This document shows, piece after piece, positions 1-35,361 of a stretch of 35,361 nt of DNA (its first letter is position 1; each line of letters opens with the position of its first letter). The notes beneath the pieces were generated by a model. It had not been told where the DNA came from. It was given only the letters and a program-made list of their open reading frames with translations, and did not search any database. The position numbers and the translations under genes were made by a program. Source of the DNA: Actinomyces culturomici. GTDB lineage: Bacteria; Actinomycetota; Actinomycetes; Actinomycetales; Actinomycetaceae. The stretch covers positions 17,186-52,546 of the forward strand of contig NZ_LS991318.1 of the NCBI RefSeq assembly GCF_900499005.1. The letters run 5' to 3'.

Positions 1-1342
1 GTCGGGGTAGGCGGCGGCGAGTTGGGCGAGGGCTTGTTTCCAGTGGGTGGTGAGGCGGCCTTCGACGGGCCGGTTGGTCGCGCGCCGGGAGGGTTTGCTG
101 GTGGGGGTTGTGGCGCGTTCGGCGGCTCTGCGGTCTTCGATGTTGCAGATCGCCAGCCACAGCAGCTTCACGGCCGCCGCGTCGGAGGGGAAGTGGCCCC
201 GGTTCTTGGTGACTTTGCGCAGCTGGTAGTTCAAGGATTCGATGGCGTTGGTCGTGTACAAGACGCGCCGGAGCATGGGCGGGAAGGCGAGGAAGGGCGT
301 GAACCGTTCCCAGGCGCGCTGCCAGGTGCTCAGGGCGTCAGGGTACTTGTCCGCCCATCCGGCGGCGAACTCGGCGAGGGCGTCCAAGGCGGCGTCCTCG
401 TTGACCGCGGTGTAGACGGGTTTGAGGGCGGCGGCGACCTTCCTTGCGATCCTGGTAGGCGACGAACCTCATCGAGGAGCGGATCAGGTGGACGACGCAG
501 GTCTGGACCATCGAGTCGGGCCAGGTCGCCTCCACCGCCTCAGGAAGGCCTGCCAGCCCGTCGCAGCACACGAACAGGACGTCCCTGACTCCCCGGTTGG
601 CGAGCTCGGCGCACACGTGCGCCCAGAAGGAAGCTCCCTCTTCGGACTGGATCCAGATCCCCAGCACGTGCTTGACGCCGTCCATGTCGACCCCGACCGC
701 CAAGTGGGCCGCCCGGTTCGACACCCTCCCCTGGTCGCGGATCTTCACGCGGATCGCATCCAGGTAGATGATCGGATAGAACTCGTCCAGGGGGCGCTGC
801 TGCCACTCCAGGACGGCATCGCACACGGCGTCGGTAATCGTGCTGATCGTCCCGGCCGACAGCTCCACCCCCAGCGTGGACTCCAAGTGGTGGCGGATCT
901 CGCGCACCGTCATCCCACCGGCGTACAAGCTGATAATCATGCCGTCCAGGCCGTCCATGCGCCGCTGGCCCTTACGCACCAGGCGAGGCGTGAACGTGCC
1001 GGCACGGTCGCGGGGGACCTCGATCTCGAAGCTGCCGACCTGCGAGTCGATCACCTTGGTCGAGGTGCCGTTTCGGGCGTTGCCGCGCGCTACCGGCGCA
1101 GGCTCGCCCTTCTCGTAGCCCAAGTGGTCGGTCAGCTCGGCGCGCAACCCCCGCTCAAGAGCTTCTTTCAACAATGCGGGAAGCAGGCCATCAGAACCCG
1201 TCAGCTCGATCTCGCCCGAATCAACCTTGGCGAACACCTCGTCCAAAGCCCCCGACGACACCAACTCACTCGCGACCACACGGCCCGACAAACCAGAATC
1301 AACACTCAATGCAACAGTCCTTCCAAAGGAGGGCTTACACAA
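1..1342 (-). pseudogene. IS256-family transposase, frameshifted and cut by the window edge
   Basis: This is a DDE transposase of the IS256 (mutator-like) family, which moves an insertion sequence by cutting and joining DNA. Reading leftwards from ATG at 1342, the first part carries YLDAIRVKIRD (first Asp) and CCDGLAGLPEAVE (second Asp). At about 441-446 the reading frame breaks: the sequence has AAGGAAGGTC where the frame needs AAGAAGGTC, one extra base. In the shifted frame the protein continues without stops to the window edge, including TTNAIESLNYQLRK with the third catalytic acid, and ends near the usual C-terminus (LAQLAAAYPD). One base therefore separates it from an intact gene, so it is either a recent pseudogene or a sequencing error. 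The stop codon and left inverted repeat lie outside the window. The right end of the element should fall between about 1345 and 1380 but cannot be fixed. Confidence 0.9.
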
Positions 1343-1380
1343 ACCATTGAACAGGCTCGAAAGCTTTAACCTGTCCCTAA

Positions 1381-1520
1381 AGCAACAAGCAACGAGCAGT
1401 AAGCACTAAGCACTAAGCAACGAGCAGTAAGCAACGAGCACTAAGCACTAAGCACTAAGCACTAAGCAACAAGCAACAAGCACTAAGCAACGAGGGGTAA
1501 GCAACAAGCAGTAAGCACAT
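1381..1520. repeat. Heptamer tandem array, 20 units
   Basis: Twenty consecutive 7-base units run in perfect phase with no insertion or deletion. Nearly all are variants of AGCANNN: AGCACTA, AGCAACA, AGCAACG and AGCAGTA are the four main forms. One unit is degenerate (AGGGGTA, 1493-1499) and the last is AGCACAT. The array is clearly less GC-rich than the host genes and contains TAA in many units, and seven is not a multiple of three, so it is not coding. It lies between the transposase start and the integrase stop. The remaining bases to 1667 hold no gene; two loosely similar segments starting CCTGTTCGGG (about 1564 and 1619) are the only other pattern seen. Confidence 0.9.
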
Positions 1521-1667
1521 AGGGATTAAAGAACTGATTAGTTTGTGTTCAGTTTGTCGGCTTCCTGTTCGGGTGGATGCGAAGACGCGCCCGCACCTTC
1601 ACCCCAAGGGCCTGTTGCCTGTTCGGGGGTTGGGTGCGAGCGCGCCTAAGCGTGTCGCCGTTGTCGG

Positions 1668-2969
1668 CTACTGTTCGGTTCCCGTCGGACGAAGGGTGAT
1701 CACTTCGCCTTCCTCCTCCTTCGGGCGTTCCGTCTTCGCAAGGGCTTCGGCCACATGGTCGGTGATGAGGCGCCGCCGTTCGTCGTTCGCGTGGATGTAG
1801 CGGCGCGTAATGCTGCTGTTCTCATGGCCCATTGCCGTAGAAACGTCCTGCGCTGAAACGCCGGATACGGTTGCCGCGAGTGAGGCGAAGGTGTGCCGGA
1901 AGTCGTGAGGGGAGAGGCCTTCAATCTGCGCCCTCTTCACGGCGTTCCCGATGTTGCCCCGGAAGGTGCTAGGCGGGAACGGCTTGTTCGGGTTGCTCGG
2001 AGCGGGGAAGACGTAGGCATCCTTACCGCGCGTTGTCTTCGCAAGGTAGGCGGTGAGTTCGTCGAAGAGGTCGGACGGGATAGTGAGGGTGCGGTTACCG
2101 GCTTCCGTCTTCGGCGTTGTCTCCGTGGCGTACTTCCCTTCCCCGGTCACTGCGCCGTTGATCATCACCTTCCTAGTCTTCAAGTTGATAGCGCCGCGCT
2201 TCAGTCCCCGCAGTTCGCCGAGACGAAGGCCCGTGCCCGCTGCGAAGCGAACCACCAAGGGCCACATGTCGCCGGGCATCTCACCCGCGAGCGCCGCGAC
2301 CTCCCACGGTTCCAGGGCCCTAGGCGCGTGGCGCTGTGACTTGCCGGACCTTGCGCCCTTCATTGACCCGAGCATCTTCGGGCGGATCGGCAACGTCTCG
2401 ATGACCTCATCCTGATACGCGGTCCGCATGATTGTTGCGAACAGGTTGAACATGTTCCTGCGGGTGCGGGCGACTTCGGGAACTTCGCCGTCGGTCGCGA
2501 GCCATGTCCGAATGTCCTTGGTGGTGATGTTCGTGATGGGAACCTTCCCCCACTTCGGTTCAATCCATTTGTTGTAGGTGAACTGATAGCTGTTGCGGGT
2601 GGATGCTGCAAGGCTCCGGTTCGCAAACCACGTCTTGCCGTACTCGCCGAAGGTGTAGGTGTCGCGGGTGCGCTGCCTTTCTACCTCTTCGGCTTCGGCG
2701 TCTTCCTCTTCCTTGCTCTTCCAAACCCCCATCTCAATGCGCGCCGATTCCTTCCTAAGCCAATCGTCGGCCGCTTCGATGGTGTGGAATCCGCCGGTGC
2801 GGGGCGTGCAACGGATGATGTTGCCGTGTTCGTCCCTGAGCTTGTACGGGTGCTGATAGCTCGCGTAATAGAGCCCGTGCCCCCGGTACTGACGGACTGA
2901 CCCGAACTTCCTCTGGCGCTTGTACTCCTTGCGCTCGCCGTTCTCGGTGGTTGCGACCTGCTTTGTCAT
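1668..2969 (-). CDS. Tyrosine recombinase (integrase) of an integrated element
   Basis: This 433-residue site-specific recombinase would integrate and excise the mobile element. The N-terminus (KFGSVRQYRGHGLYYASYQHPY) resembles arm-binding domains of actinobacterial integrases, followed by a core-binding helical region (about 95-190, TFGEYGKTWFANRSLAASTRNSY). The catalytic domain shows the first Arg in GTGLRLGELRGL, the His-x-x-Arg box in LSPHDFRHTFASLA, and the terminal GHENSSITRRYIH with the nucleophilic Tyr. Start ATG at 2969 is preceded by AAGGAGGAG at a good distance. Its base composition is lower in GC than the host genes to the right, which fits transfer. It lies next to a tRNA 3'-end remnant (3151-3173), the usual target of this family. 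No excisionase or structural gene is visible; the rest of the element lies left of the window. Confidence 0.93.
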   Translation of the reverse strand: MTKQVATTENGERKEYKRQRKFGSVRQYRGHGLYYASYQHPYKLRDEHGNIIRCTPRTGGFHTIEAADDWLRKESARIEMGVWKSKEEEDAEAEEVERQRTRDTYTFGEYGKTWFANRSLAASTRNSYQFTYNKWIEPKWGKVPITNITTKDIRTWLATDGEVPEVARTRRNMFNLFATIMRTAYQDEVIETLPIRPKMLGSMKGARSGKSQRHAPRALEPWEVAALAGEMPGDMWPLVVRFAAGTGLRLGELRGLKRGAINLKTRKVMINGAVTGEGKYATETTPKTEAGNRTLTIPSDLFDELTAYLAKTTRGKDAYVFPAPSNPNKPFPPSTFRGNIGNAVKRAQIEGLSPHDFRHTFASLAATVSGVSAQDVSTAMGHENSSITRRYIHANDERRRLITDHVAEALAKTERPKEEEGEVITLRPTGTEQ

Positions 2970-3032
2970 GGTGTTCTTTCTCCTCCTTGCACCATTCCTG
3001 CACCATTCGTGGGTGCCCTTCCTTGGTACACA

Positions 3033-3060
3033 ATGGTATACATGCGTTGCGCAATGTCAA
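3033..3060 (-). promoter_or_regulatory. Putative integrase promoter
   Basis: On the minus strand a perfect -35 box TTGACA (3060-3055) is followed after 16 bases by TACCAT (3038-3033), giving a start of transcription about 55-60 bases before the integrase ATG. The overlapping TATACC (3040-3035) would give a spacer of 14, so the exact -10 is uncertain. Confidence 0.45.
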
Positions 3061-3084
3061 GCACAACACGCGGTAAGGAGTTGC

Positions 3085-3109
3085 TTGACCTGGTAAAACA
3101 CCATGTCAA
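3085..3109. promoter_or_regulatory. Inverted repeat, possible integrase arm site or operator
   Basis: TTGACCTGGT (3085-3094) and ACCATGTCAA (3100-3109) form a 10-base inverted repeat with one mismatch around AAAAC. A further ATGTCAA copy at 3054-3060 makes three TTGAC-type sites in 55 bases between the integrase and the attachment core. Arm-type sites of tyrosine integrases are found in just this place, but an operator for a repressor of the element is equally possible. Confidence 0.4.
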
Positions 3110-3150
3110 AGCGATCTTCTATCGATGTGGTGGAAGGGTGGGCCTAACGT

Positions 3151-3173
3151 TTCAAATCCCAGCGCTACCGCCA
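3151..3173 (+). other. Attachment-site remnant: 3' end of a tRNA, probably tRNA-Ser
   Basis: The sequence reads as T-loop TTCAAAT, T-stem 3' strand CCCAG, acceptor 3' strand CGCTACC, discriminator G and CCA, exactly in tRNA order. The T-stem 5' strand is not restored upstream (T at 3150 where G53 is expected), so no tRNA is present here. This is what is left when an element integrates into the 3' end of a tRNA gene: the core stays at the distal junction and the intact tRNA is rebuilt at the other end. G73 and a 5' strand of GGTAGCG fit tRNA-Ser. The orientation puts the element to the left and host DNA to the right. Confidence 0.6.
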
Positions 3174-3260
3174 CGGTTTGCCCCGTGATTCCAACGAAAA
3201 GTCGGAGTCGCGGGGCGAACTTTTTGCCCGCGTGGGGGACGCGGGTGCGCGCTGGGCGCC

Positions 3261-3540
3261 GGGCTACCTGGATCGCACACTCGACGCGCCTCCCGCCCAC
3301 CAGAGCATGCCGAGACGGCGATCCAAGTCACGCATGCCATCGATCCCGAGCGCGGGGCTACCTGGATCGCACACTCGACGCGCCTCCCGCCCACCAGAGC
3401 ATGCCGAGACGGCGATCCAAGTCACGCATGCCATCGATCCCGAGCGCGGGGCGACCTGGATCGCACACTCGACGTCCTTCCCCGCCCGCCAAGCGCGCCG
3501 AGACGGCGATGCGGGTCATGCGGGGCATCGGCAACCGACT
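3261..3540. repeat. 94-bp tandem repeat, about three copies
   Basis: Copies start near 3261, 3355 and 3449. The first two are almost identical over 94 bases (both contain CTACCTGGATCGCACACTCG and CATGCCGAGACGGCGATCCA). The third diverges after about 30 bases. The unit is not a multiple of three, so the three open frames across it are chance. No gene is seen between 3174 and 3666; this repeat and the promoter at its right end are all it holds. Confidence 0.88.
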
Positions 3541-3629
3541 GCACCTCAAACTGTGAAGAGCCGCGCCGCCTTCCTCCATCGAGGGGATCTTCCGTTCCAC
3601 CTTCGTCTCCGCTTTTGGGGCACCAAGGA

Positions 3630-3666
3630 CCTGTCAATCGAGTGACAGGCTTGCTAGGCTCGAGGC
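3630..3666 (+). promoter_or_regulatory. Leaderless promoter and LacI-type operator of the sucrose hydrolase
   Basis: The palindrome CCTGTCAATCGAGTGACAGG (3630-3649) has one off-centre mismatch and the central CG typical of LacI-family operators. A TGn-extended -10 box, TGC TAGGCT (3653-3660), follows, with the weak -35 CTGTCA (3631-3636) inside the operator. Only six bases separate the -10 box from the ATG at 3667, so transcription should begin at or next to the start codon. Bound repressor would cover the -35 region. Confidence 0.65.
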
Positions 3667-5184
3667 ATGACCGAGGACTTCCTGGCGCTCGCCCTCGAGG
3701 CGGAGCGGAATTCACGGGCCCACGACGACGCGGACCGGCCGACCTTCCACATCGCCCCGCCGGTCGGGCGCCTCAATGATCCGAACGGCCTCATCGTCGA
3801 CGGTGAGGACTACCACGCCTTCTTCCAGTACACGCCCGAGCATCCGAAGAAGTTCGTCTACTGGGGCCACGCCGTCTCGCGCGATCTCGTCCACTGGGAC
3901 TACCTCGAGCCCGCGATCCTCCCGGACTGCCACCAGGACGCGAACGGCGCCTACTCGGGCACCGCGATCGGCGTCGACGGCGGCGTCGAGCTCTGGTACA
4001 CGGGGAACTACAAGGATCCGGAGACCGGGGAGCGCGAGGCCACCCAGTGCCTCGTCGAGACGCCCGACCTCCGCGCGTTCACGAAGACCCGCACCCCGAT
4101 CATCGCGACGCATCCGGCGGGCTACACCGCCCACTTCCGCGACCCGCAGGTGTGGAAGGATCCGGACGACCCGGCCGGCTCGTATCGGATGATGGTCGGC
4201 GTTCAGCGCGAGAACCTCACCGGCGCGATCCTCCTCTACCGCTCGGTCGACCGGCGCGACTGGGTCCTCGAGGGCGAATTGACCTTCCCCGATGCGGCCG
4301 GCGCCTTCGACTCATTCGGCTACATGTGGGAGTGCCCGAACCTCGTGCGCCTGCGCGACGAGGCGACCGGCGAGGTCCGCGACGTGCTCGTCTTCTGCCC
4401 GCAGGGCATCGACCCGGACCGCGAGGGCTTCGAGAACATCTTCCCCTGCGTCTACGTCGTCGGTTCCCTCGTCGGCACCGAGCTGCGCGGCGCGACCGGC
4501 GAATTCTTCGAGGTCGACCGCGGTTTCGAGTTCTACGCCCCCCAGGTGTACGCCCGCCGCGACCAGGGCTGGGGCGACCTGACGACCGGTGCGCCGTCCC
4601 TCCTCATCGGGTGGGCGGGCAACGCCTCCGAGGACGATCAGCCCTCGATCGACTCCGGCGGCTGGGTCCACGCGCTCACGAGCCCGCGCGCCCTCGCCCT
4701 CGTCGATGGACGCCTCGTCGCCCGTCCCTTCCTCCCCGGCTTGCCGCTGGCCCCCGCCGCCCTTCCTCCGATCGACGAGGTCGGGGCGGTCGACCTGCCC
4801 GAGCTCGAGGGATCGCGCGCGTGGCGGGCGAGGCTCTTCGCGGACTACGGGGACTCCGGCGCGCTCGTACTCGAGCCGGGCTCGGACGGGCTGAAGATCC
4901 GCGTCGAGCCGGGCCGCCTCGTCGTCGACCGCTCGGGCACGCGCTATCCCCACGGCGATCGGCGGGTCGTCACCCTCGATCCGGGGGTCGCCGAGCTCGT
5001 CGAGGTCGTCCACGACCGCTCGCTCACGGAGATCTACCTCGGCGACGGCAGGCTCGTCTTCACCCTGCGCTCCTTCCTCGAGGGCGAGGGTGCGGGGCTG
5101 CGCGTGACGGGGGAGGGGCCGGTGCGTCTGCTCGGCCTGGAGACCGCCAGCTTCGAGCAGGACGATCGTCCCGAGGTCCGCTGA
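3667..5184 (+). CDS. Glycoside hydrolase family 32, sucrose-6-phosphate hydrolase / beta-fructosidase
   Basis: This 505-residue cytoplasmic enzyme cleaves the fructose side of sucrose or sucrose-6-phosphate. All three GH32 signatures are visible: NDPNG with nucleophile Asp38, RDP at 158-160, and the acid/base Glu222 in WECPNL. The five-bladed propeller spans about 25-350 and a C-terminal beta-sandwich ends near 490. There is no signal peptide, which suits a partner of a PTS that delivers phosphorylated sugar. The start is the first Met, with no ribosome-binding site, because the transcript appears leaderless. It has its own operator and terminator and so is transcribed separately from the PTS gene that follows. 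Phosphorylated sucrose is the inferred substrate; fructo-oligosaccharides remain possible. Confidence 0.92.
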   Translation: MTEDFLALALEAERNSRAHDDADRPTFHIAPPVGRLNDPNGLIVDGEDYHAFFQYTPEHPKKFVYWGHAVSRDLVHWDYLEPAILPDCHQDANGAYSGTAIGVDGGVELWYTGNYKDPETGEREATQCLVETPDLRAFTKTRTPIIATHPAGYTAHFRDPQVWKDPDDPAGSYRMMVGVQRENLTGAILLYRSVDRRDWVLEGELTFPDAAGAFDSFGYMWECPNLVRLRDEATGEVRDVLVFCPQGIDPDREGFENIFPCVYVVGSLVGTELRGATGEFFEVDRGFEFYAPQVYARRDQGWGDLTTGAPSLLIGWAGNASEDDQPSIDSGGWVHALTSPRALALVDGRLVARPFLPGLPLAPAALPPIDEVGAVDLPELEGSRAWRARLFADYGDSGALVLEPGSDGLKIRVEPGRLVVDRSGTRYPHGDRRVVTLDPGVAELVEVVHDRSLTEIYLGDGRLVFTLRSFLEGEGAGLRVTGEGPVRLLGLETASFEQDDRPEVR

Positions 5185-5209
5185 GCGGACGGAGAATCGG
5201 GAGAGCCGC

Positions 5210-5248
5210 GGCGCCCTCGGCGGAATCCCGCCGAGGGCGCCGCCTTTT
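5210..5248 (+). terminator. Rho-independent terminator after the GH32 gene
   Basis: A perfect 14-base stem (GGCGCCCTCGGCGG, 5210-5223, with its complement at 5228-5241) has the loop AATC and is followed by CGCC TTTT. It ends the hydrolase transcript before the PTS promoter. Confidence 0.85.
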
Positions 5249-5356
5249 CCTGAACCCCCAGGTCGCGGGCTAAAAGCTTCTTCTGCCCCGCGAAGTCGGC
5301 GCGCGGCCCCGGCCTCGTGAACCTTCGAAAAGCCTGAAAATCGTCTGTCGAAACCC

Positions 5357-5401
5357 TTGCGCGTTCTTCGTGTGCACCCCTACTATGTCAATCGATTGCT
5401 A
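5357..5401 (+). promoter_or_regulatory. PTS promoter with LacI-type operator
   Basis: The boxes TTGCGC (5357-5362) and TACTAT (5381-5386) are 18 bases apart. The operator-like TGTCAATCGATTGCTA (5386-5401) starts on the last base of the -10 box and covers the likely transcription start. It shares TGTCAATCGA and the following TG with the site before the hydrolase gene, so one repressor probably controls both. Confidence 0.65.
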
Positions 5402-5465
5402 TACCGCCCGAGACGAACTGGTGACGCCGTCGTCCAGTCCCGGGTCCACAGAGGAAGGAACGCGG

Positions 5466-7493
5466 ATGGCAATGGATCACGCCAAGGTGGCGTCGGAAGT
5501 CGTCAAGGCCGTGGGAGGCGCGCAGAACATCAACGCCGCCGCCCACTGCGCGACCCGACTCCGACTCGTCATCGCCGACCCGAAGAAGATCGACCAGGCC
5601 GCGCTCGACGCGAACGAGGACCTCAAGGGCACCTTCTCGGCCGGCGGCATGTACCAGATCATCGTCGGCCCCGGCGATGTCGACGTCGTCTACCGCCACA
5701 TGGTCGACGACCACGCGGTCCGCGAGGTCTCGAAGGACGAGGCGAAGGAGGAGGCCGCCCAGGGCGGCAACGTCTTCTCCCGCTTCATCAAGATGATCGC
5801 CGACATCTTCGTCCCGATCCTCCCGGCCCTCGTCGCCGGCGGCCTCATGATGGCGATCAACAACGTCCTCACCGCGCAGGGCCTCTTCGGCCCCAAGTCG
5901 GTGACCGAGATGTTCCCCGCCGTCGCCGACTACGCGAGCCTCATCAACATGGTCTCCGCGGCGGCCTTCGCCGCCCTCCCGGTCCTCGTCGGCTTCTCCG
6001 CCGCCAAGAGATTCGGCGGAAACGTCTACCTCGGCGCCGCGCTCGGCGCCGCGATGATCTCCTCCGACCTCCTCAACGCGTGGAACACCGGCGCCGCGCT
6101 CGCCGGCCAGGCGGACGTCCAGTACTGGCACCTCTTCGGCATGCAGGTCGCGAAGATCGGCTACCAGGCGCAGGTCATCCCGACCCTCGCCGTCACCTGG
6201 GTCATGTGCGTCATCGAGAAGTGGCTCCACAAGCGCCTCTCCGGCACGGTCGACTTCCTCGTCACCCCGCTCGTCACCCTCCTCGTCACCGGCTTCCTCG
6301 CGTTCGTCGCGATCGGCCCCGTCACCCGAATCCTCGCGCAGGGCCTCACCGACGGCATCAACTGGGCGTACACGGTCCTCGGCCCGATCGGCGGCCTCCT
6401 CTTCGGCCTCGTCTACTCCCCGATCGTCGTCACCGGCCTCCACCAGTCCTTCCCGGCCGTCGAGATCCCGCTCCTCCCCGTCAACGGCGGCATCGGCGAC
6501 TTCATCTTCCCGATCGCCTCCATGGCGAACATCGCCCAGGGCGCCGCGGCGCTCGCGATCTTCACGAAGACCCGCGACGCCAAGCTCAAGGGCCTCGCCG
6601 GCGCCGGCGGCGCGTCCGCAGTCTTCGGCATCACCGAGCCCGCGATCTTCGGCGTCAACCTGCGCCTCCGCTGGCCCTTCTTCATCGGCATGATCGCGGC
6701 GGCCATCGGCTCGTGCGGCGTCGCCCTCTTCGACGTCCGCGGCCAGGCGCTCGGCGCCGCCGGCTTCGTCGGCTTCGTCTCGATCATCCCGCAGGACATC
6801 CCGATGTACCTCCTGCTCGAGGTCATCGTCTTCGTCCTCTCCTTCGCCGGCGTCTTCTTCTACGCCTCCACCCGCGGCAAGGGCGACATGGGCCCGATGG
6901 TCCCGGCCGCCGCCGTCGCCGCCGAGGGCGCCGCCCTTGAGGGCGCCGACGTCGACTCCGCCGCCTCGACCGAGGCCTCCGCAGCCGCCGCGCCGGTCGT
7001 CGAACTCCCCGCCGAGGCCGCGACGGACTTCACCGTCACCGCCCCGCTCGCAGGTTCGATCGTCCCGCTCGAGCAGGTGAAGGACGAGTCCTTCGCCCGC
7101 GGGATGCTCGGCCCCGGCATCGCGATCTCGCCCGCCGGCGGCAAGGTCGTCGCCCCCGTCGACGGCACGGTCACCGTCGCCTTCGGCACCGGCCACGCCT
7201 ACGGCCTCAAGGCCGCGTCCGGCCTGCAGATCCTCATCCACATCGGCATGGACACCGTCCAGCTCGACGGTAAGGGCTTCACCCCGCGCGTCGCCAAGGG
7301 CGACGTCGTCCGCCGTGGCGACGTCCTCGCCGAGGTCGATTGGGACGTCATCCGCGAGGCCGGCTACGACACGATCACCCCGATCGTCGTGACGAACAAG
7401 AAGAAGTACGACTCCGTCGCACCGGTCGCCTCCGGCGAGGTCGCCATCGGCGACCGCATCCTCGAGGCCACCCCGAAGGAGGTCACCGCCTGA
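5466..7493 (+). CDS. PTS sugar permease EIIBCA, sucrose type
   Basis: This 675-residue membrane protein imports a sugar and phosphorylates it, taking phosphate from HPr. EIIB comes first, with phospho-accepting Cys28 in AAHCATRLRL. The EIIC channel follows (about 95-475) with many hydrophobic helices and the sugar-site stretch VTGLHQSFPAVE. After an Ala-rich linker, EIIA of the glucose type is fused at the C-terminus, with active-site His592 in ILIHIGMDTVQL and its partner His in GTGHAYGL. Start ATG 5466 is chosen because GAGGAAGGAA lies just upstream; ATG 5472 is possible. The frame is open further upstream, but that stretch overlaps the promoter. The order B-C-A and the adjacent GH32 enzyme point to sucrose; another beta-fructoside is possible. 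Confidence 0.92.
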   Translation: MAMDHAKVASEVVKAVGGAQNINAAAHCATRLRLVIADPKKIDQAALDANEDLKGTFSAGGMYQIIVGPGDVDVVYRHMVDDHAVREVSKDEAKEEAAQGGNVFSRFIKMIADIFVPILPALVAGGLMMAINNVLTAQGLFGPKSVTEMFPAVADYASLINMVSAAAFAALPVLVGFSAAKRFGGNVYLGAALGAAMISSDLLNAWNTGAALAGQADVQYWHLFGMQVAKIGYQAQVIPTLAVTWVMCVIEKWLHKRLSGTVDFLVTPLVTLLVTGFLAFVAIGPVTRILAQGLTDGINWAYTVLGPIGGLLFGLVYSPIVVTGLHQSFPAVEIPLLPVNGGIGDFIFPIASMANIAQGAAALAIFTKTRDAKLKGLAGAGGASAVFGITEPAIFGVNLRLRWPFFIGMIAAAIGSCGVALFDVRGQALGAAGFVGFVSIIPQDIPMYLLLEVIVFVLSFAGVFFYASTRGKGDMGPMVPAAAVAAEGAALEGADVDSAASTEASAAAAPVVELPAEAATDFTVTAPLAGSIVPLEQVKDESFARGMLGPGIAISPAGGKVVAPVDGTVTVAFGTGHAYGLKAASGLQILIHIGMDTVQLDGKGFTPRVAKGDVVRRGDVLAEVDWDVIREAGYDTITPIVVTNKKKYDSVAPVASGEVAIGDRILEATPKEVTA

Positions 7494-7512
7494 TCCTCTG
7501 ATCGGACGGACC

Positions 7513-7559
7513 CGCGGGGGGAGGGGAGCGCGCCTGGCGCTCCACTCCCCCCGCGTTTT
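7513..7559 (+). terminator. Terminator after the PTS gene
   Basis: A long GC-rich stem (GCGGGGGGAGGGGAGCG against CGCTCCACTCCCCCCGC, one bulge) is followed by GTTTT. It closes the PTS transcript. Confidence 0.8.
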
Positions 7560-7577
7560 CGCGATGTCGCGCGCATC

Positions 7578-7635
7578 CCCTCGACGACGCAACGTGATGC
7601 TCTCGGCGCGCGAAGGTAATGCTCTCGGTGGAGGA
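7578..7635. repeat. 22-bp tandem repeat, locus 1 of 2
   Basis: Two full 22-base units (7578-7599, 7600-7621) and a partial third follow the pattern CTCTCGACG, three or four variable bases, then GAAGGTAATG. The same unit recurs at 16090-16167. It lies between convergent genes (PTS and lacI), so it is not a promoter for either. Confidence 0.85.
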
Positions 7636-7692
7636 GGGCGTGAGTTCGTCGGCGGCTCGGAGGCGCGGGCGCCCCGCGCCGGCCGGGCGGGT

Positions 7693-8715
7693 TCAGGCGG
7701 TCCAGCCCTCGAGGAGGGTCACGGGGAATTCGATGGTCCTCGCCCCCGCGTCGTCGGTGCCGGCCCCGTCCTCGTCGATCAGCGAGCGGGGGGCGGCGAT
7801 GCGCTCGAGCAGCACGTCGACGGCGGCGCGCGCCATCTTGTCGAGCGGCTGGCGGATGGTCGTGAGTCCGGGGAGGGCGCGGCGCAGGGCGGTCGTCCCG
7901 TCGAAGCCGATGACGCGCAGGTCGCGCGGAACCTCGATATCGCGCTGGCGCGCCCACTCGAGAACCTCGGCGGCGGCGAGGTCGTCGGTCGCGAACACGG
8001 CGTCGATCATGTCGGCGGCGCCGTCGAGGCGCTCGGCGACGAGGGCGGGGCGCTCGGCGATCGGCGTGTGGAAGGGGACCTCGAGGACGATCGGTTCGAT
8101 TCCGGCCTCGGCGAGAACTCGGCGGTATCCGCGCTCGCGGAGGTTCTGCGGGTGCGAGCGCGATGTGAGGAGCGCCGGGCGGCGGGCGTCGCGCTCGAGG
8201 AGGCGCCGGGTCGCCATGCGCCCGCCCTCCTCGTTGTTGCAGCGGATGTTCGTGATGCGCGGGGAGAGCGCCCGGTCGATCGTCACGATCGGCATGCGGA
8301 TCGAGTCGTACTCGTCGAGATCCTCGTTGTGCGCGCCCGCGATGATCCCGTCGACGCGGTTGCCGACGAGGAGGTCGAGGTACTCCCGTTCGCGGTCGGA
8401 GCGGCCGAGCGAGTTGCAGATGAGGATCCGGTAGCCGTGGTCGGCGAGGGCGTTCTCGATCTCGACGGTGAGCTCGCCGAAGAAGGGGAGCGAGACGGTC
8501 GGCACGATGAGGCCGATCGTCTGCGTCGACTTCCCGTGGAGCGCTCGGGCGACCTGATTGGGGCGGTAGCCGAGGACGCGGATCGCCTCGGCGACCTTGT
8601 CCTTCGTCGCCTGCGAGAGGTAGCCGCGGTCGTTGAGGACCCTCGAGACGGTCGTGAGCGAGACGCCGGCCTCCTGGGCGACATCGGCGAGGGTGGGCTC
8701 CGAACGGCGATTCAC
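7693..8715 (-). CDS. LacI-family repressor, likely of the sucrose genes
   Basis: This 340-residue DNA-binding regulator represses sugar genes until it binds an inducer. The N-terminal helix-turn-helix (TLADVAQEAGVSLTTVSRVL, about residues 8-27) and hinge helix (PNQVARALHGKST) are classic. The rest is a periplasmic-binding-protein-like sensor (TIGLIVPTVSLPFFGELTVE to the C-terminus). The GTG at 8715 is preferred as start because GGAGGA lies 6-7 bases upstream and it begins right at the HTH; an ATG at 8772 would add 19 residues. It is encoded opposite to the PTS gene and ptsHI and sits between them. The palindromes at 3632 and 5386, and perhaps 8926, are its probable targets. That link, and sucrose as the signal, are inferred from position. 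Confidence 0.92.
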   Translation of the reverse strand: MNRRSEPTLADVAQEAGVSLTTVSRVLNDRGYLSQATKDKVAEAIRVLGYRPNQVARALHGKSTQTIGLIVPTVSLPFFGELTVEIENALADHGYRILICNSLGRSDREREYLDLLVGNRVDGIIAGAHNEDLDEYDSIRMPIVTIDRALSPRITNIRCNNEEGGRMATRRLLERDARRPALLTSRSHPQNLRERGYRRVLAEAGIEPIVLEVPFHTPIAERPALVAERLDGAADMIDAVFATDDLAAAEVLEWARQRDIEVPRDLRVIGFDGTTALRRALPGLTTIRQPLDKMARAAVDVLLERIAAPRSLIDEDGAGTDDAGARTIEFPVTLLEGWTA

Positions 8716-8901
8716 CTGCAGTCCTCCGTCGGTCGGCGGCGCATCCTTGACGATCGGTCCATCGTGCGCCATATCCGTCGTACCCGGACAGTGTAGTGGG
8801 CGAACGTGCACGCGAATGGACGATTCGCACGAGGGCGGAGCGCATGCGCGCGATGGGCGTCGAGTTTTCGCCCCCGGGTCCCGCGAATCGCCTCGAGCCC
8901 A

Positions 8902-8942
8902 TACGATGAGGGGTAATGGTCGTTCTGTCCAACGTTGGACAG
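8902..8942 (+). promoter_or_regulatory. ptsH promoter region with perfect 18-bp palindrome
   Basis: CTGTCCAACGTTGGACAG (8925-8942) is a perfect palindrome with a central CG. A -10-like TACGAT (8902-8907) lies upstream with no clear -35 box, so the site would sit just after the transcription start. It matches the 16-base sucrose operators at 12 positions (TGTCnAnCGnTnGACA), so the same LacI protein or a close relative may bind here. The spacer between lacI and ptsH holds nothing else recognisable. Confidence 0.6.
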
Positions 8943-8963
8943 AAGAGAACGGAAGGAACCGCC

Positions 8964-9230
8964 ATGATCTCCCGTACCGTCGCCGTCGCATCCTCCGTCG
9001 GTCTCCACGCCCGTCCCGCAGCGCTCCTCGCAGAGGCGGTCGACGACTCCGGCATCGACATCACGCTCTTCTTCGACGGCGAGGAGGCGGACGCGGCCTC
9101 TCTCCTCGAGATCATGACCCTCGGCGTCAAGCACGGCGACGAGGTCACGCTCTCGACCGACGACGACTCCGCCGGCGAGGTCCTCGACTCGCTCGTCGCC
9201 CTCCTCTCCCGCGATCTCGACAAGGAGTGA
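8964..9230 (+). CDS. ptsH: Phosphocarrier protein HPr
   Basis: This 88-residue cytoplasmic protein carries phosphate from Enzyme I to the sugar-specific EIIA domains, such as the one at 5466-7493. The active-site His15 lies in SVGLHARPAALL, and Ser46 (DAASLLEIM), the regulatory phosphorylation position in Firmicutes, is also present. Whether an HPr kinase exists in this organism cannot be seen here. Start ATG 8964 is preceded by GGAAGGAA; an upstream in-frame ATG at 8916 would overlap the palindrome and give an unusual N-terminus. Its stop is two bases from the ptsI start, so the two are one operon. Confidence 0.96.
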   Translation: MISRTVAVASSVGLHARPAALLAEAVDDSGIDITLFFDGEEADAASLLEIMTLGVKHGDEVTLSTDDDSAGEVLDSLVALLSRDLDKE

Positions 9231-9232
9231 CG

Positions 9233-10918
9233 ATGTCCTCCGAACACCGAGTCCTCCACGGCATCGGCGTCTCCGCGGGCACGGCCGCAGCGAAGGCCGC
9301 GATCGTCCGTCCCGCACCCGGCGTCGACCCCGACGAGCCCGCGAGCGTCGATCCCGCGGCCGACGGCACGCGCGTCCGCGGCGCCCTCGCCGTCGTCTCC
9401 GCCTCCCTCAAGGAGCGCGCCGAGAAGGCGCCCGAGGAGTCCGCGCCGATCCTCAAGGCGACCGCGCAGCTCGCCGGGGATCGTGGTCTCGCGAAGGCGA
9501 TCGACAAGAAGCTGAAGAAGGGCCTCGGCGTCACCGCGGCCGTCCATGCGGCGGTCGAGGAGTACGCGGAGATGCTCAAGGGCCTCGGCGGCTACATGGC
9601 CGAGCGCGCGACCGACCTTTACGACGTCCGCGACCGGGCGATCTGCGAGCTGCGCGGCCTTCCCGCCCCGGGCGTCCCCGAGTTCGACGAGCCCGTCATC
9701 CTCGTCGCCCACGACCTCGCGCCCGCCGAGACCGCGACGCTCGACCCGTCGACGGTCAAGGGCATCCTCACCGAGGTCGGCGGCCCGACCTCCCACACGG
9801 CGATCCTCGCCGCCCAGCTCGGCATCCCGGCGATCGTCAAGGTGACCGGCATCCTCGAGGTCGTCGAGGGCGATCTCCTCGCCCTCGACGGAGGCGTCGG
9901 CGAGGTCGTCGTCTCGCCGACGGATGAGGAGGTCGAACTCCTCGCAGAGCGCTCGCGCAGGCGCGCTTCGGCGCTCGCCGGCTCGTCCGGCGAGGGTGCG
10001 ACCTACGACGGCTACCGGGTGAAGCTCCTCGCGAACATCGGCACCGTCGACGACGCGCAGCGCGCCTCGACGGTCGACCTCGAGGGAGCGGGCCTGTTCC
10101 GCACGGAGTTCCTCTTCCTCGACCGCAACGACGCCCCCTCGCTCGAAGAGCAGATCGACACGTACACGAAGGTCCTCGACGCCTTCGGCGAGCGCCGCGT
10201 CGTCGTTCGCACGCTCGACGCGGGCGCCGATAAGCCCCTGAGCTTCGCCGATCTCGGCGAGGAGGCCAATCCGGCCCTCGGCCGTCGCGGCCTGCGCCTG
10301 TGCATGGTTCGCGAGGACCTCATCGACACTCAGCTCGCCGCCCTCGCCGCCGCGCACGCGAAGACGAAAGCCGATCTGTGGGTGATGGCGCCGATGGTGT
10401 CGACGCTCGAGGAGGCCGAGTGGTTCGCCGACAAGGCGCGCGCCGCCGGGCTCCCGAAGGTCGGCATCATGATCGAGGTCCCCGCGGCCGCGATCCGCGC
10501 CGACCAGATGCTCGGGGTCGTCGACTTCGCCTCCATCGGCACGAACGACCTCACGCAGTACACGATGGCCGCCGACCGCATGGACGGCGAGCTCGCCCCG
10601 CTCCTCAACGCGTGGCAGCCCGCGGTGCTCCAGATGATCAAGTTCGCCTGCGAGGGCGGGCGCGCGACCGGCAAGCCGATCGGCGTGTGCGGCGAGGCGG
10701 GCGGCGACCCGCTGCTCGCCCTGGTCCTCACGGGCCTCGGCGTCGCGTCGCTCTCGATGGCCCCGTCGAAGGTCAACGCGGTGCGCGCGGCCCTGCGCCT
10801 CCACGACCTCGCGACGTGCCAGCAGATGGCGGCCTACGCGGTCGACGCTCCGACGGCGGAGGAGGGGCGCAAGAACGTCCTCAAGCTCGTCTCTCCGACG
10901 ATGCTGTCGCTCATCTGA
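9233..10918 (+). CDS. ptsI: PTS Enzyme I, phosphoenolpyruvate-protein phosphotransferase
   Basis: This 561-residue enzyme takes phosphate from phosphoenolpyruvate and passes it to HPr, the first step of every PTS uptake reaction. The N-terminal HPr-binding part holds the phospho-His188 in GGPTSHTAILA. The C-terminal barrel carries the usual PEP-binding signatures RTLDAGADKPLSF, SIGTNDLTQYTMAADR and GVCGEAGGDP. The length is normal for the family. Start ATG 9233 follows AAGGAG, which lies in the last codons of ptsH, so translation of the two is likely coupled. Together with HPr it supplies the sucrose EIIBCA and any other PTS of the cell. Confidence 0.97.
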   Translation: MSSEHRVLHGIGVSAGTAAAKAAIVRPAPGVDPDEPASVDPAADGTRVRGALAVVSASLKERAEKAPEESAPILKATAQLAGDRGLAKAIDKKLKKGLGVTAAVHAAVEEYAEMLKGLGGYMAERATDLYDVRDRAICELRGLPAPGVPEFDEPVILVAHDLAPAETATLDPSTVKGILTEVGGPTSHTAILAAQLGIPAIVKVTGILEVVEGDLLALDGGVGEVVVSPTDEEVELLAERSRRRASALAGSSGEGATYDGYRVKLLANIGTVDDAQRASTVDLEGAGLFRTEFLFLDRNDAPSLEEQIDTYTKVLDAFGERRVVVRTLDAGADKPLSFADLGEEANPALGRRGLRLCMVREDLIDTQLAALAAAHAKTKADLWVMAPMVSTLEEAEWFADKARAAGLPKVGIMIEVPAAAIRADQMLGVVDFASIGTNDLTQYTMAADRMDGELAPLLNAWQPAVLQMIKFACEGGRATGKPIGVCGEAGGDPLLALVLTGLGVASLSMAPSKVNAVRAALRLHDLATCQQMAAYAVDAPTAEEGRKNVLKLVSPTMLSLI

Positions 10919-10937
10919 TCGCGGTCATCCGATCGAT

Positions 10938-10982
10938 AGTCCGGCCGGGACCCCTCAGCGGGGTCCCGGCCGGACTCTCTTC
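10938..10982 (+). terminator. Terminator after ptsI
   Basis: A perfect 17-base stem (10938-10954 with 10960-10976, loop TCAGC) is followed by a pyrimidine tail CTCTT rather than a pure T run. Confidence 0.75.
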
Positions 10983-11026
10983 GGGGCAGGGAAGCTGCTG
11001 ATTGCCGTATGACGCTGTTGATTGCT

Positions 11027-11172
11027 GCGAATGGAGGGGTTGACGACAGAAGGAGGGGGTGCGCCCCCTCCACCAGTCGCCAAGTCCGCCATTGGGCGCC
11101 AAGTCCTCCACGTGTCGCCACGTCCTCTGCGGGTCGTGAAGTCTTCCACCTGTCGCCGGCGCCTCCGGTCAT
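11027..11172. repeat. Symmetric 19-bp-unit repeat element, copy A
   Basis: A hairpin (GGAGGGGG 11052-11059, CCCCCTCC 11064-11071) is flanked on each side, after exactly six bases, by 19-base units pointing outward. One unit lies to the left on the minus strand (11027-11045). Four lie in tandem to the right (11078-11153), with a weak fifth to 11172. The best unit is CGCCAAGTCCTCCACGTGT (11097-11115). Not coding: the period is 19 and no conserved frame is seen. Confidence 0.85.
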
Positions 11173-11207
11173 GGTCGGGGCCGAGGGTTTTGTCGGGCCC
11201 CGTCACT

Positions 11208-11296
11208 GCAAATGGAGGGCTTGACGACAGAAGGAGGGGGTACGCCCCCTCCACCAGTCGCCAAGTCCTCCACGTGTCGCGAACCCCTCCACTCGC
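11208..11296. repeat. Symmetric 19-bp-unit repeat element, copy B
   Basis: Same layout as copy A: minus-strand unit 11208-11226, six bases, stem GGAGGGGG (11233-11240) with CCCCCTCC (11245-11252), six bases, then units 11259-11277 (identical to the best unit of copy A) and 11278-11296. The two copies are 181 bases apart and about 90% identical over their shared core. Confidence 0.85.
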
Positions 11297-11410
11297 GCTC
11301 TGCCTCCGAGGGAATCCGGGCGCAGTACGTCGTCATCAGAGTCCGAGCGCGCGATTCGCCGCGCCTCGAGGGGGACGAAGCCGTGCGTACGGGGACGTGG
11401 GCATGCGAAA

Positions 11411-11438
11411 GGGGACCGCACCATTCGGTGCGGTCCCC
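11411..11438 (-). terminator. Hairpin, probable sodA terminator
   Basis: GGGGACCGCACC (11411-11422) pairs perfectly with 11427-11438 around ATTC. On the minus strand it is followed by TTT. It lies about 115 bases beyond the sodA stop. Confidence 0.55.
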
Positions 11439-11466
11439 TCAGGCGCCGGACTCACCCGGCCGAAGC

Positions 11467-11545
11467 GAGAGCCGAAACCCGTTGCACTCGACCGGGTCGA
11501 GAGCCGAAGCCCGTTTCACCCGGCAGAGTCGAGACCCGAATGCCT
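11467..11545. repeat. 32-bp tandem repeat, about 2.5 copies
   Basis: Units begin GAGAGCCGAA at 11467 and 11499, with a shorter GAGACCCGAA at 11531, each 32 bases apart. They lie in the sodA 3' untranslated region. Confidence 0.8.
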
Positions 11546-11552
11546 CAGTGTG

Positions 11553-12176
11553 TCAGGCGACGACGAGACCCGTGTACTGGGTGCGGGCGCGCTCGAAGCG
11601 GGCGGCGACATCGGCCCAGTTGACGACGTTCCACCAGGCCTTGACGTAGTCGGCCTTGACGTTCTGGTAGTCGAGGTAGAAGGCGTGCTCCCACATGTCG
11701 AGCATGAGGAGCGGAACGGTCGCGACCGGGATGTTGCCCTGCTGGTCGGTGAGCTGGAAGGTGACGAGGCGGTTGCCGAGCGCGTCCCACGCGAGGACGC
11801 CCCAGCCGGAGCCCTGGAGGCCGAGGGCGGCGGCGCCGAACTGGGCCTGGAACTTCTCGAAGGAGCCGAAGAACTCGTCGATCGCGCTCGCGAGTTCGCC
11901 CTCGGGGCGGCCCTGGCCGTCCGGGGTCATGTTCTGCCAGAAGATCGAGTGGTTGGTGTGACCGCCGAGGTTGAAGGCGAGGTTCTTCTCGAAGAGGTTG
12001 ATCGCGGCGAAGTCGCCGGACTCGCGGGCGGCCTCGAGCTTCTCGAGGGCGGTGTTGGCGCCGCCGACGTAGTTCGCGTGGTGCTTGTCGTGGTGGAGCT
12101 CCATGATCTTGCCGGAGATGTGGGGCTCGAGAGCGGCGTAGTCGTAGGGAAGGTCGGGAAGCGTGTACACGGTCAT
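11553..12176 (-). CDS. sodA: Superoxide dismutase, Mn/Fe family
   Basis: This 207-residue cytoplasmic enzyme converts superoxide to oxygen and hydrogen peroxide. The four metal ligands are all visible: His28 (ELHHDKHH), His76 ([10 protein letters not shown]), Asp160 and His164 ([13 protein letters not shown]). The GGH motif and a Gln near 145 are features of the manganese branch, so Mn is favoured, though some relatives accept either metal. ATG 12176 follows GAGGAGCGACC. The gene stands alone, with the repeat-rich spacer downstream. Confidence 0.97.
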
Positions 12177-12472
12177 GGTCGCTCCTCAGTGATGCGGTTG
12201 TCCGTTGGCCCTCGCGGGCCCGTCACACAATGAGGTTACAGGGCCTTAGTCCTATTCGCGCGGGGATGTGATGGAGGAGTCGAGGGGGATTGAGGCGCTC
12301 CCGTCGGACTGGCGGTCGGCCAGCCGAGACTCCCGACGAACGCCGGAGGTGAAGTCGTCGATCCAGCCGAGCTCGGCGTGCCGGGGGCCGGTGCGTGCCG
12401 CGGGAGGGAATTCGGCACCGGGAGCGCTTCATGACGCGGATACGGCCCCTGCCGCCTTTCGCTTCGACGATC
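12177..12472. other. Spacer between sodA and the TetR gene, no gene seen
   Basis: This stretch must hold the sodA promoter, but no convincing -35/-10 pair stands out. TGAGGTTA at 12231-12238 resembles half of an iron/manganese-regulator (DtxR/IdeR) box without the second half. A GCCGGTGC...GCACCGG hairpin near 12390 may end the TetR transcript. Confidence 0.35.
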
Positions 12473-13048
12473 TCAGTGCAGCCAGCGCATGATCGCGTGG
12501 GTCTCCTCGGTCGTGAGAGCCGTGCCCGGCAGATCGCCGCCGGCGCGCAGGCCCTTGAGCGCGATCTCGAGGTAGCGGGGGTAGAGGTCGCCGACGAGGT
12601 CGGCGATCGCGAGGATTCCCACCTGGAGGAAGATGAGGTCGGTTCCGGCGACGCCGACGCGGTCGCCGATCCGGTTGACGAGGGGGGTGATCCGGTCCTT
12701 GCTCATGTCGAGGGCGGATTTCGACACGAAGCGGCCCGCGTACATCTGCGCGAGGGACTTGTCCGCGTACTGAAGGGCGAGGGAGCGTTCGAGGTACTCG
12801 CGCGCGCAGTCCCAGGGGTCGGATTCGGCGAGCGCCATGTTCGCGATGGCCTCGAGTTCGTCGACCTGGGCGGCGAAGATCGCCTCGACGAGCTCCTCCT
12901 TGTTCGCGAAGTTCCGGTAGGCGGTGCCGACTCCGACTCCGGCGGCCTTCGCGACGTCGTTGAGCGTCGCGTCGAGTCCGTGCTTGGCGAAGACCCGTCT
13001 GCCGGCTCGAAGGAGCTTTTTCCTATTCGCCTCCGCGTCGCGTCTCAT
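12473..13048 (-). CDS. TetR-family regulator
   Basis: This 191-residue repressor has the N-terminal helix-turn-helix TLNDVAKAAGVGVGTAYRNF (about 27-46), followed by NKEELVEAIF, the conserved end of the TetR DNA-binding domain. The rest is an all-helical ligand-binding part with no recognisable specificity. ATG 13048 (MRRDAEANRKKLL) is the normal TetR start; the frame stays open upstream, but that part overlaps the divergent promoter and the neighbouring gene. It is transcribed away from two aldo/keto reductases, and the 91-base gap contains two operator-like repeats, so it very probably controls them and itself. The ligand, perhaps a reactive carbonyl compound, is unknown. Confidence 0.92.
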   Translation of the reverse strand: MRRDAEANRKKLLRAGRRVFAKHGLDATLNDVAKAAGVGVGTAYRNFANKEELVEAIFAAQVDELEAIANMALAESDPWDCAREYLERSLALQYADKSLAQMYAGRFVSKSALDMSKDRITPLVNRIGDRVGVAGTDLIFLQVGILAIADLVGDLYPRYLEIALKGLRAGGDLPGTALTTEETHAIMRWLH

Positions 13049-13068
13049 ACCTCTCACCCTACAAAAAC

Positions 13069-13125
13069 GGATTGACAATATCCACTTCCGTCGTAGGCTT
13101 TGAAGCGGACAGTGAATATCCGCTT
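13069..13125 (+). promoter_or_regulatory. Promoter of the reductases with two TetR operator candidates
   Basis: A perfect -35 TTGACA (13072-13077) and TAGGCT (13094-13099) are 16 bases apart. Two related 15-base sites, GGATTGACAATATCC (13069-13083) and GGACAGTGAATATCC (13107-13121), overlap the -35 box and the transcription start. The second extends to AAGCGGA...TCCGCTT (13103-13125). A repressor bound there would block both divergent genes. Confidence 0.65.
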
Positions 13126-13139
13126 CTAAGGAGTGACTG

Positions 13140-14012
13140 ATGATCGCACTGAACAACGGCGTCGAGATCCCCGAGATCGGCTTCGGCGTCTTCCAGTCGG
13201 CCCCGGCCGAGACCGAGGCGGCCGTCCGCACCGCCCTCGAAGTCGGCTACCGCCACATCGACACCGCGGCCGCCTACGGCAACGAGCGCGAGGTCGGCGC
13301 CGCCGTCCGCGCCTCCGGCCTCGCCCGTGAGGACCTCGTCGTCGAGACGAAGATCTGGATGTCCGACTACGGCTACCAGGAGACCCTTCACGGCTACGAG
13401 AAGGCCATCGCCAAGCTCGGCCTCGACTACATCGACGTCCTCATCCTCCACCAGCCCGCGTCGGCGACCCCCGAGTCCTTCGCGAAGACGATCGACGCCT
13501 ACAAGGCCCTTGAGACCCTCCTCGCCGACGGGAAGGTCCGCGCGATCGGCGTCTCGAACTTCCAGGACGACGACCTCGACCTCCTCCTCGAGAGGACTGA
13601 GATCGTCCCGGCCCTCAACCAGGTCGAGTACCACCCCTACTTCCACGGGGCGCGCGAGCGCGACGGCATCCTCGTTCAGGCGTGGTCGCCGATCGGCGGC
13701 ATCACCTTCTACCCCGGCTGGGGCGAGAACCGGACGAGCACCCTCGAGAACCCGGTCCTCAAGGAGATCGCGGCGGCGCACGGAAAGACCGTCGCCCAGG
13801 TGATGCTCCGCTGGCACGTCGACGAGCATCGCTCGGCCATCCCGAAGTCGGTGAAGCCCCACCGCATCGCCGAGAACTTCGACGTCTTCGACTTCTCCCT
13901 CACCGCCGACGAGCTCGCCGCCATCGACGCCCTCGACACGGGCGTGCGCTCCGGCCCCGAGCCGAGCCTCTTCTCCGTCGACGAACCCCGCATCCAGATC
14001 CCGGAGGCCTGA
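13140..14012 (+). CDS. Aldo/keto reductase, first of a tandem pair
   Basis: This 290-residue NADPH-dependent carbonyl reductase resembles the 2,5-diketo-gluconate reductase branch. The catalytic tetrad is Asp41, Tyr46 (HIDTAAAYGNE), Lys71 (ETKIW) and His104 (LILHQP). The cofactor end is IPKSVKPHRIAENFDVFDF. ATG 13140 follows AAGGAG. It is the first gene after the TetR-controlled promoter and lies three bases from its paralogue, so the two form one operon. The natural substrate cannot be read from the sequence; detoxification of aldehydes or dicarbonyls is a reasonable guess. Confidence 0.94.
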   Translation: MIALNNGVEIPEIGFGVFQSAPAETEAAVRTALEVGYRHIDTAAAYGNEREVGAAVRASGLAREDLVVETKIWMSDYGYQETLHGYEKAIAKLGLDYIDVLILHQPASATPESFAKTIDAYKALETLLADGKVRAIGVSNFQDDDLDLLLERTEIVPALNQVEYHPYFHGARERDGILVQAWSPIGGITFYPGWGENRTSTLENPVLKEIAAAHGKTVAQVMLRWHVDEHRSAIPKSVKPHRIAENFDVFDFSLTADELAAIDALDTGVRSGPEPSLFSVDEPRIQIPEA

Positions 14013-14015
14013 CTC

Positions 14016-14858
14016 ATGGAAAGCTTCACCCTCAACACCGGTGCCGAGATGCCCGCCATCGGACTCGGCGTCTTCCGCATGAACGAGGACGAGGTCGCGC
14101 GCGCCGTCCCCGAGGCGATCGACCTCGGCTACCGGCTTATCGACACCGCCTCGCGCTATTACAACGAGGAGGCCGTCGGGAAGGCGATCAAGGCCTCCGG
14201 CGTCGACCGCTCCGACCTCTTCATCACGACGAAGCTCTGGTTCAAGGACCACGGCTACGAGGAGACGAAGAAGGCCTTCGAGGAGTCGATGCGCAAGCTC
14301 GACCTCGACTACCTCGACCTCTACCTCGTCCACCAGCCCTTCGGCGACTATTACGGGTCATGGCGCGCGATGGAGGAGCTCTACGAGGCCGGGCGCATTC
14401 GCGCGATCGGCGTCTCGAACTTCTACACCGACCGGTACCTCGACCTCGTCCATCACGCCGACGTCGTCCCGGCGGTCAACCAGCGCGAGGTCCACCCCTT
14501 CAATCAGCAGAAGGAGATTCTCGAATACTCGGAGAAGAACGGCACGCTCCTGCAGGCCTGGGGCCCGCTCGGCCAGGGCAATCGCGAGATCCTCGAGTCC
14601 GTGCCGCTCCTCGAGGCGGCCGCGGCGCACGGCACATCCGTCCAGCAGATCATGCTCCGGTGGCTCTACCAGCGCGGCATCGCCTCGGTCGCGAAGTCGA
14701 CGCACCCCGAGCGGCTCGCCGCGAACATCGACGTCTTCGACTTCGCCCTGAGCGAGGAGGAGATGACCGCGATCGCCGCTCTCGACCGTCAACAGACGAA
14801 CGCGGGCTTCGACCACCGCGACCCGCGCATGTTCGAGCTGCTCCTCACCTTCGACTGA
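14016..14858 (+). CDS. Aldo/keto reductase, second of a tandem pair
   Basis: This 280-residue paralogue of the preceding gene has tetrad Asp43, Tyr48 (LIDTASRYYNEE), Lys73 (TTKLWF) and His106 (YLVHQPFG). The phosphate-binding segment reads VAKSTHPERLAANIDVFDF. Divergence between the two is large, so they are old duplicates with probably different substrates rather than a recent copy. Its stop is 13 bases from that of the convergent DUF808 gene, and no hairpin is visible in the gap. Confidence 0.94.
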   Translation: MESFTLNTGAEMPAIGLGVFRMNEDEVARAVPEAIDLGYRLIDTASRYYNEEAVGKAIKASGVDRSDLFITTKLWFKDHGYEETKKAFEESMRKLDLDYLDLYLVHQPFGDYYGSWRAMEELYEAGRIRAIGVSNFYTDRYLDLVHHADVVPAVNQREVHPFNQQKEILEYSEKNGTLLQAWGPLGQGNREILESVPLLEAAAAHGTSVQQIMLRWLYQRGIASVAKSTHPERLAANIDVFDFALSEEEMTAIAALDRQQTNAGFDHRDPRMFELLLTFD

Positions 14859-14871
14859 GCAACCGGCCCGG

Positions 14872-15849
14872 TCACTCCGCCCCGTCGGACGCCTCGGCCT
14901 CGACCTCGTCGATCTCGGAGCGATGGGGGAGCAGGCGGGAGATCCCCAGCCACGCGTAGGCGAGGACGGACCCCCAAAGGAGGCCGAAGACGCCGGAGAG
15001 GAGCGTCTCCATCGTCCACGAGGCCGCGCCGCCGAAGCGCTCGACCAGGGAGACGCCCTGCTCCACGACGTGGTGGAGGGCGTCGACGCCGAGGTTCGCG
15101 AGGGAGGTGATGACGATGTGCCCGCCGACCCACAGCATCGCGATCGTGCCGACGACGCCGATGACGGTGAACACCTTCGGCATGACGGCGACGAGCCCGC
15201 GGCCGAACGCGGCGATCGGGCCGCGCCGCCTCGAGAAGTGGAGCCCGAGGTCGTCCATCTTCACGAGCACCGCGACGAGCCCGTAGACGAAGAAGGTCAT
15301 GAAGAACGCGACGCCGACCATGATGCCGACGCGCACGAGATTCGAGTCGGCCGTGACGTTCGCGAGCGAGATCAGCATGATCTCGGCGGAGAGGATGAGG
15401 TCGGTGCGGATCGCGGAGGAGACGATGCCCTTCTCGAGCTCTTCGGCGCTCGTCGCGCGCGGGGCGTCCTCGTGCTCGGCGTGCTCGGGGAGGAGGTGGA
15501 ACTTCGCGAGAACCTTCTCCGCGCCCTCGAAGGAGAGGAAGGACCCGCCGAGGATGAGGAGGACCGGGAGGAGCCAGGGGGCGAGCCACGTGAGGAGCAG
15601 GGCGACCGGGAGGATGATCGCGAGCTTGTTGATGAGGGAGCCGCGCGCGATCTTCTTGATGATCGGCAGCTCGCGCGAGGGGTCGAGGCCCGCGACGTAC
15701 TGCGGGGTCACCGCGGTGTCGTCGATGACGACGCCGACCGCCTTCGACGAGGCCTTCGCGGCGCCCGCGGCGATGTCGTCGAGCGAGGTGGCGGTCGCCT
15801 TCGCGAGCGTGGCGATGTCGTCGAGGAGGGCGATGAGTCCGCCGGCCAT
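14872..15849 (-). CDS. DUF808 family membrane protein (YedI-like)
   Basis: This 325-residue inner-membrane protein belongs to a widespread family of unknown function. The family start MAGGLIALLDDIATLAKATA and the motif KAVGVVIDDTAVTPQYVAG are present. Hydrophobic segments include the helix pair around LAIILPVALLLTWLAPWLLP, LFLG-like stretches near residues 170-210, and GVFGLLWGSVLAYAWLGISRL near the end. ATG 15849 follows TTAGGAC. It is a single gene, convergent with the reductases; nothing nearby suggests its role. Confidence 0.88.
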   Translation of the reverse strand: MAGGLIALLDDIATLAKATATSLDDIAAGAAKASSKAVGVVIDDTAVTPQYVAGLDPSRELPIIKKIARGSLINKLAIILPVALLLTWLAPWLLPVLLILGGSFLSFEGAEKVLAKFHLLPEHAEHEDAPRATSAEELEKGIVSSAIRTDLILSAEIMLISLANVTADSNLVRVGIMVGVAFFMTFFVYGLVAVLVKMDDLGLHFSRRRGPIAAFGRGLVAVMPKVFTVIGVVGTIAMLWVGGHIVITSLANLGVDALHHVVEQGVSLVERFGGAASWTMETLLSGVFGLLWGSVLAYAWLGISRLLPHRSEIDEVEAEASDGAE

Positions 15850-16089
15850 GGGAGTCCTAATCGTCGAGGGGCGGGCGCGAATGCGCCTCGTCCATCATGC
15901 CAGCGGGCGCGCTCGCCCCGCGCGCGAAGGGGGTTCGGCGTGAGCGGTTCCTCGCCTCCGCGGCGCCGCGTGGGTCGGCCTCCGATCGACGAGGGCGCAG
16001 CCGGGCGCCGGTGGGAGGGAACCGATGACGCCCGGTCCGATGATCCCGTCTGCCGGTGCAGCAGGGCGCTGATGGAGGGGACGGAGATC

Positions 16090-16167
16090 CCCTCGACGCG
16101 CGAAGGTGATGCTCTCGACGCATGAAGGTAATGCTTTCGACGAGGAAAGGTAATGCTCTCGGTGAGG
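16090..16167. repeat. 22-bp tandem repeat, locus 2 of 2
   Basis: Three full 22-base units (16090-16111, 16112-16133, 16134-16155) and a partial fourth have the same consensus as at 7578 (CTCTCGACG, variable bases, GAAGGTAATG). They end 17 bases before the -10 box of the methyltransferase gene. The rest of the spacer from 15850 to here shows nothing recognisable. Confidence 0.88.
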
Positions 16168-16183
16168 ACGGCCGGGCGGCGGC

Positions 16184-16195
16184 TACTCTGACGCC
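16184..16195 (+). promoter_or_regulatory. -10 box of a leaderless transcript
   Basis: TACTCT (16184-16189) is followed by six bases and then ATG, with no ribosome-binding site, the same geometry as at 3655-3667. The -35 region falls at the last partial 22-bp repeat and has no good match. Confidence 0.45.
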
Positions 16196-17863
16196 ATGAC
16201 TCCGGCCGACTCCGCCCCCGTCCAGTTCGACCAGCCCGCCCAGTCCGACCAGCCGGGCACCGACGACGTCCAGTCCGACCACACCGCCCAGTCCGACGCC
16301 CGCTCAGACGTCCCGGTCCTCGACGAGGGGCTCATCGGGCGCCTCGCCGCCGACCTCGAGGCGGCGAAGTGGACCGTCGACGCACTCTCCGAGCTGCTGT
16401 CCGATCGGGCGCTCGCGGCACTCGCCCGCGACCAGCGGGTGCCGGCGCTCCTCGAACTCGAGGGGCGAACCGATGCCGCGTCGGCCCTCACGCGCCTCTT
16501 CGTCCTCGGCGCCGAGGAGGACGCCGCGCTCGTCGCCGACGCCCTCCCGACCCTCGGGCTCGAGGGCGCTCGGGCGCTCGGCCTGGTCGCCGAACGAACG
16601 GACGCTGATGGCGGGGACGTGGTCGCCCTCGTCGATCTGCGCCCCTACGCGGCGGTCGTGCCCGCCGAGCATGGCGCGACCCGTGAACTCGACTGGTGGA
16701 TCGCCTCCGACCGGACCTCGATGCAGACCGGCCGGGCGCTGCGCGCCGATCACGTGCTCGGGGTCGGGGGAGCGTCGACGAGCCTCCTCGAGCTGACGAT
16801 CCGCGACCGCGTCGGCGCGGCCCTCGACATGGGGTGCGGATGCGGGATCCAGGCGATGCACCTCGCCGCCCACGCCGACCGGGTCGTCGCGACCGATCTG
16901 TCCGCGCGGGCCTGCGCCTTCACCCGCTTCAACGCCGCGCTCAACGGGCTCGAGATCGACGTGCGCGAGGGGTCCCTCTTCGAGCCGGTCGCGGGCGACC
17001 TCTTCGACCTCATCGTCACGAACCCGCCCTTCGTCATCACGCCCGACGCCCTGCGCGCCGACGGGCTCCTCGAGTACCGCGACGGCGGTCTCAGGCGCGA
17101 CGAGCTCGTCCGCGCGGTCGCCCGCTCCGGCCCGGATCGCCTCGTGCCCGGCGGCGTCCTCCAGATGATCGGCAATTGGGAGATCCCCGCCGATCTCAAC
17201 CCCGACGCCGAATGGTCGGCGCGCCTCGAGGAGTGGTTCGAGGGCCTGCCCGTCGACGCGTGGGTCGTCCAGCGCGACGTCCTCGATCCGGCGCGCTACG
17301 TCGAGATGTGGCTCGAGGACGCCGATCCGACCGACGAGGGCGGGGCGCGCGCGTCCCGCGAACGGTCCTACCGGGCCTGGCTCGCCGACTTCGACGCCGC
17401 GGGCGTCGGCGGGGTCGGCATGGGCTTCATCGCGATGCGGCGCCTGAGGGGCGACGAGGGCGAGGGGGTCGTCCGATTCGACCTGGGGCTCGCCGGCGCG
17501 CGGCCGCGGGGCGCGGACGCGCGCCGGGCCCTCGATGCGCTGCGCCTCCCCGCGGATCTGTCGGGCCTACGCCTCGAGCGCGCCGAGGACGTCACCGAGG
17601 AGCGCCACTACGTTCCGGGCTCCCCGGATCCGACGGTGATGATCCTCCATCAGGGGTCCGGGCTCGGCCGGTCGATCCGGGTGGGGACCGCGACCTCGGC
17701 GGTCGTCGGCGCATCCGACGGGGAGCTCTCGGTCGGGCAGATCGCGGCGGCCGTCGCGATGCTCACCGAGCGGGAGGCGGACGAGGTGCTGGCCGAGATC
17801 GACGGGCCGCTGCGCGACCTCCTGAGCGCGGGGATGCTGAGCACCGCGACCAGTGACGCGTGA
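16196..17863 (+). CDS. Class I SAM-dependent methyltransferase, RsmC/HemK-like
   Basis: This 555-residue protein is expected to transfer a methyl group from S-adenosylmethionine to an unknown target, perhaps RNA or a protein. Motif I, ALDMGCGCGIQAMHLAAH, lies near residues 208-225, and the N6/glutamine-type motif NPPF near 275. A family-specific N-terminal domain (about 45-190) precedes it and a winged-helix-like region follows (from about 400). The first 40 residues are a Gln/Ser/Asp-rich low-complexity tail (QFDQPAQSDQPG, DVQSDHTAQSD) unlikely to fold; a later in-frame start would remove it. The start used agrees with the leaderless -10 box. It is a single gene, and its substrate is unknown. 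Confidence 0.85.
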   Translation: MTPADSAPVQFDQPAQSDQPGTDDVQSDHTAQSDARSDVPVLDEGLIGRLAADLEAAKWTVDALSELLSDRALAALARDQRVPALLELEGRTDAASALTRLFVLGAEEDAALVADALPTLGLEGARALGLVAERTDADGGDVVALVDLRPYAAVVPAEHGATRELDWWIASDRTSMQTGRALRADHVLGVGGASTSLLELTIRDRVGAALDMGCGCGIQAMHLAAHADRVVATDLSARACAFTRFNAALNGLEIDVREGSLFEPVAGDLFDLIVTNPPFVITPDALRADGLLEYRDGGLRRDELVRAVARSGPDRLVPGGVLQMIGNWEIPADLNPDAEWSARLEEWFEGLPVDAWVVQRDVLDPARYVEMWLEDADPTDEGGARASRERSYRAWLADFDAAGVGGVGMGFIAMRRLRGDEGEGVVRFDLGLAGARPRGADARRALDALRLPADLSGLRLERAEDVTEERHYVPGSPDPTVMILHQGSGLGRSIRVGTATSAVVGASDGELSVGQIAAAVAMLTEREADEVLAEIDGPLRDLLSAGMLSTATSDA

Positions 17864-17900
17864 CCGTCTACGCCGTTCGGCGCTGCGGATCGGCCGTCTG

Positions 17901-18068
17901 CTGTAACACTTTTACAGTAGATTTCAGTAGGGTCGGAATCTGGCGAGCCTGTGTCGTTTACCGCATGATTGCAACGGTTTCAGTGGGCATTAGCCTCGCT
18001 AGCATCGCCATCGGGTCGGCCTACTGCAACACCTACTGTAAAAGGTACTGCCAATTCTGTTGCAGTAG
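17901..18068. promoter_or_regulatory. Cluster of CTACTGNAA motifs upstream of topA
   Basis: Five exact copies of CTACTGNAA occur in 168 bases. Three are inverted (17912-17920, 17922-17930, 18060-18068) and two direct (18021-18029, 18033-18041), with a near match at 17978. They form inverted repeats: CTGTAA/TTACAG (17901-17917) and a perfect 11-base pair CTACTGCAACA/TGTTGCAGTAG (18021-18031, 18058-18068). The region is AT-richer than its surroundings. A 96-codon open frame from GTG 17860 crosses it but has no convincing start signal. No gene is called from 17864 to 18247. Confidence 0.6.
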
Positions 18069-18247
18069 TGGTGAGCGGGCTGTGCGGCTCGACGGCCGCC
18101 GTCTCACAGGGAATTCCCTCGCGCCCTCGTCGATCGCGAAACGCCCTTGACGGTGGACGGAACGGGAAACGCGGGCGGGGGGATGTACAGTCGGGCAACG
18201 GCGGGAGGACACCGCCGACCGACTCGCGAGCGCCGAAAGGGTGGAAC

Positions 18248-20953
18248 ATGGGAGCGTCGAAGCTGGTCATCGTGGAGTCTCCCGCGAAGGCCGCGACCAT
18301 CGAGGGCTACCTCGGTCCCGACTACCACGTCACCGCCTCCATCGGGCACATCCGCGACCTCCCCCAGCCCAAGGAACTGCCCGCCGACATGAAGAAGGGC
18401 CCCTACGGGCGCTTCGCCGTCGACGTCGACCACGGATTCACCCCCTACTACACGGTGAACCCGGACAAGAAGAAGAAGGTGACGGAGCTCAAGCGGGCCC
18501 TCAAGGAGGCCGACGAACTCTTCCTCGCCACCGATGAGGACCGGGAGGGCGAGGCGATCGCCTGGCACCTCCTCGAGGTCCTCAAGCCGAAGGTTCCCGT
18601 CAAGCGGATGGTCTTCCACGAGATCACGAAGGAGGCGATCACCCGCGCGCTCGAGACGACGCGCGAGCTCGACACCTCCCTCGTCGACGCGCAGGAGACC
18701 CGCCGCATCCTCGACCGCCTCTACGGGTACGAGGTCTCGCCGCTCCTGTGGCGCAAGATCCGCCCGTCCCTGTCGGCCGGCCGCGTCCAGTCGGTCGCGA
18801 CGCGCCTCGTCGTCGATCGCGAGCGCGACCGCATGGCGCACGTCGCCGCCTCCTACTGGTCGATCCAGACGCGCATCGAGGCGGGCTCGGAAGCCTTCGA
18901 CGCGAAGGTCGTCCAGGTCGACGGGCACTCCGTCGCCACGGGCTCGGACTTCTCCGAGAAGGGCGTCCTCACCGCGAAGGCGGAAAAGGCCGGGGTGATC
19001 CACCTCGACGAGGCACTCGCCCGCTCCCTCGCCGACGCGCTCGCCGCCTCGTCCTCGTCGATCATCGACGAGGTCGCGACGAAGCCCTACCGGCGCCGCC
19101 CCGCGGCCCCCTTCACGACCTCGACGCTCCAGCAGGAGGCGTCGCGCAAGCTCCACTGGAACGCCGCCTCGACGATGCGGACCGCCCAGTCGCTCTACGA
19201 GTCCGGCTACATCACGTACATGCGCACCGACTCGACGGCGCTGTCCGGGCAGGCGATCTCCGCGGCCCGCGCCCAGGCGGTCGAGCTCTACGGGTCGGGA
19301 TCGATCCCCGACAAGCCGCGCTTCTACGGGAACGTCGCCAAGGGCGCGCAGGAGGCCCACGAGGCGATCCGCCCCGCCGGCGATCACTTCCGCACGCCCG
19401 CGCAGGTCGCGTCGAACCTCAACCGTCAGCAGCTCGCCCTCTACGACCTCATCTGGAAGCGGACCGTCGCCTCGCAGATGATCGACGCGACCGGCTTCAC
19501 CGCGACGATCCGCGTCCTCACGGGCGTCGAGGTCGACGGGAGCCGCCGCGACGTCGTGTCGGCCGCGTCCGGCACCGTCATCACCGAGCCCGGCTTCCGC
19601 CGCGCCTACGAGGAGGGCCGCGACAAGGGCCGCTACGACGCGGAGAAGGACTCGGACGCGGAGAAGGTCCTCCCCAACGTCTCCGAGGGCGACGCCGCCG
19701 ACGTCGCGTCGGCGAGCCCCGAGGGCCACGAGACCCAGCCGCCCGGCCGCTACACGGAGGCGACGCTCGTCAAGACGATGGAGGAGCGCGGCATCGGCCG
19801 CCCCTCGACCTACGCGGCGACGATCCAGACGATCGGGGACCGTGGGTACGTCACCCATCGCGGCCAGTACCTCGTTCCGACGTGGCTCGCGTTCTCCGTG
19901 ACGCGGCTCCTCGAGGAGAACCTCGGGAACCTCGTCGACTACGACTTCACCGCCACGATGGAGTCCGACCTCGACCGGATCGCCGCGGGCGAGGAGTCGG
20001 GCCAGGACTTCCTCTCCCTCTTCTACCTCGGCGCCGACGGCGCGGGCGACGCGGACGGCCTGAAGTTCCAGGTGGAGTCGCTCGGCGACGACATCGACGC
20101 GCGTGCCGTCAACTCGCAGGACGTCGGCGACGGCGTCGTCGTGCGCGTCGGCCGCTACGGCCCCTACCTCGAGAAGGCGGACGGGTCGCGCGCGAACCTC
20201 CCCGAGGACGTCGCCCCCGACGAGGTCGACGCGGCGAAGATCGCCGAACTCTTCGCCCTCGCCGCCGACGACGGGCGCGAGCTCGGCGTCGACCCGGTGA
20301 CCGGGCACGTGCTCGTCGCGAAGAACGGCCGCTTCGGCCCCTACATCACAGAGATCCTCCCCGACGAGGACGGTGCCGGCGCCGGCAAGGGGAAGAAGGC
20401 GGCGGCGAAGCCGCGCACCGCCTCCCTCTTCAAGTCGATGGACCTGTCGAGCGTGACGCTCGAGCAGGCGCTCCAGCTCCTCTCGCTCCCGCGGGAGGTC
20501 GGCGTCGACCCGGCGACGGGCGAGGCGATCACCGCGCAGAACGGCCGCTACGGGCCCTACCTCAAGAAGGGGACCGACTCGCGGACCCTCGCGAGCGAGG
20601 ATCAGCTGCTGACGATCACCCTCGACGAGGCGCTCGCGATCTACGCGCAGCCGAAGACGCGCGGCCGGGGGGCCGCGAAGCCGCCGCTGCGTGAGTTCGG
20701 CGCTGACCCCGTCTCCGGCAAGAAGGTGACGGTGAAGGACGGGCGCTTCGGCCCCTACATCACCGACGGCGAGACGAACGTGACGGTGCCGCGCGCCGAA
20801 ACGGTTGAAGACCTCACCGAGGAGCGCGCCTTCGAGCTCCTCGCCGACAAGCGCGCGAAGGGACCGGCCCCCAAGCGCGGGAGGGCGGCGAAGAAGCCCG
20901 CCGCGAAGAAGACGACGACGCGGAAGACCGCGGCGAAGAAGACGACGAAGTGA
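18248..20953 (+). CDS. topA: DNA topoisomerase I
   Basis: This 901-residue enzyme relaxes negative supercoils by passing one strand through another. The Toprim domain is at the N-terminus (KLVIVESPAKA, LATDEDREGEAIAWHL). The catalytic tyrosine is Tyr324 in YITYMRTDS. The C-terminal third has repeated topoisomerase C-terminal modules (each with NGRFGPYI-type motifs) and no zinc fingers, as in other actinobacteria. It ends in a Lys/Arg/Thr/Ala tail (KKPAAKKTTTRKTAAKK) that helps DNA binding and processivity in this phylum. ATG 18248 follows AAAGGGTGG. The unusual motif cluster upstream may control it. Confidence 0.97.
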   Translation: MGASKLVIVESPAKAATIEGYLGPDYHVTASIGHIRDLPQPKELPADMKKGPYGRFAVDVDHGFTPYYTVNPDKKKKVTELKRALKEADELFLATDEDREGEAIAWHLLEVLKPKVPVKRMVFHEITKEAITRALETTRELDTSLVDAQETRRILDRLYGYEVSPLLWRKIRPSLSAGRVQSVATRLVVDRERDRMAHVAASYWSIQTRIEAGSEAFDAKVVQVDGHSVATGSDFSEKGVLTAKAEKAGVIHLDEALARSLADALAASSSSIIDEVATKPYRRRPAAPFTTSTLQQEASRKLHWNAASTMRTAQSLYESGYITYMRTDSTALSGQAISAARAQAVELYGSGSIPDKPRFYGNVAKGAQEAHEAIRPAGDHFRTPAQVASNLNRQQLALYDLIWKRTVASQMIDATGFTATIRVLTGVEVDGSRRDVVSAASGTVITEPGFRRAYEEGRDKGRYDAEKDSDAEKVLPNVSEGDAADVASASPEGHETQPPGRYTEATLVKTMEERGIGRPSTYAATIQTIGDRGYVTHRGQYLVPTWLAFSVTRLLEENLGNLVDYDFTATMESDLDRIAAGEESGQDFLSLFYLGADGAGDADGLKFQVESLGDDIDARAVNSQDVGDGVVVRVGRYGPYLEKADGSRANLPEDVAPDEVDAAKIAELFALAADDGRELGVDPVTGHVLVAKNGRFGPYITEILPDEDGAGAGKGKKAAAKPRTASLFKSMDLSSVTLEQALQLLSLPREVGVDPATGEAITAQNGRYGPYLKKGTDSRTLASEDQLLTITLDEALAIYAQPKTRGRGAAKPPLREFGADPVSGKKVTVKDGRFGPYITDGETNVTVPRAETVEDLTEERAFELLADKRAKGPAPKRGRAAKKPAAKKTTTRKTAAKKTTK

Positions 20954-20957
20954 GGGG

Positions 20958-20983
20958 CCGGGCCGCGGGGGACCGCGGCCCGG
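20958..20983 (+). terminator. GC hairpin after topA
   Basis: CCGGGCCGCGG (20958-20968) and its complement (20973-20983) enclose GGGA. No T run follows, so termination here is uncertain. Confidence 0.4.
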
Positions 20984-21029
20984 GGCCCGAGCGGACCGAG
21001 ACGCCCACGAGCCGTGGGAGGATGGGCGC

Positions 21030-21911
21030 ATGGAAGGCGGGAGCGTGGATCAGGCGGTGAGCCCCGAGGGCCTCTTCATCACCTTCGAGGGCGGCGACGG
21101 GTCGGGCAAGTCGACCCAGATCGAGTGTGTGCGCGAGTGGTTCGTCGCACGCGGCCGGACCGTCCTCGTCACCCGCGAGCCCGGCGGGACTCCGCTCGGC
21201 TCCGACATCCGCCGCATGGTCCAGAACGGCCCGGAGGACGTCGACCCGCGCACGGAGGCCCTCCTCTACGCCGCCGACCGCGCCTACCACGTCGCGACCG
21301 TCATCCGCCCGGCGCTCGAGCGCGGGGAGGTCGTCCTCGGCGACCGCTACATCGACTCGTCCCTCGCCTACCAGGGCGCCGCCCGCTCGCTCGGCGTCGA
21401 CGAGATCCGTTCCCTTTCCGCGTGGGCGACCGAGTCCCTCGACCCGTCCCTCACCTTCCTCCTCGACCTCCCGCCCGAGGTCGGCGCGCGCCGCCGCACG
21501 GACGCCCCCGATCGGCTCGAGCGCGAGTCGATGGACTTCCACGAGCGCGTCCGCCACGAGTACCTGCGCCTCGCCGACGCGGAGCCGGAGCGGATGATCG
21601 TCATCGACGCCGTCGGCACCCCGGATGAGGTCTTCTCCGAGATCCGCGGGGTCCTCGAGGAGCGCTTCGAGGGGGCCGCGGTTTCCGAGGGGATCGACGA
21701 GGACGCGGCCGCGGCTGGAATCTCCGCTGATGAAGGCGCCGATTCGGACTCTGAGGCGTCGTCCGCCGTTTCGCCCTCGGGTGACGGCGTTGCGCAGAAC
21801 GCCGGCGCTCCCGCCGAGGACTCCGGTCCGAAGAAGACGCCCGTCCTCGCGAGCCTGCTCGGCAAGCAGGCGACGCTGTGGCCCTCCGGGGACGAGGACG
21901 CCCTCCTGTGA
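21030..21911 (+). CDS. tmk: Thymidylate kinase with acidic C-terminal extension
   Basis: This enzyme phosphorylates dTMP to dTDP for DNA synthesis. The P-loop GGDGSGKST is at 21-29, the substrate motif TREPGGTPLG follows, then GDRYIDSSLAYQG, and a lid region RRRTDAPDRLE. The kinase core ends near residue 213. About 80 further residues form an acidic, Ala/Ser-rich, probably unstructured tail ending in KTPVLASLLGKQATLW. The total of 293 compares with about 210 for the usual enzyme. ATG 21030 follows GGGAGGATG; a GTG at 21045 is possible. Its stop overlaps the GTG start of the delta' gene by four bases, a tmk-holB pairing common in bacteria. Confidence 0.95.
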   Translation: MEGGSVDQAVSPEGLFITFEGGDGSGKSTQIECVREWFVARGRTVLVTREPGGTPLGSDIRRMVQNGPEDVDPRTEALLYAADRAYHVATVIRPALERGEVVLGDRYIDSSLAYQGAARSLGVDEIRSLSAWATESLDPSLTFLLDLPPEVGARRRTDAPDRLERESMDFHERVRHEYLRLADAEPERMIVIDAVGTPDEVFSEIRGVLEERFEGAAVSEGIDEDAAAAGISADEGADSDSEASSAVSPSGDGVAQNAGAPAEDSGPKKTPVLASLLGKQATLWPSGDEDALL

Positions 21912-23113
21912 GCGACGCCCGCCCGGTCTGGGACGAGCTCGTCGGGCAGGACGCCGCCGTCGCGGTCCTCGCCGACGCCGCCAAGGGCGCCCGGGCGATC
22001 CTCTCCGGCGATGCGGACGATCCGAGCGTCGTCGAGGAGCAGCGCGCGATGACCCATGCGTGGCTCCTCACCGGGCCGCCCGGCTCGGGACGTTCGGTCG
22101 CCGCTCGCGCCTTCGCGGCCGCCCTTCAGTGCACCGGGCCCGTTCCCGGATGCGGGGAGTGCCCCGGCTGTCGGACGACGATGAGCCGATCGAACGGCGA
22201 CGTCCGATTCGTCGCGACCGAGACGAGCATCATCTCGATCGACGTCGCGCGGAGCCTCGTCCTCGAGGCGCAGACCGCGCCCTCGCAGGGCCGCTGGCGC
22301 GTCCTCATCGTCGAAGACGCCGATCGGATCCAGGAGCGCACCGCGAACGTTCTCCTCAAGGCGATCGAGGAGCCCCCGGAGCGGACCGTGTGGCTCCTGT
22401 GCGCGCCGAGCCCGGAGGACATGATCCAGACGATCCGCTCGCGCTGCCGTCACCTCGGACTGCGGATCCCGCCCGCGCAGGCGGTCGCCGACCTCCTCGT
22501 CTCCGAGGGCGTCGCCGATGAGGCGACGGCTTTCGAGGCGGCCCGTGCCGCCCAATCGCACATCGGGCTCGCCCGCGCGCTCGCCCGCGACCCTGAGCAG
22601 CGCAGGCGCCGCCGCGAGATCATCACCGCGCCCGTCCGCGTCCGCTCCGTCGGCGAGGCCGTGTTCGCCGCCGAGGCGCTCCTCAAGACCGCGAAGGAGC
22701 AGGCCGACGCCCGGACCCTGGAGCGCAACGAGAGGGAGAAGAGGGAGCTCCTCGCGCGGCTCGGACTCGACGAGTCGGAGTCGGCGAACCGCCAGGCCCG
22801 GACGTTGATCCATCAGCTCGAGGAGGAGCAGAAGCGCCGTGCGAAGCGCGCGCTCACCGACGAACTCGACCGGGCGCTCATCGACCTCCTCGCGATCTAC
22901 CGCGACGTCCTCATGCTCCAGCTCGGCACCGGTCAGGAGCCGATCAACGCGGACCTCGTCGACCTCGTCGAGGAGATCGCCGCGAACTCGACGCCGCGCC
23001 AGACGATGACGCGCGTCGGTGCGATCGAGGACGCCCGCAGGCGCCTCGTCGCCAACGGTCAGGCCCTCCTCGTCCTCGAGGCGATGACCGTCTCCCTGCG
23101 CCCGCAGGTCTGA
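21908..23113 (+). CDS. holB: DNA polymerase III delta' subunit
   Basis: This 401-residue clamp-loader subunit helps place the sliding clamp on DNA. The N-terminal AAA+ part has TGPPGSGRS at the Walker A position, with Arg in place of the catalytic Lys, fitting a subunit that need not bind ATP. A four-Cys zinc module follows (CTGPVPGCGECPGC) and the SRC motif IRSRCRH. A charged helical stretch (about 255-310, EKRELLARLGLDE) and a C-terminal helical domain complete it. The start is GTG 21908, overlapping the tmk stop as GTGA, so translation is coupled. ATG 21878, inside the tmk frame, is less likely. Confidence 0.93.
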   Translation: MSDARPVWDELVGQDAAVAVLADAAKGARAILSGDADDPSVVEEQRAMTHAWLLTGPPGSGRSVAARAFAAALQCTGPVPGCGECPGCRTTMSRSNGDVRFVATETSIISIDVARSLVLEAQTAPSQGRWRVLIVEDADRIQERTANVLLKAIEEPPERTVWLLCAPSPEDMIQTIRSRCRHLGLRIPPAQAVADLLVSEGVADEATAFEAARAAQSHIGLARALARDPEQRRRRREIITAPVRVRSVGEAVFAAEALLKTAKEQADARTLERNEREKRELLARLGLDESESANRQARTLIHQLEEEQKRRAKRALTDELDRALIDLLAIYRDVLMLQLGTGQEPINADLVDLVEEIAANSTPRQTMTRVGAIEDARRRLVANGQALLVLEAMTVSLRPQV

Positions 23114-23140
23114 GACCGAGTCGGAGCGTCGTCCCGACGC

Positions 23141-23177
23141 CGCGCGGCCGGGCGGGGAGCCCCCGCCCGGCCGCGCG
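23141..23177. terminator. Shared hairpin between convergent holB and the dehydrogenase
   Basis: A perfect 17-base GC stem (23141-23157 with 23161-23177) has a three-base loop. No T run is present on either side, but its place between two converging stops fits a bidirectional terminator. Confidence 0.55.
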
Positions 23178-23219
23178 CCTCACAACCTCCGACTCATCGA
23201 ATCGGGGCCCTCGTCCTCG

Positions 23220-24272
23220 TCAGTCCGCCCAGGGATCGACGAGGATGCGGATCGGATTGCCGATCTTCTTCTCCAGGTGCTCGATGCCGACGGCGATGTC
23301 CCGCAGCGGGACGACCTCCGAGACCGACTCGGAGAGGTCGAGGCGCCCGTAGCGGAGCATCTCGGCGAGCATCGCGATGTCCTGGGTCTTGTAGCCGATG
23401 TGCCCGAGAACCTGCTTCGAGCGGAGGTTGAATTCGAGGAAGGTCCCGAGATTCATCTCCTGCGGGCTCATGCCGACCGACACGACCTTCCCGCCCGTGT
23501 CGAGGCTCGCGACCGCCTGGCGCAGCGTCGAGGGGATGCCGACCGCGTCGAAGGCGACGTCGATCATGCGTCCGCCCGTCGCCTCGAAGATGTGCTTCAG
23601 CAGGTCGGGGTCGTCCGCGCGGAAGACGTGGTCGGCGCCGAGGCGCTCGGCGCGCGCGAGGCACTCGTCGTTGACATCGATGCCGATGATCGGGACGCCG
23701 CCCGCGAGCTTCGCGAGCTGGGCGATGTGCGTGCCGACGCCGCCGAGGCCCCACACGGCCACGGCGTTGCCCGGGTGGACCTTGCCGGTGCGGACGACCG
23801 CGCCGAACGGCGTCGATACGGCGTCGGCGAGGATCGCGGCCTCCTTGAGGTCGACCTCGCTCGGCACGCGGGTCATGCCCATCGCGTTCGCGATCATGTA
23901 CTGCGCCCACCCGCCGTCGTAGGCGAAGGCCATGAGCTGGAGGTCGAGGCACGCGGTGAAGTCGCCGCGCCGGCACCTCCGGCACTTGAGGCACGGACGG
24001 CCGGCCGAGGGGATCACCCGGTCGCCGACCTCCCATTCGGTCACGCCCGGGCCGAGCTTGTCGATCGTCCCGGCGGCTTCGTGCCCCTGCGTGATGACCG
24101 GGAGCCGGTCGGGGAAGGCGCCGTGGATGAGCGAGAGGTCCGAGTGGCAGATTCCGCAGTACGCGACCTTGATCCTCACCTGCCCGGGACCGGGTTCGGG
24201 GATCGGGATCTCTTCGACGGCGACCCTCCGGCCGTCGGCGTAGAAGCGCTCCGCGAGCATTGTGCCTGTCAT
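23220..24272 (-). CDS. Zinc-dependent alcohol dehydrogenase
   Basis: This 350-residue medium-chain dehydrogenase oxidises alcohols or reduces aldehydes with NAD. Catalytic zinc ligands are Cys39 (CGICHSD) and His64 with Glu65 (GHEAAG). The structural zinc lobe has Cys94, Cys97, Cys100 and Cys108. The nucleotide site is GLGGVG (175-180) with Asp199 closing the strand, which favours NAD over NADP. It resembles the AdhP/AdhT group of ethanol dehydrogenases. ATG 24272 follows AAGGAG. It stands alone, opposite to holB; a palindrome lies on its promoter. Confidence 0.93.
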   Translation of the reverse strand: MTGTMLAERFYADGRRVAVEEIPIPEPGPGQVRIKVAYCGICHSDLSLIHGAFPDRLPVITQGHEAAGTIDKLGPGVTEWEVGDRVIPSAGRPCLKCRRCRRGDFTACLDLQLMAFAYDGGWAQYMIANAMGMTRVPSEVDLKEAAILADAVSTPFGAVVRTGKVHPGNAVAVWGLGGVGTHIAQLAKLAGGVPIIGIDVNDECLARAERLGADHVFRADDPDLLKHIFEATGGRMIDVAFDAVGIPSTLRQAVASLDTGGKVVSVGMSPQEMNLGTFLEFNLRSKQVLGHIGYKTQDIAMLAEMLRYGRLDLSESVSEVVPLRDIAVGIEHLEKKIGNPIRILVDPWAD

Positions 24273-24326
24273 GCGATTACTCCTTCGTGAGCACGACGAT
24301 CGGCGGACGTCGATCGAGGTGCACTC

Positions 24327-24351
24327 AGAATAGGACCGAGGTCCCGTATTC
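24327..24351 (-). promoter_or_regulatory. Dehydrogenase promoter with palindrome
   Basis: On the minus strand TATTCT (24332-24327) is a likely -10 box about 55 bases before ATG. GGACC-GA-GGTCC (24333-24344) with flanking GAATA and TATTC makes an imperfect palindrome overlapping it, a candidate repressor site. No clear -35 box is present. Confidence 0.4.
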
Positions 24352-24398
24352 GCGGGCGTTCCGCTGGGTCCTTTACGCCGTTTTCACTTCGGGTCCCA

Positions 24399-24410
24399 TA
24401 TCATGGGGCC
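24399..24410 (+). promoter_or_regulatory. -10 box of a leaderless transcript
   Basis: TATCAT (24399-24404), six bases, then ATG: the third example in this window of this geometry. No ribosome-binding site precedes the ATG and no clear -35 box is seen. Confidence 0.4.
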
Positions 24411-26051
24411 ATGAGAGCCCCCAGATCCGCCGTCGTCGTCTCCGCCATCGCCGTCGTCCTCGCGCTCGTCGTCGTCGGGTCGCTCGTCCGCGCCGGATTC
24501 CTCACCGCGCTCGACGCCGCCGGAGCCGGTGACGAGAACGTGACCCCGTCGACCCTCGACGCGGCCGAGAGCGGGACCGTCGACGCCTACTACGGCCAGA
24601 CGATCCGCTGGGGCGAGTGCTCGAAGGATCAGGTCGCGCTCAACCGCGACTACCGGCCCTCCGACATGAGCGCCTATCAGTGCGCGAAGCTCTACGCGCC
24701 CCTCGACTGGGACGACCCCTCGGGAGAGAAGATCACCCTCTCCCTTGCCGTCCACCGGTCCGGCGAGGACGGCGCCCCGGTCCTCTTCTACAACCTCGGC
24801 GGCCCCGGGGGAGCGGCCATCAAGTCCCTCAGCTACCTGATCGAGGACAACCTCGGCTCCGCCCTCGTGAAGAAGTACGACGTCGTCGCCGTCGATCCCC
24901 GGGGAGTCGGCACCTCCACCCCCGTGAAGTGCCTGACCGACGCCCAACTCGACGCCTACAGCTCAACCGGCTCCGTCACAGGCGCCTCCGAGCAGGACCG
25001 CGCCGCCGCGACCCCGGAGCAGATCGTCGCCGACGCGACCGCCGAGGTGGAGGCGATCTCGAAGGGCTGCGAGAAGATGAGCGGCGACCTCTTCCGACAC
25101 ATCGACACGGTATCCGCGGCGAAGGACTTCGACATGATCCGCGCCGTTCTCGGGCAGAAGACACTCGACTACCTCGGGTACTCCTACGGGACCTTCCTCG
25201 GCGCCACCTACGCCGGGCTCTTCCCCGACAAGGTCGGGCGGATGGTCCTCGACGGAGCGATCGACCCGGCGATGAACGTCGACGAGGTCTCCGCCCTCCA
25301 GATGCGCGGATTCGAGGCGTCCATCGAGCACTGGATCGACACCTGCCTCACGACGAAGACCTGCCCGCTCAAGGGGACGAAGGCGCAGGCGATCGCCCAG
25401 CTCACGGAATTCCTCGACGGGCTCGAGAAGAACCCGATCCCGACCTCGGACTCGAAGCGCCCCCTGACGAAGAACCTCGCCGTCAGCGCGATCATCGGGA
25501 TGCTCTACTCGGAGAAGACCTACTCGATGCTCGTCCAGGCGCTCACCCCGGCGATGGAGGACCAGGACGGGTCGCAACTCCTCTTCCTCGCCGACTACGT
25601 GTCCGACCGCAACGCCGACGGCACCTACTCCTCCAACGGGACCGAGGCGCTCATCGCCGTCAACAACCTCGACTACGGCCCGGTCGGCACGATCGAGGAC
25701 TGGGCGAAGGAGGCGGGGCTCCTCAAGTCCGAACTCCCCGTCTTCGGATCGATCAGCGGTTACGCCTCCGCCGGCCTCGACGCCTGGCCGACCTCTCACG
25801 CCGCGCGCGAAGCGATCACGGCTCCCGGCGCCGCGCCGATCCTCCTCGTCGGCACGACTCACGATCCGGCGACTCCGTACGTCATGGCGGAGAATCTCGC
25901 GAAGGAGCTGTCCTCCGGCGTTCTCGTCTCAAACGAGGGCTGGGACCACACCGCCTACTCGAAGGACGCGAACTCGTGCCTCGTCGGCGCGGTCGAGGGC
26001 TACCTCGTCTCCGGAACCGTGCCCGAGGCGGGCCTCACCTGCGGGAAGTGA
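24411..26051 (+). CDS. Exported alpha/beta-hydrolase, tripeptidyl aminopeptidase-like
   Basis: This 546-residue secreted or membrane-tethered serine peptidase trims short peptides outside the cell. A hydrophobic N-terminal segment (AVVVSAIAVVLALVVVGSLV, about 7-26) acts as signal or anchor; no lipobox is present. The hydrolase fold shows the oxyanion motif NLGGPGG, nucleophile Ser258 in GYSYG, then Asp485 (THDPATP) and His513 (GWDHTAY) in a TAP-like C-terminal domain. It resembles Streptomyces SlpD/Tap and other actinobacterial proteases of this family. ATG 24411 has no ribosome-binding site and is probably leaderless. It is a single gene; substrates are unknown. Confidence 0.9.
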   Translation: MRAPRSAVVVSAIAVVLALVVVGSLVRAGFLTALDAAGAGDENVTPSTLDAAESGTVDAYYGQTIRWGECSKDQVALNRDYRPSDMSAYQCAKLYAPLDWDDPSGEKITLSLAVHRSGEDGAPVLFYNLGGPGGAAIKSLSYLIEDNLGSALVKKYDVVAVDPRGVGTSTPVKCLTDAQLDAYSSTGSVTGASEQDRAAATPEQIVADATAEVEAISKGCEKMSGDLFRHIDTVSAAKDFDMIRAVLGQKTLDYLGYSYGTFLGATYAGLFPDKVGRMVLDGAIDPAMNVDEVSALQMRGFEASIEHWIDTCLTTKTCPLKGTKAQAIAQLTEFLDGLEKNPIPTSDSKRPLTKNLAVSAIIGMLYSEKTYSMLVQALTPAMEDQDGSQLLFLADYVSDRNADGTYSSNGTEALIAVNNLDYGPVGTIEDWAKEAGLLKSELPVFGSISGYASAGLDAWPTSHAAREAITAPGAAPILLVGTTHDPATPYVMAENLAKELSSGVLVSNEGWDHTAYSKDANSCLVGAVEGYLVSGTVPEAGLTCGK

Positions 26052-26083
26052 AGCCTGCGGGAAGTCAAGCCTGCGAGACGTGA
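26036..26083. repeat. 16-bp tandem repeat, three copies
   Basis: Units at 26036-26051, 26052-26067 and 26068-26083 share CCTGCGGGAAGT or a close variant. The first includes the stop codon of the peptidase gene. The spacer up to the tRNA promoter shows nothing else. Confidence 0.75.
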
Positions 26084-26303
26084 AGGCGGGGGCGGGCGGC
26101 CGTTCTGCGGGGCGAGGGGCCTCTCGGGCCGAGGGCCCTCATGGGCCGAGATCGCTCGCGGATCGAAAGCTTGCCCGCTGCCTGAGTTCGCCCATGACGG
26201 CGCGGGGCCTCGCGGTCCTGCGCACGTGGCGGCTCGGCTCGCCGGACCGTCCCGAGGCGATTCGGGTGTGAGGCTTTCCATGGTGGGGCGCGCTCCGACC
26301 GGT

Positions 26304-26333
26304 TTGCCCCCGGACCATCGGGCCCATTAGACT
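26304..26333 (+). promoter_or_regulatory. tRNA-Thr promoter
   Basis: TTGCCC (26304-26309) and TAGACT (26328-26333) are 18 bases apart, about 42 bases before the tRNA. Confidence 0.5.
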
Positions 26334-26375
26334 CGCACCGTTGTCCGAACGCCCCTCGCGGGAAACGGCGGACGC

Positions 26376-26448
26376 GCCACCTTAGCTCAGTCGGCAGAGC
26401 GATTCACTCGTAATGAATAGGTCGTGGGTTCGATTCCCACAGGTGGCT
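26376..26448 (+). tRNA. tRNA-Thr, anticodon CGT
   Basis: This 73-base cloverleaf has acceptor GCCACCT pairing with AGGTGGC, D-arm AGCTCAGTCGGCAGAGC, anticodon stem ATTCA/TGAAT, anticodon CGT at 26409-26411, and T-arm GTGGGTTCGATTCCCAC. The discriminator is T, and CCA is not encoded. It reads ACG codons. It is intact and is not the target of the element at the left end. Confidence 0.97.
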
Positions 26449-26455
26449 CAGACGG

Positions 26456-26503
26456 GAAGCGGCCCGGCACCTGCGCGAACAGGTGCCGGGCCGCTTCGTT
26501 TTT
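26456..26503 (+). terminator. Strong terminator after the tRNA
   Basis: A perfect 18-base stem (26456-26473 with 26480-26497, loop CGCGAA) is followed by GTTTTT. Confidence 0.92.
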
Positions 26504-26953
26504 CCGTCGTCGCTCGGCAGATCGGGCACTTGGGGCGCTTGTCAACACTCACCCGCTCATATAGGCCCCACCCCTATGGGGAACGCGACTTTACGTGGTC
26601 AGATCAACGAAAAGTCCGGGTCGATGCCACACTCTCTTGCCGGTATCCCCGAAAGATCCGCCCGCAAGAACGCACACAGTTTCCCGGATGACATGGGCCG
26701 AGGACGTCGCTGACCTGCAAGTTCTCCGACGGCTCCTCCGGTTCGATCGTCGACGGCGCGGAAACTGTGTGCGAATTCGCGGGTTCGGGAGACGAGCCCA
26801 TGGCGGGAGGGACGGAGCCTGGTGGAGGGCCGGCTGTGCCCGGGAGGAGCCGCTTCGCCAGCGGCTCCCGCGGAAGAAGAAGGCGGACGTATGAGCGAGG
26901 GCAGGATCGGATGAGAAGGCAGACGGGCGCGCGGACGAAGTAGTGCATGACGA
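26504..26953. other. Gene-free spacer with a 14-bp inverted repeat
   Basis: No open frame here has convincing start signals or composition. CGCACACAGTTTCC (26671-26684) recurs inverted and perfect at 26760-26773, enclosing 75 bases. A second hairpin, GGAGCCGC/GCGGCTCC, lies near 26845-26870. The region may hold a small RNA or a decayed mobile fragment; neither is shown. Confidence 0.5.
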
Positions 26954-26990
26954 AGCGGCGGCCCGGACCTTCCCGGTCCGGGCCGCCGCT
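26954..26990 (-). terminator. Hairpin ending the anchored-repeat transporter operon
   Basis: A perfect 16-base stem AGCGGCGGCCCGGACC (26954-26969) pairs with 26975-26990. It is 64 bases beyond the last stop of the minus-strand operon; only a short TTCG follows. Confidence 0.6.
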
Positions 26991-27053
26991 CGGCGTTCGC
27001 GTTTCTCGAAGTGACGGGCTCTCCGTGTGATTCGGGAGGCGCGTCAGCGACCT

Positions 27054-30000
27054 CTACTCGGCTCCCGACGCGCGCCTGCGCATGAGGAGCGCCCAGGCGC
27101 CCGCTCCGACGAGTCCGCTGCCGCCGATCCCCACGAGGACCCACTGCCACCAGTCCGCGCCGCTCCCGTACGATGCGGAGCCGCGCTCAGGGTTGAGCAG
27201 GGCGCTCACGGGCGCGGCGGGCTTGGCGAGCGCCCGAGTCGTGGACGCCCCGGACTGCGAGGAGTCCGCGAAGTTCAGACCCGCGACGCCGCTCGACTGG
27301 GAGCCGTCGGCGCTGGAGGCGCCCGACGCGCCGGAACCGGTCGTGGTGCCGGAAGCGGAGGTCGTCGACCCCGCGCCAGCCGCCGAGTTCGACGACAGCA
27401 GCGAGCCGGACACGGTCGACCCTCCGGTCACCGGGGTCCCGGTCTGCCCGGCGCCCTCGGCGAGGCGCGCGGCGGCCGCCGTGGGATTCCCGATCGACGA
27501 GGACGGGGCGCCCGCACCCGCAGAGGGGGAGGGGGTCGAACCGGCGCTGGGGGAGCCCGTGGAGGGCGACCCGGTCGAGGGGGAGGCGCCCGGAGCGGGC
27601 GCGGACTCGCCGGGCTTCCGAGTACCGGGGTTCGGCTTCGTCCAGTTCTTGTGGGACTCGGCGTTGAGCTTCGCGACGAGTTCGTCGATGGGGAGCGCTT
27701 CGCCGGGGTTCGGGTTCGGCGCGGGCTCCGGCGACGGGTCCGGTGACGGCTCCGGCTCGGCGCCCTTCTCGATGGCGTCGTCGCCGACGAGGAAGATCGC
27801 GTGGAGCGTCTTCTCGATGGTGGAGCCGTCGGCGAGGTGCGCGGTGTAGACGAAGTCGGTCGCGTAGCGCCCGGGCTTCGTGAAGTAGAAGGCCTGATGG
27901 TCGTGCGATCCGAAGAGGTAGCGGAGGACCATGTCGGGCTTCGCCGAGTCGAGTCGGGGCGTGAATCCCTCGAAGAGGGAGGAATTGCCGGTGACGAGAC
28001 GACCGGGGCCGGTGAAGTTCTTCATCGCGACCTCGACGCCCTTGTCCGAGAGCTGCGAGTAGTCGACCCGCTGGGTCGAGAACCCGACCCAGGGGATGCG
28101 TTCGAGCTGGGTCTCGGGCAGGGTCCACACGCCCTCGGGCGCTGCGGCGGCGAGTTCGTCGTAGCCCTTCGCGCCGGCGGGGATCTTCGCGTGCGTCGAG
28201 TCGGGGACGGCGTAGGCGAAGGTGCCGGAGGCGCGATGGACCGGGTGGCGCGGGTCGGCGGTGTCGTCGACGAAGACCTCCGCCTTCCCGTCTTTCAGGG
28301 ACATCGCCTGGTCCATGTGGCCCTCGGTGATGATGTGGATCGCCGAGTCGCCGGGATGGGAGGGATCGGACGGGGTGGCGGGGTCGGGGGTCGACGGATC
28401 GGAGGGCTCGGCCGGCGTCGAGGGGTCGCCCGGGTCCGCGGGGTCCGGGGAGGGCCCGGGCGCGGGCGCCTCGCCGTTGTTCTCCGCGGTGATCGCGCGC
28501 AGGGCCGCGATCGCGGCGTCGCCGACGACGAAGTGGGCGGAGCGGAACTTGTAGGAGAAGTTCCCGTCCTTGTCGCGCGTTTCGATGTTGAAACCGACGG
28601 TGTAGACGCCGGGCTTCGTGAAGACGTGGGCGAGGGGCACGGCGGCGGCCTCGGCGGTGAAGCCGCGGTTGGGGTCGCGCGTCGTGTCGAGGGCGACGGT
28701 CATCGCCCCGTCGGCGACGGTCCCGGCGATGTAGCGGCCGCCCTTGGGGCCGTCGAAGGTGTCGACGGAGTAGACGGCCGGCTCGGAGCGCAGCTCGGAG
28801 GGCATTCCGGTGAAGTCGAATCCGAGCGATCCGTGCTCGCCGGAGGCGGGCAGGACCCAGCGGTCGCCCTCGGCGGTCGTCTGCTTGAGCGAGTCGGGGA
28901 TCTCGAGGATCGGCGACCCGGGGATCGCCGTGCCGTCCGCGCTCACCTCAAGGGTCACCCGCTTGATCGGCTTGCCGTCGCGCACGTCGTCGTTGAAGGT
29001 CCCCTTGTAGACGTAGTGGGAGGGTGACGAGGGCGAGGCCGGCGCCTTCGCGGCGGAGCCGAAGAGCGCCTCGATCTGCTTGCGGGCCTCGGCCTGCGTG
29101 AAGGGGGCCTCGGGCTCGGCGGGCTTCTCCTCGGTGGAGAGCTCGCCGGAGGCGATCATCTTCTCCTTCACCTGCTCGGCGGTCGTCCCGATAGGCGTGA
29201 GGGAGGTGGTGGTGCCTGCGGGCAGGCCGACCTCGTCGTCGGAGCCGACGAGCCACGTGATGGTCGAGGGCCAGGAGTTGACGGTCCTCTGGGACCACGT
29301 GGACGTGTAGGAGGCGACCATGTCGAGCCTGTAGACGCCGGCCTTCGAGAAGGTCCAGTTCCAGTGGCCGTGGGAGCCTGCCTGGAGGGAGAGCGGGGCG
29401 AGCGAGGAGTCGGAGGAGAGGCCCCGGCTCAGGGAGTTCGCGCCGACGGTGCGCCATACCTCGACGGCTCCGGGTCCGGAGGAGTTGGCGATCGAGAGCT
29501 TCACCTCGTCGAGGAGGATCCCCTCGGGCTGGGCGACCTCGTGCGCCGTGTCGAAGGCGCCGATGCCGGCCCAGACGGGACGCCAGTTGTCGATCTGCTC
29601 CTGGGGGGCGCGCCAGACGATGTCGCCGGGCTTGCCGATGAAGTCGAAGAGGCCGCCCGAGGGGACGACCATGCGCGAGACCTCCTGGGAGTCGGAGGCG
29701 CGCGCATCGGGGGCGAGGCGGACGCAGACGGAGTTCGGGTCTTTGACGACCTTGCGGCCGTCGACGACGGTGACGGTGAAGGTCTCGTCGACGCGGGTCA
29801 CGTAGGCGGCGTCGACGTGGGCGTGGTGGAGGAGCTTGCGTCCGGCGCACACGTGGGGGACGCGGCCGTCGGGCCCGGGGGTCGCCTCAGGGTCGGCGCC
29901 GGGCGAGCCCGCGGGGACCGTGAGGTCCGCGGGCACGACGTCCCCGTAGCCGGCCTCGCCGGGCAGGTGCTCGGGGTCGTCGGGGGCTCCGGGGGACGAG

Positions 30001-30143
30001 GGCGAGGCCCCCGAGTCGGCGGAGGCGGAGTCCGCGGGAGGGGGCGTCTCCGACGGGGCGGCGTGCGCCGCGGGCACGACGAGTATCGGCGCGGCGAGCA
30101 GGGCGGCCGCGGCGAGGAGGCCGGTGAACGGCAGGGTCCTCAT
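27054..30143 (-). CDS. ABC transporter-associated surface repeat protein, three choice-of-anchor M domains
   Basis: This 1029-residue exported wall protein is the last gene of the operon. A signal peptide (MRTLPFTGLLAAAALLAAP, cleavage after AHA) leads to a Pro/Ser/Asp-rich linker. Three surface-anchored (choice-of-anchor M) domains follow at about 95-300, 395-590 and 640-840. Each ends in a strand such as GHWNWTFSKAGVYRLDM, LAHVFTKPGVYTVGF or DHQAFYFTKPGRYATDF and then a VGDDAI-like closing motif. A long Gly/Ser/Pro spacer and a C-terminal helix (WWQWVLVGIGGSGLVGAGAW) with an RRR tail fix it in the membrane; no LPxTG or LAxTG box is seen. ATG 30143 follows AAAGGA and overlaps the permease stop (ATGA). 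It fits the family named putative ABC transporter-associated repeat protein. The ligand is unknown. Confidence 0.88.
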   Translation of the reverse strand: MRTLPFTGLLAAAALLAAPILVVPAAHAAPSETPPPADSASADSGASPSSPGAPDDPEHLPGEAGYGDVVPADLTVPAGSPGADPEATPGPDGRVPHVCAGRKLLHHAHVDAAYVTRVDETFTVTVVDGRKVVKDPNSVCVRLAPDARASDSQEVSRMVVPSGGLFDFIGKPGDIVWRAPQEQIDNWRPVWAGIGAFDTAHEVAQPEGILLDEVKLSIANSSGPGAVEVWRTVGANSLSRGLSSDSSLAPLSLQAGSHGHWNWTFSKAGVYRLDMVASYTSTWSQRTVNSWPSTITWLVGSDDEVGLPAGTTTSLTPIGTTAEQVKEKMIASGELSTEEKPAEPEAPFTQAEARKQIEALFGSAAKAPASPSSPSHYVYKGTFNDDVRDGKPIKRVTLEVSADGTAIPGSPILEIPDSLKQTTAEGDRWVLPASGEHGSLGFDFTGMPSELRSEPAVYSVDTFDGPKGGRYIAGTVADGAMTVALDTTRDPNRGFTAEAAAVPLAHVFTKPGVYTVGFNIETRDKDGNFSYKFRSAHFVVGDAAIAALRAITAENNGEAPAPGPSPDPADPGDPSTPAEPSDPSTPDPATPSDPSHPGDSAIHIITEGHMDQAMSLKDGKAEVFVDDTADPRHPVHRASGTFAYAVPDSTHAKIPAGAKGYDELAAAAPEGVWTLPETQLERIPWVGFSTQRVDYSQLSDKGVEVAMKNFTGPGRLVTGNSSLFEGFTPRLDSAKPDMVLRYLFGSHDHQAFYFTKPGRYATDFVYTAHLADGSTIEKTLHAIFLVGDDAIEKGAEPEPSPDPSPEPAPNPNPGEALPIDELVAKLNAESHKNWTKPNPGTRKPGESAPAPGASPSTGSPSTGSPSAGSTPSPSAGAGAPSSSIGNPTAAAARLAEGAGQTGTPVTGGSTVSGSLLSSNSAAGAGSTTSASGTTTGSGASGASSADGSQSSGVAGLNFADSSQSGASTTRALAKPAAPVSALLNPERGSASYGSGADWWQWVLVGIGGSGLVGAGAWALLMRRRASGAE

Positions 30144-31018
30144 GCGAGTGTCCTTTCTGTGGTCTGCGCCGCCGGTCGGGCGCGAAGGAGGAGTCCGCGC
30201 CCGGGCGAGAGGAGCTGGGCGAGGACGAAGAGGAGGGTCGCGACGAGGACGATCGCCGCGCCCGAGGGGATGTCGAGCGACCAGGAGGCCCAGATGCCGA
30301 GGAAGGCGGAGACGGCGCCGATGGCCGGGCCGATGAGCATCATGGGGACGACGCGGTCGGTGAGGAGTCGCGCGGTCGCCGCGGGGGCGACGAGGAGCGC
30401 GAGGACGAGGACGTTCCCGATCGTCTGGATGGAGACGACGACGGCGGTCGCGATGGCGAGGTGGAGGAGCAGGTCGATGCGCCCGGCGCGCAGGCCCGTC
30501 GAGATCGCGAAGTCGCGGTCGACGCTCACGAGGACGATCCGGTCGTGGAAGACCGTGAGGGCGATGCCGATCGCGGCGCACGCCGCGAGGGAGATGAGGA
30601 CGTCGGTGTTCGTCACGCCGGTGAGAGACCCGAAGAGGAGCGATTCGAGGGATCCCGTGTAGCCGGGCGTTCGCGCGACGACGACGAGGCCGAGGGCGAA
30701 GGCGGCGGCGAAGAAGACGCCGATGACGGAGTCCTCGCCGACCCGGCGGTTCTGGGAGAAGACGGAGATGAGGATCGCGACGAGGATCCCGGCCGCCGCT
30801 CCTCCCAGGAGGATCGACCCCTGGAGCGCGAAGGCGATCGCGATTCCGGGGAAGACGGCGTGCGAGAGCGCGTCGCCGACGAAGGAGAGTCCGCGCAGGA
30901 CGACGTGCGCGCCGACGAGGCCGCAGACGAGCGAGGAGAGGACGGCGATGAGGAGCGCCCTCGGGAGGAAGGCGAGCGAGGGGTTCGCGAGGTCGGAGAG
31001 GAAATCGAGGAGGCTCAT
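30140..31018 (-). CDS. Anchored-repeat-type ABC transporter permease
   Basis: This 292-residue ABC-3 family (ZnuB/MntB-like) membrane subunit is the channel of a metal-type importer. The N-terminal segment VVLRGLSFVGDALSHAVFPG is the family signature, and about eight hydrophobic helices follow (for example ISLAACAAIGIALTVF, LVLALLVAPAATARLL). ATG 31018 overlaps the ATPase stop as ATGA, so translation is coupled; the frame is open upstream only because it runs across the ATPase gene. Its stop overlaps the start of the surface repeat protein. Confidence 0.93.
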   Translation of the reverse strand: MSLLDFLSDLANPSLAFLPRALLIAVLSSLVCGLVGAHVVLRGLSFVGDALSHAVFPGIAIAFALQGSILLGGAAAGILVAILISVFSQNRRVGEDSVIGVFFAAAFALGLVVVARTPGYTGSLESLLFGSLTGVTNTDVLISLAACAAIGIALTVFHDRIVLVSVDRDFAISTGLRAGRIDLLLHLAIATAVVVSIQTIGNVLVLALLVAPAATARLLTDRVVPMMLIGPAIGAVSAFLGIWASWSLDIPSGAAIVLVATLLFVLAQLLSPGRGLLLRARPAAQTTERTLA

Positions 31019-31737
31019 CGGCGCACCATCCCGAGGGAGCGGAGGAGCGCGGAGTCCTCGGAGACGCGGAAGGTCTCCATCCACGGCTCCGGCGAGCAGA
31101 GGTCGGCGGGCTCGCCCTCGGCCCTTACGGTCCCGTTGAGCATGACGAGCCGGTGGCAGATGTCGACGGCCTGTCCGAGGTCGTGCGTCGACATGAGGAT
31201 CCCGACGCCGGAGTGGGCGAGGTCGACGAAGAGGCGAGACAGCGCGTCCTGGTTCGGGTGGTCGAGCCCGGTGAAGGGCTCGTCGAGGAGGAGCAGCCGC
31301 GGCGAGGCGACGAGCGCCCGGGCGACGAGGATCCTCTGCTTCTGGCCGCCCGAGGTCTCGTTGATCGTCCGGTTGCGGTACGCGTACATGCCGACCGCGT
31401 CGAGCGCCCGGTAGACGGCTTCGAGGCGCGCCGCGGCCCGCGGTGCGCGGCGTCGGCCGGTGAAGGCGGTCGCGACGAGTTGGGCGGCGCTCATCGGATA
31501 GTTCCAGTCGAGGTCCTGGCGCTGCGGGACGTAGCCGATGACCGAGCCGCTCGCCTCGATGCTCCCGCGGTGGGGGACGAGTCCCATGATCGCGCGCATG
31601 AGCGTCGTCTTGCCGGCCCCGTTCGGTCCGATGAGGCCGACGAGCTCGCCCTCGTCGACCCGAAGGGAGACGTTCTCGAGGATCGCCCGCCCGCCGAGGT
31701 CGACGCGCAGGCCGGACACCTCCAGCGCGCGGCTCAT
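31015..31737 (-). CDS. Anchored-repeat-type ABC transporter ATP-binding subunit
   Basis: This 240-residue motor protein powers the importer. Walker A is GPNGAGKTT (37-45), the signature is TSGGQ (128-132, Thr in place of the usual Leu at its start), Walker B is LLLLDEP, and the switch His lies in STHDLG. The Q-loop region reads YVPQRQDLDW, as in ZnuC/MntA-type ATPases of metal importers. ATG 31737 overlaps the previous stop by four bases. Confidence 0.94.
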   Translation of the reverse strand: MSRALEVSGLRVDLGGRAILENVSLRVDEGELVGLIGPNGAGKTTLMRAIMGLVPHRGSIEASGSVIGYVPQRQDLDWNYPMSAAQLVATAFTGRRRAPRAAARLEAVYRALDAVGMYAYRNRTINETSGGQKQRILVARALVASPRLLLLDEPFTGLDHPNQDALSRLFVDLAHSGVGILMSTHDLGQAVDICHRLVMLNGTVRAEGEPADLCSPEPWMETFRVSEDSALLRSLGMVRR

Positions 31738-32729
31738 CGGTCCGACTCCCGGTCGTCGGCCTCATCGGACGCTTCCGGCTTCGGCTCGACGGGGCCTCGC
31801 GCCCCGCCCTCGACGATCCTCTCGGCGGCCCGCTCGCGCTCCCGGCCGCGGCGATGGGCGACGAGGACGAGGGCGATGAGGACGAGGGCCGCGGCGCCGA
31901 GCCCCGCGGCGATCCAGAGCGGGAGCGCGGTCGATCGGTCGACGGCCGACGGCGCGTCGACGGGAGCGGGCGACTCGGGGGCGTTCGAGATGGTCCACTG
32001 GGCCTCGAGTGCCTTCTGCGCGTCGGCGGCGTCCCCGACTGCGAAGCGGAGGATGCGGGTGTCCTCGACTGTGGAGCCGTCGGTGAGCTGGGCCTGGAGG
32101 CTGAGGCGGATGAGGTGGATCCCCGGCTGCGTGAAGACCCAGTTCGCGTGGGTGTGCGTGTTCGCGTCGACGTGGATCGGCTGCGCGTTCGGCTTCGTCG
32201 AGTTCCACAGCTCCTGGGGGCCGGAGAAGTTGCCCGCCTGGACGAAGGCGTGGAAGTCGCCCTCGCCCTCGTGCCCCTCGAAGACGAGGGTCGCGCCCTG
32301 GGCGAGTCGGCCGACGACCTCGGGGTCCTGGGTGTTCCAGCCGAGCCACACGACGTTCGCGATCTCGGACTGGGGGACGGCCCACACGGGGCCGTTCGCC
32401 GAGATGAAGGAGTACTGGTCGTCGGCGGGGAGCTCGAGCTTCGCGGCGTCGGACACGCGCAGGACGACGTCGTCGAGGTGGCGCCACGTCGGCGCCTGGC
32501 CGGAGTCGTCGCGGGCGAGGAAGGTCCACGCGCCGTCGAGGAACTTCGGTCCGAGGTCGACGTGCCCGGCGGAGATCTCGACCGGCGTGCCTGCGGGGGC
32601 GACGGTCTCGTTCGAGTCGACGACCTGGGTGAGCGAGGGGTCCTGAGTCGTCGTGTCCGCTGCGAGCGAGGCGGGGGCGAGGGCGATGAGGGCCGCGGCG
32701 GCGAGCGCGAGCGCGTGCGTGAGTTTCAC
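31734..32729 (-). CDS. Membrane-anchored single-domain surface repeat protein
   Basis: This 331-residue protein has a signal peptide (MKLTHALALAAAALIALAPA, cleavage after SLA), one choice-of-anchor M domain (about 45-245), and then a membrane helix (LWIAAGLGAAALVLIALVLV) with an RRGRERER stop-transfer and an acidic cytoplasmic tail of about 35 residues. The domain opens with GHVDLGPKF and ends with the His-rich strand NTHTHANWVFTQPG and FAVGDAADA. The start is GTG 32729, with GAGGAGACCA upstream and a GTGA overlap with the binding-protein stop. It stands between binding protein and ATPase, so it is probably a functional part of the importer rather than a bystander. Confidence 0.87.
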   Translation of the reverse strand: MKLTHALALAAAALIALAPASLAADTTTQDPSLTQVVDSNETVAPAGTPVEISAGHVDLGPKFLDGAWTFLARDDSGQAPTWRHLDDVVLRVSDAAKLELPADDQYSFISANGPVWAVPQSEIANVVWLGWNTQDPEVVGRLAQGATLVFEGHEGEGDFHAFVQAGNFSGPQELWNSTKPNAQPIHVDANTHTHANWVFTQPGIHLIRLSLQAQLTDGSTVEDTRILRFAVGDAADAQKALEAQWTISNAPESPAPVDAPSAVDRSTALPLWIAAGLGAAALVLIALVLVAHRRGRERERAAERIVEGGARGPVEPKPEASDEADDRESDR

Positions 32730-34375
32730 TGGTCTCCTCGGGTGGGATTCGGGATGGGCGCCTCCGACTCGAAGGGCCAGGCGGGCAGCGAGGCGGGGTC
32801 GAGGCAGGACTTGATCGAGCGCGTGTTGAACACCATGAGGTCGAGGTAGGTGGGGACCTCGTCGGTGAGCGTGTCGGAGTGGAGCGAGCAGACGGACTTG
32901 CCGGTCGCTCGCGCGAGAGCGACGAGCTCGCCGAGGTGGGAGCGGGAGGTCGGTTCGAGGAAGACGCCGGCGGCCGGCGTCTGCTCGAGGACGCGCGTGA
33001 GGTTGGCGAGCTGGAGGGCGGACGGCTCGAGGGACGGGTTCGGCGCGACGAAGCCGCCGATGCGCAGCCCGTAGGCCTTCGCGTAGTAGCCGAAGGAGTC
33101 GTGCGCGGTGACGAGGGCGCGGCTCTTCGCGGGGATGGTGGCGACGACTTCGCGGATCCACCGGTCGAGCGCCTCGAGTTCGGCGTCGCGCGCGGCGGCG
33201 TTCGCCCGGTACTCGGCCGCGCGCGAGGGATCGAGGGCGGCGAGGCGCTCGGCGACGAGGTCGGTGTAGGCGATGGCGTTCTTCGCGTCGTGCCACATGT
33301 GCGGGTCGATCTCGCCGTGAACGTGGGTCCCGATGACGGCCTGGGCGAGGATCCTGGCGGAGGCGCCGGGTTCGGCGAGGAATCGCCACCGGTTGTCGGG
33401 GATCGTGGTCGTCGTCGTGTCGGGGACGGCGATAACGACCCGGTCGGGGTCGAGGTCGCCCGCGGGGGCGTCCGCCCGCAGCGTCATCGAGCCCTCGAGC
33501 TTCGCGGTGAGATCGGCGTGCCCGGAGTCGAGGACGGTCCGCCCGGTGGAGTGCGGGTCGACGCCGACGGCGAAGACGAGGGTCTTCTCGCCGAGCGGAG
33601 CGTCGCCCGTCGGCGAGTGGAGCGTCGCGCGCAGGGAGAGCGAGTAGACGCCGGGATCCGTGAAGCCCCACGACATGTGGGTGTGGGCGTTGGTCGGGAG
33701 CTCGACACGGTCGTTCGAGTCGATCCCGTCCTTCGAGGCGATCCACGGGCGCGGTTCGCCGAAGGTCCCGGTCGTGAAGGCGGCGAGGTCGCCGGGGCCC
33801 GTCGCCGCGACCGCCTCGAAGGAGACGGTCGAGTCGGTCGAGGCGCGCCCGTCGACGCGCAGTCCGAGCCAGATCGTCGCGAGGGAGAGGTCCTCGACGA
33901 GGGGGATCGGGCGCGCGCCGAAGGGGACGGAGTCCTCGCCGAGGGCGACGTGCTGGGCGCCCTTCGGAAGGTTCGCGTCGATGGAGGCGGTGAGCGCGCT
34001 CTGCTCGAGGAGCAGCCCGTTGGAGAAGGCGATGTCGGCGTGCGCGATGTCGCGCAGGGCCGCCATCGAGGGCTCGAAGGAGTGCGGATCGACGCCCGCG
34101 GGGACGAGCGTGGCGATGCGCGCTCGCGGGGCGACCGCGCGCACGAGGTCGGCGATGATCGGCGTCGTCGCGACGATCCGCGGTTGCGTCCCGTCGTCCG
34201 TCGCGTCGGTGCTCCGCGGCGCGGCGGACTGCGACCGCGCGCCGGGGGCCTCCTCGGCGGGCGCTCCGCCGTTCGCGAGGGCGGGGGCGCACGCGCCGAG
34301 GAGGAGCGAGGGGGCGCCGATGAGGAGGGAGAGTGCGAGGGCGCTCCCGGCGCGACGCGCTCGGGCGCGCCTCAC
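32726..34375 (-). CDS. Metal-type substrate-binding lipoprotein with inserted surface-repeat domain
   Basis: This 549-residue lipoprotein should capture the substrate for the importer. The signal peptide ends in lipobox LLLGAC with lipid-bearing Cys29. The TroA/ZnuA fold begins at RIVATTPIIADLVRAV (66-81) with ligand His98 (DPHSFEP), breaks off near 155, and resumes near 345 with His359 (EIDPHMWHD), His425 (TAHDSFGYYAKAYGL) and Asp501 (LHSDTL). The three-His-one-Asp set is the zinc-type pattern, against Glu at the third place in manganese proteins. The 190 inserted residues form a choice-of-anchor M domain (NAHTHMSWGFTDPG, FAVGVDP). This is the hallmark of the anchored-repeat substrate-binding family. 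GTG 34375 overlaps the upstream stop (GTGA). Confidence 0.9.
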   Translation of the reverse strand: MRRARARRAGSALALSLLIGAPSLLLGACAPALANGGAPAEEAPGARSQSAAPRSTDATDDGTQPRIVATTPIIADLVRAVAPRARIATLVPAGVDPHSFEPSMAALRDIAHADIAFSNGLLLEQSALTASIDANLPKGAQHVALGEDSVPFGARPIPLVEDLSLATIWLGLRVDGRASTDSTVSFEAVAATGPGDLAAFTTGTFGEPRPWIASKDGIDSNDRVELPTNAHTHMSWGFTDPGVYSLSLRATLHSPTGDAPLGEKTLVFAVGVDPHSTGRTVLDSGHADLTAKLEGSMTLRADAPAGDLDPDRVVIAVPDTTTTTIPDNRWRFLAEPGASARILAQAVIGTHVHGEIDPHMWHDAKNAIAYTDLVAERLAALDPSRAAEYRANAAARDAELEALDRWIREVVATIPAKSRALVTAHDSFGYYAKAYGLRIGGFVAPNPSLEPSALQLANLTRVLEQTPAAGVFLEPTSRSHLGELVALARATGKSVCSLHSDTLTDEVPTYLDLMVFNTRSIKSCLDPASLPAWPFESEAPIPNPTRGDQ

Positions 34376-35230
34376 CGGGTCGCCCGGCGTCGCGCGGCGA
34401 ACCCGGCGAGGGCGAGGAGCGAGGCGAGGGCGATCGGGGCCGCCGCCTGAGCGCCGGTCGATGCGAGGCCGCCGGGAAGGGCCGAGCCGTCGACGGTCTT
34501 GCCCTCGGCGCGCAGGCGGTCGATCGTCGCCTGGTCGAGCTCGCAGGCGCGTCCGTCCGCGGTGCGGCCGACGTAGACGGTCGTCGAGCCCGAGCCGATG
34601 CCGCCGAACCAGCGGGCGCCGACGAGCGAGCCGAAGTTGCCGGACTCGAAGACGGCGAGCGAGCCGGGTCCGGAGACGCCGTTGAGCGTCCAGGTGACGT
34701 CGCCGCTCGTGTGGGCGAGGAGGTCGGGGTGCATCGTGTTCGCGCCGACCCACGGGACGGAGGGGACCTGGCTCGAGGAGATCATCCAGATCTTCTGGCC
34801 CTGCTTCGCAATGAATTCGATGCCGGCGGGGGCGGTCGTCTCGGCCGCGGCGCCGAGCCCGAAGGAGAGGGAGGAGGGGGCGACCCAGCGCGCGGGCTGG
34901 GACCGATCGTCCTTGACGAGCATGGAGATCGACGAGGGGCCGGCGCTCGTCCCGATGTCGAAGTGGCCAGCGTCGGCGTTGCCGGCTCCGCCGACGTTGA
35001 AGGAGAGGACGTCCGAGGCCGAGACGCGGGCGCCGGACTTCAGAGTCGTGGTCTGGGTGATCGACACCTTGTAGGCGCCGGGGGCGGTGAAGACCCAGTT
35101 CGGGTGGACGTGCGTGTTCGCGCGGATCGTGTGGGATCCGCCGACCGCCGTGCCGCTCCCATTCGAGGTGACGGGGGTGGGGAGGCACTGCTCGGCGGCG
35201 GGCTGCGCGGACGGCTGAGGGGCGGTGGGC
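34372..35230 (-). CDS. Cell-wall sorted surface repeat protein, 5' end missing
   Basis: This is the C-terminal 285 residues or so of an exported protein; the frame is open across the real sequence until adapter begins at 35231. It holds the end of one choice-of-anchor M domain (NTHVHPNWVFTAPGAYKVSI), then a second, incomplete one (GHFDIGTSAGPSSISML to about GRTADG) without the His-rich strand. It closes with LASTG, a hydrophobic helix (APIALASLLALAGFAA) and RRRATR. LASTG fits the LAxTG signal of class E sortases. Its stop overlaps the binding-protein start, so it is the upstream gene of the same operon. The promoter is lost. Confidence 0.82.
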
Positions 35231-35361
35231 GTCCCTTATACACATCTGACGCTGCCGGCGAATAAAGAGGGGTACGACTCGGGGGTGGAGGGCTGTATCA
35301 AACAAAAAAAAAGAGAATTACTCGTATAGCCCTCTGACGCTGCCGACGACTAGAGAGAGGA
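35231..35361. other. Sequencing adapter artefact at contig end
   Basis: TTATACACATCTGACGCTG (35236-35254) followed by CCGGCGA matches the Nextera transposase adapter with one mismatch. After an index-like stretch, GTATCA and a poly-A run (35295-35311) resemble the degraded flow-cell primer read-through, and the adapter piece recurs at 35333-35349. Translating it gives the well-known artefact RQRQMCIRD. No gene should be extended across it. Confidence 0.95.

Follow-up and report, generated by a model that had tools for sequence, protein, structure and literature searches.

The window, a stretch of 35,361 nucleotides (G000:C19:17186-52546) from a 2.56-Mb genome, carries six overlapping genes on its minus strand (27054-35230) that probably encode an ABC importer for zinc, of the kind known from C. 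diphtheriae as Znu (znuAECB-znuFG). A metal-binding receptor, an ATPase and a permease are made together with surface proteins, and the receptor and the surface proteins share one domain, cM (NF038134), which occurs in the operon in three chain orders. Our assignment rests on gene content, domains, motifs, the permutation of cM and the place of its insertion, all read from sequence; zinc as the substrate and control by Zur are inferred for this strain. The original prediction knew of no established substrate or mechanism for such families, which is outdated. In C. diphtheriae the orthologous troA-dip0445 cluster is reported to be repressed by zinc and Zur (PMC6711530), and a 2025 study, in the portions available to us, names the cluster znuAECB-znuFG and reports that it supports growth in low zinc (PMC12445094).

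Six overlapping genes and the edge of the window

All six predicted genes are real, and adjacent genes overlap by 4 bases (ATGA or GTGA) at 5/5 junctions, as had been claimed. Reading along the minus strand, the 3' part of gene A (34372 to about 35230) encodes a wall protein, gene B (32726-34375) a lipoprotein metal receptor with a ZnuA/TroA fold and a cM insert, gene C (31734-32729) a secreted protein that has a single canonical cM domain, gene D (31015-31737) an ABC ATPase, gene E (30140-31018) an ABC-3 type permease, and gene F (27054-30143) a long surface protein carrying three copies of cM. We scored the genes against the NCBIfam anchored-repeat ABC transporter set (TIGR03769-TIGR03773, NF038134). 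The wall protein, from its 3' part alone (199.8 bits to TIGR03773, cut-off 190.3), the receptor (529.1 bits to TIGR03772, cut-off 350.45) and the permease (365.2 bits to TIGR03770, cut-off 296.8) exceeded their cut-offs, whereas the ATPase fell just below its own (255.7 bits to TIGR03771, cut-off 268.8). The predicted membership in the anchored-repeat families therefore holds by cut-off for A, B and E and not for D. TIGR03771 was nevertheless the top family for gene D among the 188 families listed, and we conclude that D resembles the anchored-repeat ATPases in rank and gene position while missing the curated cut-off. Pfam matched B (ZnuA), D (ABC_tran) and E (ABC-3) and gave no match for A, C or F. 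The cM domain scored above its cut-off of 55 bits in all four proteins said to contain it, the three surface proteins A (121.5), C (185.6) and F (237.9) and the receptor B (82.1). Together, the family scores and the overlapping genes bear out the proposal of a metal-type ABC importer made with surface cM proteins. A receptor above the TIGR03772 cut-off was present in 31 of 58 genomes (the window's own and 57 relatives) and in none of 14 control genomes.

The operon as originally drawn was wrong at its upstream end, where gene A is cut at a scaffold gap. An N stands one base past the window end (L009:548, G000:C19:52547), and exact adapter fragments, two 12-mers at 35235 and 35236 and a 14-mer at 35336, fall in the last bases of the window (about 35232-35361, no strand), so position 35230 is not a gene start. 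From these k-mer matches and the adjoining N, we take that segment to be derived from Nextera adapter and not biological. The public assembly thus retains sequencing-adapter fragments beside a one-base N gap, and gene A is split there. A signal sequence and one complete canonical cM domain are encoded past the N on the same strand, between 549 and about 1330 of L009. We conclude that gene A continues across the gap and that the window lacks its other half, which holds this further cM domain. The orthologue of gene A in Actinomyces urogenitalis DSM 15434 (L041) is unbroken. The operon DNA is 89.9% identical to that locus over 8,332 alignment columns and the receptors are 97% identical (best tblastn segment 96%); the host is an Actinomyces close to A. 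urogenitalis.

The window holds further features. A gene for a zinc-type alcohol dehydrogenase (23220-24272, minus strand) lies 3 kb from the operon; adhA is reported to be zinc-responsive in C. diphtheriae (PMC6711530). An integrase-family gene is found near the left edge (1668-2969, minus strand), and a single tRNA-Thr (cgt) is followed by a long terminator-like hairpin (26376-26497, plus strand).

Canonical and permuted forms of the cM domain

To follow the domain, we used profiles of its two halves, an N-half with an HxD motif and a C-half with an HxH motif, built from 344 full-length domains in 80 genome loci and four domains of the operon. The 80 loci are the best 80 of 371 confirmed and thus not a random sample. 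By these profiles and the sequence past the gap, seven cM domains are encoded in the operon: A has two, B and C have one each, and F has three. The canonical N-C order was found in gene C (32037-32579, minus strand, NF038134 positions 1-184), in copies 1 (29238-29846, minus strand) and 3 (27777-28337, minus strand) of gene F, and in the first domain of A. The middle copy of gene F, copy 2 (28518-28826, minus strand), is degenerate, with only its C-half detected and the HxH motif absent. Its length is kept, and the same pattern is seen in L043, L046 and L041.

The domain inserted in receptor B (33356-33853, minus strand) is circularly permuted. In the precursor the C-half comes first (residues 175-273, 77.0 bits; 33557-33853) and the N-half second (residues 277-340, 38.4 bits; 33356-33547). 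The receptor had this C-N order in 80/80 loci of the best 80 of 371, as well as in the window. The second domain of gene A (34624-35181, minus strand) is permuted at a different cut point: the 3' part of the C-half with HxH (34990-35181, 55.3 bits) precedes the N-half with HxD (34756-34974, 49.4 bits), and the 5' part of the C-half follows (34624-34752, 33.6 bits). The unbroken wall protein of L041 has the same half-domain order. Permutation of the wall protein was found in 9 of the best 80 of 371 loci (L041, L042, L043, L045, L046, L047, L052, L053 and L099, the last with a slightly different match pattern), from Actinomyces, Trueperella, Arcanobacterium, Actinobaculum and Nanchangia. Of the remaining wall-type proteins of the 80 loci, most have single or tandem N-C domains, some with degenerate halves, and tandem copies would be the usual raw material for a permutation. 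Predicted structures of gene C (mean pLDDT 94.0) and receptor B (87.0), matched by eye without coordinates, contained the same series of strands, with the receptor domain starting on the C-half and ending on the N-half.

The HxD and HxH motifs are present in A, B, C and F, in reversed order in the receptor. The 2025 study noted the reversed motif order of ZnuA, with 45 residues between the motifs; the term permutation does not appear in the portions of that study available to us (PMC12445094), and the literature we searched yielded no earlier description of a permuted cM arrangement. We consider cM a beta domain in which HxD and HxH most likely form one zinc site. Published mutants had left the role of these motifs open. 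Changing the three motif His residues of ZnuE to Ala is reported to abolish complementation, and ZnuE, ZnuF and ZnuG show zinc-dependent thermal shifts in vitro, yet the triple-His-changed ZnuE still shifts with zinc and, according to the available text, its authors hold that zinc binding by the motif was not conclusively shown (PMC12445094). Two circular permutations that keep the motif residues serve as a natural experiment, and its outcome points to HxD/HxH as the site of function.

The cM copies are spread over wall, surface, membrane and receptor. Gene A ends in an LASTG-hydrophobic-basic tail, a sorting signal read by eye at about 34453-34467, and the genome has one sortase match. Gene C, by eye, has a C-terminal membrane stretch with a charged tail, and its position and layout make it the counterpart of ZnuE in C. 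diphtheriae. Gene F ends in a hydrophobic stretch and a basic tail, with no LPxTG-like motif seen by eye at that C-terminus, and is most like ZnuF. A second cM locus lies off the operon on the minus strand (L135:2987-5438, about G000:C17:1443986-1446437), with several cM domains and an LASTG-type tail, and is CmrA-like. This gene may be broken or misassembled, because its 5' part scores in another reading frame. We consider it very unlikely that the cM proteins are mainly adhesins or binders of host ligands made incidentally with the importer, because cM also lies inside the lipoprotein receptor and the membrane protein C, and because the phenotypes of ZnuE and ZnuG are reported to require His residues (PMC12445094).

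The receptor, its metal and a proposed route of zinc

Receptor B has the cluster A-I (ZnuA/TroA) fold, and its four metal ligands, three His and one Asp, are present (H45, H306, H372 and D448, numbered on 32729-34216). Receptors of cluster A-I also serve manganese and iron. An importer of manganese, or of manganese and zinc, would use the three-His-plus-Asp site for manganese while the cM domains tune it. Among solved structures the first sequence matches of B are manganese receptors, as are many others, and TroA, which has the same ligand set, uses manganese; its PDB title reads zinc-binding. An Mn-regulated importer of C. diphtheriae is also reported to take zinc (PMC12445094). Against this, the nearest fold match of B is AztC, a zinc receptor (178.8 bits to the AztC family, below the cut-off of 350), and in C. 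diphtheriae the orthologous cluster is responsive to zinc and Zur (PMC6711530). We therefore regard a manganese or mixed importer as improbable and a zinc importer as the preferred reading. In 5/14 receptors of alignment A1 the third of the canonical metal His residues reads N, T or S; the window has H. The five (L018, L026, L028, L029 and L039) keep the inserted HxH/HxD site intact and may differ in how their receptor site binds metal.

Beyond the gap, where the original prediction had proposed a search for Zur or DtxR sites, we found a candidate for Zur. The near-palindrome TAATGCGAGCCACTCTCATTA is located 17 bases upstream of the ATG assigned as the gene A start and pairs at 8 of 10 positions in a 10-1-10 form. 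This form is reported for actinobacterial Zur sites in a 2010 study that also predicted Zur control of the operon (PMC2823685). The exact pattern TAATG-N11-CATTA occurs only once in the genome, at this palindrome. Its best match in the 8.5-kb znuACB-zur stretch is 15/21 and likewise sits 17 bases upstream of the ATG assigned to znuA, both start codons being chosen, not mapped. Best matches in eight other stretches of the genome reached 12 or 13 of 21; 3/60 Markov shuffles of the znu stretch also reached 15/21, and the core of the candidate is divergent. A pattern from both sites found no third site in the genome at up to 2 mismatches and five more at 3 mismatches, against one for a backward control. 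The pair of sites favours Zur control without proving it; Zur probably represses the operon under ample zinc.

The cM insert of B occupies the position of the His-rich loop in the genome's ordinary ZnuA, so that the insert offers a direct test of the receptor's zinc uptake route. In other zinc receptors this position holds a flexible loop rich in His, so the permuted domain most likely captures zinc or receives it from gene C. In the mechanism we propose, zinc would be bound by cM sites of the wall protein (A), the long surface protein (F), the membrane protein (C) and the receptor (B). From the permuted domain of B the metal would then pass to the three-His-plus-Asp site and on to the permease, entering through E with power from D. 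The wall proteins may deliver zinc or merely hold it. Any hand-off between domains, including a relay from wall to receptor, we rate as somewhat short of an even prospect. The step from C to B is the one we would defend first, since the genetics point to ZnuE, which is reported to be important for Znu-dependent growth in low zinc (PMC12445094). The wall-to-receptor relay is partly argued against by the published C. diphtheriae mutants, in which growth in low zinc does not require znuF or znuG and loss of znuA has only a modest effect (PMC12445094).

The same mutants bear on another explanation, in which A and F buffer or store zinc at the surface without delivering it and import is left to C and the ABC parts. 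ZnuF and ZnuG, both wall proteins, are reported to reduce growth when znuAECB is missing and are not needed when the transporter is there; the C. diphtheriae authors themselves offer sequestration or storage (PMC12445094), and the loss of HxH from the middle copy of gene F fits this as well. A and F are, on the other hand, co-transcribed in layout with an importer whose receptor carries their domain, which suggests a working link. We think storage without delivery a substantial minority possibility. A bolder extension of the zinc importer reading is that cM, as a folded domain, takes the place of the His-rich loop that captures zinc, and is used in three chain orders within one operon. There, HxD and HxH are kept in each chain order, and the domains would therefore form a chain of equivalent sites exchanging zinc from wall to membrane to receptor. 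We hold this extension to be rather unlikely.

Relation to known zinc importers

Parallels exist outside this family. In AztABCD of Paracoccus denitrificans, AztC, which is ZnuA-like, is reported to take zinc from AztD by way of a flexible loop that is needed (PMC6689063). AztD is a beta-propeller, whereas here both the partner and the loop position are held by cM domains, between which transfer is only hypothetical. Streptococcal AdcA, with a ZinT zinc domain fused to a ZnuA-like receptor, recalls the cM domain in B, and the Pht proteins that accompany AdcAII are multi-copy His-motif surface proteins (PMC6689063, PMC12445094); these domain families differ from cM and are likened to it by description only.

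The closest comparison is C. diphtheriae Znu, as described in the available parts of the published work (PMC6711530, PMC12445094). The order B-C-D-E-F matches its receptor, cM membrane protein, ATPase, permease and multi-copy cM surface protein. Its receptor carries the HxH/HxD insert in reverse order, as B does, and its ZnuE, like gene C, is a cM membrane protein encoded between receptor and ATPase. ZnuF, a surface protein with more than one cM copy, lacks a sortase signal, and ZnuG is a sortase-anchored cM protein. The two systems differ in that here a sortase-type wall protein comes first, with a canonical and a permuted cM domain, and gene F has three cM copies where C. diphtheriae has two. 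The C. diphtheriae cluster has two promoters, and no counterpart of dip0444-0445 was identified here. By this analogy the operon is a new example of a known zinc importer type, with a substrate class already established in a relative, and in actinobacteria that carry the set the label would change from anchored repeat transporter of unknown substrate to zinc importer.
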